64,000 nucleotides of DNA. Source: Tritonibacter litoralis. Lineage in GTDB: Bacteria > Pseudomonadota > Alphaproteobacteria > Rhodobacterales > Rhodobacteraceae. The position numbers were made by a program, and so were the translations under genes. Numbering within the stretch: position 1 is the stretch's first letter; each line of letters begins with the position of its first letter. Shown in pieces: positions 1-64,000 of this stretch. The stretch covers positions 1-64,000 of the forward strand of contig NZ_WIBF01000004.1 in assembly GCF_009496005.1 (NCBI RefSeq), written 5' to 3'. The notes beneath the pieces are model-generated. The model had not been told where the DNA came from, ran no database searches, and worked only from the letters and a program-made list of their open reading frames with translations.

Positions 1-39
1 ACCGTCGGCGCGGGCGTTGTCTCCAAAATCATCGAGTAA
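1..39 (+). CDS. tuf: 3' end of elongation factor Tu
   Basis: The first 12 codons read TVGAGVVSKIIE followed by TAA, which matches the very conserved C-terminus of EF-Tu, the GTPase that delivers aminoacyl-tRNA to the ribosome. The gene begins outside the window. Its place just upstream of rpsJ fits the usual str-to-S10 order. A strong hairpin with a T-run follows 25 bases after the stop. Confidence 0.85.
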   Translation, partial: TVGAGVVSKIIE

Positions 40-64
40 TCAACTCGTCTGATTTGACTTACGG

Positions 65-92
65 AAAGGGCGCCCCACGGGGCGCCCTTTTT
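65..92 (+). terminator. Intrinsic terminator after tuf
   Basis: A 12-bp perfect stem (65-76 with 79-90; AAAGGGCGCCCC and its complement) is closed by a two-base gap in DNA and runs into five T. It should end the str operon before the inserted gene and rpsJ. Confidence 0.85.
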
Positions 93-235
93 GCTGTGCG
101 TGGCCCGAACGCGGGGCGTACAGGCGGGTTCACCAAAGCGCTGCTCTCCAGATGGTTCTCAGAAAAGAAGGGTGGTTTCCTTTACAATTCTAACCGTTTG
201 GGATGTTGTTACGATGCACCTAATAGGAGAATCAA

Positions 236-835
236 ATGCTCAGAATGCGCCTTCAGACCTTTATCAAGTACTGTCATCTGGACCAGACTGAACTGGTCAC
301 CGCTCTAGATGAAAAGCTTAACAAAAGTGGCAAGGGCCATAACTTTCATTGGTCTTTGAAAAAGGCAATTCACAGCCACATTGAAGGGGCATCACAAGCT
401 GAGATTGATAGTATTCTCGATTCTCCGAGCAAGGAAGCTGAAGTGAAGTACAATCGACAAGCCTTTCAGTGCTTCATAGACAGATTCGGTAAGGTAAAAC
501 AGATTGAGGTCGTAAACGATGAGCACTCATATCCCATTCATCAGTTCGGCTTAGAATTGAAGGTGGGTCCTTGGTTTAGAACCTTTGAGAAGGGGCAGAG
601 CCATTTACACTTGGTTTGGGCAACTCAGAATCCTCAGTTGGAGCAGCGAAATGCAAACATAGGGACACTAATCCTGCTAGATGCGTTCAAGGGTACGCAA
701 TATGGTAACTCAAAGTTCTGCTTGATGGATCTGGTCAGACCCAAAAGGTATTCCGATAGCACCATTACAGACAAAACACGCCTTGCACTGAAACTTTCAT
801 GTCGGATGATTGAAGCGGCCGCAAAACTTGTTTGA
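236..835 (+). CDS. Hypothetical protein, 199 aa, inserted between tuf and rpsJ
   Basis: I do not recognise this family. It is a soluble-looking protein of 199 residues with no signal peptide or membrane segment. The N-terminal half is charged and probably helical (residues 1-80); the centre has FGLELKVGPWFR and the tail ends in a likely helix (LKLSCRMIEAAAKLV). Base use is visibly poorer in G+C than the ribosomal genes on both sides, with A/T-ending codons, which suggests transfer. The first ATG is used here; an ATG three codons in is also possible, and no strong ribosome site decides between them. It sits alone between the tuf terminator and the rpsJ leader. Confidence 0.65.
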   Translation: MLRMRLQTFIKYCHLDQTELVTALDEKLNKSGKGHNFHWSLKKAIHSHIEGASQAEIDSILDSPSKEAEVKYNRQAFQCFIDRFGKVKQIEVVNDEHSYPIHQFGLELKVGPWFRTFEKGQSHLHLVWATQNPQLEQRNANIGTLILLDAFKGTQYGNSKFCLMDLVRPKRYSDSTITDKTRLALKLSCRMIEAAAKLV

Positions 836-975
836 CTTGCGGTTCAACGATTGGCTGAGACAACTAAACAAACCCTAAATCCACCGCGCTCCTCTCACGC
901 AACGCGTTTCGCTGCGAAACCCTCTTGCCACATGACCATTTCAGGCGTAAAGAGCGCCATCCCGCTCTGCGGGGC

Positions 976-1000
976 AAAGGCGGGGTGATTCCCGCCTTTT
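976..1000 (+). terminator. Terminator-like hairpin in the rpsJ leader
   Basis: A 9-bp stem (976-984 with 991-999, AAAGGCGGG and its complement) ends in TTTT. It may terminate the inserted gene upstream, or act as an attenuator in the S10 leader, since it lies about 70 bases before rpsJ. A small hairpin at 906-920 is also present. No gene is seen in 836-1072. Confidence 0.5.
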
Positions 1001-1072
1001 GGGTTCGATGAGGGTTCGTGATGGTCACATGCCCTCCTCTCAACTCCAACGCCTGGATAAAAAGGCATACTT

Positions 1073-1387
1073 ATGCAAAGCCAAAACATCCGTATCCGGC
1101 TGAAGGCATTTGACTATCGCGTTCTGGACGCCAGCACGCAAGAGATCGTCAACACTGCCAAGCGCACCGGCGCCACCGTTCGTGGTCCGATCCCGCTGCC
1201 GAACAAGATCGAGAAATTCACCGTTCTGCGTGGTCCCCACGTTGACAAGAAATCCCGTGACCAGTTCGAGATCCGTACGCACAAGCGTATGCTCGACATC
1301 GTTGATCCGACTCCCCAGACCGTGGACGCGCTGATGAAGCTCGACCTCGCCGCTGGTGTTGACGTCGAAATCAAGCTGCAGTCGTAA
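1073..1387 (+). CDS. rpsJ: 30S ribosomal protein S10
   Basis: This 104-residue protein matches S10 over its full length, including the loop motif GPIPLP and the stretch RTHKR. S10 sits in the head of the 30S subunit and also works with NusB in antitermination. It is the first gene of the S10 block and is followed by rplC after 18 bases. No strong Shine-Dalgarno is seen upstream of the ATG. Confidence 0.98.
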
Positions 1388-1405
1388 GGTCGGAGGGTAA
1401 TTTAT

Positions 1406-2110
1406 ATGCGCTCTGGTATTATCGCAAAGAAAGTGGGCATGACCCGCTTGTTCATGGAAGACGGCAAGCAGATCCCTGTAACCGTTCTTTCGCTGGACGG
1501 TCTGCAGGTTGTTGCACAACGCACCGAAGACAAAGACGGCTACACCGCAGTTCAGCTGGGTGCAGGTTCCGCAAAGGTTAAGCGCGTATCCCAAGCGATG
1601 CGTGGTCACTTTGCTGCTGCCAAGGTTGAACCCAAGCGTAAGCTGGTTGAATTCCGCGTTCCTGCCGATGGCCTGATCGAAGTTGGCGCAGAAATCTCTG
1701 CCGAGCACTTCCTGGAAGGTCAAAAAGTTGACGTCACCGGTACCTCCATTGGTAAAGGTTTCGCAGGTGCGATGAAGCGCCACAACTTTGGCGGTCTGCG
1801 TGCATCGCACGGTGTTTCGATCTCACACCGTTCGCACGGTTCGACTGGTCAGTGTCAGGATCCGGGCAAAGTTTTCAAAGGCAAGAAAATGGCCGGTCAC
1901 ATGGGTGCAGCCCGTGTCACCACCCAGAACCTTGAAGTTGTGAAAACCGACGCCGATCGTGGTCTGGTCTTCATCAAAGGCGCCGTACCTGGTCCGAAAT
2001 CCGGCTGGGTCACCGTCAAAGACGCCGTGAAGAAGAAAGCCCCCGAGGGTCTGCCGTTCCCGGCCGCTCTGAAAACTGCGGAAGCTCCCGCGGAAGGTGG
2101 TGAAGCATGA
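1406..2110 (+). CDS. rplC: 50S ribosomal protein L3
   Basis: L3 binds 23S rRNA early in assembly and reaches the peptidyl transferase centre. The 234-residue product opens with [14 protein letters not shown] and has the central glycine-rich loop with MAGHMG typical of bacterial L3. The C-terminal tail (about 20 residues, rich in Ala/Glu) is an extension seen in alphaproteobacteria. A GGAGGG ribosome site precedes the start, and the stop overlaps the rplD start (ATGA). Confidence 0.98.
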
Positions 2111-2724
2111 AACTTGACGTGATCAAACTCGACGGTGCCAAAGCTGGCGATATTGAGCTGTCCGAAGACCTGTTTGGTCTGGAGCCGCGCGCAGACATTC
2201 TGCACCGTGTGGTTCGCTGGCAGCGCAACAACGCACAGGCCGGGACCCACAAGGTTCTGACCCGTTCGGAAACCAGCTACTCGACCAAGAAGATCTATCG
2301 CCAAAAAGGCACCGGTGGCGCACGTCACGGTGACCGTAACGCGCCGATCTTCCGCAAAGGTGGCATCTACAAAGGTCCGACCCCGCGTTCGCACGGTCAC
2401 GACCTGCCGAAGAAGTTCCGCAAGCTGGGTCTGCGCCACGCGCTGTCCGCAAAAGCAAAAGCGGGTGAACTGGTCATCATCGAAGATGCTGCATCCGAAG
2501 GCAAAACCGCTGCTCTGGCAAAACAGGTCAAGAACCTGGGCTGGAAACGCGCGCTGGTCATCGATGGTGCGTCCGTGAATGAGGACTTCCTGAAGGCATC
2601 GCGCAACATCGAAGGTCTGGATATCCTGCCGACGATGGGTGCAAACGTCTATGACATCCTGAAGCGTGACACGCTGGTGATCACCAAAGCAGGTGTCGAA
2701 GCACTGGAGGCTCGCCTGAAATGA
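2107..2724 (+). CDS. rplD: 50S ribosomal protein L4
   Basis: The 205-residue protein carries the L4 signatures [19 protein letters not shown] and [11 protein letters not shown], the extended loop that lines the exit tunnel. In enterobacteria L4 also represses its own operon through the S10 leader; whether that happens here cannot be told from sequence. It overlaps rplC by four bases (ATGA) and rplW in the same way, so translation is probably coupled. Confidence 0.98.
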
Positions 2725-3017
2725 GTGCCAAGGCAGAACATTACGACGTGATCCGCAAGCCGATCATCACCGAGAAATCCACTCTGGCGTCCGAAAACGG
2801 CGCTGTGGTTTTCGAAGTCTCGATCGATGCGGCCAAACCACAGATCAAAGAAGCTGTTGAAGCGCTCTTTGGTGTGAAGGTCAAAGCGGTGAACACCACC
2901 ATCACCAAGGGTAAGGTCAAGCGTTTCCGCGGCCAGTTGGGCAAGCGTAAAGACGTGAAAAAAGCCTATGTGACCCTGGAAGAAGGCAACACCATCGACG
3001 TGTCCACCGGTCTGTAA
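2721..3017 (+). CDS. rplW: 50S ribosomal protein L23
   Basis: L23 lies at the tunnel exit and docks trigger factor and SRP. The 98-residue product has the expected [11 protein letters not shown] start and the [12 protein letters not shown] core. It overlaps rplD by four bases. In most bacteria rplB follows directly, but here a strong terminator follows and rplB lies 2.5 kb away. Confidence 0.98.
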
Positions 3018-3043
3018 GATCGGCCTTCTGAAGACAATCAAAG

Positions 3044-3074
3044 AGCCCCTCGCCACCGGCGGGGGGCTTTTTTT
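3044..3074 (+). terminator. Intrinsic terminator after rplW
   Basis: An 11-bp stem (3044-3054 with 3058-3068, one T-G pair) with a three-base loop is followed by seven T. It closes the first S10 block and separates it from the csp gene. Confidence 0.9.
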
Positions 3075-3270
3075 ATGGGGAAATGGTCAAAGAACTCCAG
3101 TTTTATGAGGATTTCGATTGACTCCAGAGCCTGCGGGCCTCATTCAGCGCGTGCTACGTTTTCGTTTCTCGACTCTTTTCTGGCCTCGCGGCGATAGGTA
3201 TCGATGTTGCCTCGACGCGGCCGTGCTGTCGCATTTTGCGGGCAGCCCCATATTGAAAAGGATACACGGA

Positions 3271-3477
3271 ATGGCTTCTGGCACCGTAAAATGGTTCAAC
3301 TCCACCAAAGGTTTTGGTTTTATCGCACCCGAAGATGGCGGCAAAGATATCTTTGTGCACATCTCTGCGGTTGAACGTTCTGGTCTGACCGGTCTGGCAG
3401 ACAACCAAAAAGTCACCTTCGACATCGAAGCTGGCCGGGACGGTCGCGAAAGCGCCACCAACCTGGAACTGGCATAA
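3271..3477 (+). CDS. Cold shock protein, CspA family
   Basis: A 68-residue single CSD domain. RNP1 (KGFGFI) and RNP2 (DIFVHIS) are intact, so it should bind single-stranded nucleic acid as an RNA chaperone. The reading frame extends further upstream, but the ATG at 3271 fits the family, and a GAAAAGGA ribosome site lies just before it. About 200 bases of untranslated leader follow the rplW terminator, as is common for csp genes whose leaders control expression. A terminator follows at once, so it is probably a single-gene unit. Confidence 0.95.
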   Translation: MASGTVKWFNSTKGFGFIAPEDGGKDIFVHISAVERSGLTGLADNQKVTFDIEAGRDGRESATNLELA

Positions 3478-3515
3478 GCTTTTATCCAGTTGCTGGCCCC
3501 TGGGCCGGTCTTGGG

Positions 3516-3544
3516 AAAACCTCTGCAATTGCAGGGGTTTTTTT
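3516..3544 (+). terminator. Intrinsic terminator after csp gene
   Basis: A stem of about 10 bp (3517-3526 with 3531-3540, loop AATT) runs straight into a run of seven T. Confidence 0.9.
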
Positions 3545-3601
3545 GTTTTGGGGAAACGGTTTTGCTTTAGGCTCCCGGTGAAGAAGAAAGCGGGCAGGGC
3601 G

Positions 3602-4408
3602 ATGCTGAAACGACTTTTGATTTTGACGCTGGCTTTATTGGGCCTGGCCGGTTTCGCCTACGCGCAGATCTTTGACGAACACGCCTATGGGCCGCATCCC
3701 AAGCATCGGTTGGATGTCTATGTCCCCAAAGGGGCCGAGGGCGCGCCGGTGATCTTGATGCTGCACGGCGGTGGCTGGCAGACTGGCAGCAAGCGGGTGC
3801 CAAATGTCTGGTTTAATAAATCCCGTCATTATACGTCCCAGGGCTATGTCTTTGTCTCCACCAACACCCGGCTGATGCCAGAGGCGCATCCATTGGAGCA
3901 GGTGCAGGATCTGGCCCGCGCGCTGGCCTATGTGGAGGAGAATGCGCACAAGTGGGGCGGCGATCCCGAACGGATCATCTTGATGGGCCATTCCTCTGGC
4001 GCGCATGTGGCGACCCTCTTGGCGCTGCGGCAGGATCTACTGCAGGCCGCAGGGGTGCGTGCGCCAATGGCTGTGGTCTCACTGGATACCGCCGCCCTTG
4101 ACGTGGCCCAAGGCATGTCAGGCGTGGCGCGGCGCTGGCTGGGACCGGTGTTTGGAGAGGATCAGACCCAGTGGCAGGCGGCCTCACCCGTGACCTACAT
4201 CGACGCCGAGGATCCACCCCTGCTGATCGTCTGCTCCAGCACCCGCAGCTGGCCCTGCCCAATGGCCGAGCGCTTTGCGCAGCCCTTCTCCCAAGTCGAC
4301 GTTCTCCCCGCGCCACTAGCACACCGAGCGATCAATGGGCGGTTGGGACGAAAGGGGCGTTATACGGACGCAGTGGATGCGTGGTTGGACCGAGTTCAGC
4401 TGCCGTAA
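3602..4408 (+). CDS. Exported alpha/beta hydrolase (esterase/lipase-like)
   Basis: The 268-residue product begins with a hydrophobic signal peptide, probably cut after AYA near residue 21, so it should act in the periplasm or at the envelope. It has the oxyanion-hole motif HGGGW at 55-59 and the nucleophile elbow GHSSG (Ser131). A late His is present in the sequence AHRAINGRLG, like the His-x-x-Ile-Asn end seen in BD-FAE and related carboxylesterases. Residues around DPPLLIV fit the strand before the acidic residue. The start at 3602 is chosen because it gives the clean signal peptide; the frame opens earlier at 3548. The substrate cannot be inferred. Confidence 0.85.
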   Translation: MLKRLLILTLALLGLAGFAYAQIFDEHAYGPHPKHRLDVYVPKGAEGAPVILMLHGGGWQTGSKRVPNVWFNKSRHYTSQGYVFVSTNTRLMPEAHPLEQVQDLARALAYVEENAHKWGGDPERIILMGHSSGAHVATLLALRQDLLQAAGVRAPMAVVSLDTAALDVAQGMSGVARRWLGPVFGEDQTQWQAASPVTYIDAEDPPLLIVCSSTRSWPCPMAERFAQPFSQVDVLPAPLAHRAINGRLGRKGRYTDAVDAWLDRVQLP

Positions 4409-4526
4409 CGCAACGGAGTTGGTGTGGGAGGGAAATTTATGGCTGCGCAATTTCCGGTTGTGTTAAAGGCTTGCGTGATGTGATCGAGCACTATCGTTCT
4501 AACTTTCCAGATGTGATGAGGAAATG

Positions 4527-4835
4527 ATGATAAGAAACGAGGTTGCGAATTTCTTAAAATTAGGCCCCCTTCCGACCGCAAGCCTTGACGAAGAGGAAGT
4601 GTGGAAATTTCAAAATGCTTTGGAACAGATACAGCCTCCTTTGACCGACGAGGAAGCATTCGCTTTGCTTTGGAGCTTCGGCGAGGATGACTGCTATGGT
4701 TTGGCGTGGACGTTGGTGCATTTGATCGAAACATCCCCTACACCGTATCCAGAGGAAGAGCCTGAAGAAGGGGATAATTTTTGGTTGCATGCCTTATACC
4801 AAGCTTACCTCAATAGTTTGATGCAACCTGAATGA
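4527..4835 (+). CDS. Small acidic hypothetical protein
   Basis: I do not recognise this 102-residue protein. It is acidic, with an EEEPEEG patch late in the chain, and rich in Trp and Phe, with no export signal. Size, acidity and the neighbouring SUKH gene suggest an immunity protein, but this is inference only. Two ATG codons lie side by side at 4524 and 4527; the GAGGA ribosome site fits the second better. Local base use is poorer in G+C than the ribosomal genes. Confidence 0.55.
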   Translation: MIRNEVANFLKLGPLPTASLDEEEVWKFQNALEQIQPPLTDEEAFALLWSFGEDDCYGLAWTLVHLIETSPTPYPEEEPEEGDNFWLHALYQAYLNSLMQPE

Positions 4836-4910
4836 AGGGTTGTTCTGGGCTAAATTGATATCAATACAGACGTTGGTGCCGAGGGTACTGGACTAAGGGA
4901 TTTGAACGCT

Positions 4911-5333
4911 ATGCCCTATTCAGTCGATGATGCAATAAAGGATGTCCTAAAACAGGATGATATATCAGTTGGCAAACGCTTTGCGGTAACTCGTGAACTT
5001 ATTGCGCGTTATGAGCGCGAGCTTGGCTTGGAATTTTGCGAAGATTACAAGCAATTCTTGCTAAAGGTAAGCCAATCTTTCGTCGGTTATCTTTCTCCAT
5101 TGAGGTTGGACGAATGTATGGTTTCTTCACCTGGGGAGCTTCTAGACGGGGTAAGTAACGCTCGCGAATTCGGAGTACCTTCTGAATGGCTTCCGTTTTG
5201 CGAAGATAATGGAGACTACTACTGCCTTTTGAGTAGCGGAGAGGTGCGTTTTTGGGACCACAACGGAGCTTCTACGGAGAAATGGGAAAGTCTAGCTGTC
5301 TGGATTAAGGAAGTTTGGCTGGAAGAAGACTAG
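4911..5333 (+). CDS. SMI1/KNR4 (SUKH) family protein
   Basis: The 140-residue protein fits the SUKH fold: an N-terminal region with YERELGLEFCEDYKQFL and a C-terminal core with DNGDYYCLLSSGEVRFWDHNG. In bacteria many SUKH proteins are antitoxins against contact-dependent or polymorphic toxins. No toxin gene is adjacent, so it looks like an orphan immunity gene. The frame can also start at a TTG at 4902, but AAGGGA at 4895-4900 is well placed for the ATG at 4911. G+C is lower than in the flanking ribosomal genes. Confidence 0.8.
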   Translation: MPYSVDDAIKDVLKQDDISVGKRFAVTRELIARYERELGLEFCEDYKQFLLKVSQSFVGYLSPLRLDECMVSSPGELLDGVSNAREFGVPSEWLPFCEDNGDYYCLLSSGEVRFWDHNGASTEKWESLAVWIKEVWLEED

Positions 5334-5394
5334 GATTTGTTAGTCCTTCCCCGTTGCCACCCATCCACCTTTCCGCTATATCCCGCTCATTCTG

Positions 5395-5419
5395 TGGCCT
5401 CGGATTCGTTCCGGGGCCT
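5395..5419 (+). promoter_or_regulatory. Stem-loop in the rplB leader
   Basis: A 9-bp stem (5396-5404 with 5410-5418, one T-G pair) stands between the SUKH gene and rplB. The downstream bases TCTGATATTTTGG are only weakly T-rich, so it may be a poor terminator or a leader structure for rplB. The rest of 5334-5572 holds no gene and presumably the rplB promoter. Confidence 0.4.
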
Positions 5420-5572
5420 CTGATATTTTGGAATCGGGGACCTTCGGGGCCCTATATACTTGGTCACCTGAACCCGTCGCACCACGATTAAGGCGCAGCA
5501 AGGCAGGGGGCTTTCACATAGCGGTATCCAGTTCTTCCCCGGGTATCGCACGCTAAACGGAAGACAGAAAGC

Positions 5573-6415
5573 ATGGCACTCAAGTCGTATAAACCGACGA
5601 CGCCGGGCCAGCGTGGGCTGGTTCTGATCGACCGTTCGGAGCTTTGGAAAGGGCGTCCGGTTAAATCTCTCACTGAGGGTTTGACCAAATCGGGCGGCCG
5701 GAACAACACCGGACGGATCACTTCACGCCGCCGCGGCGGTGGCGCAAAGCGTCTCTACCGGATCGTTGACTTCAAACGGAACAAGTTTGATGTCGCCGCA
5801 ACTGTTGAGCGCATCGAATATGACCCCAACCGGACTGCCTTCATCGCATTGGTGAAGTATGAAGACGGCGAGCAGGCATACATCCTGGCTCCGCAGCGTC
5901 TGGCAGTTGGTGATCAGGTCATCGCCTCCAGCAAGGCCGACATCAAGCCGGGCAACGCAATGCCGTTCTCGGGCATGCCGATCGGTACCATCGTTCACAA
6001 CATCGAGATTAAACCGGGCAAAGGCGGCCAGATCGCCCGTGCAGCCGGTACCTACGCACAATTCGTGGGTCGCGATGGTGGCTACGCTCAGATCCGCCTG
6101 TCCTCGGGCGAACTGCGCATGGTGCGTCAGGAATGCATGGCAACCGTTGGTGCGGTTTCCAACCCCGACAACTCAAACCAAGACTACGGTAAAGCCGGTC
6201 GTATGCGCCATAAAGGCAAGCGTCCTGCGGTTCGTGGTGTTGCGATGAACCCGATCGACCACCCGCACGGTGGTGGTGAAGGTCGGACCTCGGGTGGTCG
6301 TACTCCGGTTACACCTTGGGGTAAGGACACCAAAGGTACGCGTACCCGTAACAAAAACAAAGCGTCGCAAAAGCTTATCATCCGCTCGCGCCACGCCAAG
6401 AAGAAAGGGCGGTAA
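5573..6415 (+). CDS. rplB: 50S ribosomal protein L2
   Basis: The 280-residue product spans full-length L2, from [15 protein letters not shown] to the C-terminal [10 protein letters not shown] region, and holds the catalytic-centre loop [20 protein letters not shown]2 is needed for subunit joining and peptidyl transfer. It starts a new transcription block after a 239-base gap and is followed by rpsS after three bases. Confidence 0.98.
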
Positions 6416-6418
6416 TCT

Positions 6419-6697
6419 ATGTCTCGCTCTGTTTGGAAGGGTCCTTTTGTTGACAGCTACGTCCTGAAAAAGGCCGAAGCTGCGCGTGAATCGGGCCGCA
6501 ACGAAGTCATCAAAATCTGGTCGCGTCGTTCCACCATTCTGCCCCAATTTGTGGGTCTGACCTTTGGTGTGTACAACGGCCAGAAGCACATTCCCGTCAA
6601 CGTCTCTGAGGACATGATTGGTCAGAAGTTCGGTGAATATGCGCCGACTCGCACCTATTACGGTCACGCAGCAGACAAAAAAGCGAAGCGGAAGTAA
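6419..6697 (+). CDS. rpsS: 30S ribosomal protein S19
   Basis: S19 forms part of the 30S head with S13. The 92-residue product begins [12 protein letters not shown] and has the family stretch [22 protein letters not shown]. It lies three bases after rplB and three before rplV. Confidence 0.98.
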
Positions 6698-6700
6698 GTC

Positions 6701-7081
6701 ATGGGTAAGGAAAAGAATCCCCGCCGCGTGGCAGACAATGAAGCAATGGCAAAACTGCGCATGCTTCGGACCTCCCCGCAAAAGCTGAATCTGGTCGCCG
6801 CAATGATCCGTGGCAAGAAAGTTGAGAAGGCGTTGACCGACCTGACTTTCTCGAACAAGCGGGTCGCACAGGACGTGAAGAAATGCCTTCAGTCCGCAAT
6901 TGCGAATGCTGAGAACAACCACAACCTGGACGTCGACGAGCTGATCGTTGCCGAGGCCTATGTGGGCAAGAACCTGGTCATGAAGCGCGGTCGCCCGCGT
7001 GCACGTGGTCGGTACGGGAAAATCCTGAAGCCGTTCTCGGAACTCACCATCAAGGTGCGTCAAGTTGAGGAGCAAGCCTAA
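6701..7081 (+). CDS. rplV: 50S ribosomal protein L22
   Basis: L22 reaches into the exit tunnel. The 126-residue protein has the family pattern [16 protein letters not shown] and the basic loop [13 protein letters not shown]. Its stop codon shares its last base with the rpsC start. Confidence 0.98.
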
Positions 7082-7797
7082 TGGGACATAAAGTCAATCC
7101 GATCGGCATGCGCCTCCAGGTCAACCGCACCTGGGACAGCCGCTGGTACGCCGATAGCAAGGATTACGGTGATCTTCTGCTCGAAGACATCAAGATCCGT
7201 GACTTCATCAAAGCTGAGTGCAAACAAGCTGGTGTTGCACGTGTGATCATCGAACGTCCGCACAAGAAGTGCCGCGTTACGATCCACACCGCACGTCCAG
7301 GTGTTATCATTGGTAAGAAAGGTGCAGACATTGAAGTTCTGCGCAAGAAACTTGCCGCGATGACCGACTCTGAACTGCACCTCAACATTGTTGAAGTTCG
7401 CAAGCCCGAGCTCGACGCACAGCTGGTTGGCGAGTCCATCGCTCAGCAGCTGGAACGTCGTGTGTCCTTCCGTCGCGCAATGAAGCGTGCCGTTCAGAAC
7501 GCAATGCGCATGGGCGCCCTGGGTATCCGGGTGAACGTCGCTGGCCGTCTGGGTGGTGCTGAAATCGCGCGTACCGAATGGTACCGTGAAGGCCGCGTGC
7601 CCTTGCACACTCTGCGTGCTGACATCGATTACGCACACTCTGAAGCCATGACCCCCTATGGTATCATCGGGATCAAGACATGGATCTTCAAAGGCGAAAT
7701 CATGGAGCACGATCCGCAGGCGCGTGATCGCAAATCCCAAGAAGTCCAAGACGGCCCGGCACCTCGTGGTGCAGGCGGCAACCGTCGCGACCGCTAA
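7081..7797 (+). CDS. rpsC: 30S ribosomal protein S3
   Basis: The 238-residue product starts [13 protein letters not shown], carries a KH domain with [11 protein letters not shown] and ends in a basic tail. S3 lies at the mRNA entry pore and has helicase activity with S4 and S5. It overlaps rplV by one base, indicating coupled translation. Confidence 0.98.
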
Positions 7798-7809
7798 GGA
7801 GAAGATACA

Positions 7810-8223
7810 ATGCTTCAGCCAAAGCGTACAAAATTCCGCAAAATGCACAAAGGCCGGATCTCCGGTCTGGCAAAAGGCGGCTCTGATCTGAACTTCGGCA
7901 CATTCGGTCTGAAAGCGCTTCAGCCTGAGCGTGTGACCGCGCGTCAGATCGAAGCGGCACGTCGTGCAATGACCCGTCACATGAAACGTCAAGGTCGTGT
8001 GTGGATCCGTATCTTCCCTGACACTCCGGTCACCTCGAAGCCGACCGAAGTTCGTATGGGTAAAGGTAAAGGTTCCGTTGACTATTGGGCGTGCAAGGTG
8101 AAGCCGGGCCGCGTGATGTTCGAAATCGACGGTGTCGACGAAGAAATCGCGCGCGAGGCTCTGCGCCTGGCGGCGATGAAACTGCCGATCAAAACCCGCG
8201 TTGTGGTTCGCGAAGACTGGTAA
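7810..8223 (+). CDS. rplP: 50S ribosomal protein L16
   Basis: L16 (137 residues) has the expected start [16 protein letters not shown] and the core [17 protein letters not shown]. It contacts tRNA in the A site. AAGGAGAAG lies before the start. In most bacteria rpmC follows immediately; here a terminator and 2.9 kb of other genes intervene. Confidence 0.98.
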
Positions 8224-8253
8224 GTCTTTGCGCCCATACTGGGAATGAACAAG

Positions 8254-8287
8254 AACCCCCGCCGGGAAACTGGCGGGGGTTTTCTTT
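8254..8287 (+). terminator. Intrinsic terminator after rplP
   Basis: A 10-bp perfect stem (8254-8263 with 8272-8281, AACCCCCGCC and complement) is followed by TTTTCTTTT. It closes the second ribosomal block. Confidence 0.9.
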
Positions 8288-8305
8288 TCCTTTGAGGGCG
8301 CTGCC

Positions 8306-8782
8306 CTATTTTAGCGTCAGCGCGCCGCTTACGATGTTGGTATAGACGCCATTGCCGTCCACCCCTGAATCAAACGCGCCGCCGCCGCGGGCCTCTTGCC
8401 ATTTGCCGGTGCCACCTTCCACAATCCAGGTGCCCTGCATCCGCCCGTTAGCGGTCATGGATCTGGCTTGCCAGGTGATCACAACCTCTTCGCTGTCCAG
8501 ATCCGTGTAATGGCAGACACCGGTTCCCGTCGGGCTGCCGGAATGGATGACCACTGCGCCGGTACAGGGGCCGGTGACTAGGGCCAATGGATTGCCGGGG
8601 TCGCGCCCTTCAAATCCTGAATACTCGGTGTGAATGTCGACCAAGGTCAGTCGCGGTGTGACCTGGCGGATGACCGATTGCGTCTCTCCCAATCCGATCC
8701 CCGCGACGTCAAAGGTCTCCGCAAGGGCCGTGGTTCCCGTGACAATCATCACCGCCGCAAGGCCGTTTCGCATCCAGCACAT
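8306..8782 (-). CDS. Exported hypothetical protein, 158 aa
   Basis: The product has a signal peptide (hydrophobic stretch to about residue 21, TALA before ETFDV), so it is probably periplasmic. Its second half reads GTWIVEGGTGKWQEARGGG, a beta-strand and turn pattern seen in several small beta-barrel families that bind lipids or small molecules, but I cannot assign one. Two Cys (in GPCTG and VCHY) could form a disulfide. GGGGGAAG on the minus strand is spaced well for the start at 8782. It points toward the rplP terminator. Confidence 0.75.
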   Translation of the reverse strand: MCWMRNGLAAVMIVTGTTALAETFDVAGIGLGETQSVIRQVTPRLTLVDIHTEYSGFEGRDPGNPLALVTGPCTGAVVIHSGSPTGTGVCHYTDLDSEEVVITWQARSMTANGRMQGTWIVEGGTGKWQEARGGGAFDSGVDGNGVYTNIVSGALTLK

Positions 8783-8871
8783 CTGTCTTCCCCCGTTTCT
8801 GGCGGCGGCCTCCCCGCAGCCGATACGTTAAAATACCAGAAATGGATTATTGGGTCGATTTAACCATATGA

Positions 8872-9690
8872 TCAGGGGTGCGCGGGCTGTTTCGCGTCTG
8901 CGGTTGGGACACCATAGGCCAGCATGTCATACAGATGCCAGGTCGCGTGGCCAAGCAGGGGCAGAGTGATGAACAGACCTAAAAAACCCGGCAACATCGA
9001 CACCAGCGTCACCACACCAATAAAGGCAGCCCAGGGGATCATAACGCCCGGATACAGCTGTACATAGGTAAAGCTGGTGATCATCGCGGTGACAAAGTCG
9101 ATCTCACGATCCAGCAACAAGGGCAGGGCGAGCACCGTGATCATATACAACAGCAGCGCAAAGGCCGCGCCGATCACAGTGCCAAAGCCCAACATCTTGA
9201 TCCCTTGCATCGTGCTATAGACCTCAAGCGAAGAGGAGATATTGGTCATCGCCGAATGGCCTAGAAACAGCGCAAAGATCATATGCGCCAGAAAGAACCA
9301 GAACAGGAACATCACCACAATGATGGCGCAGATGGATGGCAATTGCCGTTTGGATTGCCGAAAGACCACCGTCAGCGTCTTGTTCATATCCATCGGCGCA
9401 CCGCGGGCAAATCGACGGCTGACGTCGTAAAAGGCCACTGCGGCAAAGGGGGAGAACAGCGGGAACCCCACGGCCGCCAGCACCAGCCAATAGCTTTGGC
9501 CCGTGGCGCGGGTGACCCAGACCATGGCCCAGCCGATCAGCACATAGACCCCGGCGATGGCCAGCGCAAAAAGCGGTGCGCGGGTCATGTCTTGCCAACC
9601 GCGCCGCAGCGCCTCGCGCAGCACTGCAGGGGTCACGGGGGCAAGATCCGGCACACCGGGTTCCGGGAGACGTTGTGGTTGCCATTGCAT
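8872..9690 (-). CDS. DUF2189 family membrane protein
   Basis: This 272-residue integral membrane protein has about six hydrophobic segments and the DUF2189 layout, with a cytosolic N-terminus ([11 protein letters not shown]), then [12 protein letters not shown] and a first membrane helix [11 protein letters not shown]. Function is unknown; DUF2189 proteins often sit near cytochrome oxidase genes in Rhodobacterales, but not here. The frame opens earlier at 9795, yet GAGGAGGAGG lies just upstream of the ATG at 9690 and decides the start. Confidence 0.85.
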
Positions 9691-9847
9691 CGCTGTTTCC
9701 TCCTCCTCAAGAGATCCAGCGCACGTTTCCAAGGATGAGCTTAACACGGAACCGGGATCTGTCGACGGGCAGGCGCAAGATTTATGCAGTTTCACTGCAT
9801 GTTTAACGCCCCTCGTCAGCGGCGACGGCTTTCGCTAAGACAGGCGC

Positions 9848-10468
9848 ATGGCACAGATCGATTCCCTTTTTGTCACCCGCTTCTATCGCGCAAGCCTGTC
9901 AGAGCACGGTCCCAAGATCGATGCAGCAGAGCTTGAAAACTCCTGCTTGGTCATCGCCGAAGATGATGAGGCCGGTCAGGACTGGTGCGAGGAGAACGGC
10001 TACCCCGGCTATACCTCCTATGCGTCGTTGACGGATCTGCCGTGGCGGTTCCCGATTTTTGAGGATCTGAAGACATCTTTGGATGCCCATGTTGCGGCTT
10101 TTGCCAAGGATTTGGAGCTGGACCTGGATGGGCGCGCGCTGGTTCTGGAAGACCTGTGGATCAACATCCTGCCCGAGGGCGGCACTCATGCCAGCCACAT
10201 CCACCCGCATTCGGTGATCTCCGGCACCACCTATGTGTCGATGCCCGATGGCGCGTCGGCGTTAAAGCTGGAAGACCCGCGCCACGCCATGATGATGGCC
10301 CATCCCCCGCGCATCAAAGACGCACGCCAAGAGCTGCGCAGCTTTGTCTACCAGTCGCCCAAAGTGGGTGATGTGCTCCTGTGGGAAAGCTTCATTCGCC
10401 ACGAGGTGCCGTTGAACATGGCCGAGGATGAGCGGATCTCCGTCTCGTTCAACTATCGCTGGGAGTGA
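9848..10468 (+). CDS. 2OG-Fe(II) oxygenase-like protein (TIGR02466 type)
   Basis: The 206-residue protein fits the putative 2-oxoglutarate/Fe(II) oxygenase family often labelled TIGR02466. The segment SHIHPHSVISGTTYVSMPDG holds the usual His-x-His-x-x-x-Ser-Gly-x-x-Tyr pattern. The end IRHEVPLNMAEDERISVSFNYRW gives the distal His and the Arg-x-Ser that would bind 2-oxoglutarate. Substrate is unknown. The gene diverges from the DUF2189 gene across 157 bases that probably carry both promoters. Confidence 0.75.
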   Translation: MAQIDSLFVTRFYRASLSEHGPKIDAAELENSCLVIAEDDEAGQDWCEENGYPGYTSYASLTDLPWRFPIFEDLKTSLDAHVAAFAKDLELDLDGRALVLEDLWINILPEGGTHASHIHPHSVISGTTYVSMPDGASALKLEDPRHAMMMAHPPRIKDARQELRSFVYQSPKVGDVLLWESFIRHEVPLNMAEDERISVSFNYRWE

Positions 10469-10545
10469 GCGAGCTTGCTGGAAACGCTCCGGGGGAGCGT
10501 TTCGCTCGCGAACGGGCGGAGCCCAAGGCGCCGCTGCGCGACTGA

Positions 10546-10875
10546 TTAGGTTGCAATCACCCGGATCGACAGCGGCGCTGCCCCGTTGATGATCGCCAGC
10601 AACAGATCAATATTGGGATGCGCGCCGGGGCGGCTTTTGGCATCCTCGGTATGTTCACCAAAGACCTCCACCCCATGCGCGGCGGCGGTGGCGTCCAGTT
10701 GCTCAAAGCTCTGCGCAAGGTATTGATAGACCGCGAGCGATCCCTGTTTGCCCGGTTTGTTTTCAATGCTGGCCACAGTCGCCCCGCTTGCATCCAGCAG
10801 CTCGATCCGCGCCAGCGCGTCGATGGAGGGCAGGAGGGCGAGGTTGTCTTTGAACGCACTGGTGGGCTGGATCAT
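10546..10875 (-). CDS. DUF2322 family protein
   Basis: This 109-residue soluble protein matches the pattern of DUF2322: LPSIDALARIELLDASG, then IENKPGKQGSLAVYQYL, then GEHTEDAKSRPGAHPNID. The role of the family is not known. The frame extends to 10962, but the ATG at 10875 is preceded by AGGAACAAG and gives the usual length. It points away from rpmC and forms a single-gene unit. Confidence 0.7.
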   Translation of the reverse strand: MIQPTSAFKDNLALLPSIDALARIELLDASGATVASIENKPGKQGSLAVYQYLAQSFEQLDATAAAHGVEVFGEHTEDAKSRPGAHPNIDLLLAIINGAAPLSIRVIAT

Positions 10876-10946
10876 GGTCTTGTTCCTAGGTGGGTCATCC
10901 AGTGCTATGTAGCAGGCAATAAAGTGCGGCGCTATGTTGTCTAGCC

Positions 10947-11018
10947 CGATAGGTTCCAGCAAGCGCCACCAATCTTTTCCTTGCCTCCAACCCCTTAAAC
11001 CCTTATAGGAGCCTATCG
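10947..11018 (+). promoter_or_regulatory. Long-range stem in the rpmC leader
   Basis: Bases 10947-10957 pair with 11008-11018 over 11 positions (one T-G pair), enclosing a 50-base loop. It lies in the 293-base gap between DUF2322 and rpmC, where the promoter of the third ribosomal block must be. No gene is seen in this gap. Confidence 0.3.
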
Positions 11019-11168
11019 CTCATGGGGTTCCTTCTGCGAATCCCTTTGGGCGATATCTTTTTTCGGGGCTAAACCTTTGGTACGGCTCCGGAATTTACAT
11101 AACCCACCAGGTGAATGAGTTACCCGCCATAAGGGGCTCTCTGGTGCCAAGGAAAGGAACGAAAGGCG

Positions 11169-11369
11169 ATGAACGCCAAGGATCTTCGCGATAAGACCGT
11201 GGATGAGCTCCGCGATCTGCTCGCTTCTTATAAAAAAGAGAGCTTCAACCTGCGTTTTCAGCAGGCAACCGGTCAGTTGGAAAACACTTCGGGTATCCGT
11301 GCGGCACGCCGCAACGCCGCCCGTGTGAACACCATCCTGAACGAAAAAGCTGCAGCAGCAGCTGAATAA
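11169..11369 (+). CDS. rpmC: 50S ribosomal protein L29
   Basis: L29 is a 66-residue helical protein near the tunnel exit. The sequence has [20 protein letters not shown] and the conserved end segment with [16 protein letters not shown]. It opens the third ribosomal block and is followed by rpsQ after 12 bases. Confidence 0.97.
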
Positions 11370-11381
11370 GGAGCTTCAAAG

Positions 11382-11612
11382 ATGCCCAAACGTATCCTGC
11401 AAGGCGTCGTGACCTCCGACGCAAACGCTCAGACCGTCACCGTATCGGTTGAACGTCGCTTTACGCACCCCGTTCTGAAGAAAACCATCCGTAAGTCCAA
11501 GAAATACCGGGCCCACGATGAGCAGAACACATTCAAGGTTGGCGACAAAGTCCGCATCATCGAATGCGCACCGAAGTCGAAAACAAAACGCTGGGAAGTT
11601 CTGGAAGCCTAA
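11382..11612 (+). CDS. rpsQ: 30S ribosomal protein S17
   Basis: The 76-residue product starts [13 protein letters not shown] and carries the S17 signature [20 protein letters not shown]17 is a primary 16S rRNA binder. An AAGGAG site precedes it. A 100-base gap with two hairpins separates it from rplN. Confidence 0.97.
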
Positions 11613-11659
11613 GAGTCTGAACCTTCAGACTCCTGGCGACTAAACTTAACAGTTAGTCG
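11613..11659 (+). promoter_or_regulatory. Two tandem stem-loops between rpsQ and rplN
   Basis: The first hairpin is a perfect 8-bp stem with a four-base loop (11613-11620 with 11625-11632), starting right after the rpsQ stop. The second is a 9-bp stem with one bulged A (11637-11659). Neither has a T-run, so they look like processing or regulatory structures, not terminators. Confidence 0.5.
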
Positions 11660-11712
11660 AAACCCTGGGGATCTCAGCACGCATCGCTGCCCCATAGGTC
11701 GGGAGAAACCAC

Positions 11713-12081
11713 ATGATCCAGATGCAAACAAACCTGGATGTTGCTGACAACTCCGGCGCTCGCCGAGTTCAGTGCATCAAGGTTCTGGGTGGCTCCAAGC
11801 GTAAATACGCTTCCGTTGGCGACATTATCGTTGTCTCGGTTAAAGAAGCCATCCCGCGCGGCCGCGTGAAAAAAGGTGACGTCCGTAAGGCCGTTGTCGT
11901 CCGCACCGCCAAAGAAGTACGTCGCGAAGACGGCACAGCGATCCGTTTTGATCGCAACGCTGCCGTAATCCTGAACAACAACAACGAGCCGGTTGGTACC
12001 CGTATCTTTGGCCCGGTTGTTCGTGAACTGCGCGCGAAGAACTTCATGAAAATCATCTCGCTGGCTCCGGAGGTGCTGTAA
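11713..12081 (+). CDS. rplN: 50S ribosomal protein L14
   Basis: The 122-residue product has the standard L14 start [19 protein letters not shown] and end [16 protein letters not shown]-like tail (here RAKNFMK). L14 contacts the 30S subunit at a bridge. It begins the usual spc gene order; GGGAGAAA precedes the start. Confidence 0.98.
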
Positions 12082-12083
12082 TC

Positions 12084-12389
12084 ATGGCTGCTAAACTCCG
12101 CAAAGGCGATAAAGTGATCGTCCTGGCTGGCAAAGATAAGGGCAAAGAAGGCACCATCGCCTCTGTTGACCCCAAAGCCGGCAAAGCTGTGGTCGAAGGC
12201 ATCAATATCGCCATCCGCCACACCCGTCAGACGCAAACGTCACAAGGTGGCCGCCTGCCCAAGGCTCAGCCGATCCAACTGTCGAACATTGCGCTGCTGG
12301 ACTCCAACGGCAAAGCGACCCGCGTTGGCTTCCGTGAGGAAGACGGCAAGAAAGTCCGTTTCGCCAAAACCACCGGGGAGACTGTCTGA
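12084..12389 (+). CDS. rplX: 50S ribosomal protein L24
   Basis: L24 starts 50S assembly. The 101-residue protein has the KOW motif [17 protein letters not shown] and the [16 protein letters not shown] stretch. It follows rplN after two bases and overlaps rplE by one base. Confidence 0.98.
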
Positions 12390-12952
12390 TGCTGGATGAT
12401 GCAAACTACACCCCGCGCCTGAAGACTCTTTATGTGGACAGCATTCGTGCGTCCCTGAAAGAAGAGTTCGGCTATAAGAACGAGATGCAGATCCCCAAGT
12501 TGGAGAAGATCGTTCTGAACATCGGTTGCGGCCGCGCTGCTGTTAAAGACAGCAAAAAAGCGAAATCCGCACAGGCTGACCTGACCGCAATTGCGGGCCA
12601 GAAAGCGCTGACCACCGTTGCCAAAAACTCGATCGCTGGTTTCCGCGTTCGTGAAGGCATGCCGATGGGTGCCAAGGTTACACTGCGCGGTGAGCGTATG
12701 TACGAATTCCTGGACCGTCTGATCACCATCGCGATGCCGCGTATCCGCGACTTCCGTGGCGTATCCGGCACGTCTTTTGATGGTCGTGGCAACTATGCCA
12801 TGGGCCTGAAAGAACACATGGTGTTCCCGGAAATCGACTTTGACAAGATCGACGAGCCCTGGGGCATGGACATCGTAATCGCCACCACAGCGAAAACCGA
12901 CGCTGAAGCAAAGGCACTGTTGAAAGCTTTCAACATGCCCTTCAACAGCTAA
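12389..12952 (+). CDS. rplE: 50S ribosomal protein L5
   Basis: L5 binds 5S rRNA. The 187-residue product has the L5 blocks [34 protein letters not shown] (in part) and the end [17 protein letters not shown]. Its ATG overlaps the TGA of rplX, so translation is coupled. Confidence 0.98.
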
Positions 12953-12971
12953 GCGCGGGAAGGATAGAGAC

Positions 12972-13277
12972 ATGGCTAAGAAAAGCATGATCGCACGCGA
13001 GAAAAAGCGTGAGCGCCTGGTGGCCAAATACGCTGCCAAACGCGCCGAGCTGAAAGAAATCGCAAACGACGAGAGCAAGCCGATGGAAGAGCGTTTCAAA
13101 GCGCGTCTGAAACTGGCGAAGCTGCCGCGGAACTCTTCCGCAACTCGTCTTCACAACCGTTGCCAGCTGACCGGCCGTCCGCACGCTTACTATCGTAAGC
13201 TGAAGATCAGCCGTATTGCGCTGCGCGAGCTGGGTTCTGCAGGTCAGATCCCCGGCATGGTCAAATCCAGCTGGTAA
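12972..13277 (+). CDS. rpsN: 30S ribosomal protein S14
   Basis: The 101-residue protein is the zinc-free (C-minus) form of S14, with the conserved core [18 protein letters not shown] and end [11 protein letters not shown]. The long form is normal for alphaproteobacteria. It follows rplE after 19 bases. Confidence 0.98.
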
Positions 13278-13289
13278 GGAGAGAGCATT

Positions 13290-13682
13290 ATGAACGATCC
13301 TATCGGTGATATGCTGACCCGTATCCGCAACGCACAAATGCGTGGCAAATCCGTTGTTGAAACGCCTGCGTCGAAACTGCGCGCATGGGTTCTGGATGTG
13401 CTGGCGGACGAGGGCTACATTCGCGGTTACGAGAAGACCACCACAACTGATGGTCATCCGGCGATTGAAATCAGCCTGAAGTACTACGAAGGCGAACCTG
13501 TTATTCGCGAACTGAAGCGGGTCTCCAAACCCGGTCGTCGCGTATACATGGGCGTCAGTGACATCCCGTCGGTCCGTCAGGGCCTGGGCGTGTCGATTGT
13601 CTCCACCCCCAAGGGTGTGATGTCGGATGCAAACGCACGCGCAGCCAACGTTGGCGGCGAAGTGCTCTGCACCGTCTTCTAA
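13290..13682 (+). CDS. rpsH: 30S ribosomal protein S8
   Basis: S8 binds the centre of 16S rRNA. The 130-residue product starts [16 protein letters not shown] and ends GGEVLCTVF. In enterobacteria it represses the spc operon by binding the rplE start region; that target was not examined in detail here. The stop is followed by AAGGAGG, the ribosome site of rplF. Confidence 0.98.
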
Positions 13683-13693
13683 GGAGGTATTCG

Positions 13694-14227
13694 ATGTCTC
13701 GTATTGGTAAAAAACCAGTGGCTCTGCCCAGCGGCGTTACCGCCTCTGTGTCCGGCCAGACCATTGAAGTGAAAGGCCCGAAAGGCGCCCGCTCCTTCAC
13801 TGCAACCGACGACGTCACCCTGTCTGTTGAAGAAAACGTGGTCAAAATTGACCCACGTGGCATGTCCAAACGTGCCCGTCAGCAGTGGGGCATGGCCCGC
13901 ACCATGATCGAAAACTGTGTTGTTGGTGTCACCACCGGCTTCAAAAAAGAGTTGGAAATCAACGGTGTTGGTTACCGGGCTCAGATGCAGGGCAACACCC
14001 TGAAACTGAACCTTGGTTACAGCCACGATGTCGACTTCACCGCGCCTGATGGCATCACCATCACCGCGCCGAAGCAGACTGAAATCGTTGTGGAAGGTAT
14101 CGACCAACAGCTTGTTGGCCAAGTTGCGGCAAACATCCGCAAATGGCGTGCACCTGAGCCCTACAAAGGCAAAGGCATCAAGTACAAGGACGAGTTTATC
14201 TTCCGCAAAGAAGGTAAGAAGAAGTAA
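13694..14227 (+). CDS. rplF: 50S ribosomal protein L6
   Basis: The 177-residue product begins [15 protein letters not shown] and ends with the family signature [24 protein letters not shown]6 lies near the factor-binding site. AAGGAGG at 13681-13687 is a near-perfect ribosome site. Confidence 0.98.
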
Positions 14228-14238
14228 GGACGCTCATC

Positions 14239-14598
14239 ATGGCAAACAGCAAACGCACACTGTTTCTGAAACGCCGCCTGCGCGTTCGGAACAAACTTCG
14301 CAAAGTCAACGCAGGCCGTCCGCGTCTGTCCGTACATCGTTCGAACAAGAACATCTCTGTTCAGCTGATCGACGACGTACGTGGCGTGACACTGGCCGCA
14401 GCTTCGACCCTGGAAAAAGATCTGGGTTTTGTTGGCAAGAACAACATCGAAGCAGCGACCAAAGTGGGCGCAGTGATCGCAGAGCGCGCAAAAGCGGCTG
14501 GCGTATCCGAAGCCTACTTCGACCGCGGTGGTTTCCTCTTCCACGGCAAAGTGAAGGCTCTGGCCGACGCTGCGCGTGAAGGTGGTCTGAAGATCTAA
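14239..14598 (+). CDS. rplR: 50S ribosomal protein L18
   Basis: L18 joins L5 on 5S rRNA. The 119-residue product has [20 protein letters not shown] and the end [26 protein letters not shown]-type tail. In most bacteria rpsE follows within a few bases; here a 151-base spacer with two inverted repeats intervenes. Confidence 0.98.
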
Positions 14599-14604
14599 TG
14601 CTTT

Positions 14605-14628
14605 CGGGCGCTCCGATTGGGGCGCCCG
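14605..14628 (+). promoter_or_regulatory. Hairpin between rplR and rpsE
   Basis: A 10-bp stem (14605-14614 with 14619-14628, one T-G pair) follows the rplR stop by six bases. There is no proper T-run (GACATTTTG), so it may be a 3' end stabiliser or a weak terminator. Confidence 0.4.
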
Positions 14629-14707
14629 GACATTTTGAATGTGGGAAGGCGCAAGCCACCCCCGATGATCCGGGCAGGGGTATCCTTGCACTAGGATTGG
14701 ATAAATT

Positions 14708-14729
14708 TGGATGTGATCCATCACATCCA
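14708..14729. promoter_or_regulatory. Perfect dyad upstream of rpsE
   Basis: Arms TGGATGTGAT and ATCACATCCA are perfect 10-base inverted repeats separated by CC. The repeat ends 6 bases before the rpsE ribosome site (GAAAGGA, 14736-14742). It contains TGTGA-N4-TCACA, which is close to but shorter than a CRP/FNR-type site (N6). It could be an operator or, as RNA, a 9-bp hairpin with loop UCCA next to the ribosome site. Confidence 0.5.
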
Positions 14730-14749
14730 CGTTCTGAAAGGAATGCCAA

Positions 14750-15328
14750 ATGGCAGAACGTGAAAATCGCCGTGGCCGTGGCCGCCGCGAAGAAGAGACA
14801 CCGGAATTTGCAGATCGCTTGGTTGCGATCAACCGCGTGTCCAAAACCGTAAAAGGCGGTAAGCGCTTTGGTTTCGCAGCTTTGGTTGTTGTTGGCGACC
14901 AAAAAGGCCGCGTTGGCTTCGGCAAAGGTAAAGCGAAAGAAGTGCCTGAGGCGATCCGCAAAGCGACTGAGCAAGCGAAGCGCCAAATGGTTCGTGTGCC
15001 TCTGAAAGAGGGCCGTACCCTGCACCACGACATGGAAGGTCGTCACGGTGCTGGCCGCGTTGTTATGCGCACCGCGCCTGAAGGTACTGGTATCATCGCC
15101 GGTGGTCCGATGCGTGCCGTGTTTGAGATGCTGGGCATCAAAGACGTGGTTTCTAAGTCGATCGGCACTCAGAACCCTTACAACATGATCCGCGCAACCA
15201 TCGACGGTCTGAAGAAAGAATCGAGCCCGCGCTCGGTCGCTCAGCGTCGTGGCAAAAAAGTTGCCGATATCCTGGGTAAGCGCGACGAAGCACCGGCGGA
15301 AGCCGCTGCTGAAACCGCTGAAGCGTAA
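14750..15328 (+). CDS. rpsE: 30S ribosomal protein S5
   Basis: S5 helps decoding accuracy and the mRNA helicase function of the 30S. The 192-residue product has the double-stranded RNA-binding segment [16 protein letters not shown], the loop [15 protein letters not shown] and a C-terminal Ala-rich tail typical of the group. GAAAGGA precedes the start by seven bases. It may have its own control, given the dyad just upstream. Confidence 0.98.
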
Positions 15329-15342
15329 GGAGAGTTTGAACC

Positions 15343-15531
15343 ATGGCTAAAACCATCGTCGTCAAGCAGATCGGTTCCCCGATCCGTCGCCCCGCCGACC
15401 AGCGCGCTACTCTGGTAGGTCTGGGCCTGAACAAGATGCACAAAACCCGCGAGCTGGAAGATACTCCTTCAGTCCGCGGTATGGTCAACAAGATCCCGCA
15501 TCTGGTTGAGATCATCGAAGAGCGCGACTAA
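15343..15531 (+). CDS. rpmD: 50S ribosomal protein L30
   Basis: The 62-residue product has the L30 pattern [26 protein letters not shown]-type core (first 20 residues seen as [20 protein letters not shown]). It is the last ribosomal gene before the large insertion; rplO, its usual neighbour, lies 30 kb away. Confidence 0.98.
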
Positions 15532-15560
15532 GCGTTTTCGAAGATAGACAACAAAATGAG

Positions 15561-15593
15561 CACCCCTTGCCCTTTGGTGAGGGGTGTTTTTTT
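15561..15593 (+). terminator. Intrinsic terminator after rpmD
   Basis: An 11-bp stem (15561-15571 with 15576-15586, two wobble pairs) with loop CTTT runs into seven T. It isolates the ribosomal block from the exopolysaccharide island. Confidence 0.92.
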
Positions 15594-15923
15594 GCTGATT
15601 TTGCTAATTTTACAGGCACATATCCGCCGCTTGAGAAACAGTTTCTTCTTCATTTTGCGACAATGGCGTTTCCGAGCAACCTATGCCTTAAAAGTTTAAA
15701 TAAAAAACATAAGGTTAGGAGCCACGCCAAGCTACCGCTTTGGGGTCCAGGTGTTTTCAGAGCGTTTTATGGATTAGTCATCCGCAAATTGTTAACTTTT
15801 AGTTGAAAAGTAAATGTAAAAAACAAACCGATGATTCACCTCATCTGCATTAATGAGTGATTTTCACGGTAACTTCGACTGCCGCTGGGCCGTCGTGTCT
15901 GAAGTAGAAAGTGATTTTTTGCG
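15594..15923. other. A/T-rich intergenic stretch before the GH16-RTX gene
   Basis: No convincing gene is present in this 330-base stretch. A 79-codon frame at 15567-15806 overlaps the terminator and has no family features. The sequence is clearly richer in A+T than the ribosomal genes, marking the left edge of the island, and presumably carries the promoter of the next gene. A short inverted repeat ACTTTT-AGTTG-AAAAGT is found near 15795-15813. Confidence 0.5.
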
Positions 15924-18773
15924 ATGACGATTGAAGGCACCAACGATAGGGATACTTTGCGCGCCGAGCAACCCGGTGATGTGGTTTATGGCTTCGGTGG
16001 CAACGATTTTATTTTCAATAACGCTGATGGAACCACGCTGATTGGCGGTTCAGGGAATGATCAGTATCGGCTGTTTTCCAGCGATACAACAATCATCGAG
16101 GAGGCCGACGGCGGCCATGACACCATCTGGGCTTATGATCATGTGACAATGCCCGATCATGTCGAGGATCTGGTGTTTAAGCGGGTTGCGAAATGGCATG
16201 CTATCCGGGGCAATGATCTGGACAACATGATTTCGGCCGGGGATGGCGAACAGGCCATTCGCGGAGCTGGCGGCAATGACACGTTGATTGGTGGCGGTGG
16301 GCGCGACAGCTTTGTGTTCGGGCTTGGTGATGGTCACGACACGATCATGGATTACACGCCCGGCGAGGATGATCTGGCCTTTTGGTCCTTGGGTGTGACC
16401 AGTTTGACCGATTTGATGGCTTTGGGCACGGACACCGATGATGGCTATTTGATCACCTTCAGCGCCGAGCAATCGGTGCTGTTGAAAGGCGTGCGCGGCG
16501 ATGACTTGTCGGATGCGGATCTGCCGCTGTCAGAGATGCCAAGCGATCTGCTTGATGGGGCGGTTCTGACGTTCGAAGACTCCTTTGACAGTGAAGACTC
16601 ATTGACCAACGGTCAATGGAACACCACGCCCAGCAACGGTCACCCAGTTGCGGCGGCTGCCGCACGGGGAAGCCGGTTTCATACATATGTAGATGAAAAC
16701 TCCCAAACTCCCGAAGGCGAAGAAATTGGATACAACCCCTTCAGCGTCACGGATGGCGTGTTGTCGATTTCCGCAACCCGGACGCCGGATCATTTGACGG
16801 ATGAACTGGAGCCATGGCTGTCGGGCCTTTTGGAAACACATGGCACATTTGAACAGACCTATGGGTATTTCGAAGTGCGCGCCAGAACACCCGAGGGCCA
16901 GGGGTTTTGGCCTGCGTTCTGGCTGATGCCTGCTGACTTCTCCTGGCCGCCCGAAGCCGATATCCTCGAGATCCTTGGCAGTCGCCCCGATATCTACCGC
17001 GCAGCGACCCATACTGAGCTTTGGGGGGACAAGGTCACAGCGGCTGAGTCCTGGTTGGTTCCCGATACCTCGGCTGATTTCCACACCTATGGGCTGTTGT
17101 GGACACCGGAAAAACTGATCTACACCTTTGACGGGCGCGTGATGATGGAGGTGCCAACCCCTCCGGATATGCACAGCCCCCATGCGATTCGTCTGAACCT
17201 CGCCTTGGGTGGATGGGACGGCGATCCCAATGCAGACACCCCGGATGGCGGCAGTCTGGATGTGGATTACGTACGTGCCTATCAAATTCCAGGCATTGAG
17301 GCCCTGCCGCGCAACACGGACTTCAGCGATTACGCAGATGTTGAAAACGGGGTTCTGAACATCAACGAGTTCGATCAGCTGGACCTTTACGGAGATGACG
17401 TCCGCCGCCTGGCTGACGATCCTGCTGCTGTATTGGCTCCGCTTGAGGCCGCAAGCACCGCGACATTGGTCGGCAATCAGTTTGACAACGAACTGACCGG
17501 CAACGACGAGGGCACTGTCATCAATGGGAAGGCAGGCAATGACACCTTATCCGGCAATGGCGGTGATGATTATCTGATCGGCGAAGACGGCAACGACGTG
17601 TTGGAAGGCGGCACCGGTCAGGACACATTGGTCGGGGGGCTCGGCGACGACACGTATATCATCCGTCGCAACGACGGGTCTGCAACACGTGCGTTTGAAT
17701 TGATCTTGGAACAGCCCAATCAGGGCTACGACACGTTGTATCTGCCGGACTTTGTGCCAACAGATGTGCGCACAGTTATGGACTGGGCCCGCTGGCACAT
17801 CGTTTTTGAAAGTGACACTGGCACACAGTATATCTCGATCAAGGCCACACCAGGGATTGGTGGCAATGACGTCGGCAGCTACATCGAACGCGTTGAATTT
17901 GGCGACGGCACCGTGTGGGATATGACCGGCGCGCTGTTCTTGCATGGCGATGACATGGATAATGTCAGCTCTGGCAGCCGGTACAATGACACCATTCTGG
18001 GGGCCGGCGGCGATGATACGCTGATCGGTATGGATGGTGACGACGATATCGACGGCGGTGACGGCGTGGATGATCTGTATGGCTGGAACGGCAATGACAC
18101 CCTGCGCGACAGTGGTTCAGAAGGCGACGATCGTCTAATGGGCGAAGCTGGCCATGATGTGCTGCAGGCTGGCCGTGGCCTTGACTTCTTGTTCGGTGGA
18201 GCAGGGCGTGACAGCCTGTTTGCCAGTTCAGACGGGGATAACCTGGATGGCGGCGATGATGCGGATTATCTGCGCGGTCGCGGCGCGGCTGACACGCTGG
18301 ACGGCGGTGCAGGTGATGACACGCTCCTTGCGGCGGGTGGCGACGACCTGGCCTCTGGTGGTGCGGGCAATGATATGGTCAAAGGGGCTGAAGGCAACGA
18401 CACCCTGTCTGGAGGAGATGATCGCGATCGTCTGATCGGCGGGTTGGGCGCGGACAGCCTGTCGGGTGATGCGGGTGCTGATACGCTGCATGGGGGCAAC
18501 GGCGCGGACCGCATCAACGGCGGAGCCGGGCGCGACATTCATATCGGTGGCGAAGGTGATGATGTCTTTGTCTTTGCTTTCAGCGAAATCGAACGGGACG
18601 TCATTCGTGACTTTGAGGCAGGCGACCAGATCGAAGTCCATGTCGACCATGATCCGTCTGAGTATAGCATTTCCCTATCGTCTGATTTGATCAAAATTCA
18701 ACACACGGTCAGCAACGAGACGGTTGAGATTTTTGCACATAACGTAACTTTGAATGATGTTGATCTCCTGTAA
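15924..18773 (+). CDS. GH16 glycoside hydrolase with RTX repeats on both sides
   Basis: This 949-residue protein has calcium-binding RTX nonapeptides at the N-terminus (about 10-125), a GH16 catalytic domain (about 212-455) and two further RTX blocks (about 515-580 and 660-900). The GH16 active-site pattern ExDxxE is complete (E344, D346, E349 in WPPEADILE). There is no signal peptide, and the acidic, Leu-ending C-terminus (VTLNDVDLL) fits type I secretion. The layout and place recall ExsH, the secreted glycanase that trims succinoglycan in Sinorhizobium, so trimming of the polymer made by this island is the likely role. The RTX block ahead of the catalytic domain is unusual. No type I transporter is nearby. 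Confidence 0.92.
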   Translation: MTIEGTNDRDTLRAEQPGDVVYGFGGNDFIFNNADGTTLIGGSGNDQYRLFSSDTTIIEEADGGHDTIWAYDHVTMPDHVEDLVFKRVAKWHAIRGNDLDNMISAGDGEQAIRGAGGNDTLIGGGGRDSFVFGLGDGHDTIMDYTPGEDDLAFWSLGVTSLTDLMALGTDTDDGYLITFSAEQSVLLKGVRGDDLSDADLPLSEMPSDLLDGAVLTFEDSFDSEDSLTNGQWNTTPSNGHPVAAAAARGSRFHTYVDENSQTPEGEEIGYNPFSVTDGVLSISATRTPDHLTDELEPWLSGLLETHGTFEQTYGYFEVRARTPEGQGFWPAFWLMPADFSWPPEADILEILGSRPDIYRAATHTELWGDKVTAAESWLVPDTSADFHTYGLLWTPEKLIYTFDGRVMMEVPTPPDMHSPHAIRLNLALGGWDGDPNADTPDGGSLDVDYVRAYQIPGIEALPRNTDFSDYADVENGVLNINEFDQLDLYGDDVRRLADDPAAVLAPLEAASTATLVGNQFDNELTGNDEGTVINGKAGNDTLSGNGGDDYLIGEDGNDVLEGGTGQDTLVGGLGDDTYIIRRNDGSATRAFELILEQPNQGYDTLYLPDFVPTDVRTVMDWARWHIVFESDTGTQYISIKATPGIGGNDVGSYIERVEFGDGTVWDMTGALFLHGDDMDNVSSGSRYNDTILGAGGDDTLIGMDGDDDIDGGDGVDDLYGWNGNDTLRDSGSEGDDRLMGEAGHDVLQAGRGLDFLFGGAGRDSLFASSDGDNLDGGDDADYLRGRGAADTLDGGAGDDTLLAAGGDDLASGGAGNDMVKGAEGNDTLSGGDDRDRLIGGLGADSLSGDAGADTLHGGNGADRINGGAGRDIHIGGEGDDVFVFAFSEIERDVIRDFEAGDQIEVHVDHDPSEYSISLSSDLIKIQHTVSNETVEIFAHNVTLNDVDLL

Positions 18774-19225
18774 GGTAATCAACTTTTACGGTGCTTGTAC
18801 TTGCATGCAATCTCCTTTATATGATAGGAAAATGCTGCGCTGCATCGTCAATATTCTGCTCTGCAGCATCACTTTTGGGACACGAGCCTACCCGTTTGGC
18901 TAAGTGATTCTAACCATCTACCTAGCAACTTTCCATTTATTGTTGACGCAGCGTCCATAAAGACCTTGTGATTGCGCGATTGTCCATTTGCTGCAATCCA
19001 TTTTATGCGGTTTGGCGCATGTGATTAATAAATAATTTTGTTTAATTTCCGTGCCTTACAGCTGTTTGGCGGTTTCTTGCTGCTGCTTTCATGTAATTCC
19101 CCCAAGACATAGGTTTTACTGTAGAAAATTATCATTAAAAAGGATTTTAGGACGGGGCGGCCCAACAGCAAGACGACGCGATTGCGGTCCATTCATGTAT
19201 TAAGTTTAATAAGGGTACTTTTGCT
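18774..19225. other. 452-base A/T-rich gap with a TTGCATGCAA palindrome
   Basis: No gene is supported here. The palindrome TTGCATGCAA at 18801-18810 shares its half-site TTGCATG with the wider dyad at 20130-20153 upstream of the RTX protease. The stretch probably holds the exoY promoter, but no clear -35/-10 pair can be fixed by eye. Confidence 0.45.
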
Positions 19226-19900
19226 ATGCAGCATTATGCAGCGGACTCCGTACACTTGAACGCGACGGCAGTCGAACCTCAGAATAACGGGTTTTACATC
19301 GGCTTCGGCAAGCGTCTATTCGACCTGTGCTTGGCGGTTTTGATCTTGCCGATCTTGCTTCCGGTTATTGCAGTCTTGGCAATTTTGGTGCGTCGGGATG
19401 GCGGTCCAAGCTTCTTTGGACACACTCGGGTGGGTTTGAATGGAAAGACATTCAAATGCTGGAAAGTCAGAACCATGGTGGTCGACGCCGAGGCGAAGTT
19501 GCAGGCCTATCTGGCAGACAACCCAGCCGCCGCAGCCGAGTGGGCGCGGGATCACAAACTGACCAATGATCCGCGCATCAACAAAATTGGCCACATCCTG
19601 CGGGCTACCAGCCTGGATGAGCTGCCGCAGATCTGGAATGTCCTGAAAGGCGAGATGACATTTGTAGGTCCACGCCCGGTGGTGGTTGCCGAGCTTGAGA
19701 AATACGGCCCTTCTGTCTCCAGCTATTTGCAGCAAAAACCTGGCATCACGGGCCTGTGGCAGGTCTCTGGGCGCAATGACATCTCATATGACGAACGGGT
19801 CGAGCTGGATGTGATCTATCTGCACACACGCTCCTTGATGCTGGACCTCAAGATTATCGCAAAAACCGGTTTGGCGGTTCTGGATAAAACCGGCAAGTAA
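19226..19900 (+). CDS. exoY: Undecaprenyl-phosphate sugar phosphotransferase (ExoY-like)
   Basis: The 224-residue protein is a short polyisoprenyl-phosphate hexose-1-phosphate transferase, the enzyme that starts the repeat unit on the lipid carrier at the inner membrane. It has one membrane segment (about 32-54), then the family motifs [38 protein letters not shown] and [14 protein letters not shown]. Its size matches ExoY, not the longer WbaP/WcaJ types. AAGGG lies 10 bases before the start. A terminator follows, so it is probably a single-gene unit. Confidence 0.93.
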
Positions 19901-19932
19901 CATCACACTGGTTTAGATCACAAACCAATCGC

Positions 19933-19966
19933 AAAAAGGCCGCGGGTGAAAACCGGCGGCTTTTTT
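19933..19966 (+). terminator. Intrinsic terminator after exoY
   Basis: An imperfect stem (GGCCGCGGGT and ACCGGCGGC around a GAAA loop) is flanked by a run of A on the left and six T on the right. It may work in both directions. Confidence 0.85.
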
Positions 19967-20312
19967 ACGTTTACATAAACCGAATCTATCGGTCATCCGC
20001 GCGGCGGACCGACGGTGGATGTTTCCATTGGTTTGGATATCAAGTTTCAAGAAAAGTTTTTCAAAATCATGAGCTTAACCCGAAATTCGCGCCCTTCAAC
20101 TTCATTAAGACATCGTTAAAGAAGATAAAAATTGCATGGCCGGTCATGCAATTGCTGGAAACGTGACACATCTCGGCCCCAATTCCTTGGCAAACAGTTA
20201 ACGAAGATTACTGGGGTATTTTCACGGCACATTGGCGCTGCCAGGTGGTTCTTGTCACTGCGACGGGACCGCACTCAGTCGGTGTGTGCGTAGAAGTCTA
20301 AAGGGTTTAAAT
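19967..20312. promoter_or_regulatory. Control region of the RTX protease, with a 9-bp-arm dyad
   Basis: AATTGCATG (20130-20138) and CATGCAATT (20145-20153) form a perfect inverted repeat with a six-base spacer, a layout typical of a dimeric repressor or activator site. It lies 160 bases before the protease start. Otherwise this 346-base stretch holds no gene. Confidence 0.5.
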
Positions 20313-23051
20313 ATGTCGCAGGTTGCACCAAATTCGAACCGCGTGCAGGAATTTCTCGAAGATCCGAGGATCAACGACAGCTGGTACTTGGACAGTTCTA
20401 CCAGATCGGCGTTGAGCATCGATATTGAAGGTGTGTGGGAAGAATACACCGGGCAGGATGTGACTGTTGGGGTCATCGACTCCCAGATCGACTATCATCA
20501 CAAGGATCTGTCGCGCGCCTATGATGAGACTCAGGATTACGACTTTGATCGTGACACCGGTGACATCAGCATAAACTCAAAATACATCACAGATCACCAC
20601 GGTACGATGGTGGCAGGTATGATTGCCGCAGAGGGTGGCAATGATGTGGGCAGCGTCGGTATCTCTCCGGACGCCACCTTGGTTGGGCTTGCGATCAATT
20701 ACAGCAGCCCGGACATCAGCAATCAGGTGGTTCAGGCGCTGAACGCAGCCGTGGATCTGGATGTCGTCAACAACAGCTGGAGCTTTTCCGCCAATTTCCG
20801 CGACAACTTCCGCCTGTCCAGCTATGCAGACCACAGCGCAGCGCTGGAAAACCTGGCGACCAACGGACGTGACGGGCTGGGGACATCCGTTGTGTTTTCC
20901 GCCGGCAACGGGGGTATCGAAGGGGCGTCCAACTATCACAACTTCCAGAACTCGCCTTACTCAATCGCGGTGGGCGCGGTCGAGCGGTTTGGTGATGTCT
21001 GGGAAAACAGCAATACAGGTGCCAACGTCTTGTTGTCCGCCGCAGGTCATCAGGCGGTTACAACCTATTCGAACGACCGCTATGCTTTGCCGTCCGGCAC
21101 GTCTTTTGCGGCGCCTCAGGTGGCGGGTGCCATTGCATTGATGCTTGAGGCCAATCCCGACCTTGGATATCGCGACATCCAGCAAATCCTTGCGCTGAGT
21201 TCAACGCGTGAAGGTCTGTCCGACACGCCGCTGGTTGGCGATGGGTGGCTGACCAACGGTGCCGACAACTTTAACGGCGGCGGCATGCATTACAGCGATG
21301 CCTTTGGCTATGGGTTCCTGAACGTCCGCAACGCCGTCCGCCTGGCCGAGACATGGGACAAACAACAGACTGCAGCCAATCTGGATACTGTTGTTGTTGA
21401 AGAAGACTTTTATCTGGCTCTGGAAGCCGGCACCAAGGATCACATTCAAGCAACCTTTGAGATGGACGAGACCGTTATGGTCGAACACGTCCGCCTTGCT
21501 TTGGATCTGAACTGGAAGAACAACGGCGATCTGGATGTCTATTTGACTAGCCCGGATGGGACCACTGTTCGTCTGGTGTATGATGCCGAGGGCACAAGCT
21601 ATATTGGTGGCTTGCGCAACTTTACCCTGACTTCTGTGGCCACCATGGGCGAGCTGTCCAGCGGTGAATGGACCATCGATATCTATAACCGTGATCCCGA
21701 TGCCGCCAGCGGCGACGGGTCTGCGATGACCGGTGTGCTCAATAGCGCGACCCTGACCCTTCATGGTGAGGCCGATGGGCTGGAGGATGACACCTATTTC
21801 TACACCGACGAGTTCGGGTCGCTTTATGCAGATGAAACGGCACGCCACATGTTGCAAGACAGCGACGGCGGTGTCGATACGCTCAATGCGGCGGCGGTCA
21901 CCACCGACAGCGTGATCGACCTCAGCGGTGGTAAGAATACGACGATTGCGGGCGTCACGGTTGAGATGGATACCCCGTCCAATATTGAAAACGCCTATGC
22001 CGGTGACGGGAATGACACGGTGATTGGCAGCGAAGCCGACAACCATCTGCGTGCGGGCCGTGGCGATGATACGTTACAATTCAGCGCAGGCGAAGACGTA
22101 CTGGCAGGCGGCGCGGGGATCGATACGCTGCGGTTTGAGTTCAACTTCAGCGAGGTCTACGGCTATCTGACCGAGGCGCAAACCCTGCTCCTGGGCGTGG
22201 TGGACTATGGCCTGGCCACGGTGTCTGGCGTCGAGAGTTTTGAATTCTACGATGTGACCTATTCCCTGGCCGAATTGACCAACCGTCTGGGCAACGGCAC
22301 AGACACGCCGAATGAGACCCCGGACACCCCAGACGACGCGGATACACCAGACGATCCGGATACGACAGACTCAATTGATCCTGATCCGGTCGAGGATGAG
22401 CCGGAAGAGCAGCCAGTGGACGATACGCCTGCCGACCCGGTGGAACCGCCGGTTACCTTTGACGAAGTTCAGATCGGCACCGCAGCAGCGGATGCGTTGC
22501 GCGGCAGCAGCCTGCGCGACCATCTGACAAGTGCCGAGGGCAATGATACAGTCTTTGGCTTTGCGGGGGACGACCTCCTGGAAGGGGGCGACGGCAACGA
22601 CAGGATCAAAGGTGGTGACGACAACGACAGCCTTCGCGGTGACAGCGGAACCGATGCCTTGTTCGGTGGCATGGGCGACGACCTGCTGGAAGGCGGCGCG
22701 GACAACGACAAGCTGATCGGCCACGAGGGCAACGATACTCTGATCGGCGGGTCGGGCCGGGATGTTCTGCGCGGCGGTGACGGTGCGGATACCTATGTCT
22801 TTGACCTCACTGAGGCAGATCAATTGGATGTGCTCTTTGGCTTCAGCGCGACCGAAGGTGACACGATTGTTGTTCAAGGCCTCGAAGAGGACGCAGCCGT
22901 AAGCTTTGACCTGCTTTTCAAAGACAATGGCAGCGTGTTCCTTCAGGCAGAGATCGACGGTGAGACCACCCGCCTGGCAAAGCTTGTCAACTTTGAAGAG
23001 GATGCTCTGACGGTTGATATGCAGGCGGATGGATCCGCATTCTTGTACTGA
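20313..23051 (+). CDS. Subtilisin-like serine protease with P domain and RTX repeats
   Basis: The 912-residue protein has an S8 peptidase domain (about 35-345) with a full triad: Asp56 in VIDSQID, His96 in DHHGTMVAG and Ser264 in SGTSFAAP, plus Asn199 for the oxyanion hole. A proprotein-convertase P domain follows (about 358-486), then an RTX block, an acidic Pro/Thr/Asp linker (about 662-712) and a second RTX block. No Sec signal is seen; RTX repeats and the C-terminus point to type I secretion. It lacks an obvious N-terminal prodomain. The start at 20313 is preceded by AAAGGG; the frame opens earlier. Its targets may be surface proteins or other RTX proteins in the matrix, which is inference. 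Confidence 0.92.
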   Translation: MSQVAPNSNRVQEFLEDPRINDSWYLDSSTRSALSIDIEGVWEEYTGQDVTVGVIDSQIDYHHKDLSRAYDETQDYDFDRDTGDISINSKYITDHHGTMVAGMIAAEGGNDVGSVGISPDATLVGLAINYSSPDISNQVVQALNAAVDLDVVNNSWSFSANFRDNFRLSSYADHSAALENLATNGRDGLGTSVVFSAGNGGIEGASNYHNFQNSPYSIAVGAVERFGDVWENSNTGANVLLSAAGHQAVTTYSNDRYALPSGTSFAAPQVAGAIALMLEANPDLGYRDIQQILALSSTREGLSDTPLVGDGWLTNGADNFNGGGMHYSDAFGYGFLNVRNAVRLAETWDKQQTAANLDTVVVEEDFYLALEAGTKDHIQATFEMDETVMVEHVRLALDLNWKNNGDLDVYLTSPDGTTVRLVYDAEGTSYIGGLRNFTLTSVATMGELSSGEWTIDIYNRDPDAASGDGSAMTGVLNSATLTLHGEADGLEDDTYFYTDEFGSLYADETARHMLQDSDGGVDTLNAAAVTTDSVIDLSGGKNTTIAGVTVEMDTPSNIENAYAGDGNDTVIGSEADNHLRAGRGDDTLQFSAGEDVLAGGAGIDTLRFEFNFSEVYGYLTEAQTLLLGVVDYGLATVSGVESFEFYDVTYSLAELTNRLGNGTDTPNETPDTPDDADTPDDPDTTDSIDPDPVEDEPEEQPVDDTPADPVEPPVTFDEVQIGTAAADALRGSSLRDHLTSAEGNDTVFGFAGDDLLEGGDGNDRIKGGDDNDSLRGDSGTDALFGGMGDDLLEGGADNDKLIGHEGNDTLIGGSGRDVLRGGDGADTYVFDLTEADQLDVLFGFSATEGDTIVVQGLEEDAAVSFDLLFKDNGSVFLQAEIDGETTRLAKLVNFEEDALTVDMQADGSAFLY

Positions 23052-23068
23052 TCGCCCCCCATCAGAAC

Positions 23069-23106
23069 AAAAAAGCTTGCCCGATCTAGTTCGGGCAGGC
23101 TTTTTT
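23069..23106. terminator. Two-way terminator between the RTX protease and sulfotransferase
   Basis: A long stem (AAAAGCTTGCCCGA and TTCGGGCAGGCTTTT, one mismatch) is flanked by A-run and T-run, so it can end transcription from both converging genes. Confidence 0.88.
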
Positions 23107-23139
23107 CATGTCCAGGAATTCACGCCCAGGGCGCAGCAC

Positions 23140-24003
23140 TTAGGATGCGAAACGCTCCCATGGCGGGGTCCGGTCGATCAGTTTTGCCAGTTCAGCTACA
23201 TCATCGGCATAAAAATCGGTCAGCGCCGCCTCGGTATCGGCGGTCATTGGGGCCACCACATCGCGGACCGGCTCGCGGTTGGCATCACGCAGCTGCTTTA
23301 CACCTGGGGCGCCTTTGACGGTTTCAATCAATCGGCCCATGCCGTTTTGACGCGCAAAATTCCCAATTTTCCACAGGGTCTCACCCACGGCCGCATTGCG
23401 GTAGCGCACGCTTTCATTGGCGCGCAGGTCCAGAAAATCCTCCAACTGCGGTAACCCCAAAGCCTGGGTGACCCGCAACGCCGATGCTTCGCGGTCCACG
23501 TGGATTTCCTCCTGGAACCACAGGTGGATCTGCTCGGTCGGGAAATGGTCGTACCACCGCGCCAGATGATGCGCATAACGCCCCTGATCTTTGTAGAGCG
23601 GATTGTTCGCCATCGCGGTTTCAAACACCAGATTGTCGCCCGAGATATGTTCCTTGCGGACCTCGTGCAGGTGATTGGAAAACGCCCGTTTGACCGGATC
23701 GCGTAGCGTGACAAAGACCTGCATGTCCGGGTTATAGGCCGCCGCGCGCGCTGCCGCGTCTGGATGAATGAAGTAAGAGGGTGAGATATCACCGCGATGG
23801 GTGGCTTCGGGGGCGTCGTGGAAATTGCGTTCGTACCATTCATATCCGCGGTCGAAATAATAGCTGAAAAAATCCACCTCTTTGATATCGCTGACTTTGA
23901 CGGCCGCACATTGCTGTAGCACGCCATATAGCCAAGTAGAGGCACATTTCTGTGCGCCGATCCCGATGAAGGTTGCTTGAAAATCTCGCATATCTTGTTC
24001 CAT
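23140..24003 (-). CDS. Sulfotransferase, PAPS-dependent (first of three)
   Basis: The 287-residue product has the 5'-phosphosulfate loop IGAQKCASTWL near residue 14 and the 3'-phosphate site VTLRDPVKRAFSNHLHE. These are the marks of carbohydrate sulfotransferases that use PAPS. No signal peptide or membrane segment is seen, so it should work in the cytoplasm on lipid-linked repeat units or nucleotide sugars. It lies downstream of the Sec-exported GH16 gene (50 bases) and is probably co-transcribed with it. Confidence 0.88.
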   Translation of the reverse strand: MEQDMRDFQATFIGIGAQKCASTWLYGVLQQCAAVKVSDIKEVDFFSYYFDRGYEWYERNFHDAPEATHRGDISPSYFIHPDAAARAAAYNPDMQVFVTLRDPVKRAFSNHLHEVRKEHISGDNLVFETAMANNPLYKDQGRYAHHLARWYDHFPTEQIHLWFQEEIHVDREASALRVTQALGLPQLEDFLDLRANESVRYRNAAVGETLWKIGNFARQNGMGRLIETVKGAPGVKQLRDANREPVRDVVAPMTADTEAALTDFYADDVAELAKLIDRTPPWERFAS

Positions 24004-24053
24004 TCGGTGTTGTTTCGGTCAAAAGGCGTCCAACGAAGCGGAGAGGAGCTTCG

Positions 24054-26060
24054 TCAACCGCCGTTTAAAATCTGTTCAACGTCCCGCAAAGGCAGGCCTT
24101 CGATCAGCAAGCTGTGGTTGGCTGAAAATTGGATCAGCGTCCCGTTGGGAACCGTCTTGAGCTGCCACGCGGTCCGGGTGGCCAAAAGATCCGGCGCCAA
24201 GGTCAGGCGATGCCCGTCATGAAAACCGCGCAGCTGGTCGTGACCGCCCCGCGCGTTGATCTTGATCGCGCAATTGCGGCTGTCCGGGTGGATGACAAAC
24301 AGGTCATCCCCGGCCTTGCCCTCCAGAATGACAAAATTCGCAGCGGCTTCCAGACGCGCCCCCCGGTTTGACGCCCGCAAGGTCGCCTTGGGCTTTTGCT
24401 GAATGCCGACTTCGATGGGTTCCGGCACGGTGTAATTCGTGCGCGCCCACAAGGTGTCCACACCGCCGTTTTTAGGTTCAGCAATGATGCTGCGCCCATG
24501 GGCTACCACAAACCGATCCTCCAATTCGCTGCCGGTCATGCGCACAGGCTTGGCGCGATCGTTTAACCAGGCCCCCGGTTGATCGGGCGTCAGCGCGCCG
24601 TCGCCGTCCTGATCCAGTTGCGGACGATTGAGCCTCCCGGCTTCGGCGCGCCAGATGTCACGGGCCACGGGCCATTTGACCTCGAACTGTTTGGCGCGGA
24701 AATCCCCCACGCGGGCATCGCGGAAAATGATCGTATGCGGCCAGGCCGGATCTGCTCCGGTTGGCAGCCAGACGTCATCGCCAACCTGGGTAAGCCGTGC
24801 CAAAGCGTCCTTGGCGGTTGAGAACGGATACCCTTCAAGGACCAAGCGGTCGTTGCGGTCAAAACCAGAGATGATTTTATGCTCTTTGCCGCGGGTCAAC
24901 AGAATACGATCCGCTCCGCCGCTGAGATGGATAATGTCAAAACCGGCACCGGGTGCGATCACATCAGCGCCTTTGGTGTCATGGATCACACTGCCATTTG
25001 CATCAAAACTTGTATCACCGGATTTGAGGTCCAAAACCAACTCGGGCTCAAAAGCCCGCACGGTGATGCTGCGAATACGATATGCGTTCTCGGGGTCCAG
25101 CACCGCATCCAACGCATCTTCACGCGGAGACCAGAAACCACCGCGCGCGGTAAACTGGTCATTGGCAATCACAAACATCGGTTCATGCACATCGTCGGGT
25201 GTCGGGGTGCGATAGACTTCGACCAGACTGTCGCGGTCCTTGCCAAAGTAGAAAATCACATGTTCCGGCGTCCAAAGGGCGGCATAGGTGTGAAAATCGT
25301 CATAGATATTGCTGCCATATTCCCCATTGGCATCAAAGGTGCGTTTGAAGTTATAAACTGTGTTCTTACCGCGAACCTTTGATTTTGGGATGATCTCCTC
25401 GGGCGTGCGACCAAAGGGGTTGGTGATCTCTACCTCATGAACGGGCGCGCGGTTGCGATCTAAGCGGTCGAAATAGACGGCGGTGTTGACCGCATTATCC
25501 CTTTTGGTGGGGACATTGATCCCGGCCCCAAAGGCCTCCATCACATCGATCTCTGGTGGCCAGCCGATGCCTGCAAAGGTCATCCAAAACGCAGGCCAAC
25601 GCCCTTTGCCGCGGGGGATGCGGGCCTCGACTTCGAAATAGCCATAGGCCTGTGACCACGTGTGGGCGGTTGTAATCTCGCCCGTCGCAAAACGGATCTT
25701 GTCCGCGCGCCTGCCTTGTCCTGTCTGAGCCATATATTCGCGCACCGGCCCCAAAGCGGCATCGGGCAAGCGGGCGCTGCGCAACAGCAAGCCATCGGGC
25801 GTGACCTCATGCAGTTTGGGCAGATGCTGGTCTACTGCTGCGCCAAGAACCCCATAGTCCAGAAACACAGTTTGAGCCGCGTTGGTCATCAACTGACCCC
25901 GGCGGGGCAATGTCGACCAAAGACCGCTGGTCCCGTCATAGCGGTTCAGCCCGTCTTCAAAACGCTCCTCGAGGATTGGAATCGTGCGGTCCCAATTGGG
26001 TGCCGCCATTGCCGGGGGCGCAGCAAACAGCGCCAAATATAAGAAAAACCGAATAAACAC
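24054..26060 (-). CDS. Sec-exported GH16 glycoside hydrolase
   Basis: The 668-residue protein starts with a signal peptide (cut near AMA-A, residue 20) and has a GH16 domain over about 30-350 with a complete active site (E170, D172, E175 in WPPEIDVME). After it come degenerate calcium-binding turns (GADVIAPGAGFD and GGADRILL), an EF-hand-like loop DQDGDGALT and a further RTX-like stretch EGKAGDDLFVI. It is the counterpart of ExoK, the Sec-exported glycanase of succinoglycan systems, paired here with the RTX-type enzyme. It diverges from the flippase gene, sharing a 178-base promoter region. Confidence 0.9.
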   Translation of the reverse strand: MFIRFFLYLALFAAPPAMAAPNWDRTIPILEERFEDGLNRYDGTSGLWSTLPRRGQLMTNAAQTVFLDYGVLGAAVDQHLPKLHEVTPDGLLLRSARLPDAALGPVREYMAQTGQGRRADKIRFATGEITTAHTWSQAYGYFEVEARIPRGKGRWPAFWMTFAGIGWPPEIDVMEAFGAGINVPTKRDNAVNTAVYFDRLDRNRAPVHEVEITNPFGRTPEEIIPKSKVRGKNTVYNFKRTFDANGEYGSNIYDDFHTYAALWTPEHVIFYFGKDRDSLVEVYRTPTPDDVHEPMFVIANDQFTARGGFWSPREDALDAVLDPENAYRIRSITVRAFEPELVLDLKSGDTSFDANGSVIHDTKGADVIAPGAGFDIIHLSGGADRILLTRGKEHKIISGFDRNDRLVLEGYPFSTAKDALARLTQVGDDVWLPTGADPAWPHTIIFRDARVGDFRAKQFEVKWPVARDIWRAEAGRLNRPQLDQDGDGALTPDQPGAWLNDRAKPVRMTGSELEDRFVVAHGRSIIAEPKNGGVDTLWARTNYTVPEPIEVGIQQKPKATLRASNRGARLEAAANFVILEGKAGDDLFVIHPDSRNCAIKINARGGHDQLRGFHDGHRLTLAPDLLATRTAWQLKTVPNGTLIQFSANHSLLIEGLPLRDVEQILNGG

Positions 26061-26238
26061 AGTGCACCCTTTATGCCCTTTTGATGTCGAGAATGGTCGG
26101 TTTTTTGCTCAAAAACCTATGCCCGACCCGGGAACGCTTCTTTGCGATAAGAATCCCATTCAAACCACTAGCATTGGCTCTGCCGCTCTGTCATTAGACG
26201 GGTGCGCGCTGAGTGTAATAATCGGATTGGGTTTGACG

Positions 26239-27591
26239 ATGCAGGCGAAAAACCGCGCGACCGGGACCGGCGGGTCGTTGTTTAAGTCACTTTTTAAAAA
26301 GGCCGTTTCTCTCTTGGGCGCACGGGTTGCGGGCAATGTTTTGACACTTGCCTATACGTTGATCCTGTCCAGGCTGGCGACACCGGCCGAGTTCGGCCTG
26401 GTGATGTCAGGGTTCTCCTGGGCGATGCTGTTGTCCATTGGGTTTGCGCTCAATGTCGAATCAGGATCGATCAGATTCCTTGTCAAATATCGTGAAAATG
26501 AACAAACCGCGCTGGCCGCCGGTTTTGTTCGCTTCAACAGGATAATCATAACCGCCGTCTCGGTGGTTCTGGCCGTGGGTTTGGTGACCGTTGTGGGGGC
26601 CGGGCTGGTCGATTGGACGGCCCAATGGTTCCAGATTTTCATCCTGGCCTCTGTTGCCGCGCCAATTGTGGCTCTGACCCGTGTGTATGCGCGCCATGCC
26701 ACTGCCTTGGGGCAGGTGCTGCGTGGCGGTGTGCCCATTATGTTTGCCCGTCCGGCTGTCATTTTTGTCCTGGTCGGCGTGGTCTGGCTTTTGGGCATTC
26801 AAGCCACGGCCGTGCAGCTCTTGGCGCTGATCCTGGTTGGGTTTGTCGCCACGGCGCTGCTGCAGTACTGGCTGCTGCGCGACACGTTTTCCTTCCTCAA
26901 AGGTGCGGAACGGGATTTTTCAGATCGGCTCAAATGGATTGAAACGGGTGTGATGATGGCACCGTTGCTGGTGATCCGGGACAATCTGAAACATGTGATC
27001 GTCGCAAGCGCAGGTCTGGCTCTGGCGGCCGAAGATGTAGGCCTGGTGGCCTTGGGCCTCTCGATCATGAGTTTGCTCTATTTTGCGGTAAAAGCAGTTG
27101 ATATTTCACTGTCTCCGCAGCTGTCGAGCGCATGCCAAAACGACAACAAACCCCGAGTTGCTCAGCTGATCAAGGTGGCCGCAAAACTGAAACTGGCTGT
27201 TGTCACCGCGGGAATTTTGATGCTCGCCGCCGCTGGGACCTGGCTCTTGGGACTGTTTGGCAGCGACTATACTGCGGCCTGGGCGCCGATGATGGCGGTT
27301 TTGTTGATCCCGGCGGCGGATGCCATTTGGGGACCTGCTCAGATTGTGCTGAACGTCAGTGGTCAACAGCGCAAGATTTTCGCCGTCGCGGGGCTCAGCA
27401 CCGCAGTTCTGGTGGGGGCGACGGCGGTTGGGGGCTGGCTGGCGGGTGCCGTCGGCGCTGCAGCCGGTGCCGGGCTTGCCTATATGATGCAACAGGGGAT
27501 TTTGTGTTTGATTGCAAACCGGGCGGTGGGTGTTCAGACCTCGATCCTGGGTCTGTTGCGCCCAGGCCCGTCCAATGCGCAAAATGCATGA
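26239..27591 (+). CDS. Polysaccharide flippase, Wzx/ExoT type
   Basis: A 450-residue integral membrane protein with 12-14 hydrophobic segments, of the oligosaccharide flippase superfamily (MOP). The N-terminus with LGARVAGNVLTLAYTLILSRLATPAEFGLV is typical. It should move the lipid-linked repeat unit across the inner membrane. The frame opens at 25984, but that would overlap the divergent GH16 gene; the ATG at 26239 puts the start just before the first amphipathic segment. No strong ribosome site is visible, so the start is uncertain by some codons. Confidence 0.87.
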   Translation: MQAKNRATGTGGSLFKSLFKKAVSLLGARVAGNVLTLAYTLILSRLATPAEFGLVMSGFSWAMLLSIGFALNVESGSIRFLVKYRENEQTALAAGFVRFNRIIITAVSVVLAVGLVTVVGAGLVDWTAQWFQIFILASVAAPIVALTRVYARHATALGQVLRGGVPIMFARPAVIFVLVGVVWLLGIQATAVQLLALILVGFVATALLQYWLLRDTFSFLKGAERDFSDRLKWIETGVMMAPLLVIRDNLKHVIVASAGLALAAEDVGLVALGLSIMSLLYFAVKAVDISLSPQLSSACQNDNKPRVAQLIKVAAKLKLAVVTAGILMLAAAGTWLLGLFGSDYTAAWAPMMAVLLIPAADAIWGPAQIVLNVSGQQRKIFAVAGLSTAVLVGATAVGGWLAGAVGAAAGAGLAYMMQQGILCLIANRAVGVQTSILGLLRPGPSNAQNA

Positions 27592-27825
27592 GCCGTTCGC
27601 AAGATGTTTGAACAAGCAACAACGCGCTTAATTTCCAGCGCACAGAGGCGGTCCGCCGATAATTTTGCGGTTAACAGTTTGGCTAATGCGGGGCAATGAG
27701 ATAAAAAATGCATGTTGCGATACGTTAACTTATCCGCCGTTGCAGTGTTGTAGCAAACCTGTCCTATGGCGGATGTGCTTTGGTGCAATATCGGATTTTA
27801 AATATTAACTTGGTGGAGAGCCATT

Positions 27826-30102
27826 GTGCGCCTTGAAGTAACAGAGCGTGACCGTTTCTTGCCCGAAGTAAAACTTGGAGATGTTATTCGGGACATCTGG
27901 CAAAAAATCCGTCGCCGGTGGCATTTGTTGGCCATCGCAGTCTGTGTGACGGCGCTTGCATCTATTTATTACGTGGCGACCGCGACGCCCCAGTACACGG
28001 CGAACGGATCCTTGTTGATCGACCCGCGGTACGGGCAGAACCCGGACCAGACAAGCCAGCTGATGCCGGGGCTTTTGATGTCGGATGCGCTCACCGTTGA
28101 CAGTGAATTGCGCGTAATGGCCTCTCGCGAGCTGACCAAACGTGTGGTGCAGGTTCTGGAAATCGAACCCAAGCCTGCAAGTGACCCGTCTTTGCTGCAA
28201 CGGGTCAAATCCATGGTAACGGGCGGCAGCGATACGTCAGAAGAAACCGACGCGGCGCCGTCCGCGCTGTCAGAGGACGCGGCGGAGCAACGCCGTCTTG
28301 AGGTGTTGCGCAAATCCTTTGTGCGTGGGCTCAAGATCCAGCGCTCTGGCGATAGTTTTGTGATCGATATTGCCTATACCTCGCCGAATATCGAATTTTC
28401 AGCGAAGGCAGTGAATACGATCATTCAGGAATATCTGTCGCTGTCGCGCGAAGAACATGTGACCAAGGTGGAGCGCAACCTGGATTGGCTGTCGGGTCGT
28501 ATCAATGAGCTGCGCCAGAATATGCGCAATGCCCAAACTGCCGTGGCCGAGTTCCGCCAGACCAACAATCTGTTGGTGCCCGAAGGCTCTGCCTTGCCCT
28601 CCGAAGTCGCGTTGACCTCGGCGATCAATCAACTGGTTGACCTGCGCAGTGAATCCTTGGCTTTGGATGTGCAGATCCAACAGCTGGAAGAAGGCATCCG
28701 TTCTGGCAACCCAGATGTGGTTCAGGTCGCGCCGGAAGACCGCACCAATACGCTTGACCAGCTCGAAGAAAGCTATGACGCGCTGCAGCAACAGGTTCTG
28801 GAAGCCTTGGTCAGCCGCAGCGAAACCTCTCCTGTGGTGCAAAATCTGCGCAATCAAATGGCGCAAATTCAAGATCTGATTATTGCAGAATACGGCCAGA
28901 TCCTGGAACGGCTGCGCTCACAAAGTGCGGCGTTTCAACGGCAGGTCCAAGCGACCGAGATGGTCAAGGATGAGCTTGAGGCAGAGCTGGGTACAGACGC
29001 CCAGAAGACCGTGGAACTGCGCGGGCTTGAGCTGGAAGCGGATGCTACGCGGGAGCAATATGAGCACCTCCTGGCGCAATATAACAGCGCCTCTCAGCTG
29101 GTGAGCTTTGACGCCACCTCTGCACGGGTGATTGCCTGGGCGGTTCCGCCGGACACCAAATCCGCCCCCAAGTCGAAACAGACAGTGATCCTGGCAGTAT
29201 TTGCCGGCGTCGTGATGGCCATTGCGTTGATTGTCCTCTTGGAGGCTTTGGACGACACCTTCCGCATGCATTCCGATATTTCGCGCGAACTGGGGCTCAC
29301 CTTCCTTGGTATTTCGCCGGTCTTTGGCTCGGATAAAAAATCACGCCTGCGGGCTTCGGGCTGGCAACCGCTGAGCCTGCGCGGCGCGCCGTGGGCCAAA
29401 TTGGGTAAAAACGGCCAATGGCTGGATTTTGCCGCGTCCAACCCGGTGTCTTATTTCGCCGAGACGATGCGTTCGATCCATGTGAATATGACAATGGGCC
29501 GCGACCAACGCCCGAACGAGGGGCGCGGATATGTGGTTGGCATCACGTCTTCTGTTAAAGAAGAAGGCAAAACCAGCACCGCAATCAACTATGCTACTTT
29601 TCTGGCCAGCCAGGGTAAGAAAACGGTTCTGGTGGATCTCGACATCATCGCCCGGGGTACATCTCGTGCGCTGAAGCCGACCTTGAACCCGGAAAATGGC
29701 CTGCGCAAAGTTCTGGAGGATCCGACCACGGTTGTGCCAACGTTGCAGCCGGTGACCAATACACCGAACCTGACGGTTGTTGGCAATTTTGAGGATCTGG
29801 CCAACGTGGGCCCGCAGCATTCTTATGCAATTGCCCATGCGCTAGTCACCCTGTCGCAACAGTTCGACTATGTGGTGGTTGATCTGCCGCCGGTCCATGG
29901 CGTGGCAGAAACGCAGTTCCTGGGCAAAATTTGCGATGGTTTGGTGTTTGTCATCCGTTGGGGCCATACACGCCGGCCACAGGTCGCATCGGCGCTCAAA
30001 CAGCTGGAAGGCGCGCGCAGCAAATTTGTGGGTGCGATCTTCTCGCAGGTGCGGGTGAAATCTTATGAAAACCACAATGGGCACGACACTTACACCTATT
30101 GA
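27826..30102 (+). CDS. exoP: Chain-length regulator with BY-kinase domain (ExoP-like)
   Basis: The 758-residue protein joins a Wzz domain (first membrane helix about 38-55), long coiled coils (about 190-400), a second membrane helix (about 450-475) and a cytoplasmic tyrosine-kinase domain (about 550-758). The kinase has Walker A (VKEEGKTST, near 580), Walker A' (VLVDLD, near 605) and Walker B (VVVDLPP, near 685). The C-terminus is a short Tyr cluster (YENHNGHDTYTY), the usual autophosphorylation site. It should control polymer length with the ExoF-type export protein. GTG start with GGTGGAGAG before it. It heads the seven-gene run to 36250. Confidence 0.92.
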   Translation: MRLEVTERDRFLPEVKLGDVIRDIWQKIRRRWHLLAIAVCVTALASIYYVATATPQYTANGSLLIDPRYGQNPDQTSQLMPGLLMSDALTVDSELRVMASRELTKRVVQVLEIEPKPASDPSLLQRVKSMVTGGSDTSEETDAAPSALSEDAAEQRRLEVLRKSFVRGLKIQRSGDSFVIDIAYTSPNIEFSAKAVNTIIQEYLSLSREEHVTKVERNLDWLSGRINELRQNMRNAQTAVAEFRQTNNLLVPEGSALPSEVALTSAINQLVDLRSESLALDVQIQQLEEGIRSGNPDVVQVAPEDRTNTLDQLEESYDALQQQVLEALVSRSETSPVVQNLRNQMAQIQDLIIAEYGQILERLRSQSAAFQRQVQATEMVKDELEAELGTDAQKTVELRGLELEADATREQYEHLLAQYNSASQLVSFDATSARVIAWAVPPDTKSAPKSKQTVILAVFAGVVMAIALIVLLEALDDTFRMHSDISRELGLTFLGISPVFGSDKKSRLRASGWQPLSLRGAPWAKLGKNGQWLDFAASNPVSYFAETMRSIHVNMTMGRDQRPNEGRGYVVGITSSVKEEGKTSTAINYATFLASQGKKTVLVDLDIIARGTSRALKPTLNPENGLRKVLEDPTTVVPTLQPVTNTPNLTVVGNFEDLANVGPQHSYAIAHALVTLSQQFDYVVVDLPPVHGVAETQFLGKICDGLVFVIRWGHTRRPQVASALKQLEGARSKFVGAIFSQVRVKSYENHNGHDTYTY

Positions 30103-30158
30103 TCTGGTTTTGCCTGCTGCGGCAGGCGGTTAATGATGATTTGAGGGTACAGCAGCGC

Positions 30159-31214
30159 ATGCAGCGACTTTATTCCATCCAATATCTGCGCGCTTTGGCG
30201 GCTTTGTCGGTGGTGGCGCTGCATGCCAGCAATCGCGTCACTGATCTGTTGCCCGCCGGAGTGGTTGACGCGCTCCACCTGGGCCACGCAGGCGTTGATC
30301 TGTTCTTTGTGATCAGCGGCTTTATCATGTGGTACATCGGGCGCGAGACGTCGCAGTCGCCCATCCAGTTCTTTGCCCGCCGGTTTCTGCGGGTTGCGCC
30401 GCTCTATTGGATGGCCAGCCTGTCTTGGGCGGCCTTTGCCATTGCCGCCGGTTTTACCTGGATGACACTGGATCCGGTAAAAGTGGCGCAATCTCTTTTG
30501 TTCATTCCACATTTCAGCGCAACCTTCCCGGATCATGTTTGGCCGGTATTGGTGCCGGGCTGGACCTTGAACTATGAGATGTTCTTTTACCTGCTCTTTG
30601 CGCTTAGCCTCGGTTTGCCCAAAGGGGTTCGACTGCCCGGAATGTGTTTGGCCTTGTTGATCCTGGTCGCCGCCGGGCTGGTTCTTGCACCCGAAGGGGC
30701 CGTGGCCAAAACCTACACCAGCCCGCTGTTGTTGGAGTTTTGTTCCGGCTGTCTGGTGGCAGAACTCTGGCGCCGCCGTCCTGGTGGTCTGTTGCGCAAT
30801 GCGGCGATTTTGGTCGCTGGCATCTTGGGCTTTATCTTGCTTGGCCCCCACGTGGATGAGGCAGAACCGCTCAGCCGGGTGCTTGGCTTTGGCCTGCCGG
30901 CGGCGCTTGTGCTGATGGGCACCATTGGGCTCAGCCCGGTGATCCCACATTGGCCGCTGTTGGAGCGGCTGGGGGACGCAAGCTTTGCCATTTACCTGTT
31001 CCACATTCTCGTCCTCAGCGCGGTGACGCAGGTCTGGGTGAAACTGCCCGCAATCCATTCGCCGCTGACGGCGGCTGTGTTCATTGTCGCCTTCCTCTGT
31101 GTCATCAGCGCCGTAGGGCTTTGGTTGTTCCGATACGTTGAACAACCTCTGCACCGCAGCCTGATGGCGGCCATCTCACCAGTCTCTAAAGGGGGCGCTT
31201 ATGCCAAACGATAA
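30159..31214 (+). CDS. Membrane acyltransferase, family 3 (first of three)
   Basis: The 351-residue product is an acyltransferase-3 protein with about ten membrane helices. It has the early Arg and His of the active site in QYLRALAALSVVALHASNR. Members such as ExoZ put acetyl or other acyl groups on exopolysaccharide. The frame opens at a TTG at 30099, overlapping the exoP stop; the ATG at 30159 with GAGGG 11 bases upstream is chosen. It overlaps the next gene by 14 bases. Confidence 0.87.
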   Translation: MQRLYSIQYLRALAALSVVALHASNRVTDLLPAGVVDALHLGHAGVDLFFVISGFIMWYIGRETSQSPIQFFARRFLRVAPLYWMASLSWAAFAIAAGFTWMTLDPVKVAQSLLFIPHFSATFPDHVWPVLVPGWTLNYEMFFYLLFALSLGLPKGVRLPGMCLALLILVAAGLVLAPEGAVAKTYTSPLLLEFCSGCLVAELWRRRPGGLLRNAAILVAGILGFILLGPHVDEAEPLSRVLGFGLPAALVLMGTIGLSPVIPHWPLLERLGDASFAIYLFHILVLSAVTQVWVKLPAIHSPLTAAVFIVAFLCVISAVGLWLFRYVEQPLHRSLMAAISPVSKGGAYAKR

Positions 31215-32409
31215 CCCCAACCCACCGGTTGCGGCGCCGCGCAATATCGTGGTGTTTGGCTTTGACGTAGCCGAAATCTCACAAATCCGCCGGATCCGCG
31301 CCATGAGCGCGCTGGGTCATCACGTTCACAGTTTCACCATGCGGCGGGACAATATGAACCAGGATTTCCAGCCGGAATGGCCCAACACGCATCTCTATAT
31401 GACAGAGAATGAGAACCTGCCGAAACGCGCGGCTGTTGTGTTGAAATCCATCGTCAAGATGATCGGCCACCGTGCAAAAATCAAAGAGGCCGATGCGATC
31501 TTTGCGCGCAATCTGGATATGCTGGCCATCGCCTGGGCCGCGCGCGTTCTGGCGGGCGCGCAATCAACGCCATTGGTCTATGAATGCCTTGATATCAACG
31601 GGTCGCTGTGTCGACCTGGCAAGAAAGGCGATCTGATGCGCGCGGCCGAACGGTTCTTGTTGCGTCGGATCCAGATGTTGGTGGTGTCATCACCCGGTTT
31701 TATCCGCGAATTCTTTGCCCCGACCCAAGGGTACACGGGCCCCACCGCGCTGTGGGAAAACAAACTGGCCGCAGGCAGCCGCCTGCCGGAGCGCCCACAG
31801 ACCCGCGCGCCCATATCCCAAGATCGCAGGATCCGTATCGGTTGGGTGGGCACAATCCGCTGTGAGGCCAGCCTCAAAATCCTGATGGGCGTCGCAGCCC
31901 AATTGCGCGACCGGGTGGAAATTGTGATCCATGGGATTGTCCACCATCATGCCATCGATGGTTTTGATGATCAGATCGCCGCCCATGACAATATCCATTA
32001 CAGCGGTGGCTATGCCTATCCAGACGATTTGGCGCGGATCTACCAGGACTGCGATGTGGTCTGGGCGCAGGATCTGTGGCAGCGCGGAAACAATTCTGAC
32101 TGGCTTTTGCCGAACCGGATCTACGAAGCCAGCTGGGCCGGTTGTCCCAGCATCGCTGTGGCCGCGACCGAAACCGGCCGCCGGATCGAGGAAGACGGGC
32201 TGGGCTGGGTTGTGGCAGAGCCCACAGCAGAGGCTTTGACAGCGTTGATCACCAGCCTGACCGCAGATCAGATCACCGCCAAAGGACAAGAGCTGCTGGA
32301 CCGGCCCGACACGGATTTTGTCCAATCTCTCGCGGAGATCCAGACCGTGATCGACGCCGTTTCCCAAGCCTCCCCTGTTTCCGCACTTAAGGAGCCCGTG
32401 GCCCCATGA
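31201..32409 (+). CDS. Glycosyltransferase, GT4-like
   Basis: The 402-residue cytoplasmic protein has the two-Rossmann layout of GT-B enzymes. The N-terminal part has FGFDVAEISQIRRIRAMSALGHHVHSF; the C-terminal part has RIGWVGTIRCEASLKIL and the donor-binding stretch LPNRIYEASWAGCPSIAVAATETGR, where the usual Glu is seen. It would add one sugar of the repeat unit. Donor and acceptor are unknown. It overlaps both neighbours (14 and 4 bases). Confidence 0.85.
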   Translation: MPNDNPNPPVAAPRNIVVFGFDVAEISQIRRIRAMSALGHHVHSFTMRRDNMNQDFQPEWPNTHLYMTENENLPKRAAVVLKSIVKMIGHRAKIKEADAIFARNLDMLAIAWAARVLAGAQSTPLVYECLDINGSLCRPGKKGDLMRAAERFLLRRIQMLVVSSPGFIREFFAPTQGYTGPTALWENKLAAGSRLPERPQTRAPISQDRRIRIGWVGTIRCEASLKILMGVAAQLRDRVEIVIHGIVHHHAIDGFDDQIAAHDNIHYSGGYAYPDDLARIYQDCDVVWAQDLWQRGNNSDWLLPNRIYEASWAGCPSIAVAATETGRRIEEDGLGWVVAEPTAEALTALITSLTADQITAKGQELLDRPDTDFVQSLAEIQTVIDAVSQASPVSALKEPVAP

Positions 32410-33428
32410 CCGCGCCTGAACGTGACCTGCAAAATAATCCGGCGGTGGATGCCTCAAGTATTCTCGTTGCCATCCCAACCCTCAATGAAGAGGCGCATAT
32501 CGCCGCAACGCTTACCGCGATACTTGGCGATAATCCTGAGATGAAAACGGTGAAAATCGTGGTGGCAGATGGCGGCAGCACCGACCGGACCTGCGCCATC
32601 GTTCAGGACATGGCCCAGACGCACCCCAATATCCACCTGATCAACAACCCCGACAAAATCCAGGCGGCGGCCATCAACAAGATCGTCGCAGACTGTGCCG
32701 AGCCGCATCACACGATCATGGTGCGGGTGGATGCCCATGCGCATTACCCGGCCGATTACGTGCTGAAAGTGGCCCAAAGCCTGGTTGCACACGCGGCTTC
32801 GGGGCTGGCAACGGTGATGGATTCGGTTGGGACCACCTGTTTTCAAAAAGGCTCGGCCTGGGCGATGGAGACCAAGATCGGTTCGGGTGGCTCCGGGCAT
32901 CGCGGCGGCACCACCTCGGGCTATGTGGATCACGGCCATCACGCGGGTTTTGATCTGGCGATGTATCGCAAGGTTGGCGGCTATGACACCAGCTTTGTGG
33001 CGAATGAAGACGCCGAGCTGGACCACCGGATCAATCAGGCGGGCGGGCGGATCTGGCTCGATGCGACCATCCGCATGGATTATGTGATGCGAGGCTCGCT
33101 GGGCAAACTGTCCAAACAATACTGGCGCTATGGCAAAGGGCGCGCGCAAAACATCCTGCGCCACAAGATGAAGCCGCGCCCGCGCCAGATGATCCCACCT
33201 GTGATCTTGGTGGTCAATCTGCTGTCCCTCCTGCTAGCACCGCTCTTGCCTGTGTTCCTGCTGTTGCCATTGGCCTATGTGGGGCTGCTGGCTGCAACAT
33301 CCGCTGCGCTGGTGGCCAAACACAAAAGCCTTTGTGCGCTTTGGGCAGGGCCTGCGCTTTTGGCCATGCACCAGGCTTGGGGCGCTGGGTTCCTGTCGCA
33401 TATGATCGGCCACAGGGGGCAGTCATGA
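32406..33428 (+). CDS. exoA: Glycosyltransferase family 2, ExoA-like
   Basis: The 340-residue protein has a GT2 (GT-A) domain with VAIPTLNEEAHIAATL, VADGGSTDRT and the metal-binding region around RVDAHAHYP. The acceptor-side stretch FVANEDAELDHRI holds the ED motif. Two membrane helices lie at the C-terminus (about 258-300). Layout and length match ExoA, which adds the second sugar, a beta-1,3-linked glucose, in succinoglycan; the exact sugar here is not known. ATGA overlaps on both sides show coupled translation. Confidence 0.85.
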   Translation: MTAPERDLQNNPAVDASSILVAIPTLNEEAHIAATLTAILGDNPEMKTVKIVVADGGSTDRTCAIVQDMAQTHPNIHLINNPDKIQAAAINKIVADCAEPHHTIMVRVDAHAHYPADYVLKVAQSLVAHAASGLATVMDSVGTTCFQKGSAWAMETKIGSGGSGHRGGTTSGYVDHGHHAGFDLAMYRKVGGYDTSFVANEDAELDHRINQAGGRIWLDATIRMDYVMRGSLGKLSKQYWRYGKGRAQNILRHKMKPRPRQMIPPVILVVNLLSLLLAPLLPVFLLLPLAYVGLLAATSAALVAKHKSLCALWAGPALLAMHQAWGAGFLSHMIGHRGQS

Positions 33429-34351
33429 GCATTGATATCTGCATCTGCACGTTCCGCCGTGACCATATCGCCAAGACGATCTTGTCCATTGACGCAGCCC
33501 AGATGCCGACCGGCCACGATGTGCGCATTATTGTCACCGACAATGACGACACCCCCAGCGCGCAACATCTTGTCCAAGAGACGGCCAAGTCCATGCAAAT
33601 CCCGGTGCTGTACCAACATGTGCCTGGCCGAAACATCTCAATCGCGCGCAATGCAGGGCTTGAGACGGCCACCGCAGAATGGGTCGCGTTCCTGGATGAT
33701 GATGAGCTGGTCACGCCCGATTGGTTGGTGAACCTCTTTTCCCGCCAGCAGGCGACCGGCGCGGATGCCATCTTTGGCCACAGCCGCGCGGATTATGACG
33801 ACACTGCGCCCGATTGGATTGTCCAAGGGGATTTCCACTCTCAATTTGCAGTCATGCGCGGTGGCGAAGTTGAAACCGGTCATACCTGCAACGCGCTGGT
33901 GCGCTGGTCTGACACGCCGTGGCAGATGGTGCGCTTTGATCTGGCGCGCGGAAAGTCGGGCGGAGAGGATACCGAATTCTTCTTTCGGATGCGGGCCTTG
34001 GGCGCGCAGTTTGCGATTGCCGACGACTCGATTGTTCACGAAGAGGTGCCGGAAAACCGGCTCACCCTTCAATGGCTGCTGCGGCGCCGGTTTCGGATCG
34101 GCCAAAGCTATTCCGCACATGCGACCTCTGTGCCGGCCCGTGTCAAACTGTTTGCGCTGGCGTCCGTCAAGTCTGCCTATTCGTTCCTGCGCGCGCTGGC
34201 GGCCTGGCCCAAAGCGGATCGCAAAGCGTTCTGGCTGATGCGTGGCACCATGCACGCAGGTGTCTGCGCCGGATGTATCGGCATGCGCCAACGCGCACTT
34301 TATGGCGGTAGCACGTCGCAAACGACGGTCAAGCAGGAGGAAGCGCTGTGA
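33425..34351 (+). CDS. Glycosyltransferase family 2, ExoM-like
   Basis: The 308-residue protein starts with CICTFRRDHIAKTILSI and has the GT2 marks VTDNDD, GRNISIARNAGLETATAEW and the metal site FLDDDE. The C-terminal acceptor region has GGEDTEFFFRM. It resembles ExoM and related enzymes that extend the repeat unit. The ATG at 33425 overlaps the exoA stop (ATGA); the longer frame from 33332 is unlikely. The gene ends overlapping a GTG start. Confidence 0.83.
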   Translation: MSIDICICTFRRDHIAKTILSIDAAQMPTGHDVRIIVTDNDDTPSAQHLVQETAKSMQIPVLYQHVPGRNISIARNAGLETATAEWVAFLDDDELVTPDWLVNLFSRQQATGADAIFGHSRADYDDTAPDWIVQGDFHSQFAVMRGGEVETGHTCNALVRWSDTPWQMVRFDLARGKSGGEDTEFFFRMRALGAQFAIADDSIVHEEVPENRLTLQWLLRRRFRIGQSYSAHATSVPARVKLFALASVKSAYSFLRALAAWPKADRKAFWLMRGTMHAGVCAGCIGMRQRALYGGSTSQTTVKQEEAL

Positions 34352-35382
34352 AGCTGGATGGACTTCAATGCGGGCGCGCTGTTGCCGCCCTGATGGTGGC
34401 AATTTTTCACGCCAATCTGTTCCTGCTGCCTGCCAAATTCTATGACGGGCAGGGCGCGGGGGCGATCTTTAACTTTGGATATGCAGGGGTAGAGTTCTTC
34501 TTTGTGCTGTCGGGCTTCATCATGATGTATGTCCACGACAAGGATTTTGGGCAACCCGCCCAAACCGTGACCTTCCTGAAAAAGCGGATCATCCGTATCT
34601 ACCCGATCTACTGGGTGGTTTTGACGGGGCTGATCTTGCTGTATTTTGCGTCACCCGGCAGTGGTCCGGAAAATGCCCGCGATGGCCAGTCGATCCTGGC
34701 GTCCTATCTCCTGGTGCCGCTGCCGGGCGAGGATCCGATCCTGCGGGTGGCCTGGACGCTGCAGCATGAGATGTTGTTTTATCTCATCTTCTCGGTCCTC
34801 CTTCTGAATATTCGTCTGGGGATCGCGCTCTGCGCCTTGTGGGGGCTGGGTTGTGTCTATGCGTTGCTCACGGGGGGCTTGCAAAGCTTCCCGCTTGATA
34901 TGGTGTTCAAATCGCATAACTTGTTGTTTGTCTTTGGTATTGTGGCTGCAAAAATTCTGCCCAAGGTCACACGTACCACGGCGGTTCTGTGTTTCTGGAT
35001 TGGCGTCGCCACCTTCCTGGGGCAGGGCATGTTGGAAACACTTGCCCATCTGACCTTGCCCAAAAATGCGATCCCGCTGGGGTACGGGCTGTCGGCAACC
35101 CTGGTGATCCTGGGCCTTGCCAAAGGCGAACTGCCTGCGCCGCGCTGGCTGACCTACCTTGGGGATGCGTCATACTCGATCTATCTGGTGCACATGCCGA
35201 CCATGGCCATTGCCGCTGTTCTTCTGCGCAAATTGGGCGTGCATGGAATGCTGCCGCCGCTGGCGATGCTGGTGCTCATCACGGGCATCATCACCGTGGC
35301 GGGTGTGATTCTACATGCCTTTGTCGAAAAACCTTTGATGAACGCGTTCAAGCGGAAACAAGCGGCGCGTGTTGCAACGTGA
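34348..35382 (+). CDS. Membrane acyltransferase, family 3 (ExoZ-like, second of three)
   Basis: The 344-residue multi-pass protein has the family motif QCGRAVAALMVAIFHANLF with the catalytic-type His, then FGYAGVEFFFVLSGFIMMY and KKRIIRIYPIYW. It should acylate the growing polymer or repeat unit at the inner membrane. A GTG start overlaps the previous stop (GTGA) with AGGAGG seven bases upstream. Confidence 0.87.
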   Translation: MKLDGLQCGRAVAALMVAIFHANLFLLPAKFYDGQGAGAIFNFGYAGVEFFFVLSGFIMMYVHDKDFGQPAQTVTFLKKRIIRIYPIYWVVLTGLILLYFASPGSGPENARDGQSILASYLLVPLPGEDPILRVAWTLQHEMLFYLIFSVLLLNIRLGIALCALWGLGCVYALLTGGLQSFPLDMVFKSHNLLFVFGIVAAKILPKVTRTTAVLCFWIGVATFLGQGMLETLAHLTLPKNAIPLGYGLSATLVILGLAKGELPAPRWLTYLGDASYSIYLVHMPTMAIAAVLLRKLGVHGMLPPLAMLVLITGIITVAGVILHAFVEKPLMNAFKRKQAARVAT

Positions 35383-35407
35383 CGCGTTTAGCTGTGAGAC
35401 CTGTGAA

Positions 35408-36250
35408 ATGACCGACTCTTCTTTGACCCTGCCGCATTTTATCATCATCGGTGCCATGAAATCTGGCACGACAACGCTGTACCGCTATTTGGACCTGCAC
35501 CCCGATGTGGACATGTCGCGGGACAAAGAGACCGATTTCTTTGTCGCTGAAAAGACCTGGAAAAACGGGCTGGATTGGTACTGCGCGCAGTTCACAGGCG
35601 AAGACAAGGTGCGCGGTGAGGCCAGCCCAAACTATACCAAACTGCGCGACTTTGCAGGCGTGCCAGAGCGGATGGCGCAGCACGTGCCGGATGCCAAGCT
35701 GATCTATATCGTGCGGGATCCGGTGAAACGGGCGGTCTCCCAGTTTAAACACTCTTTCATTCTGGGGACATTGGACGCGGATCCGGCAACGTTTCATGGA
35801 ACCCATGAATACAACCATATCATGGATGCCAGCCATTATGCCCGCCAGCTGGAGGCGTATTATGAACACTTCCCCAAAGAGGCGGTGCTGGTTCTGGACT
35901 TTGACGATCTGATCACCGACCCCCAAGGGGTGATGAACCGGGTCTTTGACCACATTGGCGTGGACCATCTGGAAATCACCAATTCGGGCGCGCAAAACGA
36001 CAGCAACGAGCTGTCGAAAATTCCCGCTCCGATCCTGCGATTTGTGCAATCTCCGCTGGGCAAGCAACTGGCATCACTGGTGTCACGTGAAACACGGGAC
36101 AAGGTGCGTGGCGCTTTGGCACGTGGCAAACAACGCACGCCGCCCAGCTTTCCGGACACATTGGTAGAGGCTATGGCCGCAGATCTCCAAGAGGATGTGA
36201 GCCGCTTTCGCGCGCTGACAGGCATGGCGTTTGCGGGCTGGAAGCTGTGA
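35408..36250 (+). CDS. Sulfotransferase, PAPS-dependent (second of three)
   Basis: The 280-residue protein has the 5'-phosphosulfate loop IIGAMKSGTTTLYRYL and the 3'-phosphate site YIVRDPVKRAVSQFKHS. It closes the run of genes from exoP and presumably sulfates the repeat unit in the cytoplasm. The start is not certain: no good ribosome site is seen, and a TTG at 35369 in frame overlaps the upstream gene. The ATG at 35408 places the motif close to the N-terminus as in the family. Confidence 0.86.
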   Translation: MTDSSLTLPHFIIIGAMKSGTTTLYRYLDLHPDVDMSRDKETDFFVAEKTWKNGLDWYCAQFTGEDKVRGEASPNYTKLRDFAGVPERMAQHVPDAKLIYIVRDPVKRAVSQFKHSFILGTLDADPATFHGTHEYNHIMDASHYARQLEAYYEHFPKEAVLVLDFDDLITDPQGVMNRVFDHIGVDHLEITNSGAQNDSNELSKIPAPILRFVQSPLGKQLASLVSRETRDKVRGALARGKQRTPPSFPDTLVEAMAADLQEDVSRFRALTGMAFAGWKL

Positions 36251-36320
36251 TGGGCAGTTCAAAACCGCTGATGCATCAAGGCTGACACACGAAAGCTGAC
36301 ACATTTTAGCCGACACTGCC

Positions 36321-36351
36321 AAAAAGAGCGCCGCGATCCGGCGCTCTTTTT
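36321..36351. terminator. Two-way terminator between sulfotransferase and exoF-like gene
   Basis: A 12-bp perfect stem (36321-36332 with 36340-36351, AAAAAGAGCGCC and complement) with a seven-base loop has A- and T-runs built in. It separates two converging operons. Confidence 0.9.
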
Positions 36352-36368
36352 CTCTTTGGCCTTGTCCC

Positions 36369-37571
36369 TCAGCTGCCGATATCGGTTTTTACAACCAGAA
36401 TATCGCCGGGGAACAAAGGCGTAGCCTCGGTGATCTCGCCTTCGGCAATCCGATCAGCGCGGGGACCGCTTAGGGCAAAGCTCAACCCTGGCCCGCCCGT
36501 TACAGCAGACAGGTTTTCGATCCCACCATACAGAATTGCAATTTCACTCAGCGTCAGGCGATAGCTTTGCTGCAGGAAGTCCATCCGAATTCGCGCGGCC
36601 TGCAGCGCCTCCAGCACATCCCGCTTGCGGTTGCTGATGAAATTGGTGCGGGTGATCTGGGTCTGTGAAACAGCCCGCGCAATGGTCAGCTTGGTGGTTT
36701 GCAGGGCCAGAAAATCTTCGCGTTCATCGGCCAGTCGCTGCACCGCATTGATGGTGCGTGTGTTTGTCGACAGACCTTGCTGTTTCAACGCATTGGCTTT
36801 GTCCAACTCGACCTCCAACTGGGCGATCAGCTCTTGTTTCAGGTCAATGCGATCGTCCAGCAGGGCAATCTGGTTGGCGCTGTCGGACAATGCCTTGTCC
36901 CAATTGGCCAGCAATTCTTCAGCCGTTGCACGGTCATTTTCCAAAATCTCGCTTTCGCCGCGCAGATGGTTGGCGATTACGGCGTCATCAGCACCCGGAA
37001 TGCTTTGGCGCAGCGCGTCGCTCATCACCAAAGGTAATGCCGTGTTATCGCGGTCGGCTTCCAGGCGGGTGATCTGGACGGCTGTGGCGGCAATCTGGCT
37101 GGCAAAATCCACCGAACGCCGCTGTGCAGCCATAGAGGCAATTTCGGCCTGCGGGCCCGTTGTCGTTTGTAGGCCGTTGCTGCCGCCCGCCATCGCCAAA
37201 GCCACACCGACGGTCATGCCGGGGAAGAACTGGAACTGGCCGCCTTTTTCCGCAAGGCCAGTGACCACCACCGGAGCATATTCCTGGATCTCAAGCGAGA
37301 CGGTGGGGATGCCGGAAAACCCGTTTTGCAGCATACGGCTTTCGATCAGCTCTTCGACCTGATCCAGGCTTTGCCCGTTGGCCCGCAGGCTGCCCAGTTC
37401 GGGCAAGCGAATATTACCATCCAGATCGACCACCATTTCTTTGGGTCGATCGACGAAATTATAGTCCAGCGACAGGCGGTCACCAATGGTCAGCTGGTAG
37501 TCCTGGGCAGACAGTGCGGTACCAAGGCCCAAGGTGGCAAACAGGGCAATTTTGAACAGGGAATGGGTCAT
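36369..37571 (-). CDS. exoF: Polysaccharide export protein, ExoF type
   Basis: The 400-residue product has a signal peptide (cut near LSA-QDY) without a lipobox Cys, then the polysaccharide export domain YQLTIGDRLSLDYN and an SLBB-like part around VVVTGLAEKGGQFQF. The second half is a long predicted coiled coil (about 165-330) followed by a C-terminal SLBB-like stretch. This is the ExoF layout, the periplasmic/outer-membrane partner of ExoP. It lies 10 bases after the polymerase gene, in an operon that starts with the SGNH acyltransferase. Confidence 0.88.
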   Translation of the reverse strand: MTHSLFKIALFATLGLGTALSAQDYQLTIGDRLSLDYNFVDRPKEMVVDLDGNIRLPELGSLRANGQSLDQVEELIESRMLQNGFSGIPTVSLEIQEYAPVVVTGLAEKGGQFQFFPGMTVGVALAMAGGSNGLQTTTGPQAEIASMAAQRRSVDFASQIAATAVQITRLEADRDNTALPLVMSDALRQSIPGADDAVIANHLRGESEILENDRATAEELLANWDKALSDSANQIALLDDRIDLKQELIAQLEVELDKANALKQQGLSTNTRTINAVQRLADEREDFLALQTTKLTIARAVSQTQITRTNFISNRKRDVLEALQAARIRMDFLQQSYRLTLSEIAILYGGIENLSAVTGGPGLSFALSGPRADRIAEGEITEATPLFPGDILVVKTDIGS

Positions 37572-37581
37572 ATCGCGTGTC

Positions 37582-38907
37582 TTAGATATCCTGACTATAG
37601 GCGGTTACCGCCGCCACGGCACCCTTGGGGCGAGCGTCGGCGACAAGGATCAGATCTTCTTGGGCTGAGACGAAATACATCACCATCACCACAAACATAA
37701 ACTCATGCCCCCGATAGAAGGACGGGCCCAGAAGCGATGTCAAGATGACGGCCACCCAAAACACCAATCCACAGGCCGAAGCCACCGAACCCGTGACGCG
37801 ATGATGGCGCCACAATCGCATGAAACTTGCAGCAACAAAGGCCAAAATCCCAATCACCCCCGGCCAGCCCGTGCCAACCAGGATTTCCAGCACAAAGTTA
37901 TGAAAGGAGACGGATGTTTCTGCCCCGGCATGCTGGGTCAAAAGCCGTTCATAGGCGAATTCAGGCGCTTGCCAAAAGGATCCGTAGCCCACGCCAAACA
38001 AAGGGTGGTCGCGACTGACTTCCATTGCAACATGCCACAGCTCTGTGCGCCCCGTCAGCGTTGCATCCTTGCCGACTGCGCCCAGGATGGTGGCGACCAG
38101 GTCAATGCCGTTCAGGCTCAGCATGATTGGCCCCAGCGCTACGGCGATCAGGACCACGGTGCATGCGACCACAAAAAACGTGCTTGGCAAATGGCTGCGA
38201 CACAGCAGCATCATCATGCCAAAAAGCGGGAACAACAGCAAAACCGAGGTCATGGAGCGCGACAGGAACAAGGCCAGCACGGTGGCAATCATCCCGCCAG
38301 CCACATACAGTTTGACCTGCCCCGAGGCCCGCGCGCTTGGCATCAAGAGGATCGCGATAATCGCAATCACACAGAACAAGGCCCGCTGCCCCAGCATGTT
38401 CTTATGCGAAAACACCCCCAGCAATCCCCCCGCACGGCTGTAGACGCGCCAGGGAAACACACCCGTTGCCCAATGGACCAGGGACAACAGCATGGCGATG
38501 ATCAATATCACCCCCAGCGCCTTGGTGATCGTCATCAGCGAATACCGCCACCCCAGAAAGGCGGCGATCAAAAAGGTCATACACAGCTGGATTGCCCCCG
38601 ACAGCGAGCCGGTGGGGGTATGGGACCACAAGACAGAGGCCAGACAAGCCGCCGGGTAAATCAGGATCACCCGGTTGCGCATCAGCATCTCAAACACCGG
38701 CTGCCACAGCATTGTGACCCGCATCAATGTCACAGCATAACACAACAGCCAAATCAGCGACTGACCCTTGCCCAGATGCACAAAGGCATCCGCGCTGGCC
38801 AGGATCACCAAAAACAGCAGCCCCATGTCAACCACAGGCCAAAACAGCCCTTCAACCCGCGCGGGGGCGGGTTTTGGCGGTGCCAGGATATCCGAGGTCA
38901 CGCTCAT
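37582..38907 (-). CDS. exoQ: O-antigen ligase/polymerase family protein, ExoQ-like
   Basis: The 441-residue protein has about ten membrane helices and a large periplasmic loop with the Wzy/ligase pattern GRTELWHVAMEVSRDHPLFGVGYGSFW, including the key Arg. GGLLGVFSHKNMLGQ is also typical. In this setting it is most likely the polymerase that joins repeat units in the periplasm, as ExoQ does. It is 32 bases downstream of a sulfotransferase gene. Confidence 0.88.
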   Translation of the reverse strand: MSVTSDILAPPKPAPARVEGLFWPVVDMGLLFLVILASADAFVHLGKGQSLIWLLCYAVTLMRVTMLWQPVFEMLMRNRVILIYPAACLASVLWSHTPTGSLSGAIQLCMTFLIAAFLGWRYSLMTITKALGVILIIAMLLSLVHWATGVFPWRVYSRAGGLLGVFSHKNMLGQRALFCVIAIIAILLMPSARASGQVKLYVAGGMIATVLALFLSRSMTSVLLLFPLFGMMMLLCRSHLPSTFFVVACTVVLIAVALGPIMLSLNGIDLVATILGAVGKDATLTGRTELWHVAMEVSRDHPLFGVGYGSFWQAPEFAYERLLTQHAGAETSVSFHNFVLEILVGTGWPGVIGILAFVAASFMRLWRHHRVTGSVASACGLVFWVAVILTSLLGPSFYRGHEFMFVVMVMYFVSAQEDLILVADARPKGAVAAVTAYSQDI

Positions 38908-38939
38908 TCTTGGTCAGTCAGCTGCGGTGCGGCTTGCGA

Positions 38940-39761
38940 TCACAGGGTCTTGGCAAACTCGAAAATCTCCTGATCCGGGGCACAAAGCGCATGGAACCGG
39001 TCCATCTGCGCCTGCGAATAATTCGGCTTCTTGCTCGGCGCGGCGTTCAGCTTGGCCATTCTGAGCGTCACGCCAAAGATCTCTTTGTAGCGTGAGAAAA
39101 AAGCATCCGTGTTGTCAAGGAAACCGACCAGCGCAAACCGTGACAGCCGCTCTTTTGCGACCTCGGTGGCCGCCGCTGTATCCGCCGCCGCGATGTCATT
39201 TTTACCATAGAGATATCGCAGAAACACCTGCGCATGACGCCGGGCGACATCGCTTTCAAGGTATTCATCCACGTCTTTGCCCACCAGGCCCGCGCGTTGC
39301 GTCATGCGAAAATTCGAGATCATCCGCGCCACGGGATCCCGCATCAGCGTGACATATTTGTAGGTTTCGCCAAAATGCGCGTCGGCTTTCTCGGACCACA
39401 GACAATGGCCGTGGATCAGCATTGTGTCCCAGGCCATATGCTGCAACAGCATATCCTCGCGCATGTCAAAGGTCAGCTGGCCTGCTTCGACATCTTCATG
39501 GCACAGGAACATGTCGTCTTTGCCGAAATGTTTGATCGCCGCCGCACGACGCGTCGACACCGCATCAATCACCCCGATCCTGTGGTTAAAGGGGACGGTG
39601 GCATACATCGCCTCGGACAAAGAGGTGCCGCCGCATTTGGGCATATGGAAATAGACGCTGGGATGCTTTGGTCCCGCATTGGGCAATGTGCGGCGGGTGC
39701 GACCTTCAAGGATCGAGAACCTGCGGCTCAGGCGCTCTTTGAACGGGGCTTTGCGTGCCAT
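38940..39761 (-). CDS. Sulfotransferase family 2 protein (third of three)
   Basis: The 273-residue product belongs to a different branch from the other two. The 5'-phosphosulfate loop is HMPKCGGTSL (about 39-48) and the 3'-phosphate site is VTLMRDPVARMISNF. Such Sulfotransfer_2 enzymes act on carbohydrates. No membrane helix is seen. It lies between the SGNH acyltransferase and exoQ genes with short gaps (42 and 32 bases). Confidence 0.87.
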   Translation of the reverse strand: MARKAPFKERLSRRFSILEGRTRRTLPNAGPKHPSVYFHMPKCGGTSLSEAMYATVPFNHRIGVIDAVSTRRAAAIKHFGKDDMFLCHEDVEAGQLTFDMREDMLLQHMAWDTMLIHGHCLWSEKADAHFGETYKYVTLMRDPVARMISNFRMTQRAGLVGKDVDEYLESDVARRHAQVFLRYLYGKNDIAAADTAAATEVAKERLSRFALVGFLDNTDAFFSRYKEIFGVTLRMAKLNAAPSKKPNYSQAQMDRFHALCAPDQEIFEFAKTL

Positions 39762-39803
39762 GTGATCGTTCCTGTCTTACTGATACATGCCCCGTGGGGC
39801 GAG

Positions 39804-41798
39804 TTACTTTTGGTCCGTGGTCTGGTCCAGTTTTGACAATTCGGTCGAAAACCACCCGGCCTCGGCGGCGCGCTTGCCAAACAGTTTCGCACCCTCCAGC
39901 GTCCAGTGGTTGCTGTCATACATGGCCTTAAACCCATCCGGCGTGACGATGGTGCAGCCCTTGGCAGTGCCATCCGCACTGCAGACCAGCTCGCGGCGCG
40001 AGTAAAACGTCACTTGCGCGTCCTGAGCGATCCGACGCAGCACGTTTTCGCGCTCCTTTGGGGTGGGTTCTTCAAACTTCAAAGCCAAAGCGTTGAGGTC
40101 AAACAAATCCGCATCGCCGCCGCTCATTTGCAGATACCAATCAAACAAAGGCTGCGCGCCGCCTGCGTCAAACTCAGCGCCGGGACCGATCAAAACGACC
40201 TCTTTTCCACTGGGCTGTACCGCAGCCAGGACGGTAGCGGTGGCCTCTTTGTATTCCCGATAATACCGCGGCGCAAAAACGATAATGTCCGCGGCTTCGA
40301 AATTTGGGGCGGCCAACAGTGTCGCCAGATCGTCGTCCAATGATTTTCGATGCAGGTTAAACCGGGCAAATTCAAAGTCTGGGAACAGATCTTGGTTCAA
40401 GGTCAGCGCGTTAAACAGATCCTTGGAATGGCTGTCGCCAATAATCAGCATCTTGCGGCTGTCGTCGCGGCTGAACCAAAGCCCGTGTTTTTCATGTTCT
40501 GACGGGCGTTGTGCGTTCCAGGATCCGATCTCTTCGTCCGGGGTGGCATCATCCAGTGGACCCCAGCTGGCCTGCGCCAGAATTGTGTTGTCCATTTCGT
40601 TCTTGCCATAAAGCTCGGCCATCGCCTGCAGACGTCCGGTCTGGGACAGGCTGCCGGTTGCCACCAAAGCGGTACCGCCCACAATCGGCACCAGCGCCGC
40701 AACCAGCGCCATCGCAAACCGTTTGGGAGCTACGTTAAACCGGAAGGGGCGTTCGACCAGGTAATAGCTTCCTGCCGCCAGAACAAAGGTCAACAGGACC
40801 CAGATCACCATATCCGCCAGCGGCGGGGACCCCAGCGTCGTCAACCGGCCAAACGCAAAGACCGGGAAATGCCAGAGGTAAATGGAGTAAGACAGCTTGC
40901 CGATGTAAACCATCGGACCAGAGGCAAGTACATCCGTCACCGGATCACCCGGACGCATGAACCAGATCAACCCGCAGGTGGCCAGGATAACGGGCAGGGT
41001 GACCAGGCCCGGATGGGCCAGTTTGGCCAGATCAAACGCGATGATACAGGCAAAAAACACCACCAGCGACAGGGCTGGCACCACACGTTGCAAGACACCG
41101 CCCATCAACCCATCAGGGCGCATCAGCGTCAGCGCCGCCAGGATCGACCCGGCCAGCAATTCCCAGGCCCGGCTGGTGGGAGAATAAAATGACAATGAGG
41201 GATGAAGCTCGGTCAATGCTTCTGAGGCGATCAACGACACAAGGGCGGCTCCGACCATCACCCACAAGGCAATGCGCAGCGATCCACGTCGCAACAAAAG
41301 GATCAAAAGGGGTGGAAAAACAATGTAGTATTGTTCCTCGATCGCCAGGCTCCACGTGTGCAAAAACGGCTGCAGAAGGCCAGATTGCGCGCCATATTCG
41401 CTCAGCTCAAAGAACCAGAACCCATTGCTGATAAAGGCCAGCGCGCTGAGCAGAGACAGTGAAAACCGCTCCAATTCGCTTGGCAGCAAGATCACCCAGG
41501 CCGCGGGCAAAGAGACCAGCATCACCGCAAGCAAGGGCGGCAAGATCCGCTTGGCCCGTCGCCAATAGAACTGGCGAATACTGATTTTGCCCGTTGTGTT
41601 GAACTCTCGGATCAGGATCTGCGTGATCAGGAAGCCCGACAATACAAAAAACAGATCCACGCCCAGAAAACCGCCCTTCAACAGGGTGGAGTCGCCCATT
41701 GAAATCTTGAGGTGATAGATCATCACCGAGATCACAGCGATGGCGCGCATGCCATCGATTTCGGGCCGATAGGCGAGAGCGTGGTTGGGGTGAGACAT
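39804..41798 (-). CDS. Acyltransferase with SGNH domain, OafA/OatA type (third of three)
   Basis: The 664-residue protein starts with an acyltransferase-3 domain (YRPEIDGMRAIAVISVMIYHL; about ten helices up to about 375) and ends in a periplasmic SGNH domain. The SGNH blocks are seen as IIGDSHSKDL (about 450), an Asn-less second block FAPRYYREYK and the late DSNHWTLEGAKLF with the Asp/His pair. Proteins of this layout move acetyl groups across the membrane and put them on polysaccharides. It is first in a four-gene operon running to exoF. An ordinary ATG start is used. Confidence 0.88.
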   Translation of the reverse strand: MSHPNHALAYRPEIDGMRAIAVISVMIYHLKISMGDSTLLKGGFLGVDLFFVLSGFLITQILIREFNTTGKISIRQFYWRRAKRILPPLLAVMLVSLPAAWVILLPSELERFSLSLLSALAFISNGFWFFELSEYGAQSGLLQPFLHTWSLAIEEQYYIVFPPLLILLLRRGSLRIALWVMVGAALVSLIASEALTELHPSLSFYSPTSRAWELLAGSILAALTLMRPDGLMGGVLQRVVPALSLVVFFACIIAFDLAKLAHPGLVTLPVILATCGLIWFMRPGDPVTDVLASGPMVYIGKLSYSIYLWHFPVFAFGRLTTLGSPPLADMVIWVLLTFVLAAGSYYLVERPFRFNVAPKRFAMALVAALVPIVGGTALVATGSLSQTGRLQAMAELYGKNEMDNTILAQASWGPLDDATPDEEIGSWNAQRPSEHEKHGLWFSRDDSRKMLIIGDSHSKDLFNALTLNQDLFPDFEFARFNLHRKSLDDDLATLLAAPNFEAADIIVFAPRYYREYKEATATVLAAVQPSGKEVVLIGPGAEFDAGGAQPLFDWYLQMSGGDADLFDLNALALKFEEPTPKERENVLRRIAQDAQVTFYSRRELVCSADGTAKGCTIVTPDGFKAMYDSNHWTLEGAKLFGKRAAEAGWFSTELSKLDQTTDQK

Positions 41799-42076
41799 GG
41801 GGTTTAACGCGTTTCGTTGGTCATGATGGTTAAAGTTGAAATGGTTAAAGAAGAGACCCGGGTTGTTGCGGCTGGCACCAAAGCGCTGATTCCGGAGCCA
41901 CTATAGATGTATGTCTGAACCGTCTGGTGCCAGATACCGTGGGAAGCTGTCGAAATTAAGACATGTGCCAAAGAAATGTTATGTCAGCGTGAGCAGTGCT
42001 GAATTACGTGGCTTTGAAGAAGGCTGCAAGCGGTCCTGAAATCTTGCAAAAAATGAGCAAAGAACCGTTCACAACA
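41799..42076. other. Promoter-bearing gap before the acyltransferase operon
   Basis: No gene is supported in this 278-base stretch. It should hold the minus-strand promoter for the acyltransferase-sulfotransferase-exoQ-exoF operon. I cannot place a -35/-10 pair with confidence. Confidence 0.4.
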
Positions 42077-42104
42077 AAGCCCCCCCTTTTGCAAGGAGGG
42101 GCTT
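42077..42104 (-). terminator. Terminator-like hairpin after the small RTX gene
   Basis: A 12-bp stem with one mismatch (42077-42088 with 42093-42104) lies 31 bases beyond the RTX stop. On the minus strand it is followed by TTTGTTGTG, a broken T-run. Confidence 0.7.
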
Positions 42105-42135
42105 GTGTGTCGCAGAATATCTGCGGCTGTTTCTC

Positions 42136-42669
42136 TTAAGAGAACAGCGCTTCCAGGTCGGAAGATTCCAGACCGGTCAGCAGAACTTCGCCACCGGTGC
42201 TCAGCTCCAGAACAACGCCTTTTGCGGAGTCAGAGATGTTGTCGATGGTTACGCCATCTTCCAGACGGATGATGTCTTCCAGAACGTCGAAGTCCATGAT
42301 CTTGCTGTCGCCAGTGGATTCGTCGCCGAAAACAAATGTGTCAGCGTCCGCGCCGCCGAACAGTTTGTTGTTGCCTTCGCCACCGTACAGGGTGTCTTCG
42401 CCGTTGCCGCCTGCCAGACGGTCGTTGCCTTCACCGCCAGCCAGTTTGTCAGCGCCGTCGCCACCGGACAGGGTGTCGTTGCCGTCACCGCCGGACAGGG
42501 TGTCGTCGCCAGTGCCGCCTTTCAGGAAGTCATTGCCGGTGCCGCCTTTGGAAAAGTCGTCGCCGCCAGCTGCCAGAATAACGTCATCGCCGCCAGCACC
42601 ATTTACGGACTCTGCGTCGTTGTTGCCGTTGATAATGTTGTTGCCGTTGTCAGATGTAACAAGTGTCAT
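42136..42669 (-). CDS. Small RTX protein made almost wholly of calcium-binding repeats
   Basis: The 177-residue protein has about ten GGxGxDxLx nonapeptides from residue 25 to about 110, then a closing segment ADTFVFGDESTGDSKIMDF like the end of serralysin beta-rolls, and an acidic tail ending SSDLEALFS that fits a type I secretion signal. There is no enzyme domain. It may be a matrix or surface-binding protein for the exopolysaccharide, which is inference. The ATG at 42669 with GGGGG before it is preferred over an upstream TTG. It is transcribed alone, in the direction of the acyltransferase operon. Confidence 0.88.
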   Translation of the reverse strand: MTLVTSDNGNNIINGNNDAESVNGAGGDDVILAAGGDDFSKGGTGNDFLKGGTGDDTLSGGDGNDTLSGGDGADKLAGGEGNDRLAGGNGEDTLYGGEGNNKLFGGADADTFVFGDESTGDSKIMDFDVLEDIIRLEDGVTIDNISDSAKGVVLELSTGGEVLLTGLESSDLEALFS

Positions 42670-43459
42670 TGTTGCCCCCAAGCAAACTCAAGAAAATGAT
42701 TACAAGTAAGCGCGAATCTGCGCCATTTCACTTATAACATTATCCAATTATCTTCTTTAAAATCTATCGTAAAGCTTTTTCACAAATATAAGTTCACGCA
42801 AAGCAACGATAACTTTGCGTTGTGTGAAAGTGAAAAAGGCGAGAAAAACTTCAAAATTGGAATATGTTACACAGGTTTCAGTGAATCTAGGGGTAAACCA
42901 CCGGCATTTTCTGCTGCTTAGAGATAATCTAGGGGAAATGCAAGGGATTGTTCCCGCTCTCTACACAGTTTGTATTCAGTTTTCATGAATGTGTTATTTT
43001 GTGATCAACGCAACTTGTGCACGCCCAAATCTTGAATGGACACTTTTTTTGCCGATTATGAGGCAAAAATTGCGCGTAACAATCAACGCAGGCGCCGACA
43101 CATGTAATTTTGATTCGCTACTAAGAGTGATTCATACTGCAGTGGTTACGGGGTTCAACCGAAACAAAGCTCCATCTCGAATTTGTCGCAAGCGCGGCCA
43201 AAACCGGCCTAGTGGTTTTGCCAAGTTATCTCTGTTTTCCCCCGGGGTCTTCCGCGCCATTTACAGACACGGCGAAAAGATGCGCTCAGTGCGTAAAGTA
43301 TGAACAAAGCGTATAGCTATCTATGCTGCAGGTGCATAACGGGCAGTCCAAGCCGGCAATTGTTAGCGCCCAACATCAAAGCTATCTTTGTCGTGTCAGT
43401 TAGGGAGCCTGGCGCGAGGAACCGGAATAGGTCCGGTCCAGACACGAAAGGTAGTCAAA
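42670..43459. other. 790-base A/T-rich gap with a dyad
   Basis: No reliable gene is seen. A 104-codon frame at 42989-43303 lacks family features and a ribosome site. ACGCAAAG (42796-42803) and CTTTGCGT (42813-42820) form an 8-base-arm inverted repeat about 130 bases upstream of the RTX start, inside a very A/T-rich stretch. The gap must hold the promoters of the RTX gene (minus) and the DUF1127 gene (plus). Confidence 0.5.
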
Positions 43460-43672
43460 ATGACCGTTGCTGTATCAAACACAACCCCGTCCGCATTTGT
43501 TGCACGTATTCACATTGCAGCTGAAGCGGCCAATACATATTTCGCGCAACTGCGCACATACTATAAGGCCTGCAGCGAACTGAACGCGCTGTCGACCCGC
43601 GAGCTCGACGACATCGGTGTCAGCCGCGCCGACATCCGCGACATCGCATGGGACCACGCAAAACGATCCTAA
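43460..43672 (+). CDS. DUF1127 family small protein
   Basis: The 70-residue protein ends with the DUF1127 motif LSTRELDDIGVSRADIRDIAW. In alphaproteobacteria such small Arg-rich proteins affect phosphate and carbon metabolism and RNA turnover; this one is less basic than usual. The frame opens earlier at 43388, but the ATG at 43460 after GAAAGGTAG gives the normal length. A terminator follows. Confidence 0.88.
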   Translation: MTVAVSNTTPSAFVARIHIAAEAANTYFAQLRTYYKACSELNALSTRELDDIGVSRADIRDIAWDHAKRS

Positions 43673-43753
43673 GATCTGGATCTTTGTCCTTTTACGCGCT
43701 GATGTGGGGCTTTTGCCGCTGTTCGAGCTGCAGTTCCAAATCAGAATCGCCAG

Positions 43754-43788
43754 AAACGCCCCGCGACCGCGCCGGGCGTTTTTTTTTG
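43754..43788 (+). terminator. Intrinsic terminator after the DUF1127 gene
   Basis: An 8-bp outer stem (43754-43761 with 43774-43781, AAACGCCC and complement) with a G+C-rich inner loop runs into nine T. Confidence 0.88.
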
Positions 43789-43938
43789 TTTTTCCCGTTT
43801 AACGGTCAGGATGTCGGCTCAAACGCGAGGAGTTTTGCGTTACTCAACCAAAAATTGCTTAACTGATTACTTAAACAACCCCAAATGTATTTGCGTATTG
43901 TCATTTCCGTGTAATTCTATGCCACGGTGAGGGGAGTA

Positions 43939-44493
43939 ATGCCGACGATGTGGTATGAGTTAGATATCAATGACCGTTTTGTTGCGGTTAGCGAAGACTG
44001 GAATGCGTCATCTGACATGCTTGGCGCACCAAACAATGTTTTTGAGAATATCCGATACTTACCTGTTTGGGATTTTGTAGCGGGGGAAGAAACACAGCGT
44101 TTTCTGCGGGCTATGTTCTTTTGGGTGCGCAACAAGCGCAGGCCGATTGTTTTGCCCTATCAGCTGGAAAACATGGGAGACGCCTCCCATTTCCGAATGC
44201 GGATCGAGCCGTTGCATCAGGGTGGTCTGCTGGTGTCGCATGATCCGGATGATGTACCAGGTGGGGCGCCGCAGCTTTTACCGTACACCACCAAGGATCT
44301 GACCAGATGCTCACAGTGTTTGAAGATCAACATTGACGGTGTCTGGTACAATGCCGAGCCGGAGAGCGAATTGCACGAATGTTCGGACTGGCGGGTGTGC
44401 CCCGATTGCAAGGAACGCGCGCTTAATCTCGTGCGCCAACCCACTGGCGCACCCGTTGCGCGCTATGCGCGCGCCACATTGGGCAAGTTTTAA
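43939..44493 (+). CDS. PAS-like protein with Cys-x-x-Cys pairs
   Basis: The 184-residue cytoplasmic protein begins with a PAS-like part (about 1-95: WYELDINDRFVAVSEDWNAS, then FENIRYLPVWDFVAG and FHMRIEPL-type strands). Its C-terminal part has RCSQC and VCPDC, two Cys pairs that could bind zinc; they frame INIDGVWY. Similar PAS proteins with a terminal Cys motif occur in Rhodobacterales as sensors of unknown signals. GAGGGGAG precedes the ATG at 43939; another ATG three codons later is possible. The stop codon lies inside a 20-base palindrome. Confidence 0.7.
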   Translation: MPTMWYELDINDRFVAVSEDWNASSDMLGAPNNVFENIRYLPVWDFVAGEETQRFLRAMFFWVRNKRRPIVLPYQLENMGDASHFRMRIEPLHQGGLLVSHDPDDVPGGAPQLLPYTTKDLTRCSQCLKINIDGVWYNAEPESELHECSDWRVCPDCKERALNLVRQPTGAPVARYARATLGKF

Positions 44494-44605
44494 AACGCGC
44501 GTTTTAAACTGTCCGGGTTCATGAACACCGGTCGGGCCTGACACCCCCGACCACCGGATACGGGACCCCGGCCTGACACGCCGGGGTGTCAAAAGACGTC
44601 TTTTG
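44489..44605. repeat. Block of palindromes and hairpins between two converging genes
   Basis: Four elements stand close together. A 20-base palindrome (44489-44508) has the form TTTAAAA-CGCGCG-TTTTAAA. A hairpin near 44530-44553 has arms GGTCGGG/CCCGACC. A hairpin at 44566-44586 has arms CCCCGGC/GCCGGGG. A 16-base palindrome CAAAAGACGTCTTTTG lies at 44590-44605. The two hairpins share the word GGCCTGACAC. The block may act as a two-way terminator; the two palindromes have the same plan (A4-N6-T4 with a self-complementary N6). Confidence 0.6.
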
Positions 44606-44743
44606 CGATGGCTCACCCCATCCCACTTTCCACCCGGCGGCGCCGCCACCCTTTATAGAATGCGGTCCAGCCCAAAACAGACACAGATCATGCATCAGCT
44701 ACCGCGTTTTCGATAGGGAAACCGCGGGTAAAGGGCGTTGGTG

Positions 44744-45244
44744 TCATGGCAGGTAGAGGTTTACGAAGCGGTCAAATGTTTTTGCCAGTCTTTCGACTTC
44801 TAGAAAGTCGTGATCCCAGTAATACACAGAGGAGTTTGCGCCGGGCGACGCACGTAGAACAGTCAGGTCAAAGCAAAACAGATTTCCAGAACTGTCATTG
44901 GCAAATGGCAGAAGATGCTCGGGCAAGCCGAGCTCGCGCGATGAAAGAGCTTCCTGCATCTCTTCCGGTGTAAAGAAGTCATTCAGATGCGGCGGGGACG
45001 ATTTGAAAAGCATGGCCAAGGTGAACCCGTATCGCGCGATCGCGGCATCCTCGCGATCGGTAAGCCAGTCCCAAAGCTCTGCCGTTGGACCGGGGAGGCC
45101 GAATTCCAGAACCTGTGCGCGATACCCTTTGGGGAAGCCAAACTGTAGTTCGGCTTCCAGATCTGACAAATCGCGTTCAGAAACTGAGGTTGGGGGATAG
45201 AGCTTTGATCCCCAGGCTCTTTGAAGTCGTTCCAGTGTGTGCAT
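44744..45244 (-). CDS. SMI1/KNR4 (SUKH) family protein
   Basis: The 166-residue protein has the SUKH layout: an N-terminal part with SERDLSDLEAELQFGFPKGYRAQVLEFG and the core LPFANDSSGNLFCFDL, then VYYWDHDF. Bacterial SUKH proteins are mainly immunity factors for toxins delivered by neighbours. No toxin gene is nearby. The frame opens at a TTG at 45250, but the ATG at 45244 is preferred. It converges on the PAS-like gene across the palindrome block. Confidence 0.85.
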   Translation of the reverse strand: MHTLERLQRAWGSKLYPPTSVSERDLSDLEAELQFGFPKGYRAQVLEFGLPGPTAELWDWLTDREDAAIARYGFTLAMLFKSSPPHLNDFFTPEEMQEALSSRELGLPEHLLPFANDSSGNLFCFDLTVLRASPGANSSVYYWDHDFLEVERLAKTFDRFVNLYLP

Positions 45245-45302
45245 CTTCAAATCACTTCGCTCAAATAGAACCGCAGCGTAAGTCTCGCAGAAATGAGGTC
45301 AA

Positions 45303-45458
45303 ATGTCTTTCCCGCTCTCAGACCTTGATCCGCCTGCGCATCCCGTCTATACGCCCCCGGTGGTGTTTCGGCATCACAAGAATCAACAAGCAAGAAAAGC
45401 CGTGGTTGACCTGCTTACGCTTCATTGGGTCATATCCGGCAATGGAGAAGCGAAATGA
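45303..45458 (+). CDS. Possible small protein coupled to rplO
   Basis: A 51-codon frame starts at an ATG after GAGGT (three-base spacer) and ends in a TGA that overlaps the rplO start (ATGA). The predicted product [20 protein letters not shown]... is Pro-rich at first and then basic ([10 protein letters not shown]). I recognise no family. The overlap suggests a leader frame that could couple translation to rplO, but chance cannot be ruled out, and the rplO ribosome site (GGAGAAG) also works alone. Confidence 0.3.
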
Positions 45459-45925
45459 AACTGAACGAATTGCGCGACAATCCTGGCGCCTCCCCAAAAC
45501 GGACCCGTGTTGGCCGTGGTCCGGGTTCCGGCAAAGGTAAAATGGGTGGCCGTGGTATCAAAGGTCAGAAATCCCGTTCCGGTGTAGCCATCAATGGTTA
45601 CGAAGGCGGCCAAATGCCTTTGTACCAACGTCTGCCAAAGCGTGGCTTTAACAAGCCGAACCGCAAAGAATACGCTGTCATCAACCTGGGTCTGATCCAG
45701 AAGTTCATCGACGCGGGCAAGCTGGACGCGGCAAACATCACCGAAGACACTCTGGTTGCTTCCGGCGTTGTCCGTCGCAAGCTGGACGGTGTACGCGTTC
45801 TGGCCAAAGGTGAAATCACCGCCAAAGCAACCATCTCGGTCACCGGCGCCTCCAAGGCAGCTGTTGAGGCCGTAGAAAAAGCAGGCGGCGCGTTGACCGT
45901 GGCAACCGTGGCTGCGGCCGAGTGA
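45455..45925 (+). CDS. rplO: 50S ribosomal protein L15
   Basis: The 156-residue product has the L15 start [20 protein letters not shown], the glycine-rich [18 protein letters not shown] and the later [12 protein letters not shown]. It binds 23S rRNA late in assembly. GGAGAAG lies six bases before the ATG at 45455. Its normal neighbour rpmD is 30 kb upstream, so this block must have its own promoter in 45251-45454. Confidence 0.98.
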
Positions 45926-46047
45926 ACCGGCTTATGAACCTTGTGAGCGGCGGCAATGCCGCTTACATAGGGCATTAAGTTTTCCATCACGCCGTCCGAG
46001 CCGGAAAATGGTTCAGGGCGGCGTTTTTGCAAGAAGAGACCAATTTC

Positions 46048-47412
46048 ATGGTATCAGCAGCTGAACAAATGGCCGCGAACACCAGCTGGGCCGCCTTGGG
46101 CAAGGCCACAGATCTGCGTAATCGCATCCTGTTCACCATCGGACTTTTGATCGTCTACCGGCTTGGCACATTCATTCCGGTCCCGGGCATCGACGCAAAC
46201 GCATTGCGTCAGTTTATGGAATCCGCAGGCGCGGGCATTGGCGGCATGGTTTCCATGTTCACCGGTGGTGCGCTGGGACGGATGGGCATCTTTGCCCTGG
46301 GCATCATGCCCTATATCTCGGCCTCGATTATTGTCCAGCTTCTGACCTCCATGGTGCCTTCGCTTGAACAGCTCAAGAAAGAAGGCGAACAGGGTCGCAA
46401 GAAGATCAACCAATACACCCGCTACGGCACTGTGGCGTTGGCGACGGTGCAGGCCTATGGCCTGTCGGTCTCGCTAGAGTCGGGTGAGCTGGCGCATGAT
46501 CCGGGCCTGTACTTCCGTCTGGCCTGTATGATCACCCTGGTTGGCGGCACTATGTTCCTGATGTGGCTGGGTGAACAGATCACCAACCGCGGCATCGGCA
46601 ACGGTATCTCGCTCATCATCTTTGTGGGTATTATCGCCGAAGTTCCGGCGGCTCTGGCCCAGTTCTTTGCCTCTGGCCGCTCTGGCGCGCTGAGCCCTGC
46701 TGTGATTGTTGCCGTCATCCTGATGGTGGTGGGGATTATTATGTTTGTGGTCTTTATGGAGCGGGCGCTGCGCAAGATCCACATTCAGTACCCGCGTCGT
46801 CAGGTCGGCATGAAAGTCTATGACGGCGGCTCTTCGCACCTGCCGATCAAGGTGAACCCAGCGGGCGTGATCCCGGCGATCTTTGCATCATCGCTGCTGT
46901 TGTTGCCGACAACGATCGCAACCTTCTCAACCGACGCCGCCACTGGTCCGGTGATGTCCTGGCTTCTGGCGAACTTTGGTCCCGGCCAGCCGCTGTACCT
47001 GCTGTTCTTTGTGTCGATGATTGTGTTCTTTGCCTATTTCTACACGTTCAATGTCGCGTTCAAACCCGAAGACGTAGCGAACAACCTCAAGAACCAGAAC
47101 GGCTTTGTTCCGGGCATTCGCCCAGGTGCAAAAACAGCCGAATATATGGAATATGTGGTCAATCGCGTGTTGGTCTTGGGCTCCGCCTACCTTGCGGCAG
47201 TTTGTCTCTTGCCAGAGATTTTGCGTAGCCAGTTTACAATTCCGTTCTACTTTGGTGGCACTTCGGTTCTGATTGTGGTCTCGGTTACAATGGACACCAT
47301 TCAACAGGTGCAGAGCCACTTGCTTGCGCATCAATACGAAGGCCTGATTGAAAAGAGCCAGCTGCGTGGGCGTAACAAGAAACGGACGAGACGGGGACCG
47401 GCACGTCGATGA
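46048..47412 (+). CDS. secY: Protein translocase subunit SecY
   Basis: The 454-residue protein is the central channel of the Sec translocon, with ten membrane helices. It has the first-helix stretch [21 protein letters not shown], the plug region with [24 protein letters not shown] in part, and the C-terminal cytoplasmic loops with [19 protein letters not shown]-started frame at 46027 exists; the ATG at 46048 after AAGAGA is chosen. It is followed by adk with ATGA overlap. Confidence 0.97.
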
Positions 47413-47990
47413 CAAATATTATTCTTTTGGGCCCGCCTGGCGCGGGTAAAGGAACGCAAGCTAAAAACCTGGTAGAGTCGCGCAACATGGTGCAGCTCTC
47501 CACTGGTGACATGCTGCGGGAGGCGCAGGCGTCTGGCTCTGAAATGGGCAAGAAGGTTGCGGCGATCATGGCAGAGGGCAAGCTGGTCACCGACCAGATC
47601 GTCATCGGCCTGATCCGTGAGAAGATGCAAAAAGGCTCCGAGGGCGGCTTTATCTTTGATGGCTTCCCCCGCACGCTGCCGCAGGCGGATGCGTTGGAAA
47701 AGCTGATGCTCGAGATGGAGCTGAAGATCGACAGCGTCATCGAGATGCAGGTGAATGATGAGACGCTGGTACAGCGGATCGTCAACCGCGCCGAAGAAGC
47801 CCGCGCTGCGGGTCAGCCGGTGCGCGCTGATGACAACGAAGAAAGCGTCAAGATCCGCTTGATGGAATACTACAAAAAGACCTCGCCGCTGATCGGTTAC
47901 TACTACGCCAAGGGCAACCTGCAGCGCGTGGACGGTCTGGCGTCGATTGACGAGGTTAAGACGTCCATCGACTGGATCCTGGGCAAGTAA
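47409..47990 (+). CDS. adk: Adenylate kinase, short form
   Basis: Adenylate kinase balances ATP, ADP and AMP. The 193-residue product has the P-loop [12 protein letters not shown], the AMP-binding segment STGDMLREA and the [16 protein letters not shown] motif. The LID is the short type without zinc Cys, as usual in alphaproteobacteria. It overlaps secY by four bases. In many bacteria rpsM follows soon; here two BLUF genes intervene. Confidence 0.98.
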
Positions 47991-48035
47991 CCCAGCCAGA
48001 CAGCATCTAGGCCACAGAACAACAAGGGGCTGCCA

Positions 48036-48467
48036 TCAGGAATGACCTGAGGTGGCCCCTTGGTATTTGTCGATCGCCACTTGGGCGATGTCGCGAATGG
48101 CCCGCTGCTTCAATGTCGGGGTGGTCCAAGGCGTGAGCAGTGACAGGCGATAGGGCAGGCCATTGTCGGCCTGACCAAGGATGTGAAACCCCATTGACCA
48201 CAGATCAAACAGGCGCGCTTCGATTTCACCTGACCAGATGTCAGTGTAGCCATAGATACGCCCGTCTTTGGCGATGCGATGGGCAAGGTCCAGCAGGACC
48301 TGCCGCTCCCCTTCCAGAACTTGGAAGTATTCATATTCATCGCGGATCAAAAAACCGGTCACATCATTGGCGCTGTTAAACGCCGTGGCGGTTCTAAGGA
48401 TATCCAGATCGTGAAAGGTAAAGGGCGGATAGTTGGCCTTTGCCCGGTAGAGAAGCCGAAACAACAT
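48036..48467 (-). CDS. BLUF-domain blue-light sensor protein (intact)
   Basis: The 143-residue protein is a short BLUF photoreceptor that should bind FAD. The key residues are present: Tyr7 in RLLYRAK and Gln49 in YFQVLEG, the pair that drives the light reaction, with Asn31 in FNSAND and Trp90/Met92 in LWSMG. There is no output domain beyond a helical C-terminal cap (about 95-143), so it probably signals by binding a partner. The frame opens at 48590, but the ATG at 48467 gives the BLUF start; no clear ribosome site is seen. It lies 166 bases downstream of a second BLUF gene. Confidence 0.88.
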   Translation of the reverse strand: MLFRLLYRAKANYPPFTFHDLDILRTATAFNSANDVTGFLIRDEYEYFQVLEGERQVLLDLAHRIAKDGRIYGYTDIWSGEIEARLFDLWSMGFHILGQADNGLPYRLSLLTPWTTPTLKQRAIRDIAQVAIDKYQGATSGHS

Positions 48468-48633
48468 TGGATGTGCCAATCTTGGCTGAATCAAAAGAAT
48501 GCAACAAATGTAGCCTGATTCAATGTCGTTTGCCGTAATGTGAGCGATAAACCGGCCGGATGGGCCAATTTTGACAGGGTAAATCCGCAAAGCATTTTAC
48601 GCGGCGCAAATTGCCGCCTGTCGTTTCCGCGTT

Positions 48634-49110
48634 TCAAGCGGTTTGACGGGTTTGAATTTGACTGTTGGACTGAAGGTCAATTGAAATTTGCCGTAATCCC
48701 AAGGACTGCATCGCCGCCAAAGCCGTATCAACGGCATGTGTTTCAGGGCAAGACAGGAAATCTTGAATGGGGCAGTGCAAGGGTTTTGGCTGATTGTGTT
48801 CGTGATAGCTCATCGACCATGCGGGGTATTGTCGGTCTTCGGTTTTGGCGAAAGACAAGATCTCAAACCCAAAGGCACGCGGGTCGTTGGCCACTCGCGC
48901 CAGCATCGCCTCGACCTTGTCTTTTGGCCCTTCAACGACGTTTAAATACGTATTTCCATCGCGGAGCAAAAAACCGGTAATTCCGTCGCGTTCGTTGTTA
49001 CGAAGTGCGGCGCGCATGATGTCTAAATCATGGACCGAGAAAACAGGAAACCGAGCCTTGGCTTTGAAAAAGGATCTTATCACCTTAAAACCATCTGTTG
49101 GAGGTATCAT
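48634..49110 (-). CDS. Degenerate BLUF-domain protein
   Basis: The 158-residue protein aligns well with the intact BLUF neighbour (RSFFKAKARFPVFSVHDLDI against RLLYRAKANYPPFTFHDLDI). The flavin-contacting Asn (Asn39) and the Trp98/Met100 pair are kept. But the photoactive Tyr is replaced by Phe15, and the photoactive Gln by Asn57 (TYLNVVEG in place of YFQVLEG). A domain without both should not do normal BLUF chemistry. It may bind flavin as a light-blind partner or have a new role. No output domain is attached; a basic/Gln-rich tail follows. Confidence 0.82.
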   Translation of the reverse strand: MIPPTDGFKVIRSFFKAKARFPVFSVHDLDIMRAALRNNERDGITGFLLRDGNTYLNVVEGPKDKVEAMLARVANDPRAFGFEILSFAKTEDRQYPAWSMSYHEHNQPKPLHCPIQDFLSCPETHAVDTALAAMQSLGLRQISIDLQSNSQIQTRQTA

Positions 49111-49191
49111 TAATTTTTCTACTTATTATACGCAGAACTACTTCAAGTTGTTCCGATTAACAATGAAAAATGGCCGCTCGGCGGGGCTAAT

Positions 49192-49338
49192 TTAAGATTT
49201 TTGAAGAGTGTGTTGAGGATACTTCATTTGCAAGTGATCAAAACGCAGTATACACTGCCTACACCCCAAATGCATTAAGATGCATTTGCCGTCTGACGGG
49301 TTCTCTGACGTGATTGTCTGTTCACTCTTGACGGCCAT
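49192..49338 (-). CDS. Possible 48-aa protein with a Cys-x-x-Cys motif
   Basis: A 48-codon frame has a perfect AGGAGG (49346-49351 on the complement) seven bases before its ATG, the best ribosome site in this gap. The product has LGCRQC and a basic C-terminus (MKYPQHTLQKS). I recognise no family. It runs in the same direction as the BLUF pair and ends 81 bases before it, so it may be their first partner gene. A hairpin at 49267-49288 (9-bp arms, loop TAAG) lies inside it. Confidence 0.4.
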   Translation of the reverse strand: MAVKSEQTITSENPSDGKCILMHLGCRQCILRFDHLQMKYPQHTLQKS

Positions 49339-49427
49339 CATAGAACCTCCTAAGCAGAATTCCTCAATGAGAATCATCTTGATCTGGCACCTCGGATCCA
49401 TTTGGAGAGCCAGAAGATATTCGTTAG

Positions 49428-49452
49428 GCCCGAAGGCAGGACGCTTTCGGGC
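49428..49452 (+). promoter_or_regulatory. Leader hairpin upstream of rpsM
   Basis: A 10-bp stem (49428-49437 with 49443-49452, one wobble) with loop AGGAC lies about 60 bases before the rpsM start. It is not followed by a T-run. It might be part of autogenous control of the alpha operon, which in enterobacteria is done by S4; here this is only a guess. Confidence 0.35.
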
Positions 49453-49512
49453 TTATGTTGTGAAAAAAGGTTCTGGAGCTACGGAACCGCAACTGAAAAA
49501 GGAACGTATAAC

Positions 49513-49881
49513 GTGGCACGTATCGCCGGCGTAAACATCCCGACTGCAAAGCGGGTTCCGATCGCCCTCACTTATATCACCGGTATTGGTCCCGCATCGG
49601 CCAAAGCCATCTGCGAAGCTGTAAACATCGACGTCACCCGTCGTGTAAACGAACTGTCGGACGCCGAAGTCCTGGCCATTCGTGAGCACATCGACGCGAC
49701 CTACACCGTAGAAGGTGACCTGCGTCGTGAAGTTCAGATGAACATCAAACGTCTGATGGACCTGGGCTGCTACCGTGGTCTGCGTCACCGTCGTAACCTG
49801 CCCGTTCGCGGTCAGCGTACCCACACCAACGCTCGTACCCGCAAAGGCCCTGCAAAGGCCATCGCTGGTAAGAAGAAGTAA
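49513..49881 (+). CDS. rpsM: 30S ribosomal protein S13
   Basis: The 122-residue product begins (GTG) [19 protein letters not shown] and has [20 protein letters not shown], the S13 end region that touches the P-site tRNA. The frame runs upstream to 49402 but that part has no S13 similarity; GTG at 49513 follows AAAAAGGAAC and gives the standard length. It starts the alpha block. Confidence 0.97.
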
Positions 49882-49896
49882 GGGAGGGTTTGATCA

Positions 49897-50286
49897 ATGG
49901 CACGTGAAAAGACTCGTACAAAGCGTAAAGAGCGCAAGAACATCGCCTCTGGCGTTGCACATGTGAACTCTTCGTTCAACAACACCAAAATCCTGATCTC
50001 TGACGTTCAGGGTAACGCGATTTCCTGGTCCTCGGCTGGTTCCATGGGCTTCAAAGGTTCGCGTAAATCCACACCTTATGCCGCGCAGATGGCTGCAGAA
50101 GATGCAGGCAAAAAAGCGCAAGAGCATGGCGTGAAGACCCTGGAAGTGGAAGTGCAAGGTCCCGGTTCCGGCCGTGAATCCGCACTGCGCGCCCTGGCGG
50201 CCATCGGTTTCAACATCACCTCGATCCGTGATGTGACCCCGATCGCCCACAACGGCTGCCGCCCACCAAAGCGTCGCCGCGTATAA
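49897..50286 (+). CDS. rpsK: 30S ribosomal protein S11
   Basis: S11 (129 residues) lies on the 30S platform. The sequence has [20 protein letters not shown] and ends [18 protein letters not shown], the standard terminus. GGGAGGG precedes the start. rpsD, often next in other phyla, is absent from this block, as is normal for alphaproteobacteria. Confidence 0.98.
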
Positions 50287-50401
50287 CAACAAAAAAACCT
50301 GCTGAGGTCCTGCGTTTTGCGGGGCCTTGGCGTGCTTCACAAAAACCTCGGGCGTCCGTCTCTTTTGGGACATGGGAGTCGGACAGGAATGGAGGGAACG
50401 C

Positions 50402-51418
50402 ATGATCCACAAGAACTGGGCAGAGCTTATCAAGCCGACGCAGCTTGAAATTAAGCCAGGCAACGACCCCGCACGTCAAGCCACCATTATCGCTGAACCG
50501 CTGGAACGCGGCTTTGGTCTGACACTGGGCAACGCGCTGCGCCGCGTCCTGATGAGCAGCCTGCAAGGCGCCGCCATCACCAGCGTTCAGATCGACAACG
50601 TCCTACACGAGTTCTCCAGCGTTGCTGGCGTTCGTGAAGACGTGACTGACATTATCCTGAACCTCAAACAGGTTTCACTGCGCATGGAAGTCGAAGGCCC
50701 CAAGCGCCTGTCGATTTCGGCCAAAGGTCCCGCAATTGTGACCGCAGGTGACATCGCAGAAACCGCCGGGATCGAGGTTCTGAACCGTGAACATGTGATC
50801 TGCCACCTGGACGATGGCGCGGATCTGTTCATGGAGCTGACTGTGAACACCGGCAAAGGCTATGTCTCTGCCGAGAAGAACAAGCCCGAAGACGCACCCA
50901 TCGGCCTGATCCCGATCGATGCGATCTATTCGCCGGTCAAAAAGGTTGCCTATGACGTTCAGCCGACCCGTGAAGGTCAGGTTCTGGACTATGACAAGCT
51001 GACCCTGAAGGTGGAAACCGATGGTTCCATCTCTCCGGATGACGCACTGGCCTTTGCGGCCCGTATCGTTCAGGACCAGCTGTCGATCTTTGTCAACTTT
51101 GACGAGCCGGAATCCGCAGGCCGCGCCGACGAAGACGATGGTCTCGAGTTCAACCCGCTTCTGCTCAAGAAAGTGGACGAGCTGGAACTGTCTGTCCGCT
51201 CTGCAAACTGCCTGAAGAACGACAATATTGTCTATATTGGCGATCTGATCCAGAAGACCGAAGCCGAGATGCTGCGCACTCCGAACTTTGGCCGCAAATC
51301 TTTGAACGAAATCAAAGAAGTGCTGTCAGGCATGGGTCTGCACCTGGGCATGGACGTCGAGGACTGGCCGCCGGACAACATCGAAGATCTGGCGAAGAAG
51401 TTCGAAGACAGCTTCTAA
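50402..51418 (+). CDS. rpoA: RNA polymerase alpha subunit
   Basis: The 338-residue subunit has the N-terminal dimer domain ([21 protein letters not shown]) and the C-terminal domain ([23 protein letters not shown]) that contacts UP elements and activators. The frame opens at 50327; the ATG at 50402 after GGAGGGAACG is the family start. A hairpin follows at 51427-51449 but lacks a T-run, so rplQ may be co-transcribed. Confidence 0.98.
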
Positions 51419-51559
51419 TCCAATCCGAGGGGGGCCAATGGCCCCCTTCACAAATTCCCGGGGTTGGCCGGGGACAATATGGGCATCTGCCCCAAGGTGA
51501 GTGGCTGACACGCATCAGCTGCCTGACAAAGCAAAACACGCAAGATAAGGATTTTAACA

Positions 51560-51982
51560 ATGCGTCACGCACGTGGTTACCGCCGCCTGAACCGTACTCA
51601 TGAGCACCGTAAAGCCCTGTTCTCGAACATGGCCGGCTCGCTGATCGAGCACGAGCAAATCAAAACAACCCTGCCCAAAGCAAAAGAACTGCGCCCGATC
51701 ATCGAAAAGATGATCACTCTGGCAAAACGCGGCGATCTGCACGCCCGCCGTCAGGCCGCGTCCAAGCTGAAGCAGGACCAATATGTTGCGAAACTGTTCG
51801 ACGTTCTGGGCCCCCGGTACAAAGACCGTCAGGGCGGCTATGTCCGTATCCTGAAAGCTGGCTTCCGCTATGGCGACATGGCTCCGATGGCGATCATCGA
51901 ATTTGTTGATCGTGATCTGGACGCCAAAGGCGCGGCCGACAAAGCCCGCCTGGCTGCAGAAGAAGTTGCGGCTGACGAATAA
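51560..51982 (+). CDS. rplQ: 50S ribosomal protein L17
   Basis: The 140-residue product begins [20 protein letters not shown] and ends in an Ala/Asp-rich tail. L17 lies near the tunnel exit. It is the last gene of the alpha block, followed by a strong terminator. Confidence 0.98.
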
Positions 51983-52011
51983 ATAGATCTCAGGTGACTG
52001 ACCTGAACTTG

Positions 52012-52041
52012 ACCCCGCTCTGGCAACAGAGCGGGGTTTTT
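52012..52041 (+). terminator. Intrinsic terminator after rplQ
   Basis: An 11-bp perfect stem (52012-52022 with 52027-52037) closed by a GCAA loop is followed by five T. It ends the ribosomal superoperon region. Confidence 0.93.
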
Positions 52042-52158
52042 CGTTTGTGTTATGTTCCTGGATGTAAGTCATATTGTCCGAGTTGTGCGGAAACGCTTGG
52101 CCGATGGCAAAATCAGGGATACCCAAATGGCATGTTGTCTTGTCGCAAAGGTCGTCCA

Positions 52159-52566
52159 ATGAAATCCCTTGCCCTTGTAGTTTTTGCAATCCACGCGGTG
52201 TTGGAGGCGGTGTTAGGCCTCAACGCGCTGATTTCCGGTGGGTTTTCGTCGCTGTCAGCAGAGCAGCTGGCAGAAATGCCACCCGAGGTTCGGGTGTCGG
52301 CGCGATTTCTGGGGGCGGCTTTGCTGTCGTTGGGGCTGATGGGGGCCTGGGTGATTTTCTGGCCGGGCGTGCGCAGCCCTGTAGGGCGTCAGATGGCGCT
52401 TCTGTTGGCCGGGTTTCATCTGATCGGGCTGGCGGGGGCAGCGTTTACCGCCCTTTTTGCGCCCGCCCTATGGATCAGTTTTCACACCTGGGGCGCGATG
52501 GTCATTCACGGGCTTCTAGGCCTTGGATTCCTGACCATTTCGCGCGGGGTAAAGCTGAAGCGGTAA
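52159..52566 (+). CDS. Small four-helix membrane protein
   Basis: The 135-residue protein has four hydrophobic segments (about 5-25, 48-68, 78-100 and 105-128) with short loops and a basic C-terminus (RGVKLKR). I cannot assign a family or function. The frame opens at 51994 inside the terminator; the ATG at 52159 after AAAGG is chosen. It converges on the DmdA-like gene. Confidence 0.7.
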   Translation: MKSLALVVFAIHAVLEAVLGLNALISGGFSSLSAEQLAEMPPEVRVSARFLGAALLSLGLMGAWVIFWPGVRSPVGRQMALLLAGFHLIGLAGAAFTALFAPALWISFHTWGAMVIHGLLGLGFLTISRGVKLKR

Positions 52567-52584
52567 ACCGCTTCGAGCGCTTTG

Positions 52585-53694
52585 TTAGACAAACGGAATG
52601 GCGTGGAGCGTGGCGGTATAGGTCTTGTCCTCCACGATGATTTCCAAACCTTCGGCTGCCTCTGCCAGATCAGAGCGGATTAGGGCGTGGCCGATGGTTC
52701 CGCCGAACCGTTTTGAATACGCAAATTCCGCCACATGGCCGACCTCGACCCCGTTTTGCAGCAAAGGCAGCGGGTGGCCGGGCAGGGGGGGATTGTCCGC
52801 AATCACCAGCCCCACCCGTTGGCGGGCAGGTCCTTTGCTGGCGTGCGCGCGCAGGGCGTCGCGACCGATGAAATCATGGCTGTCCAGAGAGACCAGAGCC
52901 CCCAGGCCGATTTCATAAGGGGTCGCGCGGTGGTCCTGCCAGCGGATGTCCGCACCATATGACACCAAGCCGCTTTCGAGGCGTTCGATATCATTGGGCG
53001 CACCGGGGCCGATGTCCCAGGGCTGACCAGCGGTTTTTACAATGTCCCAAAGCGTGGTCCCCTGGCTGCGGTCCATCAGATAGAGCTCATACCCGCCCTG
53101 TTTTGACCAGCCGGAGCGGGCGAGAACAAGGGGGATGCCTTCAAGCGTGCATTCCTTGAAACCAAAGTATTTCATGTCGCGCACCCAGTCGCCAAACAAG
53201 GCGGCGGTGACCTCAACCGCCTTGGGGCCCTGGATGGCCAGCGGAGAGACATCGGGTTCGCTGACTTCGACATCCCAGCCCTTCTCGCGGCCAATGGCAG
53301 CGGCCCACAGGTGGATGTCACAATCGGCGACAGAGAGCCAATAACGGTCTTCGGCCAGTTTCAGCAGCACCGGATCATTGATCAGCCACCCGTCGTGGTC
53401 GCAGATCGGCACGTAACGCCCCTGACCGATTTGAGTCTTCGACAGGTCGCGCGGTGTCAGATATTGCACCAGCTTGCCGGCATCGGGTCCGGCGATCTGC
53501 ACCTGACGCTGGGCGGCTACATCCCACATGGCGACGCCATTGATCAACCGGTCGTATTCCGCCTCGGGATCACCGAAATGCGCTGGGATATACATGTGAT
53601 TATAGACCGAGAAGCTGCGTACCCCGTCGCGAACGGTGGCGTCGAAATAGGCGGATTTGCGGATATTGGGGCCAATTCCGATTGCAAAAGCCAT
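52585..53694 (-). CDS. GcvT-family aminomethyltransferase, DmdA-like
   Basis: The 369-residue soluble protein belongs to the folate-binding GcvT superfamily. It resembles DMSP demethylase DmdA of marine roseobacters: YNHMYIPAHFGDPEAEY, MWDVAAQRQVQIAGPDA, LTPRDLSKTQIGQGRYVPI, EPDVSPLAIQGPKA and ARSGWSKQGGYELY. DmdA moves a methyl group from dimethylsulfoniopropionate to tetrahydrofolate. Several close relatives in these bacteria have other substrates, so the substrate is not proven here. There is no dmdBCD gene nearby. Confidence 0.82.
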   Translation of the reverse strand: MAFAIGIGPNIRKSAYFDATVRDGVRSFSVYNHMYIPAHFGDPEAEYDRLINGVAMWDVAAQRQVQIAGPDAGKLVQYLTPRDLSKTQIGQGRYVPICDHDGWLINDPVLLKLAEDRYWLSVADCDIHLWAAAIGREKGWDVEVSEPDVSPLAIQGPKAVEVTAALFGDWVRDMKYFGFKECTLEGIPLVLARSGWSKQGGYELYLMDRSQGTTLWDIVKTAGQPWDIGPGAPNDIERLESGLVSYGADIRWQDHRATPYEIGLGALVSLDSHDFIGRDALRAHASKGPARQRVGLVIADNPPLPGHPLPLLQNGVEVGHVAEFAYSKRFGGTIGHALIRSDLAEAAEGLEIIVEDKTYTATLHAIPFV

Positions 53695-53963
53695 GGGGAT
53701 CTCCGGTTCTATGGGCTGATGTGTCAGGGGCGTTCTCTGTCACCTGTGGGGGGAAACTGCAAGTTGTCCGCTGCCTGTTTCCTGCTCATTGCGTTAATAA
53801 AGTGCCTGTTATGCGGGCAGATCATGGGATGCAAAGGTTTGTTCGGCACCCAGCCGCACAACGGGATGAGCAATCCTGCGGAGGACGCTTGCGCTGGCCA
53901 GGGGAGCGAGGTATGTAGATCAGTATTGCTGACCTATTTTCCTCCTCCTCAAAAGGATCAGCC

Positions 53964-54608
53964 ATGACAGGAAAACGTGGACTATTTGACGTCCAGGGGC
54001 TCACCATCGGGGTGATCCTCTGTGCGCTTGGCATCTTGTTCTTAAAATCGGCCGGTTTGGTGACCGGGCAGGCGGCGGGGTTGGCGCTGTTGCTGTCCTA
54101 TGTTTTGCCCTGGGAGTTCGGGGTCTTGTTCTTTGCGGTTGGGGCTCCGTTTCTTGTGCTCGCATGGGGGCGTCGCGGGCCGGTGTTTACCCTTCGCACG
54201 TTGATCGTTGTGATCGGGATTTCCCTTTCGGTGGAAGCTTTGGGCCGTGTGGTGCTGATTGCGGACCCTGGACGCCCTCTCGCGGCGCTTTTGGGAGGCG
54301 TGTTGATCGGGATTGGGGTTCTGGCCGTGTTTCGCCACAATGCATCGGCCGGGGGGCTGTCGATCCTGTCTCTGGTGATCGAGCAAAAGACCGGGATCAA
54401 GGCGGGCTGGGTGCAACTGGGGGTGGATGGGCTGATCTTTCTCGCGGCCTGTTTTGTGCTTGAGCCCACACAGGTGGCCTATTCCTTTGTGGCGGCGGCG
54501 CTGATGAATCTGATCATCATCTGGAACTTTGACATCCGTCAGGCCCGCAGCGGAGGGCCTCTGGTGGACGACCCGGCGCAATCAAACGGCGAAACGCTGA
54601 AATCCTAG
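53964..54608 (+). CDS. YitT family membrane protein (first copy)
   Basis: The 214-residue protein has about six membrane helices and the YitT layout, with FDVQGLTIGVILCALGILFLK, GLVTGQAAGLALLLSY and FRHNASAGGLSILSL. Family function is unknown; some members look like transporters. A close copy follows 107 bases downstream. AAAAGGA precedes the ATG. Confidence 0.85.
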   Translation: MTGKRGLFDVQGLTIGVILCALGILFLKSAGLVTGQAAGLALLLSYVLPWEFGVLFFAVGAPFLVLAWGRRGPVFTLRTLIVVIGISLSVEALGRVVLIADPGRPLAALLGGVLIGIGVLAVFRHNASAGGLSILSLVIEQKTGIKAGWVQLGVDGLIFLAACFVLEPTQVAYSFVAAALMNLIIIWNFDIRQARSGGPLVDDPAQSNGETLKS

Positions 54609-54646
54609 GCGTCGGCGGTTTTTCTTCGGCGAGAAAGTTGACAAGT

Positions 54647-54660
54647 CAACATAATGGAGA
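54647..54660. promoter_or_regulatory. Operator-like palindrome before the second YitT gene
   Basis: GTTGAC-AA-GTCAAC is a perfect 14-base inverted repeat, and it contains TTGACA, a possible -35 element. It may be a repressor site over the promoter of the second copy. Confidence 0.4.
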
Positions 54661-54715
54661 GACGTAGGGCCCATATCGACTCCCGAAATCAGTACAGATT
54701 TGATGAGGCCGCCCC

Positions 54716-55318
54716 ATGCGTTCACCAATTTCTTTTTATGATGTTCAAGGCATCGCCTTTGGCATTTTGATGTGTTCCCTGACGTTGCTGTTCCTGAAAT
54801 CGGCGGGGCTGGTCACCGGGCAGCTGGCGGGGCTGGCGTTGCTTTTGTCCTATGTTCTACCGCTGAACTTTGGCACGTTGTTCTTTCTGGTGAGCCTGCC
54901 GTTTTTTGTGTTGGCTTGGCTCAAGCGTGGACCGGATTTCACCCTGCGGACCATTGCAGCAGTTGTCGGGATCTCGCTTCTGGCGCCGCAGCTGGCGCGG
55001 TTCATTTCCTTTGACAGCCTTGATCCCATGGTGGCGGCGGCCGTGGGTGGTTCGTTGGGAAGTATTGGCGTGATCGCCCTGTTTCGTCATGGCGCATCCG
55101 CGGGTGGCGGCACGATTTTGGCATTGGTGGTGGAGCAGAAAACCGGCTTCAAAGCCGGGTGGTTTCAGCTGTGTGTGGATGGGGCGATTTTCCTGGGCGC
55201 GGCCTTTGTTCTGTCCTGGGATTTGCTGCTTGTCTCTTTCCTGGGGGCGGCCGTGACCAATATGCTGATTGCCTGGAATTTCGACATCAGCCAGGCGCAG
55301 CGCAAGCCTGCAACCTGA
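54716..55318 (+). CDS. YitT family membrane protein (second copy)
   Basis: This 200-residue protein is a paralogue of the gene just upstream. Both share FLKSAGLVTGQ.AGLALLLSYVLP, FTLRT, FRH.ASAGG and EQKTG.KAGW.QL.VDG, so they come from a tandem duplication. It has the same six-helix layout and a slightly shorter C-terminus. Its own promoter region holds a palindrome, so the copies may be controlled apart. Confidence 0.85.
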   Translation: MRSPISFYDVQGIAFGILMCSLTLLFLKSAGLVTGQLAGLALLLSYVLPLNFGTLFFLVSLPFFVLAWLKRGPDFTLRTIAAVVGISLLAPQLARFISFDSLDPMVAAAVGGSLGSIGVIALFRHGASAGGGTILALVVEQKTGFKAGWFQLCVDGAIFLGAAFVLSWDLLLVSFLGAAVTNMLIAWNFDISQAQRKPAT

Positions 55319-55385
55319 GGCGCGTTGAAATCATTGGGAAAATTTCCTGTCGACAGGCGCGCGAATCTCCGCTAGCGTTTGCCGC

Positions 55386-55463
55386 ATGACACAGACCTTT
55401 GCCTCCTTCTGGTATTTTTATTATCCGCGCCACATGGCGGTCGGAGGATCTGTCGCGTTCTGA
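55386..55463 (+). CDS. Aromatic leader peptide of the DAHP synthase attenuator
   Basis: A 25-codon frame reads MTQTFASFWYFYYPRHMAVG and ends five codons later in TGA. It packs Phe, Trp, Tyr, Phe, Tyr, Tyr in a row at codons 8-13, directly upstream of the gene for the first aromatic-pathway enzyme. This is the classic plan of a ribosome-controlled attenuator. The hairpin CGCC-ACAT-GGCG (55428-55439) starts four codons past the aromatic run; a terminator follows at 55494. No clear Shine-Dalgarno is visible. Confidence 0.75.
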   Translation: MTQTFASFWYFYYPRHMAVGGSVAF

Positions 55464-55528
55464 ACATACCCAGAGAAACGCACCATCCACACCAAACCGC
55501 CTCGCTCCCGCAGGCGGTTTTTTTGTTT
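55428..55528 (+). promoter_or_regulatory. Attenuator: pause hairpin, antiterminator and terminator
   Basis: The terminator is AAACCGCCT (55494-55502) paired with AGGCGGTTT (55512-55520), followed by a T-run. Its left arm ACCGCC (55496-55501) can pair instead with GGCGGT (55436-55441). That GGCGGT is otherwise held in the pause hairpin 55428-55439. A ribosome stalled on the Phe/Trp/Tyr codons would cover the pause hairpin's left arm, free GGCGGT, and so block the terminator. Shortage of aromatic amino acids would then raise expression of the synthase. Confidence 0.7.
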
Positions 55529-55581
55529 CCGCTGCCCCAGGGACCCGAGGCTCCGCACACCACGACACAGGAAGCCCCGAG

Positions 55582-56664
55582 ATGACACAACAAACCCAGG
55601 ATCTGCGGATCACCAAGATGAAAGAACTGACCTCCCCCAAAGAGCTGGCTGAGGCGATTCCCGCCACATCCAAAGCGCTGGAGACCGTGATCGAAAGCCG
55701 CCGGACCATCCAGAACGTGCTGCACGGGCGCGATGACCGGCTGGTTGTTGTGGTGGGCCCGTGCTCGATCCACGATGTGCCGGCCGCGATGGAATACGCC
55801 CGCCGCCTGGCGCCCTTGCGCGCGGAACTGGGGGATGCGCTGGAGATTGTGATGCGCGTCTATTTCGAGAAACCCCGCACCATTGGCGGCTGGAAAGGGC
55901 TGATCAATGACCCCGGCATGGATGAGAGCTTCCGTATCAATCTGGGTCTGCACCGGGCGCGCCAGCTGTGTCAGGATATCAACGCCATGGGCCTGCCGGT
56001 GGGGACTGAATTCCTGGACGCTCATGTGCCGCAATACATCGCTGATCTGGTGGCCTGGGCCGCAATTGGCGCGCGCACAACCGAAAGCCAGATCCACCGC
56101 GAGATGGCATCGGGTCTGTCCTGCCCCGTGGGCTTCAAAAACGGCACCCGAGGCAATGTACAGATCGCGATTGACGCTGTGCGCTCGGCCGCACGCCCGC
56201 ATCATTTCATGGCGCTTGCGCCCTCTGGTCGGGCAGCAATTGGTGGCACCGCGGGCAACCCCGATTGCCATGTGATCCTGCGCGGCGGCGGCGGCACCAA
56301 CTTTGACGCAGACTCTGTGGATGCGACCTGCCGTATGGCGGAAAAGGACGGTATCCGCGGCCATGTGATGATTGACGCAAGCCACGCAAATTCCAGCAAA
56401 GATCCCGAAAAACAGCCCGAGGTTCTGGCCGATGTACGTGGACAGATCTCGGTGGGCGACAGCCGGATCACCGGGGTGATGGTCGAAAGCCATCTGGTCG
56501 CCGGTCGTCAGGATCTGCCCAAGGACGGCGATCTGTCAAAACTCACCTATGGCCAGTCGATCACCGATGGTTGCATCGGCTGGGAGGCCACCGAGGTTGA
56601 GATGAACAAGCTGGCCGAAGCCGTCCGCAACCGCCGCGCCGCGCTGTCTCGTCTGGCGGGGTAA
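55582..56664 (+). CDS. aroG: 3-deoxy-7-phosphoheptulonate (DAHP) synthase, class I
   Basis: The 360-residue enzyme joins phosphoenolpyruvate and erythrose 4-phosphate, the first step of the shikimate pathway. It is the AroF/G/H type: VVVGPCSIHD, EKPRTIGGWKGLINDP, GTEFLDAHVPQYIADLVAW, SGLSCPVGFKNGTRGN and MIDASHANSSKDPEKQP, holding the metal and substrate residues. The frame opens within the leader at 55399; the ATG at 55582 after AGGAAG gives the usual length. In other bacteria the paralogues differ in feedback by Phe, Tyr or Trp; the leader here is mixed, so transcription may answer all three. Confidence 0.95.
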   Translation: MTQQTQDLRITKMKELTSPKELAEAIPATSKALETVIESRRTIQNVLHGRDDRLVVVVGPCSIHDVPAAMEYARRLAPLRAELGDALEIVMRVYFEKPRTIGGWKGLINDPGMDESFRINLGLHRARQLCQDINAMGLPVGTEFLDAHVPQYIADLVAWAAIGARTTESQIHREMASGLSCPVGFKNGTRGNVQIAIDAVRSAARPHHFMALAPSGRAAIGGTAGNPDCHVILRGGGGTNFDADSVDATCRMAEKDGIRGHVMIDASHANSSKDPEKQPEVLADVRGQISVGDSRITGVMVESHLVAGRQDLPKDGDLSKLTYGQSITDGCIGWEATEVEMNKLAEAVRNRRAALSRLAG

Positions 56665-56712
56665 GCGCTGCCGTTCTCTCTCCCCCTGACCCCAGGAAAA
56701 TGGGGCACCTTG

Positions 56713-56740
56713 GGCGCGTCGATCACGGCGCGCTCTTTTT
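56713..56740 (+). terminator. Terminator after the DAHP synthase gene
   Basis: A short G+C-rich stem (GCGCGT near 56714 with GCGCGC near 56728) is followed by TCTTTTTG. It is weaker than the ribosomal terminators. Confidence 0.6.
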
Positions 56741-56812
56741 GTTGATTGGACCAGATGTGCTCGCCTCCTTAATCATAAGGGCATTTAGGTTTTAAATTTA
56801 GGGATGATTATT

Positions 56813-57445
56813 ATGGCCTCTGGACATTCTATTGTCGCGGCAAAAATGGAGCCGCAAAAGTTCGGTGTTTATTTTGGTGGGAAGGTCCTGCCACCGGAAG
56901 AAGATGCCCCCGAATGGGGTCCTTGGGTGGCCAAACATGAAATGACCGGATGGAGCGTCATCAATACGCGCGATGCCACATTTTCAGCTCGCTTTATCGC
57001 GGACAATGCAGCGGATTTTGATGGTCCATTCCTAGCTTATACGGTGCTTTATGACACCAACGAAAGCTGGGTCTCTTTTTATGAGAGTGGTGAATGCCTG
57101 TGGTCGGTGTCTCATGACGGATCAACAGGCGACAAACACCACCTTGAGATCACAGGCAACCCGCCGAAAGTATTGGATGAAATCGTCACAGACCATCACG
57201 CGGTGATGGAGGAGCAGGGCCCGGATCATCCAATGGATTGGGGTCGGGAAATCCCGGTGGCCCTGGCCGAAGACATCATCGGGATGCGTCATGATGTGGA
57301 ACTGTGTGAGCCGGACGTTCTGGAGTATTACGCGCTGCAACGCGCGGAAAAAACGGTTGATCTGGATGACTATGAACTAGTCCTGCCGGATCGGTCCAAA
57401 GGCTTGAACATCCTGGATTTGATGAGCATATTCTCCAAGAAGTGA
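56813..57445 (+). CDS. Hypothetical protein, about 210 aa
   Basis: I do not recognise this cytoplasmic acidic protein. The centre has alternating strands (GPFLAYTVLYDTNESWVSFYESGECLWSVSHDG in pieces) followed by a helical segment (PPKVLDEIVTDHHAVMEEQ) and a domain ending LDLMSIFSKK. The size, acidity and Trp-rich strands recall immunity-type proteins, but no family motif supports this. ATG codons lie at 56804 and 56813; TTTAGGG is spaced right for the second. It ends 14 bases before the Deg-protease gene, which is unusual spacing for an unrelated unit. Confidence 0.65.
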   Translation: MASGHSIVAAKMEPQKFGVYFGGKVLPPEEDAPEWGPWVAKHEMTGWSVINTRDATFSARFIADNAADFDGPFLAYTVLYDTNESWVSFYESGECLWSVSHDGSTGDKHHLEITGNPPKVLDEIVTDHHAVMEEQGPDHPMDWGREIPVALAEDIIGMRHDVELCEPDVLEYYALQRAEKTVDLDDYELVLPDRSKGLNILDLMSIFSKK

Positions 57446-57459
57446 CTTGGGGAATATTA

Positions 57460-58854
57460 ATGTTTCGTAATTGTTTGACAGCACTCACAATTGTTATGCT
57501 GGGTGCTCTGCCTATTCAGGCAGAAACGCGGGTGCCGGCCTCGCAGGCTGAGATCGCATTGGGCTTTGCGCCCTTGGTCAAAGAGGCCGCGCCCGCAGTG
57601 GTCAATATCTATGCCAAGATCATCACTGAAACGCAGGCGCGCTCGCCTTTTATGAATGATCCGTTTTTTGACGATCTGTTTCGTGGGTTTGGTCAGCAGC
57701 GTCGGCCACGGGTGCAGAACTCGCTTGGATCGGGGGTGATCCTGTCGGCCGACGGATATGTTGTGTCGAATTACCATGTGGTGGGCACCGCGTCGGAAAT
57801 CCGGGTGGTGACCAATGACCGGCGCGAGTTCAACGCGCAAGTGGTGCTGGCCGATGAAGAGTCTGACTTGGCGATCCTGCAGTTGGATGAGGCAGAGGAC
57901 CTGCCGTTCTTGACCCTGCGAGACAGTGATCGTGTGGAGGTCGGCGAGCTGGCGCTGGCGATCGGCAACCCCTTTGGCGTGGGGCAGACGGTGAGTTCGG
58001 GCATTATCTCGGGTCTGGCGCGGTCTGGCACTGCAACGGGCGCAGGACGCGGATATTATATCCAAACCGACGCGCCGATTAACCCCGGCAATTCGGGTGG
58101 GGCGCTGATTGATGTGAACGGCGATCTGATTGGGATCAATACCCGGATCCTCAGCCGATCAGGGGGCTCAAACGGGATTGGTTTTGCCATCCCTGCCAAT
58201 CTGGTGCGCGAATTTGTGCGTCAGGCTCAGGAAGGGTCCGAGGCGTTCCAACGCCCCTGGGCGGGCATGTCCGGTCAACTGATGGATGCGGATCTGGCCG
58301 AGAGCCTGGGTCTGGGGCTGGTGGAAGGTATGATGATTTCCGATCTGCACCCCAAAAGCCCCTTTGGACGGGCCGGGTTTCAGGTGGGTGATGTGATTAC
58401 CCAGGTGGACGGGGAGCCTGTGAACTCTCCGCCAGAAATGGTGTTTCGCATGACCGTTGCCGGGTTGGGACAGACGGCTGTTTTTACCCGCGTGCGTGAC
58501 GGTGTCGCCGAAGACGTCGAGGTGGCGATGCTGCCAGCGCCCAATGATCCCCCAGCCGAGGCGCTGGCGCTGGGCGAGCGGTCGGTCTTTCCGGGGCTTG
58601 AGATCGCGCGGATCAACCCTGCGGTTGCCTCTGGCATGGGGCTGCCCTTTACCGCAGATGGCGTGGTGGTGACCCATGCAGGACCCTATGCGGCGCGGGC
58701 TGGCATCCAAGAGGCGGATATTCTGGTGCGTGTGAACGGCCGGGACATTGAACGCCCCACGGATGTGGAACAGGCTTTGCGCGAAAAGACCCGCTGGATG
58801 CAGGTGGAGCTGATGAGGCGCGGGCAACGGGTTGTCTTGCGCTTCCGCCTGTGA
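57460..58854 (+). CDS. Periplasmic Deg-family serine protease with two PDZ domains
   Basis: The 464-residue protein has a signal peptide (cut near IQA-E, residue 21), a trypsin-like domain with a full triad (His106 in SNYHVVG, Asp136 in ESDLAIL, Ser212 in NPGNSGGAL) and two PDZ domains (about 265-360 and 375-464). It degrades or refolds damaged envelope proteins, like DegQ/DegP. It is shorter than E. coli DegP and lacks its long LA loop. TTGGGGAA precedes the ATG; the frame opens 18 bases earlier. rarA follows after 15 bases. Confidence 0.93.
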   Translation: MFRNCLTALTIVMLGALPIQAETRVPASQAEIALGFAPLVKEAAPAVVNIYAKIITETQARSPFMNDPFFDDLFRGFGQQRRPRVQNSLGSGVILSADGYVVSNYHVVGTASEIRVVTNDRREFNAQVVLADEESDLAILQLDEAEDLPFLTLRDSDRVEVGELALAIGNPFGVGQTVSSGIISGLARSGTATGAGRGYYIQTDAPINPGNSGGALIDVNGDLIGINTRILSRSGGSNGIGFAIPANLVREFVRQAQEGSEAFQRPWAGMSGQLMDADLAESLGLGLVEGMMISDLHPKSPFGRAGFQVGDVITQVDGEPVNSPPEMVFRMTVAGLGQTAVFTRVRDGVAEDVEVAMLPAPNDPPAEALALGERSVFPGLEIARINPAVASGMGLPFTADGVVVTHAGPYAARAGIQEADILVRVNGRDIERPTDVEQALREKTRWMQVELMRRGQRVVLRFRL

Positions 58855-58869
58855 TCCAGATGGGGTGTT

Positions 58870-60198
58870 ATGGCAGACCTTTTTGACAGCCCGCCCCCCG
58901 AAGGCATCCCCGAAAGGGACCGACCCGAACCGCCACGCCCGCTGGCGGATCGCTTGCGCCCGCAAACGCTGGGAGAGGTGATCGGCCAGAGCCAGGTTCT
59001 GGGGCCCGAGGCGCCCTTGGGGGTGATGCTGGCGTCGGGGTCTTTGTCGTCCTTGATCTTTTGGGGACCGCCGGGCGTGGGCAAAACCACCATCGCGCGG
59101 CTGCTGGCGGCTGAGACGGATCTGCATTTTGTTCAGATCTCAGCGATCTTTACCGGCGTGCCGGAGCTGCGCAAGGTTTTTGAGGCCGCCAAGATCCGCC
59201 GCCAGAACGGGCAGGGCACATTGCTGTTCGTGGATGAGATCCATCGGTTCAACAAGGCGCAACAGGATGGGTTTCTGCCCCATATGGAGGATGGCACCAT
59301 CCTGTTGGTCGGGGCCACCACCGAAAACCCGAGTTTCGAGCTGAATGCGGCGGTGCTGTCGCGGGCCCAGGTTCTGGTGTTGGAGCGGCTGGATGCGGAT
59401 GATCTGGAGGCGCTGACCCGGCGCGCCGAGGATGAGCTGGGCCGTGCTTTGCCGCTGACTGCAGATGCGCGAGAGGCCTTGTTGGAGATGGCTGATGGCG
59501 ACGGGCGCGCGTTGCTCAATCTGATCGAACAGGTTGCGGCCTGGCGCACGGCTGCCGATCTGGGGCGGGATGAGCTGGCCAGCCGGTTGATGAAACGCGC
59601 CGCAAAATACGACAAGGGCGGGGATGAACATTATAACCTTATTTCCGCGCTGCATAAATCCGTGCGCGGTTCGGACCCGGATGCGGCACTTTATTGGTTC
59701 GCACGGATGCTGGAGGGCGGCGAAGACCCGCGCTATCTGGCGCGGCGGCTGACCCGGATGGCGGTGGAGGATATTGCGCTGGCCGACCCGCAGGCGCAGG
59801 CGGTCTGTTTGCAATCCTGGGAGACCTATGAACGGCTGGGCAGCCCCGAAGGGGAGCTCGCACTGGCGCAGGCGGTGGTCTATCTGGCGCTCGCGCCCAA
59901 GACCAATGCTCATTACATGGCCTATAAGGCGGCCCGGCGTCTGGCCAAAAAAACCGGCAGCGCGCCACCGCCCAAACATATCCTGAACGCGCCGACCAAG
60001 CTGATGGAAGATCAGGGCTACGGTGCGGGCTATGCCTATGATCATGATGCCGAGGATGGGTTTTCCGGGCAGAATTACTTCCCCGACGGGATGGAGCGGC
60101 CGCAATTGTACAAACCCGTGGAGCGCGGTTTTGAACGCGATCTGAAGAAACGTCTGGAATATTTCGAACGTCTGCGCGCACAGAGAGGCGGCGATTAA
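58870..60198 (+). CDS. rarA: Replication-associated recombination protein A (AAA ATPase)
   Basis: The 442-residue ATPase has Walker A GPPGVGKT at 66-73, Walker B LLFVDEIHRF near 121, sensor 1 GATTENPSFE and the C-terminal MgsA domain with HYNLISALHKSVRGSDPDAALYW in part. It acts at stalled replication forks and is related to clamp loaders. It follows the Deg-protease gene after 15 bases, so the two are probably one operon. Confidence 0.95.
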   Translation: MADLFDSPPPEGIPERDRPEPPRPLADRLRPQTLGEVIGQSQVLGPEAPLGVMLASGSLSSLIFWGPPGVGKTTIARLLAAETDLHFVQISAIFTGVPELRKVFEAAKIRRQNGQGTLLFVDEIHRFNKAQQDGFLPHMEDGTILLVGATTENPSFELNAAVLSRAQVLVLERLDADDLEALTRRAEDELGRALPLTADAREALLEMADGDGRALLNLIEQVAAWRTAADLGRDELASRLMKRAAKYDKGGDEHYNLISALHKSVRGSDPDAALYWFARMLEGGEDPRYLARRLTRMAVEDIALADPQAQAVCLQSWETYERLGSPEGELALAQAVVYLALAPKTNAHYMAYKAARRLAKKTGSAPPPKHILNAPTKLMEDQGYGAGYAYDHDAEDGFSGQNYFPDGMERPQLYKPVERGFERDLKKRLEYFERLRAQRGGD

Positions 60199-60199
60199 A

Positions 60200-60250
60200 G
60201 CGCCCCTGCGGGGCGCGGCCTCCGGCGGAAGTATTTGGGAAAAGATGAAT
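60200..60250 (+). repeat. Hairpin plus intergenic repeat-like motif
   Basis: GCGCCCC-TGC-GGGGCGC forms a 7-bp hairpin at 60200-60216 just after the rarA stop. It is followed by GGCCTCCGGCGGAAGTATTT and GGGAAAAGATGAA. Motifs of the form CCTCCGGCGG-AGTATTT-AAGATGAA are, in my recollection, frequent in roseobacter intergenic DNA. Only this copy is plain in the window. Confidence 0.45.
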
Positions 60251-60337
60251 GCGGGCCGCATAGCCGCGCCGTCATGTGTGTGGCGCAGAGCAGGCAAAAC
60301 TTGACATCTGGGCCCACCTGCGCGACTGACCGGCCTT

Positions 60338-60715
60338 ATGGTTTCAACAGTGGCATATGTGGCGCTGGGCGGCGCGATTGGCGCATCGTTCCGGTTTTTG
60401 GTGGGTGTGTGGATCACCCGCGCCTTTGGCGTGCTTGGCTTCCCGCTGGGGGTGCTGAGCGTCAATGTGCTTGGCTCCTTTTTGATGGGGGTTTTTGTTG
60501 TTGTGGCGGCGCAACGGGGGGTAACCCATTTGTCGCCCTTTGTGATGACCGGGCTTCTGGGAGGCTTTACGACGTTTTCGGCCTTTTCATTGGAAGCGGT
60601 TACGTTGGTGGAACGCGGGAATTTGGGGCAGGCGGCTGTGTATGTCGCGCTGTCTGTTGGCCTCTCGATCGGGGCGTTGTTTTTGGGCCTGATGTTGGCC
60701 AGAGGGGTGCTGTGA
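60338..60715 (+). CDS. crcB: Fluoride channel CrcB (Fluc)
   Basis: The 125-residue protein has four membrane helices and the Fluc signatures GGAIGASFRF, VNVLGSFLMG and GLLGGFTTFSAFS. It exports fluoride as a dual-topology dimer; a single gene fits a homodimer. I looked for a fluoride riboswitch upstream and saw none. It lies one base before the rluC start codon region (TGAGATG). Confidence 0.95.
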   Translation: MVSTVAYVALGGAIGASFRFLVGVWITRAFGVLGFPLGVLSVNVLGSFLMGVFVVVAAQRGVTHLSPFVMTGLLGGFTTFSAFSLEAVTLVERGNLGQAAVYVALSVGLSIGALFLGLMLARGVL

Positions 60716-60716
60716 G

Positions 60717-61763
60717 ATGAGCGGCGTGCAGAATATTACCGTTTCCGAGGATGATGCGGGCCAGCGGATCGACCGGTGGCTGCGTCGGCTGTTTCCCCAT
60801 GTGAACCAGGGCCGGATTGAGAAGATGTGTCGCAAGGGCGAGCTGCGGCTGGATGGCGGTCGGGTCAAGGCCAACACACGGGTGGAAGCGGGACAAACCG
60901 TGCGTGTGCCGCCCCTGGCTGCAAGCGATCTGAAACTTGCCGCTCCGCGAGAGGCGCGGATTTCCGAAGCGGATGCCAAGATGATCCGCGATTGCGTGAT
61001 CTATAAAGACGACGCAGTGCTTGCGATCAACAAGCCTGCGGGCCTGGCGGTGCAAGGCGGCAGCGGCACCACCAAACATGTTGACGGTCTGGCCGAAGCG
61101 CTGAAGTTCGATCTGGACGAAAAGCCGCGTCTGGTGCACCGGTTGGACAAAGACACATCAGGTGTTCTGATCCTGGCGCGCACCCGTCTGGCGGCGCAGG
61201 CGCTGACGGCGGCGTTTCGCCATCATGCCACCCGCAAGATTTACTGGGCCTTGGTCGCCGGCGTTCCGACACCTTACTTGGGTGAGGTGAAATGCGGGCT
61301 GGTCAAGGCGGGTGGTCATGGGCGCAGTGGCGAAGGCGAAAAGATGATCGCCGTGCATCTGAACGAAGTGGACAGCACGCCGGGCGCAAAGCGATCCCAC
61401 ACGCAATATGCAACGCTGTATCGTGTGGCGAACCGGGCGTCCTGGGTGGCGATGGAGCCGATCACCGGCCGGACCCACCAGCTGCGCGCCCATATGGCTG
61501 AGATTGGCCACCCCATTGCTGGGGATGGCAAATACGGTGGCTCGGGGCAGGATAATATGGGGGACGGCTGGGGCGCGCAGATCGGTGGCGTGATCTCCAA
61601 GAAGCTGCATCTGCATTGCCGTCGCATGGCGTTTGAACATCCGGATACCAAAAAGCAGGTCTCTATCGTGGCTGAACTGCCGGAGCATATGAAACAGAGC
61701 TGGGATACCTTTGGCTGGACCGAAGATCTGGCGGCGGATGATCCGTTCGAGAGCCTGCGGTAA
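60717..61763 (+). CDS. rluC: 23S rRNA pseudouridine synthase, RluC/RluD family
   Basis: The 348-residue enzyme has an N-terminal S4 RNA-binding domain (DDAGQRIDRWLRRLFP) and the catalytic domain with HRLDKDTSGVLILA, where the Asp is catalytic. VLAINKPAGLAVQGG and EPITGRTHQLRAHM are also in place. The exact uridines are not told by sequence; the length and the S4 domain fit RluC. It overlaps the HAD gene by one base. Confidence 0.92.
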   Translation: MSGVQNITVSEDDAGQRIDRWLRRLFPHVNQGRIEKMCRKGELRLDGGRVKANTRVEAGQTVRVPPLAASDLKLAAPREARISEADAKMIRDCVIYKDDAVLAINKPAGLAVQGGSGTTKHVDGLAEALKFDLDEKPRLVHRLDKDTSGVLILARTRLAAQALTAAFRHHATRKIYWALVAGVPTPYLGEVKCGLVKAGGHGRSGEGEKMIAVHLNEVDSTPGAKRSHTQYATLYRVANRASWVAMEPITGRTHQLRAHMAEIGHPIAGDGKYGGSGQDNMGDGWGAQIGGVISKKLHLHCRRMAFEHPDTKKQVSIVAELPEHMKQSWDTFGWTEDLAADDPFESLR

Positions 61764-62428
61764 TGTCGGACCTGCGGCTGGTTCTGTTTGATGTGGATGG
61801 CACGCTGGTGGACAGCCAGGGGGCAATCGTTGGTGCAATGACGGCGGCCTTTGGTGGATTGGATCTGCCAGTGCCACCACGTAATCAGATCCTGTCGATT
61901 GTGGGTCTGTCGCTGCCGCAGGCCGTTGCGCAGCTGGTGCCGGATCTGCCTGGTGATCTGCAGGCCGGCGTGGTTGAAGGCTATAAGCGTGCATATAAAG
62001 CCGCGCGGCTGGCGGGGGGGGCGGCGCATTCGCCGCTTTATTCCGGCGCGGCTGAGGCGCTGGCTGAGCTTCATGCGGTGCCCGAATATCTGCTGGGTGT
62101 GGCTACGGGCAAATCGCAGCGCGGTTTGGATGGGTTGCTGGAGGCGCATGACCTGACCTGTTTTGTCACCCGGCAGGTGGCGGATCATCACCCGTCGAAA
62201 CCGAATCCTTCGATGGTGATGGCGGCGATGGCGGAAACGGGTGTGGCACCGGAACATACGGTGATGATTGGCGACACCTCTTATGACATGGACATGGGAC
62301 GCGCCGCAGGGGTGACGACCATTGCAGTGCCCTGGGGATTTCACCCGGTGGAGCAGTTGCGAGCGGATCATGTGATCCGGGATTTTGCTGCGTTAAAACC
62401 CCTGTTGAATGAGATCTGGAAAGGCTGA
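61763..62428 (+). CDS. HAD-superfamily phosphatase, phosphoglycolate-phosphatase-like
   Basis: The 221-residue protein has the HAD motifs: FDVDGTLVDS (nucleophile Asp10 and acid Asp12), GVATGKS, KPNP (Lys) and IGDTSYDMDMG. The cap domain is the alpha-helical C1 type between motifs I and II. The substrate is unknown. It overlaps rluC by one base and is followed by the ATP12 gene after four bases. Confidence 0.9.
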   Translation: MSDLRLVLFDVDGTLVDSQGAIVGAMTAAFGGLDLPVPPRNQILSIVGLSLPQAVAQLVPDLPGDLQAGVVEGYKRAYKAARLAGGAAHSPLYSGAAEALAELHAVPEYLLGVATGKSQRGLDGLLEAHDLTCFVTRQVADHHPSKPNPSMVMAAMAETGVAPEHTVMIGDTSYDMDMGRAAGVTTIAVPWGFHPVEQLRADHVIRDFAALKPLLNEIWKG

Positions 62429-62432
62429 GGCG

Positions 62433-63140
62433 ATGAGCGAGTGGAAACAGAAACGGTTCTGGACCGAGGCAACAGCCGCGCCTGAGGGTGACGGGTTCAC
62501 CGTGCTTTTGGATGGGCGCAAGGTGAAGACACCGGCCAAGGCTGCTTTGGTTTTGCCAACCCTTGCGATGGCCCAAGCGGTGGCCGCGGAATGGGACGCG
62601 CAGGTGGATCATGTGGATCCCAACAGTATGTCCTGCACAAGGTCCGCCAATGCGGCCATCGACAAGGTCGCAATCCAGCACGCAGAAGTCGCCGACATGC
62701 TGGCGGACTATGGTGATTCGGATTTGCTGTGTTACCGCGCAGATAGCCCGCAGGCGCTGGTTGAGCGCCAGTCAGAGGCTTGGGACGTTGCGTTAGTTTG
62801 GGCCGCAGAGGTTTTGGGCGCGCGCCTTGCTGCAAGAACGGGCATTATGCATGCGGGCCAAGATCCGGCGGCTTTGACCGTTTTACGGGAAAAAACCCAT
62901 GCTTTTAGCGCCTTTGAGTTGGCTGCCTTTCACGATCTTGTGTCGATGTCGGGGTCGTTGGTTTTGGGCTTTGCCGCGGCACTGGATTGGCGGCCTGCTG
63001 ATGCCATTTGGGAGCTGTCCCGAGTAGATGAAAAATGGCAGGAAGATCAATGGGGTGCAGATGAAGAAGCGGTTGAAATCGCGACCCGGAAACGCGGTGA
63101 ATTTATGCACGCCAAACGCTTCTTTGATCTGTGCAAATGA
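62433..63140 (+). CDS. ATP12-family F1-ATPase assembly chaperone
   Basis: The 235-residue protein matches the ATP12 family: KRFWTEATAAPEGDGFTVLLDGR, then VKTPAKAALVLPT, WDAQVDHVDPNSMSCTR in pieces, LLCYRADSP and SGSLVLGFAAAL. In mitochondria Atp12 helps assembly of the F1 alpha subunit; the alphaproteobacterial protein is its relative. GAGGCG precedes the ATG at 62433; an earlier ATG lies inside the HAD gene. Confidence 0.9.
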   Translation: MSEWKQKRFWTEATAAPEGDGFTVLLDGRKVKTPAKAALVLPTLAMAQAVAAEWDAQVDHVDPNSMSCTRSANAAIDKVAIQHAEVADMLADYGDSDLLCYRADSPQALVERQSEAWDVALVWAAEVLGARLAARTGIMHAGQDPAALTVLREKTHAFSAFELAAFHDLVSMSGSLVLGFAAALDWRPADAIWELSRVDEKWQEDQWGADEEAVEIATRKRGEFMHAKRFFDLCK

Positions 63141-63367
63141 TACATAAAACCAGCGTAGCACAGGCGTAAACCCACAACCTCTGACCGAGTTTCAAGCAAT
63201 TTGCGAATGGAACCATCGAAAATCCTGATCACGGTCTTGACGTTTGTTGATGATTGATCACACACTCAAGGCGAATTTGGGAGCAACTCAGGTTCATCTG
63301 ATCCGGGGGGGAACAACTTTGTCCCGGAAATAACCGCAAATAAGCGGAAAATCAGGAAGAGGTAAAA

Positions 63368-64000
63368 ATGAAGAAATCCGTATTTTTTGGTGCCATGACC
63401 GTTGCTGGTCTGGCAGCTGGTGCGGCTGCTGCAGCGACCCTGGATGACGTAAAGTCCCGTGGCAAGCTGAACTGCGGTGTGTCCACCGGTCTGACCGGCT
63501 TCTCTGCACCGGATGCGAATGGCGAATGGCAAGGTTTTGACGTTGCTGTCTGCCGTGCGGTTGCCGCTGCGGTTCTGGGTGATGCAAGCGCTGTCGAGTT
63601 TGTCCCGACCACCGGTAAAACCCGTTTCACCGCGCTGGCGTCCGGCGAGATCGACATGCTGGCCCGTAACACCACCTGGACCTTCTCGCGCGATGTCGAC
63701 CTGAAGTTCGACTTTGTTGGCGTGAACTACTATGATGGTCAGGGCTTTATGGTTCCCAAAGAGCTGGGCGTGACCTCGGCCAAGGAACTGGATGGCGCAA
63801 CTGTTTGTATCCAGACCGGCACCACCACCGAGCTGAACCTGGCGGATTTCTTCCGTGTGAACAACATCAGCTATGAGCCGGTTCCGATCGAAACCAATGC
63901 CGAAGCACAGCAGCAGTATCTGGCTGGCTCTTGCGACGTTTACACCACCGACGCATCTGGTCTGGCGGCAACCCGCGCGACTTTTGACGCGCCGGATGCA
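63368..64000 (+). CDS. aapJ: General L-amino acid ABC transporter binding protein, partial
   Basis: The first 211 codons are present; the gene runs out of the window. A signal peptide (cut near AAA-ATL, residue 22) leads into an extracytoplasmic solute-binding domain with VKSRGKLNCGVSTGLTGF, GFDVAVCRAVAAAVLGD, TGKTRFTALASGEIDMLARNTTWTFSRD in pieces and TTDASGLAATR. These match AapJ, the periplasmic receptor for a broad range of amino acids, normally followed by aapQMP. AGGAAGAGG lies before the ATG. The 227-base gap upstream holds no gene and presumably a promoter. Confidence 0.92.
   Translation, partial: MKKSVFFGAMTVAGLAAGAAAAATLDDVKSRGKLNCGVSTGLTGFSAPDANGEWQGFDVAVCRAVAAAVLGDASAVEFVPTTGKTRFTALASGEIDMLARNTTWTFSRDVDLKFDFVGVNYYDGQGFMVPKELGVTSAKELDGATVCIQTGTTTELNLADFFRVNNISYEPVPIETNAEAQQQYLAGSCDVYTTDASGLAATRATFDAPDA

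Follow-up and report, generated by a model that had tools for sequence, protein, structure and literature searches.

Through DAHP synthase, carbon is committed to all three aromatic amino acids, Phe, Tyr, and Trp, together. Because the enzyme feeds three end products, matching its supply to all three is a real question. E. coli matches DAHP synthase supply by three isoenzymes and repressors. In enteric bacteria, the trp and pheA leaders work by a switch of four segments whose control codons specify the end product, one amino acid for each leader (summarised in PMC11802643).

Several aromatic leaders have been described in other systems. AroR, the attenuator of the DAHP synthase gene aroF in C. 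glutamicum, carries a Phe-Tyr-Phe leader (PMC11802643, PMC4046766), and the consulted text of one report describes it as responding to Phe and not to Tyr (PMC11802643). In S. meliloti, rnTrpL/peTrpL is a leaderless trp attenuator whose RNA begins directly with the leader ATG (PMC7298713, PMC10117765), and leaderless mRNAs are reported to be frequent in Caulobacter (PMC4117421). The uORFC-13-1 motif, located before aroF, is given in the available text of its report as occurring in Acholeplasma and environmental sequences only; it includes a ribosome-binding site and one or more Phe residues (PMC8632094). Two predicted uORFs linked to the shikimate pathway carry Phe and Tyr (PMC6429828), predicted motifs were reported upstream of aroF and aroH in Shewanella (PMC2659441), and putative attenuators were listed near tyrA (PMC1173090).

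The window analysed here was a stretch of 64,000 nucleotides from Tritonibacter litoralis. Sequence comparison argued, at a probability of about 0.9, that its class I DAHP synthase gene is controlled by ribosome-mediated transcription attenuation in the region upstream. No description of this leader was found in the literature searched, whose coverage did not extend to a key 2004 survey and to the supplements of papers.

Layout of the leader region

All features of the locus were on the forward strand. The leader ORF (MTQTFASFWYFYYPRHMAVGGSVAF, 25 codons) was located at 55386–55463, with the ATG at 55386 and the TGA at 55461–55463. Its control codons, Phe-Trp-Tyr-Phe-Tyr-Tyr, were codons 8–13 (55407–55424). 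The predicted 1:2 pause hairpin UCCGCGCC (ACAU GGCG(GU)CGGA) occupied 55424–55445, with an energy of -9.8 kcal/mol. Segment 2, GGCGGU (55436–55441), could pair with segment 1 or segment 3, and its core GGCGG was present in 31/31 family leaders. Segment 3, ACCGCC (55496–55501), could pair with segment 2 as the antiterminator or with segment 4 as the terminator. The predicted intrinsic terminator (AAACCGCCT/AGGCGGTTT) covered 55494–55524, with a 9-bp stem at 55494–55520 and a T7 tract at 55518–55524, and lay between the leader and the synthase gene. A sequence-only reading of this DNA had named the leader, the hairpin, the pairing, and the terminator; each was found where it had been placed, and the antiterminator that it proposed, GGCGGT at 55436–55441 with ACCGCC at 55496–55501, was an exact complementary match.

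The synthase gene (55582–56664, 360 aa) started 118 nt after the leader TGA and was preceded by AGGAA (55569–55573), which by its sequence is its likely ribosome-binding site. A profile search of the product gave 498 bits for TIGR00034 (cut-off 173) and 310 bits for PF00793, which identifies it by sequence as a class I (AroFGH-type) DAHP synthase, an enzyme in the pathway of the amino acids that the leader is predicted to sense. Two tandem genes of the YitT membrane family (PF02588), at 53964–54608 and 54716–55318, were located just 5' of the attenuator.

The best sigma-70-like match upstream of the leader consisted of a predicted -35 element, TCGACA (55350–55355), and a predicted -10 element, TAGCGT (55373–55378), separated by a 17-nt spacer, with 7 nt between the -10 element and the leader ATG. 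A stricter promoter scan gave no promoter at the window locus. Among 65 distinct class leaders, the best match ended 6–8 nt 5' of the ATG in 59, mostly with a 17-nt spacer, and the same spacing was found in 15% of shuffled upstreams. In four of the six exceptions (L005, L069, L087, and L088), an in-frame ATG lay 7 nt 3' of the -10 element. The value of 59/65 came from the plain listing; an alternative rule that accepted an upstream in-frame ATG gave 56/65, picking ATGs within -10 boxes. Outside the class, the spacing was found in 12/22, and the mismatches were barely better than those of shuffled sequences.

A Shine-Dalgarno-like motif was absent 5' of the ATG of the window leader and preceded the ATG in 1/87 leaders, or 2/87 by another motif list, an uneven comparison in which 15 nt were taken before the leader vs 49 nt at the synthase start. 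The leader mRNA is probably leaderless, with a predicted start at or beside the ATG, like S. meliloti trpL. This probable start bears on the coupling of translation and transcription by leaderless mRNAs.

The locus was also evaluated as a single sequence. When six frames were searched, the window contained one run of at least five aromatic codons, which was the block of the leader; 40 windows simulated under a Markov null gave expectations of 0.1 runs of 5 or more and 0.025 runs of 6 or more. The Markov null, together with the conservation described below, ruled out a chance origin of the run. The 161-nt region had a folding z of -3.17 against shuffles. The terminator scan detected one site at the locus vs 0.5 expected in shuffles, which is weak evidence when taken alone. 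The 2:3 duplex of the window leader showed no gain over dinucleotide-shuffled leaders (p 0.143), and p < 0.05 was obtained in just 27 of 87 distinct leaders, each tested singly. Since the duplex alone was not above shuffles, support for the pairing came from the comparison between genomes.

A search against all families of Rfam 15 gave no match at the locus above a gathering cut-off, and at E up to 10 the locus matched unrelated families only, far under their cut-offs; a known Rfam leader was rejected on this ground. The sole Rfam match above cut-off in the window was an L2-Alphaproteobacteria ribosomal protein leader at 5436–5570.

Distribution of the leader across genomes

In the genus draw, the synthase gene was found in 18/18 genomes, and the leader in 17/17 readable copies, one copy being cut by the contig end. 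In the family outside the genus, the gene was rare (9/149 genomes in one draw and 19/395 in another, own genome included), and the other family copies with readable upstream DNA had the leader in 17/17, with L121 as a further, truncated copy. The class draw gave the gene in 10/289 genomes, own included; the leader was present in seven of the nine others, a Phe-Tyr-only version in L083, and L080 was cut. In the phylum draw, the gene was found in 193/348 genomes at E <= 1e-80, and 21/21 further class members had the leader. The sequence-only reading had set loss of the leader frame and the pairing in relatives as its refutation; instead, the leader was kept throughout the genus (17/17) and the other family genomes (17/17), as well as in 7/8 of the class draw, the eighth being the Phe-Tyr-only version, and in the 21 class members examined from the phylum draw. 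For the class in total, an aromatic-rich leader preceded 62 of the 63 copies with readable upstream DNA, the 63rd being the Phe-Tyr-only version.

Outside the class, the leader was found in 19 of the 47 genes examined and was absent from 28, these 47 having been picked from the listing and being non-random. The 40 phylum-draw genes were likewise hand-chosen from the listing, a non-random sample. In Dyella, leaders of the RYYFWYGY type were present at 4/4 loci. Of 157 upstream regions examined, 101 had a leader candidate, and leader and terminator occurred together in 99 of these. Rows L018 and L064, with a truncated gene, L080 and L121, with a truncated upstream region in which the terminator end alone was visible, and L041 and L162, with spurious leader calls, were excluded, and L092, whose start is unclear, was omitted from the pairing and distance counts.

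The order of promoter-like element, aromatic ORF, and terminator before the synthase gene bears on another explanation, in which the terminator merely ends the transcript of the yitT-like gene upstream and the ORF is fortuitous. The yitT-like gene at 54716–55318 does have the same orientation. However, many genomes kept the order of the three elements 5' of the synthase gene, and the aromatic run was unexpected by chance; on these two grounds the explanation was rejected as very improbable.

The L083 leader (MNAARTLSARFYPRSIAGGIRGA, class genome G396) had one Phe and one Tyr only, a natural reduced version, and retained the promoter-like element, segment 2, and the terminator. A second leader type, with an FYWF block and a separate synthase lineage, was found at four loci of the window's family (L074, L075, L122, and L123), and three of these had a segment 2 of the CAGCGG or CCGGCGG type. 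A tree of 111 synthases, built by a quick method and with many open forks, showed that leader types tend to follow synthase lineages; the window's family had two leader types (the L001 type and that of L074, L075, L122, and L123) with two synthase lineages. Most of the actinobacterial loci among L036–L066 had a short ORF containing a Tyr-Trp-Arg-Phe block, then APG, before a class I DAHP synthase, for example NAYWRFTEAPGG in Tsukamurella and RAYWRFFIEAPG in Gordonia, and Mumia had GRFYG instead. Judged by sequence, these ORFs look like a separate aromatic leader family.

A covariance model of 31 leaders was searched against 198 family genomes and gave 11 matches at E <= 0.01, of which 10 were immediately 5' of the synthase gene; such a model can miss divergent leaders. 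Two candidate second copies were rejected. The match in G055 (E 0.009) was judged a chance match, located with an ordinary terminator at the end of an operon that we take to be a permease operon. The pattern match on contig C23 of the window genome was not in a leader and sat among long ORFs, which presumably are flagellar export genes.

The window genome also encodes a type II DAHP synthase, and no aromatic-rich ATG leader was present in about 400 nt upstream of it. One small TTG-start ORF with Phe-Tyr-Phe was located in that upstream stretch, about 68–143 nt 5' of the type II DAHP synthase match (L085). One further PF00793 gene was found in the window genome; its size, we assume, fits KDO8P synthase.

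RNA pairings and coding constraint

Two alignments, A1 (31 family leaders) and A2 (39 leaders), were hand-picked from the 87 distinct leaders, and near-duplicates and the divergent L074 type were left out of A1. For the terminator (3:4) in the 39 leaders, 94.2% of cells were paired and 30 cells had two-sided changes, values attained in 0/500 shuffles each; two coarser measures of the five were no better than shuffles (143/500 and 117/500). For the antiterminator (2:3) in these 39 leaders, 81.3% of cells were paired (11/500 shuffles as high) and 12 cells had two-sided changes (31/500 as high), and two of the five measures were no better than shuffles (179/500 and 285/500). When the register of the antiterminator was slid, the paired cells fell to 15.7–59.6%. 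RNAalifold analysis of the segment 2–3 region within the family gave five invariant pairs only and no covariation, which is absent from the 2:3 core there because the core is invariant. In the family, 90.7% of the cells of the 1:2 hairpin were paired, which did not exceed its shuffles, and no covariation was seen.

The pairing was also examined in leaders anchored on GCGG/CCGC, a count that did not include L084, L097, and L128, which have no GCGG (3/86). The next pair was kept in 83/83 anchored leaders (G-C 78, A-U 4, and G-U 1), as in 0/2000 shuffles. Three further positions were above shuffles (0, 0, and 9 of 2000), and two were not (858 and 1066 of 2000). All these pairing shuffles ignore the relatedness of the leaders. 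Duplexes of leaders with their own terminators beat reassigned ones (0/2000). When the sequence spanning segments 2 and 3 was folded, the antiterminator formed with its core paired in 86/86, at a mean z of -2.9; this sequence had been cut at the core, which biases the folding toward the antiterminator. By sequence, one arm of the predicted antiterminator lies within the leader ORF, and the antiterminator would exclude the terminator.

Codon analysis of A1 showed synonymous change at codons 2–12 except Trp9, and Trp9 was invariant in 31/31 family leaders. Phe and Tyr were exchanged at codon 5 (14 F/14 Y), codon 11 (19 F/10 Y), and codon 12 (18 Y/13 F). At codon 17, the residue was M, Q, T, or K and the third base always G, and Ala18 was always GCG. 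Codons 17–18 thus form the segment 2 core GGCGG, which was invariant though the peptide varied, and the CCGCC partner was likewise invariant. Of the 83 anchored leaders, 75 had GCGG in frame 0, five in frame 2, and three in frame 1; since it was found in differing frames, conservation there acts on the nucleotides rather than on the peptide. The leader is a short ORF with a conserved frame and clustered codons for the end products of the pathway, and its translation is predicted.

The leader sequence drifted wherever it was neither control codon nor paired segment. This drift weighs against a further role, besides attenuation, in which the terminated leader RNA or the peptide would act in trans, like rnTrpL/peTrpL. 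The probable leaderless start, as for rnTrpL, the strong conservation of the peptide in the family, and the S. meliloti precedent (PMC7298713) are consistent with such a role, which we consider unlikely. The ORF, its frame, the aromatic control codons, the pairings, and the terminator are established across many genomes by comparison of sequences, and from these we infer the start site, the translation, the stalling, and the readthrough of the leader.

Predicted amino acid sensing and known systems

In the proposed attenuation mechanism, transcription would begin at the leader ATG or directly beside it. When charged tRNA-Phe, tRNA-Tyr, and tRNA-Trp are plentiful, the ribosome would reach the stop codon and block the antiterminator, and the 3:4 terminator would form. 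A ribosome slowed in the Phe-Trp-Tyr-Phe-Tyr-Tyr block would cover segment 1, leaving GGCGGU free to pair with ACCGCC while segment 4 is still unmade, and transcription would continue into the gene. The last aromatic codon was 11–17 nt 5' of segment 2 in 83/86 leaders; a ribosome stalled there would therefore cover segment 1 and free segment 2. In an equilibrium folding model, for which the leading edge of the ribosome was assumed, 2:3 dominated for stalls across the aromatic run when segment 4 was unmade, and with the ribosome at the stop codon 2:3 was impossible and the terminator followed. The stall positions were not told apart by this model, in which the terminator won everywhere once segment 4 was present.

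The distances to segment 2 in the window leader were 26 nt for Trp9 and 14 nt for Tyr13, the last Tyr. This difference raises the possibility that the attenuator senses Phe and Tyr only, the Trp codon being too far upstream to matter. Trp was missing from 9/87 distinct leaders, with Phe and Tyr in 87/87; L083 retained Phe and Tyr alone; and AroR is described as answering to one of its two amino acids (PMC11802643), all of which point the same way. However, Trp9 was kept in 31/31 family leaders while its neighbours were swapped, an invariance weakened as evidence by the fact that no single base change turns a Trp codon into one for Phe or Tyr. In addition, although 26 nt was the commonest distance from Trp to segment 2 (48/77 Trp-bearing leaders), 13/77 placed Trp at 14–17 nt. 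Sensing of Phe and Tyr only is thus plausible and, in our view, well short of an even chance. In this genus, Phe and Tyr would be expected to act most strongly, and Trp is the least certain.

We propose, tentatively and at somewhat below even odds, that in Alphaproteobacteria, and in part of the wider Proteobacteria, class I DAHP synthase has one leaderless leader as its standard control, which acts as a three-input switch. If this is true, the Phe and Tyr codons would be interchangeable, with Trp added, and shortage of any one aromatic amino acid would open the entry to the pathway. A single leader could then merge three signals without a protein regulator. The leader is sufficiently conserved to test the sensing of several amino acids cleanly at the level of codons.

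The leader resembles the enteric trp and pheA leaders in its four-segment switch and its control codons for end products, and those leaders differ in sensing one amino acid each. The sequence-only reading had set this leader apart from single-residue leaders; the mixture of Phe, Trp, and Tyr stood, but AroR was already a mixed leader, Phe-Tyr-Phe (PMC11802643), so the contrast holds in part. Compared by description, AroR shares with the present leader a mixed aromatic leader peptide and attenuation before a DAHP synthase gene; unlike it, AroR is actinobacterial, and its Phe-Tyr-Phe block is without Trp as described. The rnTrpL/peTrpL system is, like the present leader with its predicted start, a ribosome-dependent alphaproteobacterial attenuator, whereas it has Trp codons only and precedes trpE(G). 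The uORFC-13-1 motif is also a predicted aromatic uORF before a DAHP synthase gene and differs in its ribosome-binding site and its origin from Acholeplasma, as far as the consulted text of its report describes it (PMC8632094). Both shikimate-linked uORFs are likewise aromatic and located before shikimate pathway genes, and according to the part of the source consulted they may overlap with the present leader (PMC6429828). The attenuation mechanism is thus classical and mixed-codon leaders are already known; the leader described here is a real, widely conserved member of this known mechanism, classical ribosome-mediated attenuation.
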